From: Porticoccaceae bacterium | GTDB taxonomy: Bacteria; Pseudomonadota; Gammaproteobacteria; Pseudomonadales; Porticoccaceae | DNA: 64,000 bases | Assembly: GCA_029242085.1 (NCBI GenBank) | Contig: JAQWUP010000029.1 | Location: 51,974-115,973, forward strand | Direction: 5' to 3' | Shown: positions 1 to 64,000 of the stretch, piece by piece | Position numbering within the stretch: position 1 is the first letter of the stretch | Layout of the letters: each line of letters begins with the position of its first letter | Notes under the pieces: model-generated | Databases searched by the model: none | Told to the model about the DNA's origin: nothing | What the model saw: only the letters and a program-made list of their open reading frames with translations | Position numbers and translations under genes: made by a program

Positions 1-183
1 AAAATGCTGACCAATATCTCCCAGAGCCAGGGCGCCGAGCAAGGCATCAATCAGTGCATGGATTAGCACATCACCATCGGAATGAGCCACAAATGCATGC
101 CGATGTGGAATGCTTACACCCCCCAGTGTCAGTGCATCGCCATCGCCAAATGCATGTACGTCGTAGCCATGTCCAATACGCAT
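1..183 (-). CDS. ispF: 2-C-methyl-D-erythritol 2,4-cyclodiphosphate synthase, N-terminal part (runs off window start)
   Basis: Reverse-strand translation [61 protein letters not shown]; overlaps ispD as in other gammaproteobacteria. Confidence 0.95.
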
Positions 184-893
184 TATTCTGCCTCCTGATT
201 TTTCATAATTGCCTCAGCAATCACCAAATCTTCTCGACGGGTAACTTTTATATTATCCTGCCGACCCTCTACTACTATGGCCTGTGCACCGGCATATTCA
301 ATGGCTGAGGCCTCATCAGTAGGGATCTTATTATTGCCCAGCATGCTTTGCATAGCCTCGCGCAAGAGGCCATAACGAAACATCTGCGGCGTCTGAGCGG
401 CTCTGTATTCAGCGCGATTTGCGGTACTGACAATATCACCCTGAGGCGTGACAAGTTTTAATGTGTCATTAATTGGTGCGGCAAGAATGCCTCCGACACG
501 ATGGCCGCCGACCTCACTTATAAGCTTGCCAATACTTGCCGGTGCAATGCAGGGACGCGCCATATCGTGCACCAGGACCCAGTCATCCTCGTCGGCAAGA
601 TCATGTATTGCTAGAAGACCGTTTAAGACCGAATGGGCGCGCTGGTCACCGCCGGCCACGAGACGAACCCGGGGATTTTCGATGGCGGGCACTTTGGACC
701 AGTAACCAGAACTCATATCACAGGGCGAGATTATTGCCTCAATCACTGGAATGCTCAGCAATCGACTCAGGGTATGCTGGGCGACTAAACTGCCGTTTAA
801 ATGATGGAACTGCTTCGGGATATCTGCCGAAAAACGCTTCCCTGTTCCTGCGGCAGGCACTATGGCCCAGTATTTTGGCGATTTATTATTCAA
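183..893 (-). CDS. ispD: 2-C-methyl-D-erythritol 4-phosphate cytidylyltransferase
   Basis: ORF 236 aa; [17 protein letters not shown] nucleotidyltransferase motif; synteny with ispF/ftsB. Confidence 0.96.
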
Positions 894-1210
894 GGTTGCG
901 TGCCCTCAGTAGCAGGCGTTTTCTGCAGAACACGATCGTCTTTATCAATCACTAAATAAAATATTTCGCCTTCTTTGATCATGCCCAAATCTTTGCGCGC
1001 TTTTTCTTCAATAGAATCGAGATTAGTTTTTAAACTCTCGACCTCTTGAGCAATACGCTTGTTGCGCTGCTGTAATTGCTCATTGATAACAAGCTGCTGT
1101 TCAACCTTCTTATCCAGCTCAGCCTTATGGGCAAGACTGCCCTCACCGACCCACAATCGAAACTGCAGGCCGGTAAAAAGGACGAGAAGTATTATCAGCA
1201 ACCAGCGCAT
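890..1210 (-). CDS. ftsB: cell division protein FtsB (septum formation initiator family)
   Basis: 106 aa, N-terminal TM plus coiled coil; between ispD and eno. Confidence 0.93.
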   Translation of the reverse strand: MRWLLIILLVLFTGLQFRLWVGEGSLAHKAELDKKVEQQLVINEQLQQRNKRIAQEVESLKTNLDSIEEKARKDLGMIKEGEIFYLVIDKDDRVLQKTPATEGTQP

Positions 1211-1257
1211 CTACTTATTCTATTCCGTTTAGCAGTGGAGATGCCATATTGATCAAA

Positions 1258-2589
<1,332 letters not shown>

Positions 2590-2615
2590 TTAACGGCCGA
2601 AGGCAGGTATTCCAG

Positions 2616-5230
<2,615 letters not shown>

Positions 5231-5257
5231 TTACTACTATGATATGAGAAGAATCTA

Positions 5258-6610
5258 TCAACAATTTGCCTGAGCATCGAGATGCCAGTGAATACAAGTT
5301 CCCTGCTGATCCGATGCTGCCTGATAGCCCTCACAAACCCACAGGCTCCCTACCGCAACAAGCTGTTCACCCATGTATAGCAGCGGTATTCTATCTCGCC
5401 ACCAGGGCTCGAGATTATATTCCTGAAGCAATTTTTTAAGGCTATTGGAGTGCTGCCTGCCCGCGGGCTGACAGCGCTCACCGCCTGTTCGGGTGCGCAC
5501 AGTCAAGGGCTGGCCCGCAGCTATCAAAAGGCCCTGACCGAGGGTTTTTTCGCCACTTAAGCGGCTGCCATCCGGCAGAGGCAGGGACTGTTCGGTATGC
5601 CAGTGCAAATCCTTATTTACAGCGCCGCATTCAGTCGCAGCGGTCAAAAGATAGAGTCGGTTGCGAAAGCGCCCCCAGCGCATGCCCTGCGACAACAATT
5701 TTGGTGCGGCGTCTTCGCCAGCCCGCACCACAGAGTCAATAATTTCAGCGACAATTTTATGGCCTGGCAGCGGCAACTGATACAGGCCTGGCCAGTGACG
5801 CAGCGTATTTCTCTGGCGCACGGCCGGCATCGCTGTCAGGGCATGCAAACAGATTGACCAGCCACCGCGTTCAGCCTTCACCTCAACTGTTTGCAGGTCA
5901 TCTGCAGCTAATGCCTCGGCAAGGTCTTCGTTGTCCTTACTCAGCTGCGCTGAAAGGCCAATGCGCTTGGCATAATCTGGCCATCGATAAGCAATTTCAG
6001 GCACCACTCGATTGCGCAAATAATTGCGGTCAAAGGTGGTTTGCAGATTGGTTTCGTCTTCGATCCAGGTCAGATTGTGCTGCTCAGCAAAGTCCTGTAA
6101 TTGTGATTTTTGCCACTGCAGTAATGGTCTCATTAAACGACCTTCAGCCAGAGTTCGTGAATCTGGAATACCAGACAACCCCTTACTCCCGGAGCCACGC
6201 AACAGTCGGTAGAGCACGGTCTCAACCTGATCGTCAGCATGATGGCCAAGGAATAACAGTCCGTCTGTTTGTAATAGCCGAGTAAAGACCTCATATCGAG
6301 CTTTGCGCGCAGCCGCCTCAAGCCCTTCACCCGCGCCGTCTACGGAGACGGTTTCACAGAGCAGCTGCACTCCGCGAGACTGGCAAAAACCCTCCACATG
6401 TGACTGCCACTTATCTGCATTATCTGACAGACCATGATTAATATGCACTGCGCACAGACGCTGCGCCGGCACAATATCGCAGAGCAGCGCCAGTAAAACT
6501 GTGGAGTCTAAACCGCCGCTAAAGCCCACTAAAATCTGCGGCGCATTTTCAAGCCGCGACTGGCAGGATGAAAATACCGCTGCTGCATTTAATTGCCGAG
6601 CCCTAGCCAT
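5258..6610 (-). CDS. tilS: tRNA(Ile)-lysidine synthetase
   Basis: 450 aa; SGGLDSTVLL PP-loop motif; C-terminal TilS domains. Confidence 0.96.
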   Translation of the reverse strand: MARARQLNAAAVFSSCQSRLENAPQILVGFSGGLDSTVLLALLCDIVPAQRLCAVHINHGLSDNADKWQSHVEGFCQSRGVQLLCETVSVDGAGEGLEAAARKARYEVFTRLLQTDGLLFLGHHADDQVETVLYRLLRGSGSKGLSGIPDSRTLAEGRLMRPLLQWQKSQLQDFAEQHNLTWIEDETNLQTTFDRNYLRNRVVPEIAYRWPDYAKRIGLSAQLSKDNEDLAEALAADDLQTVEVKAERGGWSICLHALTAMPAVRQRNTLRHWPGLYQLPLPGHKIVAEIIDSVVRAGEDAAPKLLSQGMRWGRFRNRLYLLTAATECGAVNKDLHWHTEQSLPLPDGSRLSGEKTLGQGLLIAAGQPLTVRTRTGGERCQPAGRQHSNSLKKLLQEYNLEPWWRDRIPLLYMGEQLVAVGSLWVCEGYQAASDQQGTCIHWHLDAQANC

Positions 6611-6921
6611 TAGTCAATGCTCTGGTTATCTTGGTTAGCCAGTTGCGAGTAGTCCTCATAGGCATCACCGCTCTCATTAGCCGACTCCTGCTCTGCCACA
6701 TAACGGGTAAACTGGTGTCTGGTCAGCAATGTGCAGTTTTCTGTCACTGGATCGAAGGTAATCAATACATCACCGCGATCCAGTTGGCGCCGCACCTGCG
6801 CCATTTTACTGTCCATGCTGGTTTCTGAGGCGCCATAGTCGGTGCCCTCGCGCAGGATAAACTCTTCGATTACCGCATTGAGAATGTCAGGACTAAGTCG
6901 ATCGAGAGGGATTTCAATCAC
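6610..6921 (-). CDS. YheU/UPF0270 family protein
   Basis: 103 aa; MIEIPLDRLSPDILNAVIEEFILREGTDYG typical of the YheU family. Confidence 0.85.
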   Translation of the reverse strand: MIEIPLDRLSPDILNAVIEEFILREGTDYGASETSMDSKMAQVRRQLDRGDVLITFDPVTENCTLLTRHQFTRYVAEQESANESGDAYEDYSQLANQDNQSID

Positions 6922-7691
6922 TGTTTGGGCTTCCTGAACCGCAAAGTCATGCGATCACTCTCGCCAATGGCTAAATATTTATCGCGATCCTGAGCACCCA
7001 ACCTAAGGTTGGGCGGCAATGTCCACACCCCTTTGGGATGATCTGCACTGTCTTTTGGATTGGCATTAATCTCAGCGCTGGCCTCCAACACAAAACCGGC
7101 GCGCTCAGCCAATTCGATAACGTAGCTCTGGGTCATATAGCCACTGCTTATCATGGTCTCTCTAGCCGTGCCAGGCACCGCCCGATGCTCAACCACTCCC
7201 AGGACGCCACCGGGCTTTAAGGTTTTATAAAACAGTTCAAAAGCTGTGGCTTCATTGTTGGATCGCAACCAGTTGTGGACATTGCGGAATGTCACCAATG
7301 CATCCGCACTATTGGCTGGTGTGGTCAGCAAATTCACTGAAATATCAAAGGTGTGCAGCTCAACATTGCTGTACAGCGCTGGATCTGCAGCTATTTTCTT
7401 TTCAAAGCGCTTCCGCGAGTTGCGATAGTAATCAACGTTTGAGTGCGGATTAAAATGGGCAGCAAATAATGTCCCTGTTACATAATCGGCTAGAATTTCG
7501 GTATACCAGCCACCGCCAGGCGTAATCTCAACCACATCCATCTCGGGACTTAATCCAAAAAACTCAATGGTTTCAGCAGGGTGACGAAACTGGTCTCGGG
7601 ATGCATCTCGCTCTGCTTGAGCTGTAATTGACAGCAGGGAGACACAGAGTATTAAGACCAGATAAAGTCCGTGGGACATAATATTTTTCAT
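6918..7691 (-). CDS. predicted class I SAM-dependent methyltransferase with N-terminal signal peptide
   Basis: 257 aa; signal peptide SHGLYLVLILCVSLLSITAQAE, then methyltransferase-like VVEITPGGGWYTEILA and LKPGGVLGVVEH. Confidence 0.8.
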   Translation of the reverse strand: MKNIMSHGLYLVLILCVSLLSITAQAERDASRDQFRHPAETIEFFGLSPEMDVVEITPGGGWYTEILADYVTGTLFAAHFNPHSNVDYYRNSRKRFEKKIAADPALYSNVELHTFDISVNLLTTPANSADALVTFRNVHNWLRSNNEATAFELFYKTLKPGGVLGVVEHRAVPGTARETMISSGYMTQSYVIELAERAGFVLEASAEINANPKDSADHPKGVWTLPPNLRLGAQDRDKYLAIGESDRMTLRFRKPKQ

Positions 7692-7789
7692 AACCTGTAA
7701 GTCCTGTAATTGGTTGAGTGCAAACTATAACAGCGCCATCGATTAGTGCCATAATAACGCGCATTAAAGACCGCATTGCAGGTAAACCT

Positions 7790-8299
7790 ATGACCAATCA
7801 TTTAGTAGTAACCATTCTCGCTGAAGACCGCCCCGGCATTGTTGAGCAAATAGCCCAAACTATCATCGCTCACAGCGGCAACTGGATGGAGAGCAGTATG
7901 AATCGTCTGGCCGGTAAATTTGCGGGTATTCTGCTGGTCGAGGTAGATGCTCAGCACAACAGTCCGCTGCAAGAAGCCCTAATTGGACTCAGTGAGCATG
8001 GCATTACCATTACCGTTGAAGACAGCAAATATTTGGGGCAGCACGAGATACCGCTGTGCATTGAGATTATCGCCAATGATCGCCCCGGCATCGTCGGTGA
8101 AATTGCCGCGCAGCTGGCCAGTAAAAAGGTCAATCTCGAGTCTTTGGAAACCTTCTGTGACAGCGCGCCTATGTCTGCCGGTACAATGTTTCATGCCCAT
8201 GCCTATATTCAGTTGCCTGGGGGAATGTCGCAAAATGATTTAACATTGTTATTGGAAGGTCTATCCGATGACCTGATGGTCGAGATTGTAGATATTTAA
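7790..8299 (+). CDS. ACT-domain regulatory protein, GcvR-like
   Basis: Start chosen at ATG 7790 ([22 protein letters not shown]); two ACT repeats (DRPGIV twice). Confidence 0.82.
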
Positions 8300-8300
8300 T

Positions 8301-8771
8301 ATGCTCGACATTGTTTTATACCAACCGGAAATCCCACCCAACACCGGAAATATTATTCGCCTCTGTGCCAATACTGGTTTCCGTCTACACCTGATCGAGC
8401 CACTGGGCTTTGATCTGGATGATAAAAAACTGCGCCGTGCAGGTCTGGACTATCGCGAGTTTCAGGACTTACAGGTACATGCCGATTGGCCCGCCTATCT
8501 GACTAGCGCCAAGCCTAAGGCCGTTTATGCACTGAGCACTAAGGGATCAGTCTGTTATTCAAAGGTCAACTACCAACCGGGAGACGCTCTGCTATTCGGC
8601 CCGGAGACCCGAGGTCTGCCGGAGAGTATTCGCACCGAGGTCGGTGCTGCAAATGTATTGCGATTGCCGATGCAGGCACAGAGCCGCAGCCTTAACCTTT
8701 CCAATACCGTGTCCATCGTGACCTATGAAGCATGGCGGCAGCTGGATTTTTCTATGACGAGTTCTCTATGA
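8301..8771 (+). CDS. trmL: tRNA (cytidine(34)-2'-O)-methyltransferase (SPOUT)
   Basis: 156 aa; [25 protein letters not shown] and FGPETRGLP motifs. Confidence 0.95.
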
Positions 8772-9307
8772 GTATAAAAATTGGTTTATTTTACGGTAGC
8801 TCTACCTGCTATACAGAGATGGCCGGAGAGAAAATTCGCGACCAGATCAATGGCCTGCTCAGTGCCGAAGTGGTCATTATGCACAATATTGCCGATGACC
8901 CTATCAGCCTGATGGAGGATTACAGCTATCTGATTTTAGGGATACCAACCTGGGACTATGGTGAGCTGCAAGAAGACTGGGAGACCCACTGGGATGAGAT
9001 TGATAGCCTTGATCTCAATCATGCCAGAGCGGCGCTCTATGGTTTGGGAGATCAAATTGGCTACCCAGAATGGTTTCAAGATGCACTGGGGTATCTCTGG
9101 GCCAAGATGGTTAATCAGGGGGCTACCACTGTCGGCGCCTGGCCTAATAAGGGTTATACCTTTGAGGATTCTAAAGCGCTGACCAAGGATAAAGCTTATT
9201 TTGTCGGCCTGCCTCTGGATGATGAAAATCAACTTGAGCTTACAGATGGTTTTATCAGCCTTTGGTGCGATCAAATTCTGATTGAATTTGGCCTTAAATC
9301 AACGTGA
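8768..9307 (+). CDS. flavodoxin
   Basis: Start ATG 8768; [41 protein letters not shown]. Confidence 0.92.
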
Positions 9308-11094
9308 GCCTGAGCCCAGAGGAAAGCCTAGAGCAATATTGTTTAGCTCAGCGCTGGCAATCCTTAGAAGGTGATAGCGGTTTATTTACTATCGCCAAAA
9401 CCGAGTTTGATAAGGGGACAGATTTCCTAGCCGCCTGTGATCTATGGCTGAAGACTGCACCCAAATCCTGGCGCCTGCAGTTTATTTCAGCCTCGGCACA
9501 GCCGCTTACTAGGGCGCAGTTGCAAAGCGCTCTAGCCGACTGGCCCCAATACGCCCATCTAGCTACAGCACTTATCAGCCAGTACCCAGCCACTGTAAAG
9601 GGCATTCACCCTATTGAATTATTTGATCGTAGAATTAGCCTGTACCTGATGTTTGGCGATGCTGAGACAATATTTAATAAGATTGCCCAGAGCCCAGATC
9701 TGGGGCTCGCTAACCACAACAAAAAATCCATCGATGTCTGGTTTATCGGTACTGAGTCGCCACAGCTTAAGCAAGTTATCTCGACCCTCTGCGAACCAGA
9801 TACCATTGTGGCTGGCAATGCTGATTTTGATGCCAAGGCTAAAACGGCGACTCCCTGGCATCTCGATAGAGCCAAACCCAGACAATCTAAAAAAACAGTA
9901 GCGATTCTAGGTGCAGGCATTGCCGGTTGCACAGCCGCCGCGGCACTGCATAAGCGCGGTTATCAGGTTACCTTGATTGATCGCCACGGGATGGCCGCAC
10001 AGGAGGCCTCGGGGAATAGTCAGGCGATTATCTACCCCAAACTGTCGGTGCGCGACCAACCCTTACCTCGTGTAAATTTGGCCGCATTGATGCTGGCCAG
10101 TCGCTATTACAAACCTTTTTGGGATGCTGGCTACGGTGAGCAGTGCGGTGTTTTGGTGGTACCGGAAAATGCCAAGGTACAGCAGGATTTTGTCACCATT
10201 GGCGAACGCTTTGGTGATCAGGATTCACTGGTGCAGCTGCTCGATAACGCTGGCCTATGCGCCCAAAGCGGTATCGCAATGAGCTCGGAGTTAGGGCTGT
10301 TTTTCCCCCAACTAGGCTGGCTGCCGCCAGCTCAAATCTGCCAGCAACTGTTGCAGCGCGATAGTATCCCGCTGCTCAGTGCTGATATAAAACAGCTGCA
10401 ACAAACTGATGGTAGCTGGCAGCTATTGGATGAACAAAATCAGCCTGTTATTGAAGCTGAGTCATTGATAATCGCCAATGCCTATGGCTGCGAGCAGTTT
10501 GAGCAGACCCACTTTCTTCCGGTTACCCAGTTGCGGGGCCAGATCAGTTTGCTCTCGACCTCTGAGGCCAGCGTCGGATTAAAAACCGTTATCTGCGGTG
10601 AGGGTTATATCACCCCCGCTCAAAATAGCACCCACAACTGCGGCGCTACCTATAATAAGGGCCTGTTCACCACTGCCTTGCGCAAGGAGGATCACTGCGC
10701 AAATATCGAGCAAATGGGGGCTACTGATAATGGCTTGGGTGCTGCGCTGGGGCCACAGAATACCGACTCTATGGAGGGTAGAGCCAACTACCGCTGCACC
10801 ACTAAAGACTATCTGCCGATTGTTGGGCCGGTGCCAAACGTGCCCTCGTTTCTTGAGGACTATGGGGCGTTGAGACGCGATGCTCGCAAGCTGATACCCA
10901 CCTTGGGCAGTTATCAGCCCAATCTCTATATACACTGCGGTATGGGCTCGAGAGGGCTGTGCTATGCCCCCTTAACCGCAGAGATCCTGGCCGCTGAGAT
11001 TGCCGGTGAGGTACCGCCGCTGGAGCGCGAGTTGCGCCTGGCCATGCACCCAGCGCGTTTTTTAATTAGGGACTTAAAAAAGAAACGTATTTAA
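9304..11094 (+). CDS. mnmC: MnmC-like protein: degenerate N-terminal methyltransferase domain fused to intact FAD-dependent cmnm(5)s(2)U34 oxidoreductase domain
   Basis: 596 aa; N-terminal residues recognisable as DUF752 (LQFISASAQPLTRAQLQSALADWP, LYLMFGDAE) but catalytic/SAM motifs lost; C-terminal VAILGAGIAGCTAAAALHKRGY and ASGNSQAIIYPKLS intact. Confidence 0.88.
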   Translation: MSLSPEESLEQYCLAQRWQSLEGDSGLFTIAKTEFDKGTDFLAACDLWLKTAPKSWRLQFISASAQPLTRAQLQSALADWPQYAHLATALISQYPATVKGIHPIELFDRRISLYLMFGDAETIFNKIAQSPDLGLANHNKKSIDVWFIGTESPQLKQVISTLCEPDTIVAGNADFDAKAKTATPWHLDRAKPRQSKKTVAILGAGIAGCTAAAALHKRGYQVTLIDRHGMAAQEASGNSQAIIYPKLSVRDQPLPRVNLAALMLASRYYKPFWDAGYGEQCGVLVVPENAKVQQDFVTIGERFGDQDSLVQLLDNAGLCAQSGIAMSSELGLFFPQLGWLPPAQICQQLLQRDSIPLLSADIKQLQQTDGSWQLLDEQNQPVIEAESLIIANAYGCEQFEQTHFLPVTQLRGQISLLSTSEASVGLKTVICGEGYITPAQNSTHNCGATYNKGLFTTALRKEDHCANIEQMGATDNGLGAALGPQNTDSMEGRANYRCTTKDYLPIVGPVPNVPSFLEDYGALRRDARKLIPTLGSYQPNLYIHCGMGSRGLCYAPLTAEILAAEIAGEVPPLERELRLAMHPARFLIRDLKKKRI

Positions 11095-11107
11095 TAACTG
11101 ACGGTGC

Positions 11108-12316
11108 TTAACAATCGGGCTCTAGGCCCGCTACTAGTCCTTTGCGATACATCTCAGCACTGGCTGTTTTATCATCCATCGCATCCAGTAACTCAGCTAA
11201 TTCAAGATAGGTTTGCGGACAGGGATTGCAGTTGACGGCTGCCGACAGGTAGTCTCGCGACTTGCCCAGTAGTTCTGCACGTCGACAGATACGACCAAGT
11301 GCCAGCAGTAAATCAGCATCCTGTGAATGATCGGGCAACCACTTCTCTGCCACTGCCAGCTGCTTTTCTGCTGATCCGGTCTGTAACGCACCGAAGCGTT
11401 CAACTAAATCTGCATGCCAGCTGTTATTCAGTGCTCTGGTTAGTAGCGGCTGCAGCTTATTGTTGGCATTGACCTTTTTCAGTGCGTCCGCATAGGCACA
11501 GATAAGTTCAGGCATCTTGCGCAAAGACTTGGGCACCAGGTCCCACAGATCATTAAGCTTGGCCTGCTGTTCCCCCTCTGTTAATTCTAAGTCTGGGGAA
11601 AATGTTATTAGCAGGCTTGAATAGGCGTCCAATTCAAGATTGGCAGCCGCTGTTTTACTCAACGCACCATAATGCTTGATATCACGCAGCAGTTTTTGCA
11701 GTGAAGTCCAGTCTGCAGTTAAGTAATAGGCATCGGCCAACAGCCGCAGCACAGCTCGATCACTGGGTGTTTTTTTGTGCAGGCCTACCAACAATGGCAG
11801 TGCATCGGCAAACTGTTCATCGACAATCAATAATTCTGCCAACAGTTTATCGGCGGCAAAAGTCGCATTTGGGTGATTTACCTTGAGTCGCTCTAATAAT
11901 TGCCGAGCTTTTTCAATCTCCTCATTCTCTGCCGCCGCTCGGGCTCCAAACAGTAAGTTGATCACTGGCATCGAGGATTTTGCCGTAGACTGAGAGAGCA
12001 ATTGACTGGCTTTTTGCCAATCATGCTCTGCATACAACAGCAGACCCTGAGCCGTTTTACTCACCTGTCGTGCACTGCTAAAAGATTGCCACCACTGACG
12101 TATACCTCCAGCGCCAGTGAGCCATCGCAGCAGTAACAGCAGCCATACTAATGCTGCACTCAGGACTATATACAGCAGCACACCAACCCAGATACTCATC
12201 TCAATATTAGTGCTGCCCGCACTGATAAGAATATAGCCGCGGCCCTGCTGTAATAACCAGATGCCGCCAGCGCCAAGCAACAGGGCCAGCATAAATATTA
12301 GCAAAAGCTTTCTCAT
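11108..12316 (-). CDS. hemY: HemY family TPR membrane protein
   Basis: 402 aa; two N-terminal TM segments plus TPR; end of hemCDXY cluster. Confidence 0.9.
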   Translation of the reverse strand: MRKLLLIFMLALLLGAGGIWLLQQGRGYILISAGSTNIEMSIWVGVLLYIVLSAALVWLLLLLRWLTGAGGIRQWWQSFSSARQVSKTAQGLLLYAEHDWQKASQLLSQSTAKSSMPVINLLFGARAAAENEEIEKARQLLERLKVNHPNATFAADKLLAELLIVDEQFADALPLLVGLHKKTPSDRAVLRLLADAYYLTADWTSLQKLLRDIKHYGALSKTAAANLELDAYSSLLITFSPDLELTEGEQQAKLNDLWDLVPKSLRKMPELICAYADALKKVNANNKLQPLLTRALNNSWHADLVERFGALQTGSAEKQLAVAEKWLPDHSQDADLLLALGRICRRAELLGKSRDYLSAAVNCNPCPQTYLELAELLDAMDDKTASAEMYRKGLVAGLEPDC

Positions 12317-13437
12317 TCTTGGATTACCGCGTCGGTTGCCAATCGGCTATCGCGCAGTGCGACTAGATTCTCTATAGCCTGCACTGAAGAAGTAATATCG
12401 GGGAGCTGCTGAACAATCTGCATATCACTCAGGTTGGCGAGTCGCTGCTGAATCAGGGTTGCACTGGGATTAAGCTGGAAATACTGTGCCAACCAGCGCT
12501 GCGCTTTCTCCAGACTTTGGCTGTAAATCACCTGCTCTTCGCGCATTACGGCACTTTGCGCCTGCTCCAACATGAGACGCAAATTCTGACGCACAACAGC
12601 CTCCTCATGAACCTGCAGAAGCGGCTCTATAGGCTGACTGCGCTGACTAACCCGAATTAACTGGCTAATAGCAGTCATAAAATCTGCCGCCATGCCGTGT
12701 ATTTTTGACTGTTCGATGACAGCAGTGTCAGTCTGTTTTAGCTCCGTAATAGTTTCTATCTCTGGCTCTAGAACAGACAGTTTCACCAGCGCCTCGGCAA
12801 GAACACTAAGCTCAAGGTATAGCCCCGCCGAATCAACCTCTCCGGCCAGCTGGAGTGCAGTAATGTCTGCTGCCACCGCCCTGCGTAACGGCAGTAACTC
12901 GGGATCATCCAGCTGCTTGAGAATCACGTCGACATTTTGCAGTAGCGCCAATGGGTTTTTGGTACTGCGCTCAGTTTGCAGTCGTTGGTTTGCCAGACGC
13001 GCCAGATAGGCCGCTTCTGCGAGCAGCCAATCACTGCGGGTGGTTGAACCCAATTCTGCAAGTCGTTTGCCCTGATTATTAAGGCGCAACTGGATACTAG
13101 TAAGGATCTGCAGCATCTGTTCGCTGCTCTGAGTCTCTAGCTCCTGCTCTCGCTGCAATTGCTCTTCAAGCGCTGCGTAGGAATTCTCAAGACCGGCTAT
13201 ACGCGCATTAAACTCTTCAGCACCTGCCGTCCGCTGCTGCCATTCAACCCAACCCAACCAACCGGCGGCAGTCACAGCACTAATAAGGATTGCAGCCAGT
13301 AATAATTTACGCCAAAGCGGCTTGCCGACAGCAGTTGTTTTTGCCTCAGGCGCAGCTTTTTTGACCGTAGCTTTGTTATCAGTTTTAGCCGCAGCTGCTG
13401 ATTTTTTAGGGTCTACTTTATTGCTATCTTCAGTCAC
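12313..13437 (-). CDS. hemX: HemX-like protein (uroporphyrinogen-III C-methyltransferase-annotated membrane protein)
   Basis: 374 aa; charged Lys/Ala-rich N-terminus, single TM, coiled coil; hemD-hemX-hemY synteny. Confidence 0.88.
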   Translation of the reverse strand: MTEDSNKVDPKKSAAAAKTDNKATVKKAAPEAKTTAVGKPLWRKLLLAAILISAVTAAGWLGWVEWQQRTAGAEEFNARIAGLENSYAALEEQLQREQELETQSSEQMLQILTSIQLRLNNQGKRLAELGSTTRSDWLLAEAAYLARLANQRLQTERSTKNPLALLQNVDVILKQLDDPELLPLRRAVAADITALQLAGEVDSAGLYLELSVLAEALVKLSVLEPEIETITELKQTDTAVIEQSKIHGMAADFMTAISQLIRVSQRSQPIEPLLQVHEEAVVRQNLRLMLEQAQSAVMREEQVIYSQSLEKAQRWLAQYFQLNPSATLIQQRLANLSDMQIVQQLPDITSSVQAIENLVALRDSRLATDAVIQE

Positions 13438-13476
13438 TATCTGCCCTCTGCTCTTCGTTATAAAGCTTAGCCTATT

Positions 13477-14235
13477 TTAGGTTTTTTCTGCAGCCTTAAA
13501 ATACTCTAGAACCGCTCGATGCATTGACTCAGGCAGCGCATTATCCGCCACCACTGTAGTTTGATAACCGAGCTGACGGGCCATATCTGCAACGCGCTCA
13601 CTGGGTACCACCACAGGCAGTGATGCATCTGCGGGCTCAGCCATAGCTCTCAGCAGCTCGCCGCTATGGGCAATCAAACAGTCGGCATCATCGGCCTGGC
13701 GCTGAGCAAGGAGCAGATTATCCGGCTTGATCACGCGATTATATAGTTCGCAGTAGGTAACCTTTGCGCCGCGCTGTTGCAGGGTATCGCCCAATGTCTG
13801 GCGACCGCCACCACCGCGAAAGATAACCAGCGACTTGCCAGCCAAACTATTTAGCTGAGAAAGCTGTAACAGACCTTCCGTATTCTGCTGCGTTTGCGGA
13901 CAGGTAACCTGACAACCATATTGGGTCAGTATCTGTGCGGTTTGCTGACCCACAGCAAATAGCTCAAGACCAGCGGGTAGCATCGGCCAGTACTCGTCCA
14001 ACCACTGCAATGCAATTTCCGCAGCATTGGCGCTGATAAAAACGGCCATATCAAATTGAGCAAACTCGAGAATAAGGGATTCAATCGGCTGGGTTTCAGC
14101 AATAGGCTCAATATGCATGATTGGCGTGTAGGTTACTGCCGCACCGGACTCCTCGAGTAATTGCAAAAAGGCATCTTGCTCACGCAGTGGGCGAACAACA
14201 AGAATGCGTCTATTGGCGAGGCTACTAGCTGCCAT
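13477..14235 (-). CDS. hemD: uroporphyrinogen-III synthase
   Basis: 252 aa; between hemC and hemX; HEM4-like sequence. Confidence 0.92.
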
Positions 14236-15157
14236 AAACCTCAGCCAGTATCTCTCCAGCCCCCTGAGCCAATAATTGCTCCGCTAATTCAATACCTAGG
14301 GCCTCTGCGTTGCCTCGCGGGCCCTGCAGTTCAGCCCGCAATAGGGTAGCACCATCAATACTGCCCACCAGTCCACGCAGACCCAGTGTTTGGCCACTGG
14401 CATCAAGCTCCGCAAAACAGGCAATGGGCACCTGACAGCCGCCCTGCAAATGACGATTTACTGCTCGCTCTGCAATAACACAGCTGGCTGTATCATTATT
14501 GTGCAGTGGCGCCAGCAGCTCTCGGGTAGCAGTATCCTCAGCTCTACACTCAATACCGACCGCACCCTGGCCACCGGCTGGAAGCGACAAGTTAGAGTCT
14601 AAAGCGCTGGCAATTCGATCCTTCATGCCGAGACGAATCAGTCCGGCGCTGGCCAAAATAATGGCCTGATATTCACCCGCATCTAGTTTGGCTAGCCGAG
14701 TATTAACATTGCCTCGCAGCTCTTTAATCTGCAGATGTGGGAAATGGGCGCGCACCTGACATTGGCGACGCAGACTGGAGGTACCAACAACTGCGCCATC
14801 CGGTAATCCCTCGAGGCTCTGATAGTCATTGGATACAAACGCATCCAGAGGATTTTCGCGCTCACAGATAACCGCTAAATCGAGACCAGGTGGGAATTCC
14901 ATTGGCACATCTTTCATTGAATGCACTGCTATATCAGCCCTGCCATCCAGCATGGCCACCTCAAGCTCTTTTACAAACAAGCCCTTGCCGCCGATTTTAG
15001 CCAGAGGCGTATCCGAAAGGATATCGCCTTTAGTCGTCATGGCAACCAACTCAACAGCAAGATCTGTATGGTGTTTAAGCAGCTGCGCTTTCACAAATTC
15101 GGCCTGCCAAAGCGCCAGAGGGCTTTTGCGCGTAGCGATTCGGAGAATACGGGACAC
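14225..15157 (-). CDS. hemC: hydroxymethylbilane synthase
   Basis: 310 aa; [33 protein letters not shown] motifs. Confidence 0.98.
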
Positions 15158-15213
15158 GAAGGTAACCTGTGGTAATTTTTAAAGCGCCATTATCGACGAT
15201 TTATAAGCTGTTG

Positions 15214-15900
15214 TCAGAGTTGCGAGGTTAATTTACGCAATTTTGGCTCAAGGCGGCGACTAATTTCCGGCTGAATGTCAATATCTTTGAGGGCAGCTCT
15301 GATACATCCATCATCACGCCTGATGCTCTGAAGAGCATCTTTGGCGACTAACGCATTGCGATGAATTCTGACAAACAGATGTGCAAACTCCTGCTCCAGG
15401 CCTTTGAGTGTTTCATTGATAATAAAGTCAGTGTCCGCAGTATAGACCCTGACGTACTTCTGATCTGCTTTTAGCAGCCCGATCTGCTCAACCGGAACAG
15501 AATCGACACCTTGATAAGAATAGGCGTAAAGATGTGAGCGAGCGCCGGCAGCCATCGCCCTGCGCTGGCTATGCACAGCTTTACAAGCAATTAATATGGC
15601 GTCAACTAAGCTGTCTTTTTGCGAGCCAGAGTCAAGTTGATCGAGGGTCGGGCAAAATACGACAACAGGATTAGATTCAGCTCGATTAAAGAACTGCGGG
15701 AATGAGTTCCTGTCCATATCAAGCATAGGTGTTTTCATCAGAACAATATCTGGCGATTGCGCAGCAACCATATCTACTGCTTTTGCTCCGCTGGTCGCTT
15801 GACCGACAAAAATTATATTTTGCATCGCCGTTAACAGACGCTCCATGCGAACTCCTGCCAGCAGCTCATTATCGACGATCAATACCTTGATCATATTCAA
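15214..15900 (-). CDS. AlgR-like LytTR DNA-binding regulator with degenerate receiver domain
   Basis: 228 aa; LytTR domain LLKADQKYVRVYTADTDFIINETLKGLEQEF..FVRIHRNALVAKDAL; adjacent to hemC and argH as in pseudomonads; receiver motif reads PDIVLMKTPM (Lys at the phospho-acceptor position). Confidence 0.88.
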   Translation of the reverse strand: MNMIKVLIVDNELLAGVRMERLLTAMQNIIFVGQATSGAKAVDMVAAQSPDIVLMKTPMLDMDRNSFPQFFNRAESNPVVVFCPTLDQLDSGSQKDSLVDAILIACKAVHSQRRAMAAGARSHLYAYSYQGVDSVPVEQIGLLKADQKYVRVYTADTDFIINETLKGLEQEFAHLFVRIHRNALVAKDALQSIRRDDGCIRAALKDIDIQPEISRRLEPKLRKLTSQL

Positions 15901-16028
15901 CCCTCCATTGGTTTGGCACGACGCAGGTTACCATACCCAAATTACTGACCGAAGCATCAACTTTTCCCTGCTGAGGCCAATGATTGGCTATAATCTACTC
16001 GCAATTTAACTACTGGACCCTATCGTCG

Positions 16029-17456
16029 ATGAGCAAGACTGACAAAACTAAATCTGAACAAGTGCAAACCCAAAAGACCAATCAAGCTTGGGGCGGTCGT
16101 TTTAATGAGCCAGTGGATGAATTTGTCGCTCGGTTTACTGCATCTGTAAATTTTGATCAGCGCCTCTATCGCCAAGATATTCAGGGTTCAATCGCCCATG
16201 CAAAAATGCTTGCACAGGCTGCAGTGATCAGCACTGACGAACGCGACCAAATCATCAATGGCCTGCAAGAGATTGCCGCTGAAATAGAGAATGGCACCTT
16301 TGAATGGTCTGTGGCCCTTGAAGATGTGCATATGAATATCGAAGCTGCCCTAACCGCGCGCATCGGCAATGTGGGCAAGAAACTGCATACTGGGCGCTCG
16401 AGAAACGATCAGGTGGCAACCGATATCCGCCTTTGGCTTCGCGATCAAATTGATGAGATAAAGCCGCTTTTTACTAAGTTGCAACAGGGAATGATTGAGC
16501 TTGCAGCAGCCGAATCCGAGACCATTATGCCCGGCTTTACTCATTTGCAAACCGCCCAACCAGTGACATTTGGCCACCATTTATTGGCCTGGAATGAAAT
16601 GATTGAGCGTGACTTTGGCCGTCTCTGTGACTGTCGCGCTCGATTAAATCAGAGCCCGCTGGGCGCGGCCGCGCTAGCTGGCACCACCTACCCAATTGAT
16701 CGCGAGTACACAGCCGCTGAAATGGGCTTTGATAAGCCCACGGAGAATAGTCTGGATTCGGTCAGTGATCGTGACTTCGCGATCGAATTCTGCGCCTTTG
16801 CCAGCATGCTTATGACCCATATGTCACGCATGTCGGAAGAGCTCGTACTCTGGACCTCAGCACAGTTCCAATTTGTTAATCTGCCCGATCGCTTCTGCAC
16901 CGGCTCTTCGATCATGCCACAGAAGAAAAATCCCGATGTGCCAGAACTGGTGCGCGGTAAAACCGGTCGAGTATCCGGCCATTTGATTTCACTACTCACT
17001 CTAATGAAGTCTCAACCTCTGGCCTATAACAAAGATAACCAGGAAGACAAAGAGCCATTATTTGATACGGTCGATACAGTGCGTGACTGTCTGCGCGCCT
17101 TTGGAGACATGATCCCAGCAATTCAGTCCAATAAGGCTTCTATGTATGAAGCGGCGCGAAGAGGCTTTTCTACCGCCACTGATCTGGCCGACTATCTTGT
17201 CGGCAAGGGCATTGCGTTCCGAGACTCCCATGAGATTGTTGGTAAATCAGTTGCCTATGGTGTTGCCGAAAATAAAGATCTGTCGGAGATGAGCCTTGAG
17301 GAGTTACAGCAGTTCTCAGATCAAATTGGCGCGGATGTGTTTGATGTTCTCACGCTTGAGGGATCAGTTGCCGCGCGCAATCACGTGGGTGGCACAGCAC
17401 CAGGTCAGGTTAAAGCTGCGGCCGCACGCGCCTTAGCTGTGCTGGCGACTCGTTAG
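16029..17456 (+). CDS. argH: argininosuccinate lyase
   Basis: [16 protein letters not shown] signature; ATG 16029 preferred over ORF start 15984. Confidence 0.98.
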
Positions 17457-17773
17457 AAGCCGAAGGTTACCTTCTCTGTTGACTGTGCCAGACAAGCATC
17501 AGTAAGCATGGTCGACAACAGTTCACCGCTGACTGTGTTTTTCCACTGTCCCGACTCCAGCTTAAAATGAAATCCGCCCGAGCGCGCTGCCAGCCAAATC
17601 TCACCCATTGAGGGCTGGCGCGATAGGATAATCTGCGAGCCATTAATGTCACAGGTTATGGTTAGCATCCCGGCACTGTTTTCATAGTCAATATCAGCGC
17701 CACTGTCATCAATGCTCTCTTCAATGGAAAACATTAGCTCATCGGCGATTTGATTAAATTCTGCTTCGTTCAT
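17453..17773 (-). CDS. cyaY: frataxin-like iron donor protein CyaY
   Basis: 106 aa; [37 protein letters not shown]. Confidence 0.94.
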
Positions 17774-17920
17774 GTTATGCCTTAAAGGTAATTGGATAGT
17801 AGGCCATTGGGGCTAGTCAATGGTCACAGGCAGTAGCCGCAAGTTTGTGCCGAGCAGTATAATTGTTTGGGCGTAATCTGCCAGTGCCGCTATACTTACA
17901 CGTTTTAACAGTGATCTAAT

Positions 17921-18079
17921 ATGTTTTCTAAAATTGTTCTCTCGAAAGCCCTGTTTATTGCTGCACTGCTCATCGGTCTTGTAATCAGTCTTGCAGGTTG
18001 CGGCAATACTGGCGACTTATATCTTCCTGAGGATGTCCCCATGACTCAGGGCAACATTACTGAAAATACAGAATCCTAA
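17921..18079 (+). CDS. lptM: small LptM/YifL-type lipoprotein (52 aa), not in the supplied ORF track
   Basis: Direct translation MFSKIVLSKALFIAALLIGLVISLAGCGNTGDLYLPEDVPMTQGNITENTES; lipobox LAGC followed by GxxGDLYLP hallmark; between cyaY and lysA. Confidence 0.92.
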   Translation: MFSKIVLSKALFIAALLIGLVISLAGCGNTGDLYLPEDVPMTQGNITENTES

Positions 18080-18080
18080 A

Positions 18081-19334
18081 ATGCACAGTACTATTTCCAC
18101 AAGAAACCAGCGCTTATTTATCGAAGATATTGCGCTAGCCGATATTGCCAATGAATTTGGCACCCCCTGTTATGTCTATAGCAAAGAGGCCATTAGCGCG
18201 AGTTTTTGTGCCTATCAGGCTGCCCTTAAAGAGCGTGATCATCTAATTTGCTACGCCGTTAAGTCCAATTCCAATATTGCTGTTTTACAAACGCTGGCGA
18301 ATCTGGGGGCGGGCTTTGATATTGTTTCGCTGGGTGAACTCGAGCGGGTACTTCTAGCTGGTGGTGACCCCAGCAAAGTTGTTTACTCCGGTGTTGCCAA
18401 AACTGCCAATGATATGCGGCGCGCGTTACAGATTGGTATCCACTGCTTTAATGTCGAGTCTGAAGCGGAGCTTGAGTTACTCAATCGCACTGCCGCTGAG
18501 CTGAGTGTCAGTGCAGCCGTATCGCTGCGAGTCAATCCGGATGTGGATGCCAAAACACATCCCTATATCTCAACCGGCTTAAAAGAAAACAAATTTGGCA
18601 TTGATATTAATTTAGCGCCAGCGGTCTACCAGCGTGCGGCCGCCATGGAGAATATTTCCGTGGTCGGTGTGGACTGCCATATTGGCTCACAGCTTACCGA
18701 AATCCAGCCATTTGTTGATGCAATGGATAGATTGCTGGTCTTGGTCGATCAGTTATCTGAGTTGGGAATCCACCTGCAGCATATAGATATCGGTGGCGGT
18801 CTGGGTGTGCGCTATCAAGATGAGGTTGCACCATCGGCGGCAGAGTATCTGGCGGCACTGTTACCTCAACTTGAAGGGCGCCACGAAACTCTGGTGCTGG
18901 AACCGGGCCGCTCAATTACCGCGAATGCCGGTGTCCTGCTAACCCAGGTCGAATATCTAAAGAGCAATGGCGAGAAGAACTTTGCCATTGTCGATGCGGC
19001 TATGAACGATATGCTACGCCCAGCGCTCTACCAGGCCTGGATGGATATTCAACCGGTCATTGACAGCGATGCAGAGACCAAGACCTACGATGTGGTTGGA
19101 CCTGTCTGCGAGACTGGAGATTTTTTGGGCAAAGACAGGCCTCTGGCGATCGCCGAAGGCGACTGCCTATGTGTTTTCTCGGCCGGTGCCTATGGGTTTG
19201 TGATGAGTTCAAATTACAATACCCGACCTCGAGCTGCAGAAATTATGGTCGATAGCGGTCAGACACATCTGGTGCGTGCTCGAGAAACCATTGAGGATCT
19301 GGTCAGAGGCGAGCAGCTTCTACCCAGTCAGTAA
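18081..19334 (+). CDS. lysA: diaminopimelate decarboxylase
   Basis: 417 aa; CYAVKSNSN PLP-Lys motif; lysA-dapF synteny. Confidence 0.98.
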   Translation: MHSTISTRNQRLFIEDIALADIANEFGTPCYVYSKEAISASFCAYQAALKERDHLICYAVKSNSNIAVLQTLANLGAGFDIVSLGELERVLLAGGDPSKVVYSGVAKTANDMRRALQIGIHCFNVESEAELELLNRTAAELSVSAAVSLRVNPDVDAKTHPYISTGLKENKFGIDINLAPAVYQRAAAMENISVVGVDCHIGSQLTEIQPFVDAMDRLLVLVDQLSELGIHLQHIDIGGGLGVRYQDEVAPSAAEYLAALLPQLEGRHETLVLEPGRSITANAGVLLTQVEYLKSNGEKNFAIVDAAMNDMLRPALYQAWMDIQPVIDSDAETKTYDVVGPVCETGDFLGKDRPLAIAEGDCLCVFSAGAYGFVMSSNYNTRPRAAEIMVDSGQTHLVRARETIEDLVRGEQLLPSQ

Positions 19335-19347
19335 CGGCTAAAATAAT

Positions 19348-20178
19348 ATGTTGATGAAATTCACCAAAATGCACGGCTTGGGTAACGACTTTGTTGTTAT
19401 TGATGCCGTGACCCAAAATGTGCGTGTAACTGCGTCGATGGCTCGACGTCTGGGCAGTCGCACCCTGGGCATTGGTTGTGACCAAATTTTGGTAGTGGAA
19501 CCTCCCTCCAAGCCAAACATTGATTTTAATTACCGAATCTTTAATCAGGATGGCGGTGAGGTTGAACAGTGCGGCAATGGCGCACGCTGTCTGGCCCGCT
19601 TTGTAAAAGATCGTCGTCTCACTGGCAAAAGCTCAATTCGGGTAAAAACCATGAATCGAGTTTTGGAGCTGCGAATTAATGCCAACCACTCAGTGTCGGT
19701 AGATATGGGTGTGCCCCTATTAGCGCCGGCGGATATTCCCTTTGAGGCTGATCAACCGGCCAATCTCTACAATATTGATATTGCAGCAAATGAGTATCAA
19801 ATTGCCGCCGTCTCCATGGGTAATCCACATGCGGTTTTGCAGGTTGAGGATGTGCAAACTGCGCCAGTCAGTGAACTGGGCCCTCAGCTGGAATGCCACG
19901 AACGATTCCCAAATCGGGTCAATGCGGGCTTTATGCAGATTCTAAATCGCCAGCAGCTCAACCTGCGAGTATTTGAGCGCGGTGCCGGTGAAACTCAGGC
20001 CTGCGGCTCTGGCGCCTGCGCCGCAGCAGTGGCAGCTATGCAGCAGGAACTGGTAGACTCATCTGTAACTGTTCACCTGACTGGTGGCGATTTAACTATT
20101 GAATGGCAGGGAGAGGGTCAGCCGTTAATCATGACTGGACCTGCCGTTACCGTTTTCCATGGACGTATAAGAATATGA
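19348..20178 (+). CDS. dapF: diaminopimelate epimerase
   Basis: MKFTKMHGLGNDFVVID, QCGNGARC, ACGSGACAA motifs; true start may be ATG 19354. Confidence 0.97.
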   Translation: MLMKFTKMHGLGNDFVVIDAVTQNVRVTASMARRLGSRTLGIGCDQILVVEPPSKPNIDFNYRIFNQDGGEVEQCGNGARCLARFVKDRRLTGKSSIRVKTMNRVLELRINANHSVSVDMGVPLLAPADIPFEADQPANLYNIDIAANEYQIAAVSMGNPHAVLQVEDVQTAPVSELGPQLECHERFPNRVNAGFMQILNRQQLNLRVFERGAGETQACGSGACAAAVAAMQQELVDSSVTVHLTGGDLTIEWQGEGQPLIMTGPAVTVFHGRIRI

Positions 20179-20855
20179 GTGAAGAAAAGCAGATTGATAC
20201 AACCGAGCAGTTAGTGCGAGATTTCCTGCAGGACAATCCAACCTTTCTTGATAAGAATCCGGATATTCTCGAAAGCCTCACCCTGCCCCACAACGCCGGT
20301 AATGCAGTATCTCTGGTTGAACGTCAGGTGGGTGTCATGCGCGATCGCAACAAGGAGATGCGCAACCGTCTCGACAATATGCTTGAGACTGCTCATGACA
20401 ATGATCTGCTATTCGAAAAAACCAAACGCCTAGTGCTGAACCTGCTGGAGGCGAAGAATCTCGCCGCGCTGGTTGAGACTCTCTATGACAGCCTCGGCAA
20501 AGACTTTGCGATTGATTTTTACAGCCTGACATTACTCGGAGATGAAGAGCAGCTTCCAGCTACCATGGCACGAGTGGCCAGTATAGAAAAAGCCAACGAG
20601 AAAGTTGGCACACTACTCAGCTCTAACCGCGCTGTGTGCGGCGTATTGCGTGAAGATGAGATGTTGTTCCTTTTTGGTGAGAAAGGCCTGCAGGTCGGTT
20701 CGGTTGCGGCCGTGCCGCTGCGCTTTAATAATCTCTATGGAATTCTAGCTGTGGGTAACAGCGACCCCAATTTTTACAAAAGCAGTATGGGCACGTTATT
20801 TTTGAGCTACATAGCGGAAGTACTCCACAGAATTCTGCCACAGTATCTTAAATAG
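20175..20855 (+). CDS. DUF484 family protein (GAF-like)
   Basis: Start ATG 20175 (MSEEKQIDTTEQLVRDFLQDNPTFLDKNPDIL); overlaps dapF end. Confidence 0.9.
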   Translation: MSEEKQIDTTEQLVRDFLQDNPTFLDKNPDILESLTLPHNAGNAVSLVERQVGVMRDRNKEMRNRLDNMLETAHDNDLLFEKTKRLVLNLLEAKNLAALVETLYDSLGKDFAIDFYSLTLLGDEEQLPATMARVASIEKANEKVGTLLSSNRAVCGVLREDEMLFLFGEKGLQVGSVAAVPLRFNNLYGILAVGNSDPNFYKSSMGTLFLSYIAEVLHRILPQYLK

Positions 20856-20902
20856 CAAATTCGCCGCGACTCAAAACAGGCCCTGTCCGGCCCTGCTGAT
20901 CT

Positions 20903-23401
20903 CTAAGATTTAGATCGCGGCTTTTTCTTTTTTCCAGTCCCTTTTTTCGCCATTGCAGTATTGCCCGAGCCCACTCTGGTTTTGCTGAGGCCAGGCTTGC
21001 GCTTCTTTGAGCCAGCCTTTTTCTTGCCCGCCGCTGCGGATTTCTTGCTCTGCTTGCCTCGACTCTTACGTTTTCTCTCATGCTCTGCCGCCATCTCTTT
21101 AGCAGTGGGAGAGGCCTTAACCTTTCTCGGGCTCTTTGAGGTGCCGCCACCATTGGTCTCAGCTTTACCTGTTTCAACCAATTCAAAATCAATTTTGCGC
21201 TCTTCCAAATTAACGCGAACCACTTTCACACTAAGCTTCTGCCCCAAACGAAATATCCGGCCGCTGCGCTCGCCCACCATACGGTGCTGGGAGGCCTCAT
21301 GGTAGTAATAGTCTTTGGGTAAGCCGGTAACATGGATCAAGCCCTCCACATAGAGGTCATCAAGCATAACGAACAGGCCAAACCCGGTAACCGCACTAAC
21401 CACACCGGTATACTGCTCGCCCACTCTGTCCATCAAGTATTCACACTTCAACCAATTGACAACATCTCGAGTGGCCTCATCGGCGCGCCGCTCTGTCACC
21501 GACAGATGCTCACCAACATTGTTCAAACGCTCAATCTCATAGGGATAGATGGCTTGCGTCGCTAAAGTGCCTGCACCTTCCACGCGCTGAACATGGGATA
21601 TTTTCTTTTTGCTTCTTATCAGGCTGCGAATCGCCCGATGGACCAGCAAATCGGCATAGCGACGAATGGGGGAGGTAAAGTGTGTGTAGGCATCAAATGC
21701 TAAACCGAAATGACCTAGATTTTCCGGCTGATAAACCGCCTGACTCATAGAGCGAAGCATAACGGTCTGAATAACTGTCGCGTCGTCACGACCTTTGATC
21801 GAGCGCAGTACTCGCTGGTAGTCCTCAGGCTGAGGATCGTCACCACCACCAAGCCCTATCCCCAACTCCCCAAGAAAATCGCGCACGGATGACAGTCGCT
21901 CTTCGCTGGGACCCTCATGAACTCTAAACAATGCGGGGATTTTCACTTTCTCTAAAAACTCTGCCGAACAAACATTGGCACATAGCATGCACTCTTCAAT
22001 AAGGCGGTGAGCCTCGGTGCGGTCAACGGGAATAATTTGACTGATCTTGCGCTGTCCATCAAACAGGATACGTGTTTCTTTAGTATCAAAATCAATGGCG
22101 CCCCGCTTGGCGCGACGACGGTGAAGCACTTTATACATATCGTGCAATGCATCGACCTGAGGCACTATCGAAGCAAATTGTTTGCGCACACCTGAGTCAT
22201 TACCCTTTTCCTTCTCGGCAATGATATGCGCCACCTGGGTATAGGTCATCCGCGCATGAGAATGCATAACGGCCTCAGAAAACTGGTAGCGAGTAATATC
22301 ACCTTCTGCGCTGACCTGCATCTCACAGACCATACAGAGTCGGTCTTCGGCGGGATTTAAAGAACATAGCCCATTGGAGAGTTTTTCTGGCAGCATGGGC
22401 ACTACATGATTGGGAAAGTACACTGAATTGCCGCGCTCAAAGGCTTCTTTATCAAGAGCCGAGCCAACACCAACGTAATGAGACACATCGGCAATAGCGA
22501 CAGTCAGGGTCCAGCCACCACGAGGCTTGGGATAGCAGTGCACCGCGTCATCGAAGTCTCGAGCATCTTCTCCATCGATCGTAATCAAAGGTGTTTTTCT
22601 GAGATCAACGCGAAATCCCGGATCCTGCACCTGATCGGGGATTGCATCAGTTTCAATCACAACTTCCTCATTCCAAATATGGGGAATGCCATAGTTGCGA
22701 ATGGACATTTCAACTTCTAATCCCGGATCCAAGTGCTCGCCCAACACCTCTGTGATATGCCCTACCGGTAAACTATTGCGTGAAGGTGGCTCAATAATAT
22801 CCACTACCACTATCTGACCGGTCTTAGCCGCACCCTGCCCATCTGCAGGTATAAGGATATCCTGGCTAATACGAGGATTATCAGCCCGCACAAAGTTAAT
22901 ACCACTCTCGCGGAAATAGCGCCCAACAATCTGCAGCGTATTGCGCTCAACCACATCTACCAGACTCCCTTCGGGACGACCCCGTCGATCCCAACCGGCA
23001 ATTCGCACTAAGACGATATCCCCGTCGAATACACGGCGCATTTGGGAACTGGAGAGATAAATATCCTGACCATCACCCTCTACTGGATGCACAAACCCAT
23101 AACCTTCAGGATGACCAATCACTCGACCTTTGACTAAATTAAGCTTGTCCAATGTCCCGTAGCCACCGCGACGATTGCGCGCCACCTGACCATCGCGCTC
23201 CATGGCACGCAGGCGTCGGCGCATAGCTTCAATCTGCTCTTCATCAGTTAGATTAAGGGCGACACAAATTTCTTCATGGGTCACAGGACCAGCACTTTCG
23301 CGCAGGTAATCGAGAACAAATTCACGACTAGGTACCGGGCGATCGTAGTTGGCCGCTTCTCGGGAGGCAAATGGGTCAAAGTTTTTGCTTTTTTTAGACA
23401 T
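20903..23401 (-). CDS. rnr: ribonuclease R
   Basis: 832 aa; cold-shock, RNB (DARDFDDAV) and S1 domains; Lys/Ser-rich C-terminal tail. Confidence 0.97.
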   Translation of the reverse strand: MSKKSKNFDPFASREAANYDRPVPSREFVLDYLRESAGPVTHEEICVALNLTDEEQIEAMRRRLRAMERDGQVARNRRGGYGTLDKLNLVKGRVIGHPEGYGFVHPVEGDGQDIYLSSSQMRRVFDGDIVLVRIAGWDRRGRPEGSLVDVVERNTLQIVGRYFRESGINFVRADNPRISQDILIPADGQGAAKTGQIVVVDIIEPPSRNSLPVGHITEVLGEHLDPGLEVEMSIRNYGIPHIWNEEVVIETDAIPDQVQDPGFRVDLRKTPLITIDGEDARDFDDAVHCYPKPRGGWTLTVAIADVSHYVGVGSALDKEAFERGNSVYFPNHVVPMLPEKLSNGLCSLNPAEDRLCMVCEMQVSAEGDITRYQFSEAVMHSHARMTYTQVAHIIAEKEKGNDSGVRKQFASIVPQVDALHDMYKVLHRRRAKRGAIDFDTKETRILFDGQRKISQIIPVDRTEAHRLIEECMLCANVCSAEFLEKVKIPALFRVHEGPSEERLSSVRDFLGELGIGLGGGDDPQPEDYQRVLRSIKGRDDATVIQTVMLRSMSQAVYQPENLGHFGLAFDAYTHFTSPIRRYADLLVHRAIRSLIRSKKKISHVQRVEGAGTLATQAIYPYEIERLNNVGEHLSVTERRADEATRDVVNWLKCEYLMDRVGEQYTGVVSAVTGFGLFVMLDDLYVEGLIHVTGLPKDYYYHEASQHRMVGERSGRIFRLGQKLSVKVVRVNLEERKIDFELVETGKAETNGGGTSKSPRKVKASPTAKEMAAEHERKRKSRGKQSKKSAAAGKKKAGSKKRKPGLSKTRVGSGNTAMAKKGTGKKKKPRSKS

Positions 23402-23560
23402 AGTTTTTTCTAGGCTGAGCGCCTGATAAATAAAGGCTTATGATCGGTAGTCTATGTCTTATATGACGGCGAGTAAAAGAAATTCGCGCAAAAGGTAACG
23501 AGTCCTGCAATCTGTATGGCTAAGAGGCTAAAGTATAGTCAGACAACCATTTAGACGGGC

Positions 23561-23585
23561 ATAAAAAAGCCCCGTAAAAACGAGG
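23561..23585 (-). terminator. intrinsic terminator (minus strand)
   Basis: Minus strand AGCCTCGTTTTTACGGGGCTTTTTTATG: 8-bp stem with one mismatch followed by U6. Confidence 0.7.
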
Positions 23586-23955
23586 CTCAAATAAAACTGG
23601 ATGGAATAACATTAAAATCTAAAGAGGGATTGACCCGCGCCTTCCATAGCGCACGACATCCTAGTCGTCTGTACTGCACAACTGGTAGCAAACGAAAGTA
23701 AAAGTAACTGAGCGAGCATCTGTCCTTTGAAGTCAACTCCCTGTCAACCGAGCTCTATAAACATCCTGTCTATCAGTACCACCTTTCTTACAGCAGTGTA
23801 GGTCTGTGTATTTTTACCAGTAAAGTCCCTGTTAAAGCTTCATGCCAAGGAGTCAACGTACATTTAAGATAAGACAGTCAGGCGAGAAAAGAAATTACAC
23901 TGACGAGTTAATACTAAAGTATTAGTTTTCACACCCGTTTTTAGACTCGTCAGCG

Positions 23956-26196
23956 CTAACAGGAATCTGGAACCAGATAGCCCTCAACATGTTCACGGAT
24001 GCGCTGTACTTTCTTGATATTCTCTTCTGTATCCAAGGCGCCATAAGCAGCTCTAAATTCCAGTACCTGCTCTCTCAGCTCAGTCATACCATAGAGCCCA
24101 CATAGGCCCATAAGATCATGGATAATCTGGCGCTGGCTACTGTTTTCCCCTGATCTCAGCTGCAGATCCAGCTTATCAAGGTTCTCATACAGTGCCTCTT
24201 TTAACTCTTCGACCGGTATCACTGAAGCTAGTAGTCCGCCTCCGGAATTTGGGCTGATTTCGTTCATATCATTTAGCGAACTGAGAATACTGTTCACCAG
24301 ACTCACTTCATCAACTGGCTTAGATTGAACACTGACAGCGCCAGCCGTTAGCATGCGCTGTTGCTCCATAGGCGTTATATCAGCGGTCAAGCCAATAATT
24401 GGCGGGCTTTCGCCAGACTGTTGCATAATCGTTTCACAGGCGGTGACACCGTCGACAACCGGCATGTGGATATCCATTAGCACCACATCCACATGGAGAT
24501 CACCTGCAATCTCAATCGCTTCCAAACCGTTATTAGCCACCAGACAATCAGCGCCATAGCCGCGCAAAAGTTTGACAATTAATTTCTGATTAAAAGGGTT
24601 ATCTTCCGCCAATAAAATAGACAATCCAGCCAAAACTTGCTCAGCAAGCACCGCTTGATCATCCTCTAACGGCGATAGGGTATTTACTTCAAAAAGTCGG
24701 CAGGTAAAACTAACCACCGTACCCTTACCTATCTCGCTCTCAATTTTGACGTCCCCGCCCATAGTCTGCGCTAGGCGCTTGCATATTGACAGGCCTAGAC
24801 CTGTGCCACCGAAACGACGATTAATCGAGGTATCTTCCTGAGCGAAGGGGTCAAACAATAAAGCTATTTTATCTGCGGCTATGCCTTTGCCAGAATCAGT
24901 TACGGCGCAGTCCAGAACCACATGATCACCGTCACTCGTCTGCCGCTTAATGTCGACTGAGACAAATCCGCTATCAGTGAACTTAATCGCATTACTCACC
25001 AGATTACTGAAAATCTGCGCCAAACGCACAGGGTCGCCGCTCAACTGCCTAGGCACATCATCGGCAATATTGCATGTTAGCGAGAGATTTTTTTCGTCGG
25101 CGCGGGGACGATGAATTGCTACTAAATCAGTAAACCACTGATCCATGTCAAAATTTATTTTTTCTAAAGTAAAGCCACCTAAATGGGCTTTGGAAAATTC
25201 CAAAATATCATCAATCATGGTCAGCAGCATAGTGGAAGAACTATCAATAATTCGCAAATGCTCTTGCCGTTTGGCAGGATCCTCTTCTGTAGCAAGTAGC
25301 TTCGAAAACCCGATCACCGCCGTTAAAGGGGTGCGCAATTCATGACTCATTCGAGCCAAAAACTGATCCTGAGCTTCCATAGCCTCTTCAAGTTCTATCA
25401 ATGTGATCTGCAACTGTACCGTGGCACGCGCTATTTCACTTTGCATATGCACATTGGATTCTCTAACGCTGGTCGCAAGCTGATTGATACCATAGGCCAG
25501 TTTACGAATCTCCATCGGACCATTTTCTGCGGCCAGCGAATCAAGTCCGCCAGCCTCCATCAGCTCAACAGTCTCAGTTAAGCTCTCTACCGGCCGCGAA
25601 ATACTGCGACCAATTCGCATCGACAGCCATGCAGCAATTAATAAACTCATGGTGGTCACAATTAAAGCGCCAAAAATTGCTTCTCGCTGCTCTTGCAGCA
25701 GTATCTTATCCGTGAGCTCAATGATTACCCAGCCCAAGGATTCAGCCTCAGGCTGCCCGACCTCGTCATAGTCCATAATTGGGATATCGTTGATCGTGAT
25801 AGGTGCGAAAAAATACCAGTGATGATCAATAAAAAATGGTAGACCTGAATCGAATGATCCAGAAATAAGCTGGGTGGATAATTTCACATCACCAATGCGC
25901 ACGGTACTTTTATCAAGCTCATTGTGAAAAATAATACCTGATACCGATGGAATATCGAGAACCGAGTAGCCCAGTGTTTCAAGCATAGCCTGATTGCCAG
26001 AGAACAAGGCAAACTCTGCATTTGAGGCCATTTGATGAACCGCGACCCGACCCGTATCTTGCAGATTATTGAGCAATACTGTTCGCTGACTGGTAATTAT
26101 GTACCAACCAAGGACCAGACTTAATAAGGTCAGTGGAATCAATGTTGTAAGTAGCAGTCGAGCATGAATACTTGCTGGTTTTCGATTGTCTCTCAT
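23956..26196 (-). CDS. hybrid sensor histidine kinase (TM sensor-HAMP-HisKA-HATPase-REC-HPt-like), BarA-like architecture
   Basis: 746 aa; FLARMSHELRTPLTAVIGFSKLL, NLVSNAIKFT, FGGTGLGLSICK, LLAEDNPFNQKL..VLMDIHMPVVDG, C-terminal HDLMGLCGLYGM. Confidence 0.95.
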   Translation of the reverse strand: MRDNRKPASIHARLLLTTLIPLTLLSLVLGWYIITSQRTVLLNNLQDTGRVAVHQMASNAEFALFSGNQAMLETLGYSVLDIPSVSGIIFHNELDKSTVRIGDVKLSTQLISGSFDSGLPFFIDHHWYFFAPITINDIPIMDYDEVGQPEAESLGWVIIELTDKILLQEQREAIFGALIVTTMSLLIAAWLSMRIGRSISRPVESLTETVELMEAGGLDSLAAENGPMEIRKLAYGINQLATSVRESNVHMQSEIARATVQLQITLIELEEAMEAQDQFLARMSHELRTPLTAVIGFSKLLATEEDPAKRQEHLRIIDSSSTMLLTMIDDILEFSKAHLGGFTLEKINFDMDQWFTDLVAIHRPRADEKNLSLTCNIADDVPRQLSGDPVRLAQIFSNLVSNAIKFTDSGFVSVDIKRQTSDGDHVVLDCAVTDSGKGIAADKIALLFDPFAQEDTSINRRFGGTGLGLSICKRLAQTMGGDVKIESEIGKGTVVSFTCRLFEVNTLSPLEDDQAVLAEQVLAGLSILLAEDNPFNQKLIVKLLRGYGADCLVANNGLEAIEIAGDLHVDVVLMDIHMPVVDGVTACETIMQQSGESPPIIGLTADITPMEQQRMLTAGAVSVQSKPVDEVSLVNSILSSLNDMNEISPNSGGGLLASVIPVEELKEALYENLDKLDLQLRSGENSSQRQIIHDLMGLCGLYGMTELREQVLEFRAAYGALDTEENIKKVQRIREHVEGYLVPDSC

Positions 26197-26198
26197 CC

Positions 26199-27203
26199 TT
26201 AATCAGCCTCTAAGACAGCGCGATAAAACTGCTCGCTTTTTAAATCGATATTCAAATTACTGGCCACTGACGAATTGAAGCTTATAGAAAAATAAGCAGC
26301 AGTATGAGAACCACCGGTATCTCCTAGAAATTCATTATCAATAAATTCAGCAGTTTGCTGAGCAACATTTTCAACTGAAGAGTAGATAGCAGCAAGTGCA
26401 CCAGCATCTAGATAGGTTTTTGAATAGGCAATGACTGGAACCTTGTATCTGTAGCTAAGCTGCAAAATCCACTTTGCGGTGGCAATGTTGACCCGTCGAT
26501 TATCCGGCACCGGTATGAAGACATCACTGCGTTTAATTATCGGCTCCAACAGGTGAATTGGATTATCCTCCAATCCTATATTTATCATCTTGGGAACCAT
26601 ATTGGCATCTGTTACATACTGAGCAAAATCATCTTCCCTTTTCTTCGATGAAGGCCCAGTCATTACCCCGGCAATTTTCGCCTCGGGTAGTATCAATTTT
26701 GCCAATCTGATACTTCGCTGGAAGGGCTGATCAAGGCAGATGGCAGATACATTAGCAGCATATGCTTGCATATTAGAGCCATAATATTTTTTGCTCAGCA
26801 AATTAAATGCGCTATCAGTGATTAATACAGCGAGCACTGGCTGTTGTGGTTTCGATTTCATCACTGTTTCAGAGGCCATAGCACCAACGGTGACAATAAA
26901 GTCTGGCTTAAAGTTGAGATTTCTAGTGACAAAATTCTTTTCTACATCGGTAACAAATTGATAGATAGTCCCTGTCTGGCCATGCAAATTTCGCTGCACT
27001 AATGCAGTGAGATCTGTATAAATTTTGGCCTGCTTACTGATAACAAACAGAACGCGGCTTTCCTTGCTAACATTTGATTCAGCAATAACTGTAGGTACTG
27101 AGCAAATAAATAGTGCAACCACCAATACCTGAGTTTTAATCACGCATTGCAACTTAGAGAGGGACGCTTTAAACGACATCTCAGACGAATCCCAATCCAG
27201 CAT
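26199..27203 (-). CDS. ABC-transporter-type periplasmic substrate-binding protein (ABC_sub_bind family), no transporter partner nearby
   Basis: 334 aa with signal peptide; RVLFVISKQAKIYTDL..., fold-typical IAGVMTGPSS and VPVIAYSKTYLDAGALAAIY. Confidence 0.8.
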   Translation of the reverse strand: MLDWDSSEMSFKASLSKLQCVIKTQVLVVALFICSVPTVIAESNVSKESRVLFVISKQAKIYTDLTALVQRNLHGQTGTIYQFVTDVEKNFVTRNLNFKPDFIVTVGAMASETVMKSKPQQPVLAVLITDSAFNLLSKKYYGSNMQAYAANVSAICLDQPFQRSIRLAKLILPEAKIAGVMTGPSSKKREDDFAQYVTDANMVPKMINIGLEDNPIHLLEPIIKRSDVFIPVPDNRRVNIATAKWILQLSYRYKVPVIAYSKTYLDAGALAAIYSSVENVAQQTAEFIDNEFLGDTGGSHTAAYFSISFNSSVASNLNIDLKSEQFYRAVLEAD

Positions 27204-27228
27204 TTAAGTCGCTATTGTGGTTCATGAC

Positions 27229-29262
27229 TCAGGGGATACCTATTTCAAAACCAAGAACATATTGAGTTTTAAAGGCATTGATTTCATAGAACTCAAAATA
27301 ATCAGATCCCACATTTTGTACAGTGAAAGATAGCTCTACATTTGAGTTATTTAAATTGATTTTTTTAGCTGCTTTCAAATCAACACGGGTGTACTTGTCT
27401 AACTGAGAACCCTTTGGATGTCTCGTACCAGACTTATAATTAATCATGGTACTCAGACTCAATCTATCGTCGGTTGTATAATTCACTAGCAATCCCGCAC
27501 TGTGCCCTGGCGAATTGACCTCTAGATCCCGGTATTCAACGTGTGGGGTACTCCGCCAAAGTCGCTTACCAGTAGATTTCACATAGCTATAGTTAGCATG
27601 AACTAGAAAGTTATTATTGGGTCGATACTGAGCCTGCCACTCAGCACCTTGAACGTCGATACTTTCAGTGTTGTCACGTATATTGATTTGTCCATCGATA
27701 TCCGCATACTGCTCTCGACGCTCACCAATAACACCTCTTAGTTTTTCATTGAAAATACGCAGATCGATGGACAGACTAGCATTTAAAAATGAGCCCATAT
27801 AACCAATTTCCGAACTCTTTAGCTGTTCAGGGTTAATATGTGGATCAGAAACAATACTGCCGTCTAGAATCATGTCTTCGTTATAGCGAATATAGGTTTT
27901 CTGATTACTCTCAAGAAGCGTTGGCGCACGATAACCACGATTAAATGCTAACCTTAACGTTTGGTTATCCGCTAACTGGAAGTTACTCGCACCACGGAAG
28001 GAGCTAAATTTTTCTGAATCATCATGTTCACTAATAACCCCTCCATTGAGCACAATGCGATCGCTTGCAGTCCACTGAAAATTGGCATAGGCTCGAATAG
28101 AATTTTCGGAAATACCGTCCTGGGAATCAAAAAAATCTTCACTCTTTACACGGTCGAACCTTAACCCAATACCCGACACAGCTCGGAAGTCATCCCATTG
28201 AGTAAATAGCGTTCTGAATTCTGCATCCCATCTCTCTGACTCACCGCTGCTCTCACCATCTATAATCAGCTTATCCGGAAGCTGTAAAAGTGCAGTTTTG
28301 GTTGGGCTATCAGGCAACCCCGCTAGCGCCTCATGAAAACCGAGTGGTTCCACGTAATCCGTAATCTCTAATAAATTATGATAGACGATAAATTGGTGTT
28401 TATTGCCCTTTTCAGTTAAGTGATCCCACTGTAAATGCTGGTATTGATAGTCTAATTTACGCGGAAATGAATCTCTTTTGCCAACACCTATATCACTGTC
28501 ACTGGCCCCAAATTTTATTTCCAGACTATTGCTGGCAGAGGGAGTCCACAGCCCTTTAAACGACAGCGTAATCGTCTCTGCACCATCATCGAGGATCAAA
28601 TTGTTAAAATCATCAAATCCTTCATTACTTCGGTAGCTCAGTCTAGTGCGGTAATTTAGTTCGCCCGCTGCTCCAGCGTAACTTAATGAGCCATTGCGGA
28701 TGCTATTGCTGCCACCCTCACTGCGCAGATTCCAGCCACTATCAATAAGTGGAGAGCGAGTAATAATATTTATTGACGCCAGAAAAGCGTTACTACCATC
28801 CGCGGGGGCATTGGCTCCGCGAACGACTTCAATATGATCGATATCAGCGAGATCTACGCCCAATGTAGTCCATTCCACCGATGAGAAAAGCGATTCATAG
28901 ACCGATCTTCCGTCGACTTTCACCTCCAGTCGTCGGGGATAGCTATTACCCAAGGTATGGTAGGTTACCCCGGGGCGATTGGCATTGACGAAATAGGTCT
29001 GTAAACCCGGCACCATACGCAGTAAATCGACCACATCCAGTGCTGGAGAGGCATCTATCATACGCCGATCAATGATGGTCACTGAGGCTGGTGCCTCTGG
29101 TAGAGTCTGATCCATATGGGTAACACTATTGACTCGCTGGATATCCACCAACAGATCGCCCTCCGTTACCATAGAATCACCTACGGTAAATTCAGATATC
29201 ACCAATGCCATTACAAGAAGCATTGGAGCTGTATTTTTTTTTGTTGTTTTGAATATCATCAT
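27229..29262 (-). CDS. TonB-dependent outer-membrane receptor
   Basis: 677 aa; plug APASVTIIDRRMI..DVVDLLRMVPGLQ, IDHIEVVRGANAPADGSNAFLASINIITR. Confidence 0.94.
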   Translation of the reverse strand: MMIFKTTKKNTAPMLLVMALVISEFTVGDSMVTEGDLLVDIQRVNSVTHMDQTLPEAPASVTIIDRRMIDASPALDVVDLLRMVPGLQTYFVNANRPGVTYHTLGNSYPRRLEVKVDGRSVYESLFSSVEWTTLGVDLADIDHIEVVRGANAPADGSNAFLASINIITRSPLIDSGWNLRSEGGSNSIRNGSLSYAGAAGELNYRTRLSYRSNEGFDDFNNLILDDGAETITLSFKGLWTPSASNSLEIKFGASDSDIGVGKRDSFPRKLDYQYQHLQWDHLTEKGNKHQFIVYHNLLEITDYVEPLGFHEALAGLPDSPTKTALLQLPDKLIIDGESSGESERWDAEFRTLFTQWDDFRAVSGIGLRFDRVKSEDFFDSQDGISENSIRAYANFQWTASDRIVLNGGVISEHDDSEKFSSFRGASNFQLADNQTLRLAFNRGYRAPTLLESNQKTYIRYNEDMILDGSIVSDPHINPEQLKSSEIGYMGSFLNASLSIDLRIFNEKLRGVIGERREQYADIDGQINIRDNTESIDVQGAEWQAQYRPNNNFLVHANYSYVKSTGKRLWRSTPHVEYRDLEVNSPGHSAGLLVNYTTDDRLSLSTMINYKSGTRHPKGSQLDKYTRVDLKAAKKINLNNSNVELSFTVQNVGSDYFEFYEINAFKTQYVLGFEIGIP

Positions 29263-29297
29263 TTACCTTTTTATAATTTACCAATGAGTCGACATAG

Positions 29298-29969
29298 CTA
29301 TCTATTCGATTCAGATGTTTCAGATAAGCCTAATTTTTGGCCCAAAATACCGGCCTGAGTACGGTTACTTAAACCCAGCGCCCTTAACATGGCACTGACA
29401 TGAACTTTTACTGTGTTCTCAGAAAGATCGAGTTCACGAGCAATTTGTTTATTGGATCGTCCCTGAGTGATACAGAGTAAAATATCCATCTGCCGCTGTG
29501 TTACCAGACCGGCAATAATTTCAATATCAGCACCAGAATCAACTTCATCCATAACTCTGGCCACTTCTGGCATTGACTCCACCAGAGATGCCGGAACATA
29601 CCGCTCGCCCGTCAAGGCCTTGGAAATAGCGTCAAAAAGTGCATCTTTAGGCGCTGATTTAGTTACAAATCCCGCGGCACCAAAGTCGAGACATTTACGA
29701 ATATGAGCAGGGTTTTCTGTCGCAGACAGGACTATTATCGGCAGTTTTGGGTAGCTCTCACAGAGCATCTCAATAAAGTTAAAACCACCTGCTCCGCCGG
29801 GCATAAAAAGATCGACGATGGCAAGATCAATAGTGTTTTGGGCAAGAATGGTTAAGGCGGTATCACCGTGGTCAGTGGTGGTAACTTCAATATTGTCAAA
29901 CTCTTCGCTCAGTGTCGCTTTAAGACCAAGACAAACGAAAGCATGATCATCTACGATGAGAACGTGCAT
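29298..29969 (-). CDS. NarL/FixJ-type (LuxR HTH) response regulator
   Basis: 223 aa; VLIVDDHAFV, AIVDLFMPG, LTQRQMDILLCITQGRSNKQIARELDLSENTVKVHVSAMLRALG-like HTH. Confidence 0.95.
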   Translation of the reverse strand: MHVLIVDDHAFVCLGLKATLSEEFDNIEVTTTDHGDTALTILAQNTIDLAIVDLFMPGGAGGFNFIEMLCESYPKLPIIVLSATENPAHIRKCLDFGAAGFVTKSAPKDALFDAISKALTGERYVPASLVESMPEVARVMDEVDSGADIEIIAGLVTQRQMDILLCITQGRSNKQIARELDLSENTVKVHVSAMLRALGLSNRTQAGILGQKLGLSETSESNR

Positions 29970-30171
29970 GTTTCATTCCTTGTGTTCACTTCCATATGGG
30001 AGATTCATGCAAGCGCTCCCTGCCCGATGAAATACTAGGTTGCCCTCTTATCTGGCAACACCTTTTAGAATGGCTTCAACCAATTCACCAAGGCATATAT
30101 TACTCGGGGTTTGAACTATTAGAAAGGCCTATCAGGTAAACCTATTGGGGAGTATTGAGGCAGAACAAGAG

Positions 30172-30198
30172 AGAGTGCTGGCCTCGGACCAGCACTCT
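30172..30198. other. strong hairpin (10-bp perfect stem, 7-nt loop)
   Basis: agagtgctgg-cctcgga-ccagcactct; no U-run follows on either strand. Confidence 0.6.
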
Positions 30199-30310
30199 AT
30201 AGAATATAGCCTGTATTAATTAGAAACTGGCCAATTCCTGAGCAATCAGGTCTTTAGTTATAAAATAGCGCTCGGTTAAAAAGAGCCCCTAGCCATAAAA
30301 ACAACAGGCA

Positions 30311-30340
30311 ACAAAAAAGGCGATCCATTGGATCGCCTTC
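30311..30340 (-). terminator. intrinsic terminator downstream of rplS
   Basis: Minus strand GGCGATCCAATGGATCGCCTTTTTTG: perfect stem plus U-run. Confidence 0.85.
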
Positions 30341-30370
30341 TTCGATACTGAGTGAACAACCTGTGGTTGC

Positions 30371-30727
30371 TTAGCCCAGCTTCTCTTTAATACGTGCAGA
30401 TCTACCTGAACGCTCACGCAAGTAGTACAGTTTGGCGCGACGAACAGCACCGCGACGCTTAACTTCAATACTGTCAACGAGTGGGCTGTAAGTTTGGAAG
30501 GTACGCTCTACGCCAATACCGTTGGATATTTTGCGTACTGTGAATGCAGAGTTGAGCTGACGGTTGCGCTTAGCCAGAACTACACCTTCAAAGGCCTGAA
30601 GACGCTCACGAGTGCCCTCTTTTACCTTAACCTGCACAACCACGGTATCACCGGGGCTGAAATCAGGGATTTCTTTACTCATCTGCTCTTTTTCAAGTGC
30701 AGCGATAATTGATACTTTGTTAGACAT
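30371..30727 (-). CDS. rplS: 50S ribosomal protein L19
   Basis: [38 protein letters not shown]; start taken at internal Met; trmD-rplS synteny. Confidence 0.98.
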
Positions 30728-30798
30728 TTCTTGCTCCTCAATTTTCATTGGTTGGTGGCAATGCCACCTGATTTAGAGCTCTGTACAGAGAGGATAAG

Positions 30799-31551
30799 TT
30801 ATCCTTGCTTATCATCTGCCAGCGCAGCACTCACTTCCTTGAGTATTGCCTGTTGCTCTTTATTGAGTTCCAGGCGGTCCAGTAAATCTGGTCTTCTCTG
30901 CTGGGTTCGCACTAATGACTGCTGCAAACGCCAACGTCTTATTCTTTCATGGTCACCGGAGAGTAAAACCTCTGGCACCTGCTGCCCATCTTGTTGCTCA
31001 GGCCGTGTGTAGTGCGGGCAGTCCAACAGACCATTGGCAAATGAATCCTGATCTGCTGAATCCTGATGGCCCAGTGCTCCGGGTATCTGGCGTATCAGCG
31101 CATCCATCAGCACCATGGCTGGAAGCTCTCCACCACTGAGTACATAGTCTCCTATGGACCACTCCTCATCGACTTCCAACTCAATCAATCTCTCGTCGAT
31201 ACCTTCGTAGCGACCGGCAATCAGAATCAATGATTGCTGAGATGCAAAACCATTCACTGCTGCCTGATTTAACACCTTGCCCTGGGGGGATAAATACACC
31301 ACCAACGGGTTTTCGTCTGTCCATTCTCTGGCGGCTGATATCGCCCTGCGCAGAGGTTCGATCATCATCACCATACCGGGGCCTCCCCCGTAGGGTCTGG
31401 CATCAACCGTCTGATGACGATCTTCGGTAAAATCTCTTGGGTTATAGCTGGCTATTTCCAGCAACCCTTCTTTTACGGCCCGGCTACTTATGCCGTAGTC
31501 GGTTACCGCTGCAAACATTTCCGGAAACAGGGTAATCAGTGCAATCTTCAT
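30799..31551 (-). CDS. trmD: tRNA (guanine(37)-N1)-methyltransferase
   Basis: 250 aa; YGGGPGMVM and [14 protein letters not shown] motifs. Confidence 0.98.
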
Positions 31552-31592
31552 TCATTCCACCTCTGTTGCCTCAATGTGGCCCGAACTATCGC

Positions 31593-32135
31593 TTAAAATT
31601 CTGGATCCCAAATCACATCGATCGTCTGAGAGGCTATATCAATCTCGGTAACAAACTGATCAACATAGGGGATCAAGCGCTCTTCCCTATCAATACTGTC
31701 TGTATCCCCTGCAATCACCAGCACATCATTAGCCCCGGTCTCTAACAGAGATTTCACCACTCCGAGTCGAATCTCTCGCCCTTCAAAGTGGCTAACCACA
31801 GCAAGACCTTCCAGTTGATGCCAGTAGAACTCTTCGCGATTTAAGTCGGGAAGCTGGCTTTTGTCGACTGAGATGTCCTGATTACACCAGGCGCGAGCAA
31901 TATCTCTATCGTCTACACCTTTTATATGCACTATCAGCCCATCGGCGTGGCGCTTCCAGTCATCGACAACAATCTGCTGTCGGCCGGCTGCACTGTCTAC
32001 CCACCAAGGCTGGTAGTCGAACAATGTTTCTATCTGCTCCGTATACGAGAACACTTTTACCCATCCGCGCACACCAAACACTGTTGTGATCCGGCCTACA
32101 ACCAGTGTTTCCGAACTGTTTTGAGCGCTACTCAC
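31593..32135 (-). CDS. rimM: ribosome maturation factor RimM
   Basis: 180 aa; VVGRITTVFGVRGWVKVFSYT; operon position. Confidence 0.97.
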   Translation of the reverse strand: MSSAQNSSETLVVGRITTVFGVRGWVKVFSYTEQIETLFDYQPWWVDSAAGRQQIVVDDWKRHADGLIVHIKGVDDRDIARAWCNQDISVDKSQLPDLNREEFYWHQLEGLAVVSHFEGREIRLGVVKSLLETGANDVLVIAGDTDSIDREERLIPYVDQFVTEIDIASQTIDVIWDPEF

Positions 32136-32151
32136 AGGCTGCAGTACCTAA

Positions 32152-32403
32152 TTAGGCTGCTAGCTTGGCAGCCTCTTTCAACAATGCAGAAACTCGATCG
32201 CTAATCTGTGCGCCTTGACCCTGCCAGTATGCGGCACGCTCAAGATCTACACGCAGACGCTCTTCAGCACCGCGGGCAACCGGGTTAAAAAAGCCAATAC
32301 GCTCAATGTAGCGAGCATCACGTGCATTACGCGAATCAGAAACTGTGATGTGGTAAAAGGGACGCTTTTTCGCGCCACCACGAGCCAATCTAATTGTTAC
32401 CAT
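32152..32403 (-). CDS. rpsP: 30S ribosomal protein S16
   Basis: [41 protein letters not shown]. Confidence 0.99.
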
Positions 32404-32583
32404 TTACTAAAATCCTGTGTTCAAGCGGCATTATCGCCAGTCTTGATGCCTATTTAAGTACCTAATCATGTGCCACGCAAAAATAGCGGGGCCCCCACGG
32501 AAGGCGCGGTATACTACGTCAAAAGGTGGTGAAAGGAAACTACTTTAAAAGAAAATAAGTCGCTTTTATGCCACTGTAGATAT

Positions 32584-32610
32584 TGTAAAAAAGCCTGTAA
32601 GAACAGGCCG
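32584..32610 (-). terminator. intrinsic terminator downstream of ffh
   Basis: Minus strand GCCTGTTCTTACAGGCTTTTTTAC: 6-bp perfect stem plus U6. Confidence 0.8.
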
Positions 32611-32621
32611 TTAGCTTTAGG

Positions 32622-34010
32622 CTAGCGGCGCGGGAACATGCCGGGTGGCAAACCACCCCCAGAAGGCGCCGCACCACCCAAGCCACGCATCATATTTTGC
32701 ATGCCTTTGCCCTTCATTTTTTTTATCATCTTGCCCATTTGCTTGTGCTGCTTAAGCAGGCGATTGAGATCCTGAATGCTGGTGCCCGAGCCGACAGTGA
32801 TGCGTCGTTTGCGCGAACCATTAAGAATATCCGGATTGCGGCGCTCTTTTGGCGTCATGGAGTCAATTATGCACTCCATGCGGGTAAATTGGCTGGTCAT
32901 ATCGGGCTGCTGCGCCATTTGCGCCATATTGCCCATACCCGGCAGCTTGTCCATCATGCCTGCCATGCCACCCATATTTTTCATTTGCTGAAGCTGATCG
33001 CGCAGATCTTCCAGATCAAAGCCCTTACCCTTGGCGACCTTCTGAGCCAATTTCTCAGCTTTCTTCTTATCAACTTTGCGTTCAACATCTTCGATAAGAC
33101 TGAGTACATCACCCATTCCCAGTATGCGCGATGCAATACGCTCGGGATGGAATGGCTCAAGTGCGTCTACTTTTTCACCCACACCGAGGAATTTAATCGG
33201 CTTGCCGGTAATATGTCTGACCGACAGGGCGGCACCACCTCGGGCATCACCGTCGACCTTGGTTAATATCACACCAGTCAGCGGCAGGGCTTCATTAAAG
33301 GCTTTGGCAGTGTTGACGGCGTCCTGACCAATCATGGCGTCAATCACAAATAGGGTTTCAACCGGATTGGCTGCCTTATGCACGTCTTTGATCTCTGCCA
33401 TCATTTGATCATCGATCGCTAAGCGGCCTGCAGTATCAACGATCAACACATCGGCAAAACTGGTTTTGGCGGCGGCAATGGCAGATTTAACAATCGCCAC
33501 TGGCTTTTCACTTGGGTCACTGGGGAAAAATTCAGCGCCAACTTCATTGGCCAGCGTTTTCAGCTGTTCTATGGCGGCTGGACGATAGACATCCGCAGAG
33601 ACGACCATGACTTTTTTCTTTTCGCGCTCGCTCAGATAGCGAGATAACTTGGCCACAGAGGTGGTTTTACCCGCTCCCTGCAAACCAGCCATCAGAATAA
33701 TTGCCGGTGGCTGCTGGGCCAGGTTAAGGGATTCGTTTTTCTCCCCCATCACGCTCTCTAACTCGGCCTGAACAATTTTGAGGAATTGCTGGCCCGGATT
33801 GAGGCTACTGTTAACCTCTTTGCCCAGAGCGCGCTCTTTTACCAGGGCGACAAAGTCTTTGACTACTGGCAGTGCAACATCGGCCTCAAGAAGCGCCTTG
33901 CGCACCTCACGCAATGTCTCTTCGATATTTGTTTCACTAAGACTGGCTTTTCCAGAGATTTTTTTCAGGCTCTGGGAGAGGCGTTCACTTAAATTTTCAA
34001 ACATGGCCAT
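32622..34010 (-). CDS. ffh: signal recognition particle protein Ffh
   Basis: 462 aa; GLQGAGKTTSVAKL, DTAGRL, Met-rich M domain. Confidence 0.99.
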   Translation of the reverse strand: MAMFENLSERLSQSLKKISGKASLSETNIEETLREVRKALLEADVALPVVKDFVALVKERALGKEVNSSLNPGQQFLKIVQAELESVMGEKNESLNLAQQPPAIILMAGLQGAGKTTSVAKLSRYLSEREKKKVMVVSADVYRPAAIEQLKTLANEVGAEFFPSDPSEKPVAIVKSAIAAAKTSFADVLIVDTAGRLAIDDQMMAEIKDVHKAANPVETLFVIDAMIGQDAVNTAKAFNEALPLTGVILTKVDGDARGGAALSVRHITGKPIKFLGVGEKVDALEPFHPERIASRILGMGDVLSLIEDVERKVDKKKAEKLAQKVAKGKGFDLEDLRDQLQQMKNMGGMAGMMDKLPGMGNMAQMAQQPDMTSQFTRMECIIDSMTPKERRNPDILNGSRKRRITVGSGTSIQDLNRLLKQHKQMGKMIKKMKGKGMQNMMRGLGGAAPSGGGLPPGMFPRR

Positions 34011-34127
34011 GCAGATAACTTCCAGCAGTTCATTTTAAGGCGGCATTATAGCAATAATTTTGCCCTGCCCTTCACCCTGTGACCTGAATATGCCACACTC
34101 CTTTAAAGTTTCTAGCGAATTTATCTC

Positions 34128-34925
34128 ATGACAGGCTCAATGCTGGGTTTTGCTGCAATTGCCGCTTATGCGTATGGACTGGTTTACCACCTGATCCAGA
34201 TGCGCAGAGACCCTCAGTTTAATCCAACCTCATTGCGGGTAATCACCGGCACTGCCATCTGTCTGCACGCACTGGCAATTTCGGACCTGCTGCTGGTCGA
34301 TGGCGGTTTGGATTTAAGTCTGCTTAAGATACTTGCCCTGTTGGCTCTGGTGATCAATGTTTTGGTGTTTGTCAGCGGCCTCAAGAAACCGCTGCACAGC
34401 CTTTATCTGATCTTACTGCCAGTGTCTGCCCTGTGCCTGCTGGCCGCTCTAACGAATCCCAGCACTAAGCCACCTGCATTGATGTCTGCGCCGATTCAAG
34501 CCCATGTTCTGATCTCTCTGCTCGCGTACAGTCTTCTGGCGATAGCCGCCTTGCAGGCGCTTCTGGCTGGCTATCAAGACTGGCAACTGAAACATAAACA
34601 CCAGAATATTCTGATGCGCACCCTGCCGCCCGTTCAGACAATGGAAATACTGTTATTTGAGCTAATTTGGGCCGGAGAAATCCTGCTGACGCTCTCTTTA
34701 ATCAGCGGCTTTCTATTCTTCGATGACCTTTTTGCTCAGCATCTGGTGCACAAGGTAACCTTTAGCCTGGTCGCCTGGTTTGTTTATGCCACCCTACTGT
34801 GGGGTCGTCACAGCCGTGGCTGGCGTGGCAATAAAGCGATTCGCTGGACATGGGCGGGCTTTATCGCCATCTTGCTCGGCTATGTTGGCAGCAAGGTCGT
34901 GATGGAATTTATCCTCGTCCAGTAA
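34128..34925 (+). CDS. ypjD: inner-membrane cytochrome c assembly-like protein (YpjD/CcsA family)
   Basis: 265 aa multi-TM; divergent from ffh as in many gammaproteobacteria. Confidence 0.85.
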   Translation: MTGSMLGFAAIAAYAYGLVYHLIQMRRDPQFNPTSLRVITGTAICLHALAISDLLLVDGGLDLSLLKILALLALVINVLVFVSGLKKPLHSLYLILLPVSALCLLAALTNPSTKPPALMSAPIQAHVLISLLAYSLLAIAALQALLAGYQDWQLKHKHQNILMRTLPPVQTMEILLFELIWAGEILLTLSLISGFLFFDDLFAQHLVHKVTFSLVAWFVYATLLWGRHSRGWRGNKAIRWTWAGFIAILLGYVGSKVVMEFILVQ

Positions 34926-34979
34926 CAAAATCCTATTGCCAAAGCAGGCAAACTACTTCAACATAATCTTCCGAAATTT

Positions 34980-36272
34980 TTGAGGTTCCTATCCTTGGAC
35001 GGTTCCCACCCTTGGGTGTTGTGGTCAACACTCCTAGCACTATTAGTTGTATCCGCATTTTTCTCTGGCTCCGAAACCGGCATGATGTCTTTAAACCGAT
35101 ATCGGCTTCGACATCAGCGCAAAAAAAGCTCTGGAGCGCGCCGAGCAGCGAAGCTATTGGCTATGCCGGATCGGCTTATTGGTCTGATTTTGATTGGCAA
35201 CAATGCCGTTAATATACTGGCGGCAATTATTGCCAATATGCTGGCCATTATTTATGTCGGCGAAGCCGCCGCGCCCTGGGTAGCCACTGCCTCTTTGACC
35301 ATCATGGTGCTGGTGTTCTCGGAAGTCACACCCAAGACCATTGCCGCACAAAATCCCGAGTGGTTTGCCTTCAAGGCCAGCCATATCTTAAAACCCATGC
35401 TGCAACTATTGACTCCACTGGTGTGGGCGGTCAATAAACTGACGAATTCACTGATCTCTCTGCTTGGCTTTGACCCCAATAAGGATCGCGACGATGCATT
35501 GGATAATGAAGAGCTTAAATCCCTAGTGGATATCTCTGGGCACAAGCTCTCAGAGGGTAAACAGGGCATGCTGCGGGCTATTCTCGATCTGGAGAATGTT
35601 ACCGTCGAAGATATTATGATTCCCCGAAACGAAGTTAAGGGTCTGGATCTAGAGGACAATATTGATGATCTGATGAATAATATTCTGTCTTCAGAATATA
35701 CTCGTCAGCCTCTCTATGAAGGTGATATCAATAATATTGTCGGCATTTTCCACGCCCGCAAAGCCAATCATCTGCTGCGTTCTGAGACCGTCACGCACAA
35801 GGCGATTAAGCGCTTTGCTGAGGAAGCCTACTTTATTCCCGAAAGCACTACTTTAACCACTCAACTGCTCAACTTTAAGGAAACGCGCAAGCGCTTTGCG
35901 GTGGTAGTCGATGAGTACGGTGAGGTTCAGGGTTTGGTGACCTTGGAAGATATTTTGGAAGAGATTGTCGGCGACTTTACCACCAATACGGCCGATGATA
36001 TTGATGAAGTTATTGCCCGCAAAGATGGCAGCTATGTGATCGATGGCGCGGCTACCGTGCGCGAAATCAATAAGGCGACTGGCTGGGAGTTACCAACAGA
36101 CGGCCCTAAAACATTAAATGGCCTTGCACTCGAGCAACTCGAGAGCATTCCGGACGGCAATGTTAGCTTTACGGTGGGTGCCTTTAGGTTTGAGACCGAG
36201 GAGATCAACGGCACCATGATTAAGAAAGTAGCCGTTATTTGCCTGAAACCGAAAAAGGCCTTGGAGGAATAA
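34980..36272 (+). CDS. CNNM transporter-domain / CBS / CorC_HlyC protein (YfjD-like)
   Basis: 430 aa; SAFFSGSETGMMSLNRYRLRH, CBS pair, VVDEYGEVQGLVTLEDILEEIVG; TTG start. Confidence 0.93.
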   Translation: MRFLSLDGSHPWVLWSTLLALLVVSAFFSGSETGMMSLNRYRLRHQRKKSSGARRAAKLLAMPDRLIGLILIGNNAVNILAAIIANMLAIIYVGEAAAPWVATASLTIMVLVFSEVTPKTIAAQNPEWFAFKASHILKPMLQLLTPLVWAVNKLTNSLISLLGFDPNKDRDDALDNEELKSLVDISGHKLSEGKQGMLRAILDLENVTVEDIMIPRNEVKGLDLEDNIDDLMNNILSSEYTRQPLYEGDINNIVGIFHARKANHLLRSETVTHKAIKRFAEEAYFIPESTTLTTQLLNFKETRKRFAVVVDEYGEVQGLVTLEDILEEIVGDFTTNTADDIDEVIARKDGSYVIDGAATVREINKATGWELPTDGPKTLNGLALEQLESIPDGNVSFTVGAFRFETEEINGTMIKKVAVICLKPKKALEE

Positions 36273-36288
36273 TCCTTTAAAGCGGTAT

Positions 36289-36474
36289 CTAGTAAAAAGG
36301 ATTGTTTTTTTGTGCTCTCTCGCCGCAGAGCACTAGAACATCAAGTCGCTGATGGTCGTCCAAAACGCTCCATTCTCGGATCTCGTCCCTGGTTCTAAAG
36401 CAACCAATACAGGTGTCTTCATCGTTCAATGAGCAGACAGAATTGCAGGGTGAGGCGATTCGATTATCGGACAT
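36289..36474 (-). CDS. DUF1289 family protein
   Basis: 61 aa; SPCNSVCSLNDEDTCIGCFRTRDEIREW Cys pattern. Confidence 0.9.
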   Translation of the reverse strand: MSDNRIASPCNSVCSLNDEDTCIGCFRTRDEIREWSVLDDHQRLDVLVLCGERAQKNNPFY

Positions 36475-36998
36475 CAGCGCTTTATCTCCACCAAATCGGT
36501 GGTCATTTTATGTGCTTCGTGAGCATAGTGGGCAGCTGAACCGAGCAAGAACTGCCTGGTCTGCTCATCAGTCTCACGAATCACCTTTCCGGGAGAGCCA
36601 ACAACCATCGAGCCATCGGGAATCACAGCCCCCGCTTTAACCAGCGCGTTGGCGCCGATAATGCAGTCACTGCCGACTTTTGCTCCGTCGAGAATAACCG
36701 CATTAATACCGACTAGAGTGCGATCACCCACTTCTAAACAATGAATCATGGCATTGTGGCCAACAGTGACATCTTCGCCAATTTTGAGTGGCTGACCGGC
36801 ATCACAGTGCAGCACCGCGCCATCTTGAATATTACTGCGTGCACCGACCTCGATAACATCGCAGTCACCGCGAATCACTGCATTAAACCAGACGCTGGAT
36901 TGCTCTTTGAGAACAACCTTGCCCATAACATCGGCGCTGGCTGCTACAAATACTGAGTCGTGAATGTCTGGGCTATCATCACCAATTCGGTAAATCAT
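36474..36998 (-). CDS. gamma-class carbonic anhydrase-like hexapeptide protein
   Basis: 174 aa; SSVWFNAVIRGDCDVIEVGARSNIQDGAVLH, VTVGHNAMIHCLEVGD. Confidence 0.93.
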   Translation of the reverse strand: MIYRIGDDSPDIHDSVFVAASADVMGKVVLKEQSSVWFNAVIRGDCDVIEVGARSNIQDGAVLHCDAGQPLKIGEDVTVGHNAMIHCLEVGDRTLVGINAVILDGAKVGSDCIIGANALVKAGAVIPDGSMVVGSPGKVIRETDEQTRQFLLGSAAHYAHEAHKMTTDLVEIKR

Positions 36999-37654
36999 TT
37001 TTGTCCTCGCTTGCGTAACTCATCTATGCGGGCGTCGCTTGGGTAAATTAAATCGACCCCAGCGTCTAAGGTGGCGTTCAGCATATCCACCACTACTTTT
37101 AAGGTAAACCCCCAAATTTTATGTCCTTTATACGATATAAATGGAAAACTGAGTGCACCGACGGCGTTTTTTATTTCAAAATACTGGTACTGGCTGATAT
37201 CGGTAAAAATACTGATTGGAGCATCGAATATAGCGGCTATTTCAGAGGGCTCAGCCTGTAATTCAAGCTGGCCATGGGCCAGGCCAACAAAAGGCGTAAC
37301 GCGCAGGTTGCGGCGTTTAGGTGAAGCCACTGGCAGCATGGCAATTGGCTCTACCAAATGAGGGGGCAAGCCGATCTCTTCATGTGTCTCTCGCAGTGCG
37401 GTCTGTAGCAAGTTTTGATCTGTCGCATCCCACATGCCTCCGGGAAATGCGACTTCCCCAGCATGGTTATTAAGATGCATTGCACGCTGTGTCAGCACTA
37501 TCTGAGGGTCCGCCGGATCACCATGCAACAACAACAGCACCGCCGCGGTTGCGCCAGACTCTTGCGGGCCAGACTGAGACGGATCAAGGGGAAAGTTTTT
37601 TAACTGATTTTTAATCGTTTCTAGCATTTGTGCATTATACTCAGCTCTGGCCAT
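36995..37654 (-). CDS. NUDIX CoA pyrophosphatase-like protein
   Basis: 219 aa; GEVAFPGGMWDATDQNLLQTALRETHEEIGL. Confidence 0.9.
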   Translation of the reverse strand: MARAEYNAQMLETIKNQLKNFPLDPSQSGPQESGATAAVLLLLHGDPADPQIVLTQRAMHLNNHAGEVAFPGGMWDATDQNLLQTALRETHEEIGLPPHLVEPIAMLPVASPKRRNLRVTPFVGLAHGQLELQAEPSEIAAIFDAPISIFTDISQYQYFEIKNAVGALSFPFISYKGHKIWGFTLKVVVDMLNATLDAGVDLIYPSDARIDELRKRGQK

Positions 37655-37668
37655 TTTCTGAGCTTTTC

Positions 37669-38226
37669 ATGAAATTTTGTTCTAACTGCGGCAATCCAGT
37701 CAGCCAAAAAATACCCGAGGACGATAATCGCGAACGCCATGTTTGTGGTCATTGTGGAATGATCCATTATCAGAATCCAAAAGTTATCGCGGGTGTACTG
37801 CCAATCTATGGTGATCAGATACTTTTATGTAAACGATCTATCGAACCACGTCATGGATTTTGGACCCTGCCTGCGGGTTTTTTAGAGAATGGCGAATCCT
37901 CTTTAGAAGGTGCATTGCGAGAATGTGAGGAAGAAGCCAATGCGTCGGTGATCAACCCGCAACTCTATGCGCTGTTCGATATCCCACAAATTAATCAGGT
38001 GTATGTGTTTTATCGTGCCCATCTAGAGAAGCCGGTATTTGGTCCCAGCTCAGAATCCTCTGAAGTTGCACTATTTAATGAGGCCGATATTCCCTGGGCC
38101 AATCTGGCCTTCCCTGTGGTCGAGCTGGCGCTGGATTATTTTCTTCAAGATCGTATTACTGGCGAGTTTGGAGTAAAGCATGATGAGATAAAACGACCCT
38201 GGAAAAGCCGCCGCGTTATCTCATAA
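37669..38226 (+). CDS. NUDIX hydrolase with N-terminal zinc ribbon
   Basis: MKFCSNCGNPV...HVCGHCGMIHYQNPKV; NUDIX box GFLENGESSLEGALRECEEEANA. Confidence 0.92.
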   Translation: MKFCSNCGNPVSQKIPEDDNRERHVCGHCGMIHYQNPKVIAGVLPIYGDQILLCKRSIEPRHGFWTLPAGFLENGESSLEGALRECEEEANASVINPQLYALFDIPQINQVYVFYRAHLEKPVFGPSSESSEVALFNEADIPWANLAFPVVELALDYFLQDRITGEFGVKHDEIKRPWKSRRVIS

Positions 38227-38240
38227 TGATCTGCGGCAGT

Positions 38241-38990
38241 TTAAAAGTGAAGTTGCAGAGCCAAAAAGTAACCCTCGAAGCTGGCATCTGCCTCTAGGTC
38301 GTCGAGATCGTCCAATTCCACGAGCATGGAGCGATAACCCAGAATCAAACCAGCATCAACGGCGGGTAGCAGATCAAATTCATAGGTTACCTGTGCCGCC
38401 CAATCAATCAGTCTAAATTCATCGACATTAATCCAATTGGCCAGCACATGGGCGGACAGCCCGGTGACAGGTATATCGACACCGACCTGCCCATACAGCA
38501 GCGGCCCGACTGCATCCAGCTCAATTGACTCCTGCTGAGTTACGCCCACCAAACTCGCCTCGCCATCGAATGAGCGAGCTGTAATACCAAGATCTAGGTC
38601 GATCACATTATCCATAATTTCATAGTACAGCGTGGCATCTGTGTGGGTTAGATCGAGTGACACAGCGACCTGTTCATCCGTCACAAAGGGGTTGCCATTG
38701 AGATTGGTGCCAGCGCTGACCAGCGCATTGCCATTCCACTCCATCTCGCTGTGCTGAACGCGAATATTCGGCAGGATTGGTATCGGATGCTCTATGGCAA
38801 CAAATACAAATTGGTTATTTTGCTAATCCAGGTTCAGGGTAGATTCAAGGTTGATATCAGTGCGTCCAATATCGCCCTCAGGGCTCGCCTGCCATGAGCC
38901 ACCGCCCACATATAAACCAATAAAATCTGCTGAGGCCGATATTGGTGTGAGAATTAATGCTGCTACCAGCATGCTGCGAAGTGAAATCAT
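38241..38990 (-). pseudogene. TIGR04219-like outer-membrane beta-barrel protein interrupted by an in-frame amber stop at 38823-38825
   Basis: MISLRSMLVAALILTPISASADFIGLYVGGGSWQASPEGDIGRTDINLESTLNLD-[TAG]-QNNQFVFVAIEHPIPILPNIRVQHSEMEWNG... continuous in one frame. Confidence 0.82.
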
Positions 38991-39127
38991 AGGTCTTCCT
39001 TGGGCTGTTAAATTAGCAGCCATAGTAATAATTAACGCGCCATATTTGTGTGATAGACACACGACACCAACCTCGACAGGTTGGCAAAATAGCGTTTCAC
39101 AGCCGTTTTTTACAGTAGCCATAAAAA

Positions 39128-39152
39128 ACCCCGCACTCAGAAAGTGCGGGGT
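39128..39152. terminator. intrinsic terminator hairpin between Prx gene and the OM pseudogene
   Basis: accccgcact-cagaa-agtgcggggt with preceding A-run (U-run for the minus strand: downstream of the peroxiredoxin gene). Confidence 0.82.
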
Positions 39153-39180
39153 CTTAGACGTGCAGACTAACGCTGACTAA

Positions 39181-39786
39181 TTAAAGTGACTCGGCGTGCT
39201 CTGCGAGGTATTCAGCAACACCGGCGGTGGTGTCTTTCATACCTGCGTCGCCGCGATTCCAGCCTGCAGGGCAAACTTCACCATGCTCTTCGTGGAAGCT
39301 CAGCGCGTCAACCATACGCAGCATTTCATCAACATTGCGGCCCAGCGGCAGATCGTTAACGACCTGATGACGAACCATGCCCTCTTCATCAACTAGGAAT
39401 GAGGCGCGGAATGCGATGCCAGCTTCAGGATGTTCAACATCATAGGCGTTGCAGATTTCGTGCTTAACATCAGCAACTAATGTGTAGTTTACCTGGCCAA
39501 TACCGCCGTCATTAATAGCGGTGTTGCGCCATGCGTTATGAGAGAACTGAGAGTCAATTGAAACACCAATTACTTCCACGCCGCGGCTTTGGAATTCTGC
39601 ATAACGGTGATCAAATGCAATTAATTCTGATGGGCAGACAAAGGTGAAATCTAAAGGGTAAAAGAAGATAACTGCCTTTTTGCCTTTGATGCTTTCTGCC
39701 AAGTTAAAATTTTCGACAATTTCGCCGCTTCCAGTAACTGCTGCTGCGGTAAAATCAGGTGCTGATCGGCCAACTAGTACGCCCAT
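39181..39786 (-). CDS. 2-Cys peroxiredoxin (AhpC/Prx family)
   Basis: FYPLDFTFVCPSELIAFDHRYAEFQSRGVEVIGVSIDS, GEVCPAGW resolving Cys; start taken at Met 39786. Confidence 0.95.
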   Translation of the reverse strand: MGVLVGRSAPDFTAAAVTGSGEIVENFNLAESIKGKKAVIFFYPLDFTFVCPSELIAFDHRYAEFQSRGVEVIGVSIDSQFSHNAWRNTAINDGGIGQVNYTLVADVKHEICNAYDVEHPEAGIAFRASFLVDEEGMVRHQVVNDLPLGRNVDEMLRMVDALSFHEEHGEVCPAGWNRGDAGMKDTTAGVAEYLAEHAESL

Positions 39787-39951
39787 GAGAGTGCTCCTCT
39801 GTTTCATTGATAAAATGTGATGTTGCTTGTTTATTTTTACGATAGTCACATAGCCAATTGCTATCAGCCAATAAAAACATTTTATCGATCTGATAGGAAG
39901 GGGCTGAATATTGCAGTCGAGCTGTCGACCAACCCAGTGCAAGCCTGAGGT

Positions 39952-40299
39952 TTAGGCCTCAGCGCCCTTATCGTCCGCCGCTTGTTCACCAAGCGCCTCA
40001 TCGATCATTGGTTTTAACTCGCCCTTCTCGTGCATATCAGTAACGATATCACAGCCGCCTATTAGATCGCCGCCGACCCAAAGCTGAGGGAAGGTGGGCC
40101 AGTTACCATAAGCTGGCAGATTGGCACGAATTTCCGGGTTAGATAGAATATCTACGTAGGCAAAACGCTGACCACAACCCATAAGCGCTTGCACCGTGCG
40201 CGAAGAAAAACCACATTGCGGCTGATTCGGCGAGCCTTTCATGTAAAGCAGTACCGAGTTATTTTCCACCTGATCGCGGATGGTTTCCATAATGTCCAT
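39952..40299 (-). CDS. grxD: monothiol glutaredoxin, Grx4 type
   Basis: 115 aa; LYMKGSPNQPQCGFSSRTVQAL, NWPTFPQLWVGGDLIGGCDI. Confidence 0.95.
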   Translation of the reverse strand: MDIMETIRDQVENNSVLLYMKGSPNQPQCGFSSRTVQALMGCGQRFAYVDILSNPEIRANLPAYGNWPTFPQLWVGGDLIGGCDIVTDMHEKGELKPMIDEALGEQAADDKGAEA

Positions 40300-40505
40300 A
40301 ATGACTATTCCTCTAAAAAGATGATTTTTGCTGATGGGCGGGATTTTACCTGCTTAGGCCCGTCTAAAACACAACCATAGCAAATTAATTTCAAATATTA
40401 CCGATCTCTGTGCAGCTTGCGCTAATCTCAAACATTGTTCAGCTGATAATGCGGCGAACTCCGAGCTGTAAGCGCGCCTTTAACCAGTACAGAAAATGGC
40501 AGCTT

Positions 40506-41384
40506 TTAGTGATTCTGCGCAGGCGTGCCGGGAAGTCCAAACTCCAGATCTTCTCTGTTTGAAGCATAGGTTCTAGTGTTAAACCAGCCGTCCCAAATAG
40601 ATAGCACACTGCCTAGATTCGAAAATCTGTGTCGCTTGCTGTGATGCAGTTGATGTTGTGCTGGACTGATAAAGAAGCGCTCAAATCGGCCGAAAGAAAT
40701 CCATATGTGCGAGTGCCTTAAATTTGCTGCCAACATATTGAACGCAAAACCAAAGGCGTCGACACCGAGAACCTGAAGGCCTGTGAGCCTGCCTGAGAAC
40801 AGCCAAATAAATACACCGCTCACCACACCAAACACCAGCAAGCCTCTTACAAAATACAGTATATGTTCAAGCGGATGCACTCTAAATAATGTAAACGGGG
40901 TCAGCACTGTCGCGCTGTGATGAGTCTTATGAATATGCCAGAGAAAATCAAAGCGGTGCATACAGTAATGAAGAAGAAAACGACTGAGGTCCTCTACAAG
41001 GAAAAATACCGTACTAAAAAGTAGCGCTATAAAGAACCAGCTCATCTCAAGTTGAGGTGCATCGCCAAGGTTATCCTGCAGAGATGAGCCCACCAGAATG
41101 GTAAGCGCCAAATGACTGCCAAACAGAGGCAGTAATAACAAAACCCGCATGCCATTATTAAAAAACATCAGAAAGTAATCTAAGAGGCTAGATTTGGCGA
41201 ACCAGTACCTGCCATCAAAGAGCCTTTTAAGCTGTTCCAGCGGCCGCCATTTACCCACCTGCTTGGCGACTACATAAGAGGCGATCAACAGCGCACTTAA
41301 CAGATACAGCCAGTACACCCGCTTTGCAGAATCAAATAGAAATTCTACAGGGGCTGTCACTAGGTTGAGCAGCTGCGCTTCCAC
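40506..41384 (-). CDS. sterol desaturase / fatty acid hydroxylase superfamily membrane diiron protein
   Basis: 292 aa multi-TM; His clusters HYCMHR, HIHKTHH, HQLHHSKRH; GTG start overlapping TonB receptor stop (TAGTG). Confidence 0.9.
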   Translation of the reverse strand: MEAQLLNLVTAPVEFLFDSAKRVYWLYLLSALLIASYVVAKQVGKWRPLEQLKRLFDGRYWFAKSSLLDYFLMFFNNGMRVLLLLPLFGSHLALTILVGSSLQDNLGDAPQLEMSWFFIALLFSTVFFLVEDLSRFLLHYCMHRFDFLWHIHKTHHSATVLTPFTLFRVHPLEHILYFVRGLLVFGVVSGVFIWLFSGRLTGLQVLGVDAFGFAFNMLAANLRHSHIWISFGRFERFFISPAQHQLHHSKRHRFSNLGSVLSIWDGWFNTRTYASNREDLEFGLPGTPAQNH

Positions 41385-43552
41385 TAGGGATTAAACCGAT
41401 ACTTCACTTCCGCTAGCACCATTCGCGGAAGGTTTGGCCTCGCGGCATAGGGGCGGTGAGACACTATTGCCGACTCGTCCGTTGCGTTTCTAATCATCAG
41501 CTTTACATTAAAATCATTGTTGACAAACCAGGTTGCCGATAGATCAAGAGTCGCGAGACTTTCAGTTTGCTGACCGGGAATAAGATCGCCAACACCTGGC
41601 ACTTCACGCATCTCGTGCTGATATTTGACCGCTGCATCCACAGCCCAATTACTGCTTTCGATACCCACCTGCCAGCGCCCAACATACTGTGGCACATAAG
41701 GCAGCTCATCACCTTTCTTAACCAGCTCCCATTGTGAAAACTGCGACAGGAATGATTTTTGGAATGCGCTCTCTGTGTAGGTGAAGTTTAACTGTGAGTT
41801 GAGTAATAGAGACTCTGTGAGTGCTTCTTCAAACTGGCCATTGAATTCAATCCCACCTATTTCAACCTGCCCACCATTGAACTCTTCACCCACGGCGCAG
41901 TTGGCATCGGATGCCCTGCAACGGCCCAGTAGATTGTCATAATCACTCAAAAATCCGATTAGCTCGGCTGAGTAAGTGTCGGTCTGATAGCGAACACCGT
42001 ATTCAAAATTGAGGCTCTCCTCGGCTTCAGCCGCAGATGCGCCAGGTCCAGCGGGCGAAAAGCCCACATAGACACCCGCCAAAAGGCCAATGTTCTCGCT
42101 TAACTGGTAGTGTAATCCCGCGCCTGGCGCCAAAATAGACTGAGTGTTAGACGACTGGGAACCTGTTAAATGGTTGTCGACACTGCCTTGAATATCCTCA
42201 TATCTGAGACCCAAGCTAAGGGTTAAATCGCCTTTGCTAAGCTCATCTTGGAGATAGACTGCAATGGCATCTGTCTCGGCATAATTAACCACCTTCGAGG
42301 GCCTGGCAATACCGTCTGAAACCAATTGGGTGGCTGTCATTAAATAGCTGCGCTGCTGATGATCACGTTCAACATCGTCATGGTGATAACGAACACCGAC
42401 ATCAAGCTTGTGATCAAAACCGGCGAAGCTAAATTGTTTCGCCAAATCAAGCTGGATACCGTCAGAGCTATAGGCACGATCGTTATCTGTAACATCAATA
42501 GTCAATCCCGCTGCAGCACTGTCTTGGACACCAGCTAACACCTCATAGGCAGACACATATTGACTTGGCGAACTCAGTACCAGCTTGGCATTGGGCCCAT
42601 CAAGAAAGCCATCGAACTTATTCCAAGACCGGTTGAACTTGTTAAAGTAAACCTTACTGGTTAGCTGCAAGCTATCTTGAAACTCAATCTTATGGCTGAT
42701 ATGAAGCTGCTTGTGGTCAGACACAAAGTGATCTAACTCTGATGCGGGATAACGAAGGGTCGGATCACGATCAAAATCGCTGTCGGTCAGCCCTAAATAG
42801 GTTTCATTAGAATCTTCATCGGCATAACCGACTTTAACCACAAGCGTCTGATTCAGTTCTGTTTCCGGCTGCCAATGTACCTTGACGTTGAAGTCATTCC
42901 GCTCAAACCCAGTATCACCCCCGTCTGCTAGTGTTTTAAAACCATCACTTGAATAATGCATGGCATCAAACATGTAGCTGACATTGCCAGCGACAAATTC
43001 ACTGCTTGCTGACAGCTTCTGAAATTGATCTGTACCAGTCGTGACATTTAATTCAGCAAAGCTCTGCCAAGAAGCGGGTCTGGTAACCAGGTTAACCGCT
43101 CCACCCACAGTATGTGGACCAAACTGAATGGACGCGGGCCCCTTGAGTACCTCCAGCGCATGTAATCTGGCGGCATTAGTGATGTAGTATGCCGCTGGAG
43201 CCGAATAGGGCGCAGGTGCGATCAGCACACCATCTTCCATGATAGTAATTTTTTGACTGCGCTCGGCAGTTGCACCACGGATGCCAATATTTGGACGCAA
43301 ACCATAGCCGTCCTCCTCTCTGACATAGACACCAGGCGCCATACTGATAAGTTGATTAAGATCAGTGTATGACTGCTTTTCAATCAACTCCTGCCCAATC
43401 TGAACACCAGAACCTGCCAGCTTAGCCCGGTCCTCTTTGCTGCCAATAATAAGAACCTCTTCTAACTTAGGTGGCTCAATATCCACAGCAAAAGCGCCGC
43501 ATGACATTAGCGTCGTAAGGCTCAAACAAGTTGTACGATTAAATTTAGTCAT
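41384..43552 (-). CDS. TonB-dependent receptor, FecA/Fe(III)-chelate type
   Basis: Plug EEDGYGLRPNIGIRGATAERSQKITIMEDGVLIAPAPYSAPAAYYITNAARLHALEVLKGPASIQFGPHTVGGAVNLVTR; C-terminal barrel end VLAEVKYRFNP. Confidence 0.93.
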   Translation of the reverse strand: MTKFNRTTCLSLTTLMSCGAFAVDIEPPKLEEVLIIGSKEDRAKLAGSGVQIGQELIEKQSYTDLNQLISMAPGVYVREEDGYGLRPNIGIRGATAERSQKITIMEDGVLIAPAPYSAPAAYYITNAARLHALEVLKGPASIQFGPHTVGGAVNLVTRPASWQSFAELNVTTGTDQFQKLSASSEFVAGNVSYMFDAMHYSSDGFKTLADGGDTGFERNDFNVKVHWQPETELNQTLVVKVGYADEDSNETYLGLTDSDFDRDPTLRYPASELDHFVSDHKQLHISHKIEFQDSLQLTSKVYFNKFNRSWNKFDGFLDGPNAKLVLSSPSQYVSAYEVLAGVQDSAAAGLTIDVTDNDRAYSSDGIQLDLAKQFSFAGFDHKLDVGVRYHHDDVERDHQQRSYLMTATQLVSDGIARPSKVVNYAETDAIAVYLQDELSKGDLTLSLGLRYEDIQGSVDNHLTGSQSSNTQSILAPGAGLHYQLSENIGLLAGVYVGFSPAGPGASAAEAEESLNFEYGVRYQTDTYSAELIGFLSDYDNLLGRCRASDANCAVGEEFNGGQVEIGGIEFNGQFEEALTESLLLNSQLNFTYTESAFQKSFLSQFSQWELVKKGDELPYVPQYVGRWQVGIESSNWAVDAAVKYQHEMREVPGVGDLIPGQQTESLATLDLSATWFVNNDFNVKLMIRNATDESAIVSHRPYAARPNLPRMVLAEVKYRFNP

Positions 43553-44822
43553 TGTCTGATTGCACCCTTCCTGGAATTGCGACACCAACAATGGTCACAA
43601 ACTCGATCTTTAAATCATCAGTTACAAGCTTTAATAGTCCAGCAAGACTGCAGGCGCCTATGCTGCTTTCCCCGCCAGGATTGGCAAAGGCATTAAGACA
43701 GGCTGGGTCACTCTCATCGGCTTCCACCAGAGCTAACTGGTCTTTCAACGAACCCGATATCTGTGCAAATCTGTTGTCGACATCAGTCAGTTGATTCTGG
43801 AATCGCAAAGTGATGTCAGTAAAGCCCTCTTGATTGATCAAATCATCAAATCCAAGACCTGACCCACCATTAAATATTCTAAGGAACTCAGCTGCATTGG
43901 TTTGAACGTTGCGCAATGTAGTTTCACTGTAAGGTGACTCGACAAGGCCCGGGCAGGTCACTGAGCTGCATTTGTCATCGAGGCCCAGCGGAATGGTTAG
44001 CTTTTGAGACTTGGTAAAAGTTTCTAAGTAAAAAATTCCATCCGTTATCAATTGGAAGTTTTCGCCCTGACTATCTTCGTTTAAGAATTCCGTCCTGAAC
44101 GGGCTGTCGCCCTCGGTCCACTGGCTGTGTATTGCATTGGATGCCACGGCGACGTCTGCAGCCAATTTCTCAGCGAGACCACAGCGCTGTGTCTTTCGCT
44201 CAGATGCCGCCAAGTCATTCCAGGAAGCGGTTGCCGCAATCTGACTAGAGCAAGAGTGATTGAGGTTGCTGTTAAATAATAGATACTCAAGTGCGCTCAT
44301 GCCACGCTGATTAAAGGCGCGGCTGGACACCTCAAAATCTGCATCGGAAGCGTCGATAACGGCCTGATCAAGCGCGCATGTTGCCAAGCTACCGGCCGCG
44401 TAGGAATGCACCCGATTGTGTAATGCCTCATCGTTACGCAACGCGGGACCAATAACATGCATCTCTGTTTTTTGCACTGAGTCCATCAACACCAACCAAT
44501 CGGTTTGAGCCGTTGCAAGGCTTGTCGCCTCATCGGCAGACCCTATTGCATCACAATAAGTTGCAAGAGAACCCGAGTCTGCAGAGAATGAATCAGCCAA
44601 TGTCGCAGTGGCTTGATAATTGGGGATGAAAATAGAGTCGACCAGATTAGTCATCAGGGCGGTGCGGTCAAATTCCTGCGCCGAACCATCATCAGCCGCT
44701 GGCGTGTCGTTGTTGCTACCATCTCCATTAGCCGCTGCAGGCGAGGCGACATCTCGAGACTTGTCTACGCACCCAGTTAGAAACAGCACTACAAGGGCCA
44801 TAGAACTACAAAAGCGAACCAT
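43545..44822 (-). CDS. imelysin family lipoprotein (peptidase M75-like / IrpA-like iron-associated protein)
   Basis: MVRFCSSMALVVLFLTGC lipobox; GMSALEYLLFNSN motif resembling the imelysin G-x-H/S-x-x-EYLL region; overlaps receptor start. Confidence 0.82.
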   Translation of the reverse strand: MVRFCSSMALVVLFLTGCVDKSRDVASPAAANGDGSNNDTPAADDGSAQEFDRTALMTNLVDSIFIPNYQATATLADSFSADSGSLATYCDAIGSADEATSLATAQTDWLVLMDSVQKTEMHVIGPALRNDEALHNRVHSYAAGSLATCALDQAVIDASDADFEVSSRAFNQRGMSALEYLLFNSNLNHSCSSQIAATASWNDLAASERKTQRCGLAEKLAADVAVASNAIHSQWTEGDSPFRTEFLNEDSQGENFQLITDGIFYLETFTKSQKLTIPLGLDDKCSSVTCPGLVESPYSETTLRNVQTNAAEFLRIFNGGSGLGFDDLINQEGFTDITLRFQNQLTDVDNRFAQISGSLKDQLALVEADESDPACLNAFANPGGESSIGACSLAGLLKLVTDDLKIEFVTIVGVAIPGRVQSDND

Positions 44823-44912
44823 ATTTTCTTTCTCCAATAAGTAGGGGCTAGCCGAAGCTAGCCCCCATAGATTTTAAACCATTTCGCCCTGGTGTTCAGG
44901 GGTTTTAAAAGA

Positions 44913-46598
44913 TTACCAGCTGGCAACATTGTCTGCATCGAAGCCATAGGCCGTCTGCAATGTCTGTCTAGCCGAGGCGAGCTTAGAAGTATACGCGGCA
45001 ATGGCAGTATCTGTATCACCGGCCGCAACGCCACCTTGACTACCATCGGCTAACATAGGTGCGTCACCTAAATCTGCCAGTAGTGTTTTCAGAGTATCGA
45101 GGTCAACTGAAGTCACTGCGTCATCACGGAAAGGTGAGAATGGGCTGAACTGCAGACCTAATGCAAATCCCTTCATCTCTGACCAGTGCTTGGCGACGTC
45201 GATGAAATTATCGACATCGGCAAAACTACCTGCAGAATAATTACCCATATCAGTAGTGACATCATTTATGTAATGAATCACGGTAGCTGCAATACATTTT
45301 TCCCAAGCCAGTGCTGCCGCTTTTATGTGCGCAGCAAGAGCCGCCTCTTCGCTTGCCGACATGGTACCTGCATTTGCAGTATTGCTCAGAATCTGACGCC
45401 CTGCGAGAAATGCATCCATAGCTTCATTCGAGAGATCGGTAGGACTGGCATTGTCTGCTGAGCCAACATCACGTTTCGCACAGTTTTGAGAGTTTCCGAA
45501 ATTAAACTCACTGCGTGGATTGATCAGGCCATTGCCATCTGTATCGTAATAACCATTTTTCCAATCGTCGCGACCACTTTTGGCGCGAGCTTCCAGATCG
45601 GTGTAGGCTTTGTTATCCCGTGCTGCGCCATAGTAGCCAAAGGCCTCGTCATAATTGTGCTCAGCAGCTGAATAATTTTTAGTTCCTTCCTGCTCGGTAA
45701 TCTGCGTGGCAAAATCCGCCTGGAAGTAATCGTTGGTACCCTGTGAGAAGGTCACAGCACCCAGTAAGAATTTCTGTAGCAACTGGCGCTGATTACGACC
45801 ATAGGCATCGTATTGAACACTACTGACATTAGCATCACCATCAACAGTTGAGATCGTAACTGAGGTACCGTCCGATGCCTGAGTTGCCAGCTGGTCAATC
45901 CAGAGGTCTACCAGATTAATCGGCAGAGAACCCAGCGATAGTCCATCAGACCAACCAAAGAACTCACCATCAATCAACTTCGAGGTCTCACCGCCACCTT
46001 CGCCGTTACCACCGGCAATCTTGCCATCTAGATTCTTGCCAGAAGATACTGCGCCATAAGTTGCTGCACTATCTACGTCGCTGCCATCAGACGCACCGTT
46101 TTTAACGGTAAAACCAGTCGATGCCCCGTCGGCTCCATCGCCATTCATAAAGAAATCAAGATCAGTGACGTATTCCGCCTTAGTTTTTCCGGATTCAGTC
46201 ATCGCTGACATATAGTCAACCATGCCAGAGATAAGCAGATGTCTCGCAGTCTGCCCTGTATAGCTTACTGAGTCGCTATCCGCTGTGTATATTGAGTTGG
46301 TATAGGCGTATGCCTCAGGCATTGCATCGCAAGCATCACCCTGCCCATTAGCATCAGAATCTTGCTGTGCTTCGTTGGCAGCATCTGGACAATTATCTGC
46401 ATTGTCACCAACATTATCTGAGTCGGCATCCGCAGACTCAGAGGCATCATTTGGGAAAGCATCAGCTGTATCAGCAACACCGTCCCCATCAGTATCTGTC
46501 ACTGCAGGTGCAGCAGAACTTCCTCCACCACCACAGGCAACCAGAAGCGAGAGGGATAGCACAATAAGCATTTTAGACAGCAGTAACTTCAAATTCAT
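44913..46598 (-). CDS. DUF4856-like lipoprotein with N-terminal thrombospondin type-3 (calcium-binding) repeats
   Basis: MNLKLLLSKMLIVLSLSLLVACGGGG lipobox; DTDGDGVADTADAFPND..DNADNCPDAANEAQQDSDANGQGDACD; YTGQTARHLLISGMVDYM and HNYDEAFGYYGAARD. Confidence 0.8.
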   Translation of the reverse strand: MNLKLLLSKMLIVLSLSLLVACGGGGSSAAPAVTDTDGDGVADTADAFPNDASESADADSDNVGDNADNCPDAANEAQQDSDANGQGDACDAMPEAYAYTNSIYTADSDSVSYTGQTARHLLISGMVDYMSAMTESGKTKAEYVTDLDFFMNGDGADGASTGFTVKNGASDGSDVDSAATYGAVSSGKNLDGKIAGGNGEGGGETSKLIDGEFFGWSDGLSLGSLPINLVDLWIDQLATQASDGTSVTISTVDGDANVSSVQYDAYGRNQRQLLQKFLLGAVTFSQGTNDYFQADFATQITEQEGTKNYSAAEHNYDEAFGYYGAARDNKAYTDLEARAKSGRDDWKNGYYDTDGNGLINPRSEFNFGNSQNCAKRDVGSADNASPTDLSNEAMDAFLAGRQILSNTANAGTMSASEEAALAAHIKAAALAWEKCIAATVIHYINDVTTDMGNYSAGSFADVDNFIDVAKHWSEMKGFALGLQFSPFSPFRDDAVTSVDLDTLKTLLADLGDAPMLADGSQGGVAAGDTDTAIAAYTSKLASARQTLQTAYGFDADNVASW

Positions 46599-46747
46599 GT
46601 TGATTCCTTGATCGTTCAATTTAACCGATTGACCGTTCATCGCTAATCAGTAACCGGGTTTGAGTGCGTTTGCAGAGCAGCCTAAAAACCTTAAGCATCA
46701 GTAGCTACTGCAATCTCTGGTATATCGTTTTATTTACAAGTACAAAT

Positions 46748-46766
46748 GATAATGATTCGCATTACC
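46748..46766. promoter_or_regulatory. Fur-box-like site (for the minus-strand DUF4856-imelysin-receptor operon)
   Basis: gataatgattcgcattacc matches GATAATGATAATCATTATC at 15/19 positions by manual alignment. Confidence 0.75.
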
Positions 46767-46920
46767 AAAGTCAACAAGTTATTTAACCGTAGATATAAAG
46801 TGCTCTTAACCCCGTATTAATGCAGGTGGTCAGTAGGTTGCTTGAACAAGGCTACCCAGCGAAGCTCAAACCTCGCGCATGATGTGATTTGCAAATGTTC
46901 ATCATTTAATATCAGTTTAT

Positions 46921-46939
46921 CGTAATGATAATTATTTGC
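46921..46939. promoter_or_regulatory. Fur-box-like site (for plus-strand FTR1 gene)
   Basis: cgtaatgataattatttgc matches the Fur consensus at 14/19 positions by manual alignment. Confidence 0.7.
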
Positions 46940-47044
46940 ATTTGGGTGTCGATCTGTATAATGTCGGCATCAGTAAATCAACTAAACAGCCTAGATCCCT
47001 CCGCTTAAACTCAAGTACCACAATGACAGGATGCGATACCCACT

Positions 47045-47950
47045 ATGAATGAATTTATTATTATGTTCCGCGAGAGCATGGAAGCAGCACTGATCGTTGG
47101 AATCATTTATACCTTATTAGAAAAGCAGGGCTTAAAGAGCCAAATCAAACAGCTATGGCTGGGTGTCGGCTGTGCAATTATTGCCAGTGTGCTCGCTGGG
47201 CTATTGCTTGTGCGAGTAAAAGCGTCCATTGGCAATGCCTCTATGGAGGCACTCTTTGAAGCCGTGGCTATGTTTATCACTGCAGGTCTGATCTGGTACG
47301 TTATTTTCTGGCTGTCCAAGCAGGTCGGGCAAACGGCAGAACTGGCGGCCGATACCAAGACTGCAATTGCCAATGCCGGTTGGGGTGTTTTTCTGATTGT
47401 ATTTTTCGCCATCTTGCGCGAGGGCTTTGAAACGGTAATCTTCCTGATGGGCAGTTTCTCTATGATGGAGTCTTTTTCTTATCTGGGATTCTTCTCTGGC
47501 CTAATCATCGCAATCATTATTGGATATGCTGTGGTGATACAGGGAAAGAAGGCCAACCTGCGCTCGTACTTCAGAATTACCAGTTTACTGCTGGTTATCT
47601 TTGCCTCCGGCATGATGACTTACGGCACCCATGAGGTGGAAGAGTTTATGGTCAAGGGTGGTCACCTTAACCTTGTAGGGCTCGAGTCAAAAAGTGATAT
47701 CGCTCGGCCCTATAGCATTCTCGAGCCAGTCGCAGAGTTGCAGCCATCTGACAACCCTGCATTTTATAGCTATGACCTTAATGGCAAGCAGCGCTACACC
47801 CATCTACTGCACGACAAAGGTCATATCGGCGTATTTTTGAAGGGCTTTTTCGGTTACAACAGCAACCCAAATTGGATAGAACTGATGGTATGGATCCTGT
47901 CTCTGTGGTTTGGTTTGCGTCTGTGGCGACAATTTTACTTCAGCAAATAA
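47045..47950 (+). CDS. FTR1/EfeU family iron permease
   Basis: 301 aa 7-TM-like; MFRESMEAALIVGIIYT and LREGFETVIFLMG (REXXE motifs). Confidence 0.93.
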   Translation: MNEFIIMFRESMEAALIVGIIYTLLEKQGLKSQIKQLWLGVGCAIIASVLAGLLLVRVKASIGNASMEALFEAVAMFITAGLIWYVIFWLSKQVGQTAELAADTKTAIANAGWGVFLIVFFAILREGFETVIFLMGSFSMMESFSYLGFFSGLIIAIIIGYAVVIQGKKANLRSYFRITSLLLVIFASGMMTYGTHEVEEFMVKGGHLNLVGLESKSDIARPYSILEPVAELQPSDNPAFYSYDLNGKQRYTHLLHDKGHIGVFLKGFFGYNSNPNWIELMVWILSLWFGLRLWRQFYFSK

Positions 47951-48000
47951 TGCATCGATTTATCTCCGGCCAAAGCAGACATGAGCATGTTGCCCATTTA

Positions 48001-48029
48001 TTGAAAAAACGCTTATAAATTCATATACT
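48001..48029 (+). promoter_or_regulatory. sigma70-like promoter for argD (TTGAAA-17-TATACT)
   Basis: ttgaaa (48001-48006), 17-nt spacer, tatact (48024-48029). Confidence 0.6.
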
Positions 48030-48039
48030 GATACTTAGG

Positions 48040-48064
48040 AAGGGCAGCAAAGCTGCCCTTTTTT
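48040..48064 (+). terminator. intrinsic terminator after FTR1 gene, immediately upstream of argD
   Basis: aagggcagc-aaa-gctgcccttttttt: 9-bp perfect stem plus U-run. Confidence 0.88.
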
Positions 48065-48091
48065 GATTCCAAAATGAAAAGGGATATTTAC

Positions 48092-49270
48092 ATGGCGACC
48101 AGCGCGTTAATGAATACCTACGGAGCCAAGGCGGCAACCATGGCTAAAGGCAATGGTGTCTGGCTGTGGGACAGTGAAGGTAACAAGTATCTTGATGCTC
48201 TCTCCGGGATCGCTGTATGTGGCTTGGGCCACTCTCATCCAGCGGTGGCTGCTGCGGTTGCAGAACAGGCTGAGGCGCTAACTCACTGCTCCAACTTTTT
48301 TGATATTCCCAATCAGATTGAACTCGCCGACAAGCTTCGTGAAGTCTCGGGCATGAGTAATGTTTTTTTTGGGAACTCCGGCGCTGAAGCCAACGAAGCG
48401 GCCATAAAATTGGCCCGACTATACGGCCATAGTAAAGGCATCGAGCTACCTACTATTTTGGTGATGGACAACGCATTTCATGGCCGCACCCTGGCCACCC
48501 TAACCGCCTCTGGCAGCCGCAAAGTCCAAGCCGGTTTTGAACCTCTGGTCCGCGGCTTTGCACGCGGCCCATTCAATGATATTGCCGCACTGGAAACGAT
48601 TGGTAACAATAATGCCAATATATGCGCGGTTATGGTTGAACCTATTCAGGGTGAAGGGGGTATTAGAGTTGCCGATCAAGATTATTTACAAAAACTCAGG
48701 GCCCTTTGCGATCAGCGAGGCTGGCTTTTAATACTCGACGAGGTGCAAACAGGCAATGGGCGTACCGGCAAATATTTCTGCTACCAGCACAGTGGGATTA
48801 TTCCTGATGTCGTTACAACATCGAAAGGACTCGGTAATGGCGTGCCAATTGGCGCCTGTCTGGCATCGGGTGATGCAGCGCTGTTAATGCAGCCCGGCAA
48901 TCATGGTTCGACCTTTGGTGGAAACCCCCTGTCCTGTGCCGCGGGTTTAGCTGTGGTTAAAGAAATCGTCGACAGCGGTCTTGATAAACGCGCTGCTGAA
49001 CTCGGCGATAGAATTATGACGGGACTGAGGAGAGAACTGGCAACCACCAATCATGTAAAAGAAGTACGTGGTCTTGGCTGTATGATTGGTATAGAACTGA
49101 AGAAACCCTGTCAGCCACTATTTATGGCGGCTATGGAGAAGGGTTTAATTCTCAATGTAACGGCAGACACGGTGATTAGATTATTGCCGCCGTTAATTAT
49201 GACTGATGATGAAGCCGATCAGGTGGTCGCTATTTTAGCACCGCTGATTAAAGCGCTTAATAAGGACTAA
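48092..49270 (+). CDS. argD: acetylornithine/succinyldiaminopimelate aminotransferase family
   Basis: MATSALMNTYGAKAATMAKGNGVWLWDSEGNKYLDALSGIAVCGLGHSHP; TTSKGLGNGVPIGA PLP motif; start ATG 48092 with RBS aaaaggga. Confidence 0.93.
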   Translation: MATSALMNTYGAKAATMAKGNGVWLWDSEGNKYLDALSGIAVCGLGHSHPAVAAAVAEQAEALTHCSNFFDIPNQIELADKLREVSGMSNVFFGNSGAEANEAAIKLARLYGHSKGIELPTILVMDNAFHGRTLATLTASGSRKVQAGFEPLVRGFARGPFNDIAALETIGNNNANICAVMVEPIQGEGGIRVADQDYLQKLRALCDQRGWLLILDEVQTGNGRTGKYFCYQHSGIIPDVVTTSKGLGNGVPIGACLASGDAALLMQPGNHGSTFGGNPLSCAAGLAVVKEIVDSGLDKRAAELGDRIMTGLRRELATTNHVKEVRGLGCMIGIELKKPCQPLFMAAMEKGLILNVTADTVIRLLPPLIMTDDEADQVVAILAPLIKALNKD

Positions 49271-49273
49271 TTT

Positions 49274-50188
49274 ATGGCTATTAGGCATTTTCTCACGCTT
49301 CGTGATCTCACTACTGACGAGTTCAATCACATTATCAAGCTGGCTATTGAGATGAAAGCAGCGCACCGCGAAGGCCGTCAGGAGCCAATTTTTAATGGCA
49401 AGGTATTGGCGATGATTTTTGAAAAATCATCCACCCGAACTCGTGTTTCCTTTGAAGCTGGTATGGCGCAGCTTGGCGGCGACGCACTGTTTTTGTCACC
49501 CAATGATTCGCAGCTGGGACGTGGCGAGCCGATTGAAGATTCCGCCCGTGTGATTTCACGCATGGTTGATATTGTGATGATTAGAACCTTTGGCCATGAC
49601 ATTATCGAACGCTTTGCCCAACACTCCAAAGTGCCGGTTATCAATGCGCTTACCGATCAATACCACCCCTGCCAGTTACTTGCCGATGTGCAGACCTTCA
49701 CTGAGCATCGCGGTTCGATTCAAGGTAAAACTGTGGCCTGGATTGGCGATGGCAACAATATGTGCCACTCGTGGATTAATGCGGCCATATTGCTCGATTT
49801 TTAATTGAATATTGCCTGCCCAGAAGGCTATGAACCGGATGCCCAACTCGTTACCGAGGCGGGTGACCGAGTAACCATTAGCCAAAACCCAGTAGAGGCC
49901 GTGAATGGTGCAGATCTGGTGACTACTGATGTCTATGCCTCGATGGGGCAGGAATCTGAGCAGCAGGTTAGGCTAGAGAAATTTGCCCAGTTTCAGGTCA
50001 ATCATGAACTGATGGCCCATGCGGCAGACAGGGCAATTTTTATGCATTGCCTACCTGCTCATCGAGAAGAAGAGGTGTCTGCGGCGCTGCTGGAAGATAA
50101 CAGTATTTCGGTGGTATGGGATGAGGCCGAGAATCGACTGCACGCTCAAAAAGCGCTGATGGTATTTTTACTTTCCGCCAGTACTTAA
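49274..50188 (+). pseudogene. argF: ornithine carbamoyltransferase interrupted by in-frame TAA at 49802-49804
   Basis: Fragment 1 contains [13 protein letters not shown] and [11 protein letters not shown]; fragment 2 begins [11 protein letters not shown] and has HCLPAHR; both in one frame separated by a single TAA. Confidence 0.9.
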
Positions 50189-50198
50189 AGCGCGAGAC

Positions 50199-50675
50199 CT
50201 ATTTGTAAACCACATCGTCGATTTCATATTCGACATCACCGCTGGGCGCTTTAACTACCGCAACATCACCGATTTCTTTGCTGATTAATGCGCGAGCGAT
50301 CGGTGACTGATAAGAAATTTTACCCTGTTTTACATCCGCCTCGTCATCACCAACAATCCGATAAGTCACGGTTTCTTCGGTGTCCAAATTGATAATGGTC
50401 ACCAGCGAACCAAAGATCACGCGATCACCCTGAGGGATCTTGGCGATATCGATAACCTGAGAATTGGATAATTTGCCTTCGATATCCTGAATGCGGCCTT
50501 CGGCGAAACTCTGTTGTTCGCGGGCAGCATGGTATTCAGCATTTTCTTTAAGGTCACCATGTTCACGCGCAGTGGCGATAGACTCAACAATTCCCGGGCG
50601 CACTACTTTGATCAGATGGTCTAATTCTTTGCGGAGGGCAGCTTCACCCTCAACTGTCATAGCATATTTTTGCAT
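50199..50675 (-). CDS. greA: transcription elongation factor GreA
   Basis: 158 aa; greA-carB-carA synteny; coiled-coil N-terminus and C-terminal FKBP-like part. Confidence 0.97.
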
Positions 50676-53600
50676 TAGCTAATTTCCCTGTGCAGCGACT
50701 GTATGCTGCGCACTTTAATGGCACCTTCAACGCCGCGGGTAAACCCTAGCGCCTCGCAAACTGCACTGCCACCCGCCATGGTGGTGGTGTAATACACTCG
50801 GTGCTGCTCGGCACTGGAGCGGATGGTCGAGGAGTCAGAGATAGCCTGACGCCCTTCTGTGGTATTGATAATCAGGTCGATCTTATCACTCTTTATCATA
50901 TCGACAATATGCGGCCGGCCCTCTTTGACCTTATTAACCAACTGCACTGCGCAACCAGACTGTTCAATAATGTCTGCCGAGCCCTTGGTTGCAACTAGCT
51001 TAAAACCAAGATCATGGAATTTTCTGGCCAACACTGGAAGCTGCTGTTTATCCCGCTCACGCACACTGATAAAGACCGTGCCCTTAGCTGGGATCTCATC
51101 GCTAGCACCCAACTCTGCTTTACCATAGGCCTCGGCAAAGGTTTCGCCAACACCCATCACTTCACCGGTAGATTTCATCTCTGGCCCAAGAATCGGATCG
51201 ATACCGGGGAATTTATTAAACGGGAACACCGCCTCTTTAACGCTGAAGTACGGCGGAATAATTTCTTTGGTAAAGTTCTGCGACTCAAGTGTCTGACCAA
51301 CCATGCAACGGGCCGCTACCTTGGCCAGCGAAGTGCCAATACATTTGGATACAAAGGGCACGGTGCGCGAGGCGCGAGGGTTAACTTCAATAACGTAGAT
51401 TTTGCCATCCTGAAGTGCCAACTGCACATTCATCAGGCCGCGCACACCAAGTTCAACCGCCATCTTGCGGCACACTTCACGCATATCATTTTGAATATCA
51501 TCACTGAGGCTGTATGGCGGCAGTGAACAAGCTGAGTCTCCTGAGTGAATACCGGCCTGTTCAATATGCTGCATAATTGCGCCGATTACGACCTGCTCGC
51601 CATCACTCACTGCATCCACATCCATTTCAATGGCATTGGGCAGGAAGAAGTCGAGGAGTACAGGACTGTCATCAGAAACCTGTACAGCGGTTTTCATATA
51701 GTGGCGCAGCTCATCTTCTTTGTAGACAATTTCCATCGCGCGACCACCAAGTACATATGACGGGCGCACAACCAATGGGTAGCCAATTTCTTTGGCCAGC
51801 TCAACCGCCTGATTGGCACTGCGAGCTGTGGCGTTGCGTGGCTGCAGCAGATCGAGTTTTTCAATCATCTGCTGGAAGCGTTCACGATCTTCGGCGCGGT
51901 CAATAGCATCGGGCGTGGTACCAACGATCGGCACACCCGCAGCTTCAAGAGCACGAGCCAACTTCAATGGAGTCTGACCGCCAAACTGGACAATCACACC
52001 TTTGGGCTTTTCTACGCGCACAATTTCAAGTACATCTTCCAATGTGACTGGCTCGAAAAACAGCCGGTCCGATGTATCGTAGTCTGTGGAAACGGTCTCT
52101 GGGTTACAGTTGACCATAATGGTTTCATAACCATCTTCGCGCATTGCCAGCGCTGCATGCACACAGCAGTAATCAAATTCAATACCCTGACCAATCCTGT
52201 TGGGGCCGCCACCGAGCACCAAAATTTTATCTTTATCACTGGGGCGCGCCTCGCACTCTTCTTCATAGGTTGAGTACATATAGGCGGTATCGGTGGCAAA
52301 CTCTGCAGCACAGGTATCAACGCGCTTATACACGGGATGAATATCAAAGCCGTGGCGTGCTTCGCGCATCTGAGTTTCACTGCAACCCAAAATATCGGCC
52401 AGACGACGGTCGGCAAAGCCCTTGCGCTTGAGGCGATAGAGAGCCTGCTTACTGAGGTCAGCCAGAGCTGTACCCTGTAAGCTAAGCTCATCTTTAATAA
52501 TGTCTTCGATCTGCACCAGAAACCAACGATCGACCTTGGTAATGGCAAAGATTTCTTCTACGCTCATGCCCTGGCGGAAACCATCGGCGAGATACCAGAT
52601 ACGATCTGGACCCGCTTCAGCGAGTTGATTGGTCAATATAGCCGTGGCATTTTCATCATTGGAGTCCAGCACCGGGTCAAAGCCAGCAACGCCAACCTCA
52701 AGGCCACGCAATGCTTTCTGCATGGATTCTTGGAAGGTTCGGCCAATCGCCATCACCTCACCCACAGATTTCATCTGTGTGGTTAGGCTCTGATCCGCCT
52801 GATCAAATTTCTCAAAGGCAAATCGTGGAATCTTGGTAACTACATAATCGATGCTCGGCTCAAATGAAGCCGGGGTAGCACCGCCGGTGATTTCATTTTG
52901 CAATTCATCGAGGGTGTAGCCTACGGCCAGCTTTGCGGCGACTCGCGCAATCGGGAAGCCGGTCGCTTTTGAAGCCAGTGCCGATGAACGGGATACTCTG
53001 GGATTCATCTCAATAACAATCAGTCGACCATCATCTGGGTTGACCGCAAACTGTACGTTGGAACCGCCGGTTTCTACACCGATCTCACGCAGTACCTTAA
53101 TCGAGGCATTGCGCATAATTTGGTATTCTTTATCGGTCAGTGTCTGCGCTGGGGCCACCGTGATCGAGTCACCGGTGTGAATACCCATAGGATCGAGATT
53201 TTCAATGGCGCAGACAATAATGCAATTGTCCTTGCGATCGCGAACCACTTCCATTTCAAACTCTTTCCAGCCAATCAGCGACTCATCAATCAACAGCTCA
53301 TTGGTGGGTGAAAGATCTAATCCGCGACGACAGATCTCTTCAAATTCCTCGCGGTTGTAGGCAATACCACCGCCGGAGCCACCCATGGTAAATGAGGGGC
53401 GAATAATGCAGGGGAAACCAAAGCGATCTGAAACCTGAACCGCTTCTTCCATGCTGTGGGCAATACCGGAATTAGGAGTATCCAAATCAATCGCTTTCAT
53501 GGCTTTATCAAAGCGCTCGCGATCTTCAGCCTTATCGATAGCATCGGCATTGGCACCGATCATCTCGACACCAAACTCATCTAGAACACCATGCTTGGCA

Positions 53601-53905
53601 AGGTCGAGGGCACAGTTCAACGCAGTCTGACCACCCATGGTGGGCAGCAAGGCATCTGGGCGCTCCTGCTCAATAATACGCGCCACAGTGCGCCATTCGA
53701 CTGGCTCAATGTAGGTGGCATCAGCCATCGCTGGGTCAGTCATAATGGTGGCTGGATTTGAGTTGACCAGAATTACCCGAAAGCCTTCTTCACGAAGCGC
53801 TTTACAGGCCTGGGCACCGGAGTAGTCAAACTCACAGGCCTGACCAATAATAATTGGGCCAGCGCCAAGAATGAGGATGCTTTTTATGTCAGTTCTTTTT
53901 GGCAT
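50675..53905 (-). CDS. carB: carbamoyl-phosphate synthase large subunit
   Basis: 1076 aa; duplicated ATP-grasp domains; [37 protein letters not shown]. Confidence 0.99.
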
Positions 53906-53922
53906 GTCGTCTCCGCAGGCGC

Positions 53923-55065
53923 CTAGCGTTTAGCTTCCATTAATTCGATAAAGTGATCAAACAGTACTGCTGCTTCATGGGGGCCAGGGCTAGCTTCAGG
54001 GTGTCCCTGAAAACTAAAGGCTGGTTTGTCCGTGCGATGAATACCCTGCAGCGATCCATCAAATAATGAACGATGGGTGGCAATCAGATTGGCAGGTAAA
54101 CTGCCCTCATCAACGGCAAAACCATGGTTTTGACTAGTAATCATTACCAGGTTGTTTTCAATATCTTCCACTGGGTGATTGGCGCCATGGTGACCAAATT
54201 TCATCTTGGTGGTTTTAGCACCGGAGGCCAGCGCCAATAGCTGATGACCCAGGCAGATACCAAACATTGGGATATCAGTTCCTAGAATTTCGCCTATGGC
54301 CTCAATTGCATAGTCACAGGGCTCTGGATCGCCAGGACCATTGGATAGGAATATTCCGTCCGGATTCATGGCCAGTACATCCGCCGCTGGTGTCTGAGCT
54401 GGCACTACAATCAATTCACAACCACGGTCGACGAGCATGCGCAGGATATTGCGCTTTACACCATAATCGTAGGCCACAACTTTAAATTTGGTAGTGCTTG
54501 GGTCCTGGCTTTTGTGACCGACACCCAATTCCCAGCTGTGCTCAGACCACTGGTAGGTACTGTCTGTTGTCACTTCTTTGGCCAGATCCATGCCTTTTAG
54601 TCCAGCAAACTCTCGAGCGGCGGCCAGTGCCTGCTCATCGCTTACATCACCCGCCATAATACAGCCGCTCTGTGCGCCTGATTCGCGCAATATGCGGGTT
54701 AGCTTGCGGGTGTCTATATCTGCGATGCCGAGAATACCTTTCTCTTTCAGGTAGTCATCAAGATTTTGTTCGCTGCGGAAGTTTGAAGCCAGTAGGGGCA
54801 AGTCACGTATAACCAGCCCTGCTGCCCAGATCTGATCGGATTCTTCATCTTCCCTATTCACACCGACATTGCCGATATGGGGGTAAGTAAGAGTAACGAT
54901 CTGTCGGGCATATGAGGGGTCAGTGAGTATTTCCTGATACCCTGAGAGGGCTGTGTTAAAAACTATTTCACCAACAGAGGATCCATCTGCACCAATGGCA
55001 GTTCCTCTGAAAATTGTTCCGTCTGCTAGCGCAAGTACGGCTTCCCGGTAAGTCTGGGAATTCAC
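53923..55065 (-). CDS. carA: carbamoyl-phosphate synthase small subunit
   Basis: 380 aa; [13 protein letters not shown] glutaminase motif. Confidence 0.99.
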
Positions 55066-55160
55066 ACAACCTCCTACATAGTTAAAACATCACTCGAATA
55101 AGAGTGGCATCTAGACATCGATAAATCCGAATATAACAGCAGTCAGTTACTTATATTTGC

Positions 55161-55200
55161 AAAAAAGCGAGATGAAACTGATCGTCTCATCTCGCTTAAA
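55161..55200 (-). terminator. intrinsic terminator downstream of dapB
   Basis: Minus strand AAGCGAGATGA...TCATCTCGCTTTTTTGC: 11-bp perfect stem plus U6. Confidence 0.82.
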
Positions 55201-55322
55201 TAGAATATTCTGCTGTGGACTAACCTCTCGGAACGAGACCGCTTGTTAGTAGCGGTGTTAGGAGTGCATTGTATGGAAGACGACTTATTTTGTCTATCAC
55301 TGTCGATTTTATTTTTGTGCTT

Positions 55323-56162
<840 letters not shown>

Positions 56163-56168
56163 CTACTA

Positions 56169-57299
56169 TCAACGAGTTAGATTATCGAAGAATTTCTTTA
56201 CCCCATCAAACCAGTTATTGGTGCGTGGAGAATGCTTGCTTTTGCCGGCCAGACTCTTATCAAACTGCTGGAGAAAATCCTTTTGCTCGGTGTTCAAATT
56301 AACTGGCGTCTCGAGAATTACACGGCACAGCAAATCGCCTGTGGCACCACCACGCACTGGATTGACCCCTTTACCGCGCAGGCGGAATAATTTGCCACTC
56401 TGTGTCTCGGCAGGAATCTTTAATTTCACCTTGCCAGACAGGGTCGGCACCTCTAGCTCGCCACCCAGCGCTGCCTGAGCGAAGCTAATCGGCACTTCAC
56501 AGTGCAGATTGGCGCCATCGCGGACAAAGATTGCATGATCGCGCACATGCATCTGCACATACAGATCACCGGTTGGACCTCCCTGAGCCCCAGCCTCACC
56601 TTTTCCTGCAAGACGGATACGGTCGCCTGTGTCCACTCCTGCTGGAATCTTAACGGATAATGTTTTTCGCTCTTCTATAACGCCCTGACCATGGCAGTCA
56701 CCACAGGGGTCAGGAATGATCTGACCGCGACCATGACATTTGGGACAGGTTTGCTGTACCGAAAAGAAACCCTGCGACATACGCACCTGACCGACACCGC
56801 CGCAGGTATCACAGGTGATCGGTGACGTACCTTTGCGCGCTCCAGTACCATCGCAGGTTGTACAGGTACTCATGGTGGGCACATCAATTTGAACTGTCTT
56901 GCCCTTGACCGCGTCTTCTAAATCCAGCTGCAGGTCATAACGCAAATCCGAGCCTCGAGCCGGCCCGTTACGACCGCCGCGACCACCACCGCCACCGAAG
57001 ATATCGCCGAAAACATCGCCAAACACATCGCCAAAACCGGCGCCGCCACCGCCGTATCCACCACCGGCATTACCATCAACACCGGCATGACCAAAGCGAT
57101 CGTAGGCTGACTTTTTGTCGTCATCACCGAGAATTTCATAGGCTTCTTGCGCCTCTTTAAATTTCTCTTCAGCACCTTTGTCATCTGGATTGCGATCGGG
57201 GTGATATTTCATCGCTATGCGACGAAATGCCTTTTTAATCTCAGCTTCGGTGGCGCTGTTATCAACACCCAGCACTTCGTAATAATCGCGTTTGGCCAT
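56169..57299 (-). CDS. dnaJ: chaperone DnaJ
   Basis: 376 aa; J domain HPD, G/F-rich region, CxxCxGxG zinc fingers. Confidence 0.99.
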
Positions 57300-57388
57300 A
57301 ACCTGGTTCTTTATTCCTAACTGTCGCTAATATGACTAGGCGCGGGACATAGCCCGCGCCTAATGGTAGTAGAGAAAAACCTGAAGAC

Positions 57389-59317
57389 TTACTTGCTGTC
57401 TTCTTTCTCGTCTTCTGTTTCTCTGACTTCTTCAAACTCGGCATCCATCGCATCGTCGCCTGCAGGCTGTTCGCCGCCTTCGGCTTGGCCCGCTTCGGCC
57501 TGCTCTGCATACATTTTCTGAGCTAGTCCAGATGAGGCTTCGGAAAGTACCTTGGCAGCTTCGTCAATGGCTTCTTTATCGTCGCTCTGCACCGCTTCTT
57601 CTACCTGCTTGATACCAGCTTCAATTGCAGCCTTCTCTTCATCACTGGCTTTGTCGCCCGCTTCTTCAAGAGTCTTTTTAGCCGCGTGAGCCAGACCATC
57701 GGCCGTATTGCGCGCCTGCACCAGCTCGGCAAACTTCTCATCTTCCGCAGCATTGGCTTCAGCATCTTTGACCATTGAATCGATCTCATCATCCGACAGA
57801 CCAGAGGAGGCTTTAATAATGATCGACTGCTCTTTTCCAGTCGCCTTATCTTTCGCACTTACATTCAAAATACCGTTGGCATCAATATCAAAGGTTACTT
57901 CAATCTGAGGCATACCACGCGGTGCTGGTGGAATATCGGCCAGATCGAAACGACCCAGTGATTTATTACCTGTGGCCTGCTTGCGCTCGCCCTGGACCAC
58001 GTGAATAGTTACTGCCGTTTGATTGTCGTCAGCAGTGGAGAAAATCTGTGATTTCTTAGTAGGAATCGTAGTGTTTTTCTCAATCACTGGCGTGGCTACA
58101 CCACCCATGGTCTCAATACCCAAGCTCAGCGGAGTTACGTCGAGTAGCAGTACATCGGTTACATCACCGGCCAATACAGCACCCTGCAGACCGGCACCAA
58201 CAGCAACGGCTTCATCTGGATTCACATCTTTGCGCGGCTCTTTGCCAAAGAATGCAGTGACCTGCTCCTGTACAAGTGGCATACGAGTCTGACCACCTAC
58301 CAAGATAATCTCGTCGATCTCTGAGGTAGACTTGCCGGCATCTTTCAGGGCAACTTTTAATGGTGCCAGTGAACGCTCAACCAGATCTTCAACCAGTGAT
58401 TCCAGCTTGGCACGAGTCAACTTGACCACCAGATGCTTGGGACCAGTCGCGTCTGCAGTAATGTACGGCAGGTTAACTTCGGTCTGTGAACTGGAAGACA
58501 GCTCGATCTTGGCTTTTTCTGCAGCTTCTTTAAGACGCTGCATGGCCAGTGGATCACCGTGAATATCAATACCACTGTCGGTTTTAAATTCCGCTGACAA
58601 ATACTCGATCAATCGCATATCGAAGTCTTCACCACCGAGGAATGTATCACCGTTGGTAGCCAGTACTTCAAACTGTTTTTCGCCATCGACATCGGCAATC
58701 TCAATGATTGAGATATCGAAGGTACCACCACCGAGGTCGTATACAGCAACCACGCTGTCACCGGCAGTTTTGTCGATACCATAGGCCAGTGCCGCAGCAG
58801 TGGGCTCATTGATAATGCGCTTTACATCCAGACCGGCAATGCGGCCGGCATCTTTGGTCGCCTGACGCTGGGAGTCATTAAAGTAAGCAGGAACGGTAAT
58901 AACGGCCTCTGATACTGTCTCACCAAGATAGTCTTCGGCGGTTTTCTTCATTTTCTTTAGAACTTCAGCAGAAATCTGAGGCGCCGCTTTGCTATCGCCC
59001 TTAATCTCAACCCAGGCATCACCATTGTCTGCCTTAACAATTTGGTAGGGCACCATTTTGATGTCTTTTTGCACAACATCATCTTCAAAACGACGACCGA
59101 TTAAGCGCTTAACCGCATAAACCGTGTTGTGTGGGTTGGTTACTGCCTGACGTTTGGCTGACTGGCCAACTAAAATTTCACCTTCATCGGTGTAAGCCAC
59201 GACAGAAGGTGTCGTGCGTGCGCCCTCTGCATTTTCAATGACTTTGGGCTTATCGCCTTCGAGTACGGCAACACATGAGTTGGTCGTGCCCAAATCTATT
59301 CCGATAATCTTTCCCAT
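57389..59317 (-). CDS. dnaK: chaperone DnaK
   Basis: 642 aa; [18 protein letters not shown]. Confidence 0.99.
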
Positions 59318-59419
59318 TATTTGTTTCTCCGTTACTTATCTGTCGATGTTTACTTGCTTGTTTTGTATGTGGGTGCGAATTCGAGTAATTCAAGGGTCGC
59401 ACCCGTTAATTCAATGTTT

Positions 59420-60040
59420 TTATCCCTGAGCTACCACAACCATTGCTGGTCGCACCAGACGGCCATTCAAGGTGTAGCCTTTCTGGAATACGTCCATCAC
59501 TGTGTTTGGCTCCAGATCCGGATTGGGCACCATGCTCACCGCTTGATGCAACTCGGCATCAAAGGGCTGACCGGCGGGGTCAATCACCTCGATTTTGTAG
59601 CGCGCCAGAACGTCCATAAAGGATTTCAGGGTCAGCTCAAGGCCTTCGGCAACCGCTTTTTGCCCTTCGTCTGCACTGTCGATTGCCGCGAGCGCTCGCT
59701 CTAGGTTGTCGACTATGGGCACTAGGTCCGCAGCAAATTTATCCAGAGCGAATTTGTGGGCACTCTCGACATCCCGCTCAGCGCGACGACGTACGTTCTG
59801 CATCTCTGCCTGTACACGCAAAACCTGATCATTGGCTTTGGCTACCTGCTCAAGCAGCTGCTCAGAAACGGGCGGCTGGGCTTCTTTATCCGCCTCTGCA
59901 TCTATCTCATCGAGCAGTTCTGCTTCAATCTCCGCATTGAGCTCTTCTTGATCCTGCTCTTTGCTTTGTTCTTGGCTCTGATCAGCACCACCCTGCTGTT
60001 CATCACTGACTTTTTCTTCATTGTTGGTTTCTTCGGACAC
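59420..60040 (-). CDS. grpE: nucleotide exchange factor GrpE
   Basis: 206 aa; position upstream of dna[24 protein letters not shown]. Confidence 0.97.
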
Positions 60041-60118
60041 GCCAACTCCTTACTGTTTAATCATTGGATTGACCCGCTGGATTGATCCATTGCGCCGGTG
60101 TAATTTCTCAGTTTCTAG

Positions 60119-60146
60119 ATATGGGGCCAAACTTATAAGTTTCAAG
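60119..60146 (-). promoter_or_regulatory. sigma32 (RpoH)-type heat-shock promoter of grpE-dnaK-dnaJ
   Basis: Minus strand CTTGAAA-(13)-CCCCATAT, matching the CTTGAAA/CCCCATNT consensus. Confidence 0.85.
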
Positions 60147-60195
60147 CGATTGCGTAACAGCAATCTGTTCTGTATAAACCTAAGATAAATAACGA

Positions 60196-61881
60196 GTGAC
60201 TAAAACATTGCTTCTATCCATCAATATTAATAATTACACCTTGGTAGAAACTCTGGAAATCGAATTTTCCGGTGGCACTACTGCGATCACCGGGGAAACT
60301 GGTGCGGGTAAATCGCTGGTGCTGGATGCTCTGGGTATGGCACTGGGTGATCGCGCTGACACAGGCACTATTCGCCACGGTAAAGATCGCGCTGAAATCA
60401 CCGCAACATTTGATATTCATGGCCTTGCTGAAGCCAACACCTGGCTGGAGGAGCATGATTTTAGCGCTGACGATCAATGTATTCTGCGCCGTATCTATAC
60501 GACTGAGGGCCGCTCTCGGGGCTATATCAATGGCCAGAGCTGCACTATGCAACAACTGCAACAGTTGGGTGAAATGCTTACTGATATTCACAGTCAGCAC
60601 GAACATCAATCTCTTTTACGTCGCGAAACTCACCGCAAACTATTGGATGATTATGCCAATGCCACAGATTTAGCTGTGCAGGTGGGTGCTGACTATCGTC
60701 AATGGCATGCAGCCCACAAAAAACTGACTAGCTTGATGGAGCGCTCGGATGAGTTGGTTGCTCGCAAAGACCTGCTCAGTTTTCAGGTAAATGAGCTGCA
60801 ACAGGTGGATCTTGATCCGGCGGCGCTGGCTAAGCTTGAAGTAGAGCAACAGACGCTGGCTAATGCCGAACAAATTCTTCAAGACAGCCATAGTTTGCTT
60901 GCTATCTGTGATCAGACTGAGGGCTTTAATATTCGCGATGGTCTAAACCGCGCGCTGTCGACCCTGGCGGGCCTCAAGCATAAGCCTGAGGCTTTGAGCA
61001 CTGCGGAGGAGTTATTGCAGGGAGGGCTGATTCAGGTGGAGGAAGCCACTCGCGAAATTGAAAATCATATTGATCGATTTGAAGCGGATCCCCAGCGGTT
61101 ACAGCTGGTTGAGGAGCAGTTGGCGGTTATCTTCCAGCTGGCTCGCAAGCATCGTGTTAATGCAGACCAGCTGTCTGAGACACTCTCTGTGCTGGAGCTC
61201 GAGTTACATAGTCTGCAAGATGGCGGTGAGAGTATTGATACTCTGCAGCAGCAGTTGGCAGATTTGGCAGGCAACTATGAGGTGTCGGCGCAAAAACTCA
61301 GCACTGTCCGCCGGCAGGGGTCTGAGACTATGGGTGCTGAAATTAACCAGCAGTTGCAAAAATTATCGATGGAGGGTGCTGAGCTTGTGGTTCAGTTGGC
61401 ACCTCTCGGCAGCGGCGAGTACCGCGCCAGCGGTTTTGAGGAGGTGGAGTTTGTGATTGCGACCAACCCGGGCCAGCCTCATAAGCCTTTAGCTAAGATC
61501 GCCTCTGGCGGTGAGCTTTCGCGGGTGAGTCTGGCGATTCAAGTGGTGGCTGCAGCCCATTCTAAGATTCCTACGCTGGTGTTTGATGAAGTGGATGTGG
61601 GGATTGGTGGCAGTACCGCGGATATTGTTGGGCAGTTGCTGAAGACACTGGGTGATCGCGGCCAGGTGATCAGTGTGACTCACCAGCCTCAGGTGGCGGC
61701 TCACGCCCATCATCATTATCAGGCCAGTAAGATCGTGGATACCCAAAGTGCCGCATCTCTTATGACACCGCTTAATCAGCAGCAGCGTGTTGAAGAACTG
61801 GCACGTATGCTAGGTGGTGCGACAGTGACTGAGCAGACGCTTTCCCATGCTTCTGAGTTGCTTAATTTGGCTTCTGCTTAG
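60196..61881 (+). CDS. recN: DNA repair protein RecN
   Basis: 561 aa (GTG start); AITGETGAGKSLVLDALGMALGDRAD, IASGGELSRVSLAIQV, VFDEVDVGIGG. Confidence 0.97.
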   Translation: MTKTLLLSININNYTLVETLEIEFSGGTTAITGETGAGKSLVLDALGMALGDRADTGTIRHGKDRAEITATFDIHGLAEANTWLEEHDFSADDQCILRRIYTTEGRSRGYINGQSCTMQQLQQLGEMLTDIHSQHEHQSLLRRETHRKLLDDYANATDLAVQVGADYRQWHAAHKKLTSLMERSDELVARKDLLSFQVNELQQVDLDPAALAKLEVEQQTLANAEQILQDSHSLLAICDQTEGFNIRDGLNRALSTLAGLKHKPEALSTAEELLQGGLIQVEEATREIENHIDRFEADPQRLQLVEEQLAVIFQLARKHRVNADQLSETLSVLELELHSLQDGGESIDTLQQQLADLAGNYEVSAQKLSTVRRQGSETMGAEINQQLQKLSMEGAELVVQLAPLGSGEYRASGFEEVEFVIATNPGQPHKPLAKIASGGELSRVSLAIQVVAAAHSKIPTLVFDEVDVGIGGSTADIVGQLLKTLGDRGQVISVTHQPQVAAHAHHHYQASKIVDTQSAASLMTPLNQQQRVEELARMLGGATVTEQTLSHASELLNLASA

Positions 61882-61907
61882 TTGGGTTATGGGGGCTGGG
61901 AGGGTGA

Positions 61908-62063
61908 TAGACCCTGCATAGGCCCTTGGGATCGGTCCCATGGCTGCGACCATTTTCAGCGTTCGCACAACTCGCTTCGCTCAAACAGGGTGCTCTCTTT
62001 TTCTGAAAATGATCACAACCATAAACGGGCCCTGATTGATCCCAAGGGCCTATGCAGGATCTA
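61908..62063. repeat. 156-bp MITE-like element bounded by 26-bp near-perfect inverted repeats
   Basis: Left TAGACCCTGCATAGGCCCTTGGGATC (61908-61933), right arm reverse complement TAGATCCTGCATAGGCCCTTGGGATC (62038-62063), 25/26 identical; inner inverted repeat CATTTTCAG (61951-61959)/CTGAAAATG (62003-62011). Confidence 0.8.
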
Positions 62064-62166
62064 TTTTAATTCTCGCGGTACATCCATCTAGAAGAAATAT
62101 AGTTTGAACGTTTTGTTTTGGTCTTCTCATCAATAACTAGCCTATCAATCTACCTCGATAATTCAG

Positions 62167-62194
62167 ATAGCCTCTGGGTATACCCAGAGGCTAT
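62167..62194. repeat. 28-nt perfect palindrome
   Basis: ATAGCCTCTGGGTA-TACCCAGAGGCTAT. Confidence 0.85.
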
Positions 62195-62208
62195 TAAACT
62201 CCGCAGGC

Positions 62209-62242
62209 AAAAAAAATCCCCAGCCAAGGCCAGGGATTTTTT
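62209..62242 (-). terminator. intrinsic terminator downstream of pnp (possibly bidirectional)
   Basis: Hairpin aatccccagcc/ggccagggatt flanked by A-run and T-run. Confidence 0.78.
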
Positions 62243-62257
62243 ACTGCTGACTGAAAA

Positions 62258-64000
62258 TTAAGCTTCTGGCGCTTGCTCTTCAGTTGACTCTGCGGCGGCA
62301 GGTGCTTCGGGCACTGTGCCCTCTTCGATCTGCGCTTCTTTGATAGACAGCTTAACGCGGCCACGGTTGTCGATCTCTGTGACCTTAACGCGAACGTCTT
62401 GGCCTTCTGACAGGTAATCGGTTACCTTGGCAACACGTTCCTGAGCGATCTGAGAGATATGAACCAGACCATCAGTACCGGGCATAAAGTTAACAAATGC
62501 ACCGAAGTCTACGATACGTACAACCTTACCGTCGTAGATAGTGCCTGGCTCTGGATCGGCTACGATTGCTTTAATCGCGTCCATTGCAGAGTTGAGACCC
62601 TCTGTGTCTTCTGAGTAGATTTTAACCGCGCCATCATCAGTGATATCGATAGTCGAGTTATGCTCTTCACAAAGACCACGGATAGTTGCGCCGCCCTTAC
62701 CAATAACATCGCGAATCTTATCGGAATCAATTTGCATCATGCCCATACGAGGTGCTGTCTCAGCCACTTCGTCACGACCTGAAGCGATGACCGTGTTCAT
62801 TTCATCAAGGATATGCAGACGAGCTTCCATGGCTTGCTCTAGAGCAATTTCCATAATCTCTTCGGTGATACCTTCGATTTTGATATCCATCTGCAAGGCA
62901 GTGATACCTGCAGCTGTACCAGCCACTTTAAAGTCCATATCACCGAGGTGATCTTCGTCACCGAGGATGTCGGTCAATACTGCGTAGCCTTCGGCCTCTT
63001 TAACCAGACCCATGGCGATACCAGCAACTGGAGCTTTTAGAGGTACACCAGCGTCCATCAGTGCCAGGCTTGAGCCACAAACTGAAGCCATTGAGCTTGA
63101 ACCGTTAGATTCTGTGATCTCTGATACCACACGCATGGCATATGGGAAATCTTCCTGTGAAGGCAGTACGGCATTGATACCGCGACGGGCTAAACGACCA
63201 TGTCCTACTTCACGACGGCTAGTGAAGCCGATACGGCCACATTCGCCTACTGAGTAGGGAGGGAAGTTGTAGTGCAGCATAAATGGATCGTCTCTTTTGC
63301 CTTCGAGGGCGTCGATCATCTGTGCATCACGGGTTGATCCCAGTGTGGCGGCAACGATGGCCTGTGTCTCACCACGGGTGAACAATGATGAACCATGAAC
63401 CTTGTCGAGAATACCTACTTCTACGTTAATGGCGCGAACTTTCTTGGTGTCACGACCATCGATACGTGGCTCACCACGGATGATGCGACCACGCACAATG
63501 CTCTTCTCGAGCTTTTTGAAGGCGTCTTTGATGTCTTCTGCAGAATGGCCATCTTCGCTAGCCAATTCTTCAGTGGCACGGTCGCGAAGACCATTGACTG
63601 AAACAACACGAGCTTGCTTATCAACTACTTGGTAAGCAGCATCCAGATCAGAGCCTACCAGGCCTGTCAGTGCAGCTTTAAGCTCGGTGTTCTCTTCTTC
63701 TGCCTGCCAATCCCAACGTGGCTTGCCAGCTTCAGCGGCCAGCTCTTCGATTACGCTGATAACAGTTTGCATTTCCTGGTGAGCGAACAGAACGCCGCCC
63801 AGCATGGTGTCTTCTGACAGTTCGCTGGCTTCTGATTCAACCATCAATACTGCGTCTTTGGTACCAGCAACAACCATATCTAATGAGGATTCAGCGAGTT
63901 CGCTGTAGGTTGGATTCAGCAGGTAGCCCTGCTCTTCGGTGTAACCTACACGAGCGCCGCCAACTGGGCCATTAAAAGGGATACCTGAGATAGACAGTGC
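62258..64000 (-). CDS. pnp: polyribonucleotide nucleotidyltransferase, C-terminal part (runs off window end)
   Basis: [36 protein letters not shown] and S1 domains; frame continues past the listed ORF start ([37 protein letters not shown]). Confidence 0.97.

Follow-up and report, generated by a model that had tools for sequence, protein, structure and literature searches.

What does a periplasmic substrate-binding protein do when its gene stands between those of a TonB-dependent receptor and a histidine kinase, with no transporter encoded beside it? The question is raised by four successive minus-strand genes of a SAR92-type marine bacterium, contained in a stretch of 64,000 nucleotides (the window). 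Here, we propose that these genes probably form a dedicated sensing unit, in which the orphan binding protein would present a BarA-type sensor with a ligand brought in by the TonB receptor, with relay to a response regulator. This is based on the gene content, the conserved gene order, the absence of a transporter, a common sensor with an exchangeable output and, in one lineage, the joint absence of receptor and binding protein alongside a changed sensor.

The operon and its genomic setting

The features are as follows (window coordinates):

30036..30060, minus strand: upstream conserved element TGTTGNNNNATAANNNGGCAAMCTA, 67-91 nt before the RR start
29298..29969, minus strand: NarL/LuxR-type response regulator (RR), 223 aa (Pfam Response_reg and GerE; motif positions)
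27229..29262, minus strand: TonB-dependent receptor (TBDR), 677 aa (Pfam Plug and TonB barrel)
26199..27203, minus strand: orphan periplasmic substrate-binding protein (SBP), 334 aa (PF04392, ABC_sub_bind)
23956..26196, minus strand: hybrid histidine kinase (HK), 746 aa (Pfam HAMP, HisKA, HATPase and Response_reg)
23567..23588, minus strand: terminator-like stem-loop with a T-rich tail, 3' of the kinase (consensus scan only)

The genes are separated by 35 nt (RR-TBDR), 25 nt (TBDR-SBP) and 2 nt (SBP-HK), and are flanked by rplS and rnr, which were identified by inspecting the translations. A preliminary description of this DNA had given the same coordinates, strand and small gaps, which proved right on recheck, and had noted the absence of an ABC permease or ATPase; on inspection there is indeed none nearby. 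The bacterium's own genome yielded neither a second PF04392 protein besides the SBP nor a relative of the PF04392-type permease, with a query that detects permeases in other loci; as this genome is 83% complete, these absences are not absolute. A plasmid collection gave no match.

Elsewhere in the window, an apparent ornithine carbamoyltransferase gene (49274-50188) consists of two adjoining same-frame ORFs (49274-49804 and 49805-50188), the putative frame being interrupted by one in-frame stop (a pseudogene or an assembly error). A second TonB receptor, putative periplasmic proteins and a nearby FTR1-like permease gene lie at 41384-47950, a possible iron-uptake cluster as judged by eye.

Architecture of the signalling proteins

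The kinase has the order TM1, sCache_4-type periplasmic sensor (about residues 35-172), TM2, HAMP (195-246), HisKA, HATPase, REC and an HPt-like segment. Its histidine lies in SHELRTP (284-290), its receiver aspartate in VVLMDIHMP (571-579) and its HPt-like motif is IHDLMGLCG (692-700). The Pfam Hpt model gives no score on the window kinase; all complete same-genus kinases retain HDLxGxxGLYG, and the kinase at locus L044, from another family of the order, has HKIKGLAGVGRM at the equivalent place, with a sub-threshold Pfam Hpt match. The preliminary description had credited the kinase with its own REC and an HPt-like motif, and both are borne out, the REC by Pfam and the HPt by the conserved motif and the L044 homology. 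Together with the separate RR, the kinase thus has the HisKA, REC and HPt parts of a hybrid phosphorelay, with the HPt assigned by motif and homology only.

Taken alone, the window kinase scores 18.3 bits against sCache_4, below the curated cut-off of 22.1; in the homologous sensors the domain lies between two TM helices and is followed by HAMP. The best NCBIfam match of the kinase, covering the N-terminus, is BarA, at 406 bits against an equivalog cut-off of 890. The sCache_4 domain (formerly DUF2222) is the sensory module of BarA/GacS-type kinases (PMC4822843). The operon kinase shares this module with BarA, GacS and LetS but differs from them in coming with an attached SBP and TBDR.

The RR carries its phospho-acceptor aspartate in AIVDLFMPGG (residues 50-59), along with VDDH at 6-9 and VTKSAP at 102-107, and at 87.6 of 280 bits is far under the cut-off for UvrY/SirA/GacA. 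The receptor comprises a plug and a barrel, with the colicin I receptor as its nearest solved relative. Like FecA/FpvA-type signalling systems, the operon ties a TonB receptor to gene regulation; unlike them, its receptor has no match to the STN N-terminal signalling domain of a FecA-type transducer, and a two-component relay is encoded alongside. Upstream of the RR, the 25-nt element at 30036-30060 is kept in three relatives and is likely the promoter or operator of the operon. An attempt to define a regulon by operator search was abandoned, there being no second perfect copy of the element in the genome; its conservation and the lack of such a copy make the predicted autoregulation of the operon plausible.

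The binding protein belongs to a transporter-free clade

The SBP has a Sec-type signal peptide (by inspection), scores 35.3 bits against Pfam ABC_sub_bind (cut-off 25.9) and, in a structure model with a pLDDT of 90.3, adopts the two-lobed fold of PF04392 proteins. In Foldseek the model matches 3lft, 3lkv (VC_1101) and CD0873, the best match being the open form 6hnj (TM 0.67/0.75). These structures bind Trp (3lft), Phe (3lkv) and Tyr (CD0873) (PMC6816091). The PF04392 amino-acid binders TrpX, CD0873 and VC_1101 are therefore the nearest solved structures to the SBP by sequence and fold, but TrpX and CD0873 are both assigned to ABC import systems. The SBP reaches only 36.6 of the 390 bits of the TrpX equivalog, and no permease and ATPase of a TrpX-type importer are encoded with it. 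An aromatic amino acid, the ligand that the closest structures would suggest, is not predicted, since both selectivity residues of CD0873, Glu263 and Tyr279 (PMC6816091), differ in the SBP, where by our reading of the alignment they correspond to Y260 and V277.

Phylogenetically, the SBP falls in an orphan clade of 102 members (support 0.81), separate from permease-linked PF04392 proteins and marked by strongly conserved Q159, P160, R163, D234, S261, G268 and N310. On a distant PF04392 branch, L168 is a single protein with the order PF04392-TM-PAS-GGDEF-EAL (read by eye past the GGDEF motif), so the PF04392 family serves signalling in more than one way. At L162, L169, L171, L177 and L184, PF04392 proteins that lie outside the orphan clade likewise adjoin kinase-like or GGDEF genes. 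Candidate SBP-sensor fusions at G204, G315, G411 and G378 were discarded, as the long frames are overlapping frames; the distant L168 is the sole fusion to GGDEF-EAL.

The arrangement is conserved across the class

We surveyed 35 listed relatives of the same genus and searched 369 gammaproteobacterial genomes with an SBP profile. The SBP is present in 18 of the 35, and every fetched same-genus locus that bears it has RR-TBDR-SBP-HK, as far as the contig reaches. L044, from another family of the order, carries the full set of four genes; L045 and L046 have TBDR-SBP-HK. The arrangement recurs in other families of the order. Class-wide, the profile matches 77 of the 369 genomes, about a fifth. 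Neighbourhoods were read for these matches and for named records (SAR92, Porticoccaceae, Natronospirales, Thiohalobacter, Thiobacillus, Gallionellaceae and others), giving 124 loci, which include some genomes twice under two names. The gene directly after the SBP encodes a kinase in 97 of these and a GGDEF protein in 11, and the gene run includes a TBDR in 99 and an RR in 38. TBDR-SBP-HK or TBDR-SBP-GGDEF occurs throughout the class, and also in records that bear the names of betaproteobacterial groups.

A permease follows the SBP at one of the 124 loci only (L047), a distant out-group match that is a normal transporter, and a PF04392-type permease is absent from the gene run of every orphan-clade locus. 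The L099 run includes a 705-aa gene with an ATPase match, further upstream.

Could the grouping be due to chance, or to a recent, local loss of an ABC transporter? Conservation in the genus, in other families and across the class means that the arrangement is not chance, and its class-wide occurrence without a transporter, in a clade of its own, rules out local transporter loss; we found nothing in favour of this explanation and give it next to no probability. The preliminary description had proposed checking the four-gene order in relatives, and had held that relatives with an adjacent ABC permease or ATPase would speak against it; what relatives have is the orphan arrangement, so that the SBP is not the leftover of a transporter.

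Gene order is not fixed everywhere, as L128 reads RR-TBDR-HK-SBP, with the kinase preceding the SBP. Directly upstream of the RR at L032:11342-15408 lie an exosortase gene (EpsH domain and DUF3485) and a large TPR gene, with equivalents at L033, L035, L037, L039, L043 and L228. A link to exosortase/PEP-CTERM as part of the core was considered and rejected: the exosortase is found in 10 of 40 same-genus genomes and is absent from the bacterium's own, which places it outside the core unit. Frames are split in the SBP and kinase of L043 (the L197 genome) and in the receptor of L041 (L194), and at L227 (G004) the C-terminal part of the kinase alone remains; these broken frames reflect either decay or sequencing error in draft genomes.

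The sensor domain is the constant partner

In GGDEF partners, the match to the kinase profile is confined to positions of about 8-263, which cover the TM, sensor, TM and HAMP. Among 83 sensor N-termini, HAMP was detected in 80 and sCache_4 in 73 (E up to 0.01). An SBP followed by a protein with this sensor segment is found for 91 of 110 distinct SBPs, and the stop and start codons of the two genes overlap very often. As the sCache_4-HAMP sensor is all that kinase and GGDEF partners have in common, it is the sensor that is the constant partner. The preliminary description had the binding protein read by the sensor part of the kinase; the comparison upholds a conserved partnership with a membrane receptor that has one kind of sensor domain and either a kinase or a GGDEF output. 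One sensor type with an exchanged output is the pattern expected if the sensor reads the SBP.

A second possibility is that the sCache_4 domain binds a small ligand directly, with the TBDR serving nutrition or ligand supply and the SBP acting as a periplasmic buffer that makes no contact with the kinase. Direct binding of small ligands is common among Cache domains, and the sensor model resembles, at weak scores, single sensor domains of the Cache/PAS-like kind. Against this, SBP-HK pairs occur without an adjoining TBDR, 12 with nothing upstream in the run and 3 with an RR upstream (some at contig ends); the pairing of SBP and sensor thus does not require the receptor gene. We regard direct binding as improbable.

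Co-variation of the proteins

In a mirror-tree analysis, SBP and sensor distances correlate when the kinase core is controlled for (partial r 0.54), and this falls to a weak 0.06 (p = 0.08) once the TBDR is controlled. With the signal nearly gone under that control, the mirror-tree does not distinguish a direct link between SBP and sensor from one between TBDR and sensor, and we rejected it as proof of contact. The sensor stays tied to the TBDR with the SBP controlled (partial r 0.27), a point in favour of direct ligand binding by the sensor. The tightest pair is TBDR-SBP (partial r 0.53). Co-variation is compatible with three proteins adapted to the same ligand, and does not itself demonstrate contact.

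The tightness of the TBDR-SBP pair would also suit a transport role, in which the SBP passes its ligand on to an inner-membrane importer encoded elsewhere, while the kinase by itself detects need or uptake and regulates the operon. SBPs are, after all, normally transport proteins, and one lineage (below) retains the kinase and RR in the absence of both TBDR and SBP. Opposed to this role are the lack of a PF04392-type permease, both in the orphan-clade gene runs and in what is available of the bacterium's own genome, the constancy of the sensor as a neighbour whose start codon often overlaps the SBP stop, and the swap of output to GGDEF. A transport role is, in our judgement, unlikely.

A lineage without receptor and binding protein

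At L221-L224, from four genomes of the genus (G020, G026, G028 and G031), the order rplS-RR-HK-rnr is kept and the TBDR and SBP genes are missing; no SBP match was found anywhere in these four genomes. With L044 as out-group, their kinases are nested among SBP-bearing ones, so that joint loss of TBDR and SBP is the simpler reading. Their sensors are without the DYDE stretch and the FALFSGN motif. With the topology fixed, sensor branch length is 6.5 times that of the kinase core on the stem of this group and 3.9 times in its crown, compared with 1.7 times elsewhere; over 24 site bootstraps the ratio is 4.8 (3.9-7.2) against 1.6 (1.4-2.2), so relative to the kinase core the sensor has changed about three times faster. 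As there is one inferred loss event, and the SBP-bearing branches L038 and L031/L033 also have ratios of 3.3-3.9, the change of the sensor where the TBDR and SBP genes are jointly absent is suggestive, an indirect sign that the SBP acts on the sensor, and not proof. Survival of the RR and HK in this lineage means that the kinase is not useless alone.

A proposed mechanism and its relation to known systems

In light of this, how might the sensing unit work? The TonB receptor would carry a scarce ligand over the outer membrane, and the PF04392 SBP would catch it in the periplasm. The SBP, loaded or empty, would then dock on the sCache_4 sensor of the kinase and switch it, whereupon phosphate would pass along the His-Asp-HPt path to the adjacent NarL-type RR, which probably acts on its own operon as well as on other targets. 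We infer that the ligand is sensed rather than transported.

In gene content, with the SBP adjoining the kinase and no transporter genes, the operon resembles SBP-activated sensor kinases of the LuxPQ, TorTS and AioXS kind. The LuxP-LuxQ system of Vibrio (AI-2 sensing) likewise has a two-lobed SBP without a transporter beside a hybrid kinase whose periplasmic sensor is of the Cache clan. Foldseek returned the LuxP-LuxQ complex 2hj9 among the SBP matches, and LuxQ is among the kinase matches. LuxP and LuxQ nevertheless belong to other SBP and sensor families, and their unit is not known to include a TonB receptor. LuxQ-periplasm is listed separately from DUF2222 (PMC4822843). The arsenite-sensing AioX-AioS-AioR system also groups an orphan SBP, a kinase and a regulator in one cluster, and its ligand-bound SBP is thought to act on the kinase (PMC5908839), but AioX is of a different SBP family and the regulatory cluster has no TonB receptor.

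Of 11 SBP-kinase pairs that have been characterised, 10 have their genes side by side or at a very short distance (PMC11113362). In P. aeruginosa, the SBPs encoded near AgtS and AruS yielded no evidence of activating a kinase (PMC11113362); neighbourhood can therefore mislead, and adjacency is not proof.

Significance

That an SBP can drive a kinase is already known in principle from LuxP-LuxQ and AioX-AioS. In the open-licence literature searched, we found no description of a unit combining a TBDR, a PF04392 SBP and an sCache_4 sensor. Given that roughly one in five of the gammaproteobacterial genomes sampled has a relative of the SBP, the unit appears to be a widespread and unstudied means of detecting an external molecule. 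More tentatively, it may be a widespread proteobacterial module in which the TBDR is mainly a sensor entrance and a non-transport PF04392 SBP drives sCache_4 receptors with phosphorelay or c-di-GMP output, and BarA/GacS-type sCache_4 domains may read a protein-bound signal.

Genes like that of the orphan SBP are easily annotated as transport genes. If our proposal is true, a class of "ABC substrate-binding proteins" would be sensory, and TonB receptors beside such proteins could not simply be read as nutrient importers. It would also give a definite starting point for finding out what sCache_4 sensors of the BarA type can detect. The lineage with the kinase but without the receptor and SBP is a natural comparison for mapping a putative contact site.
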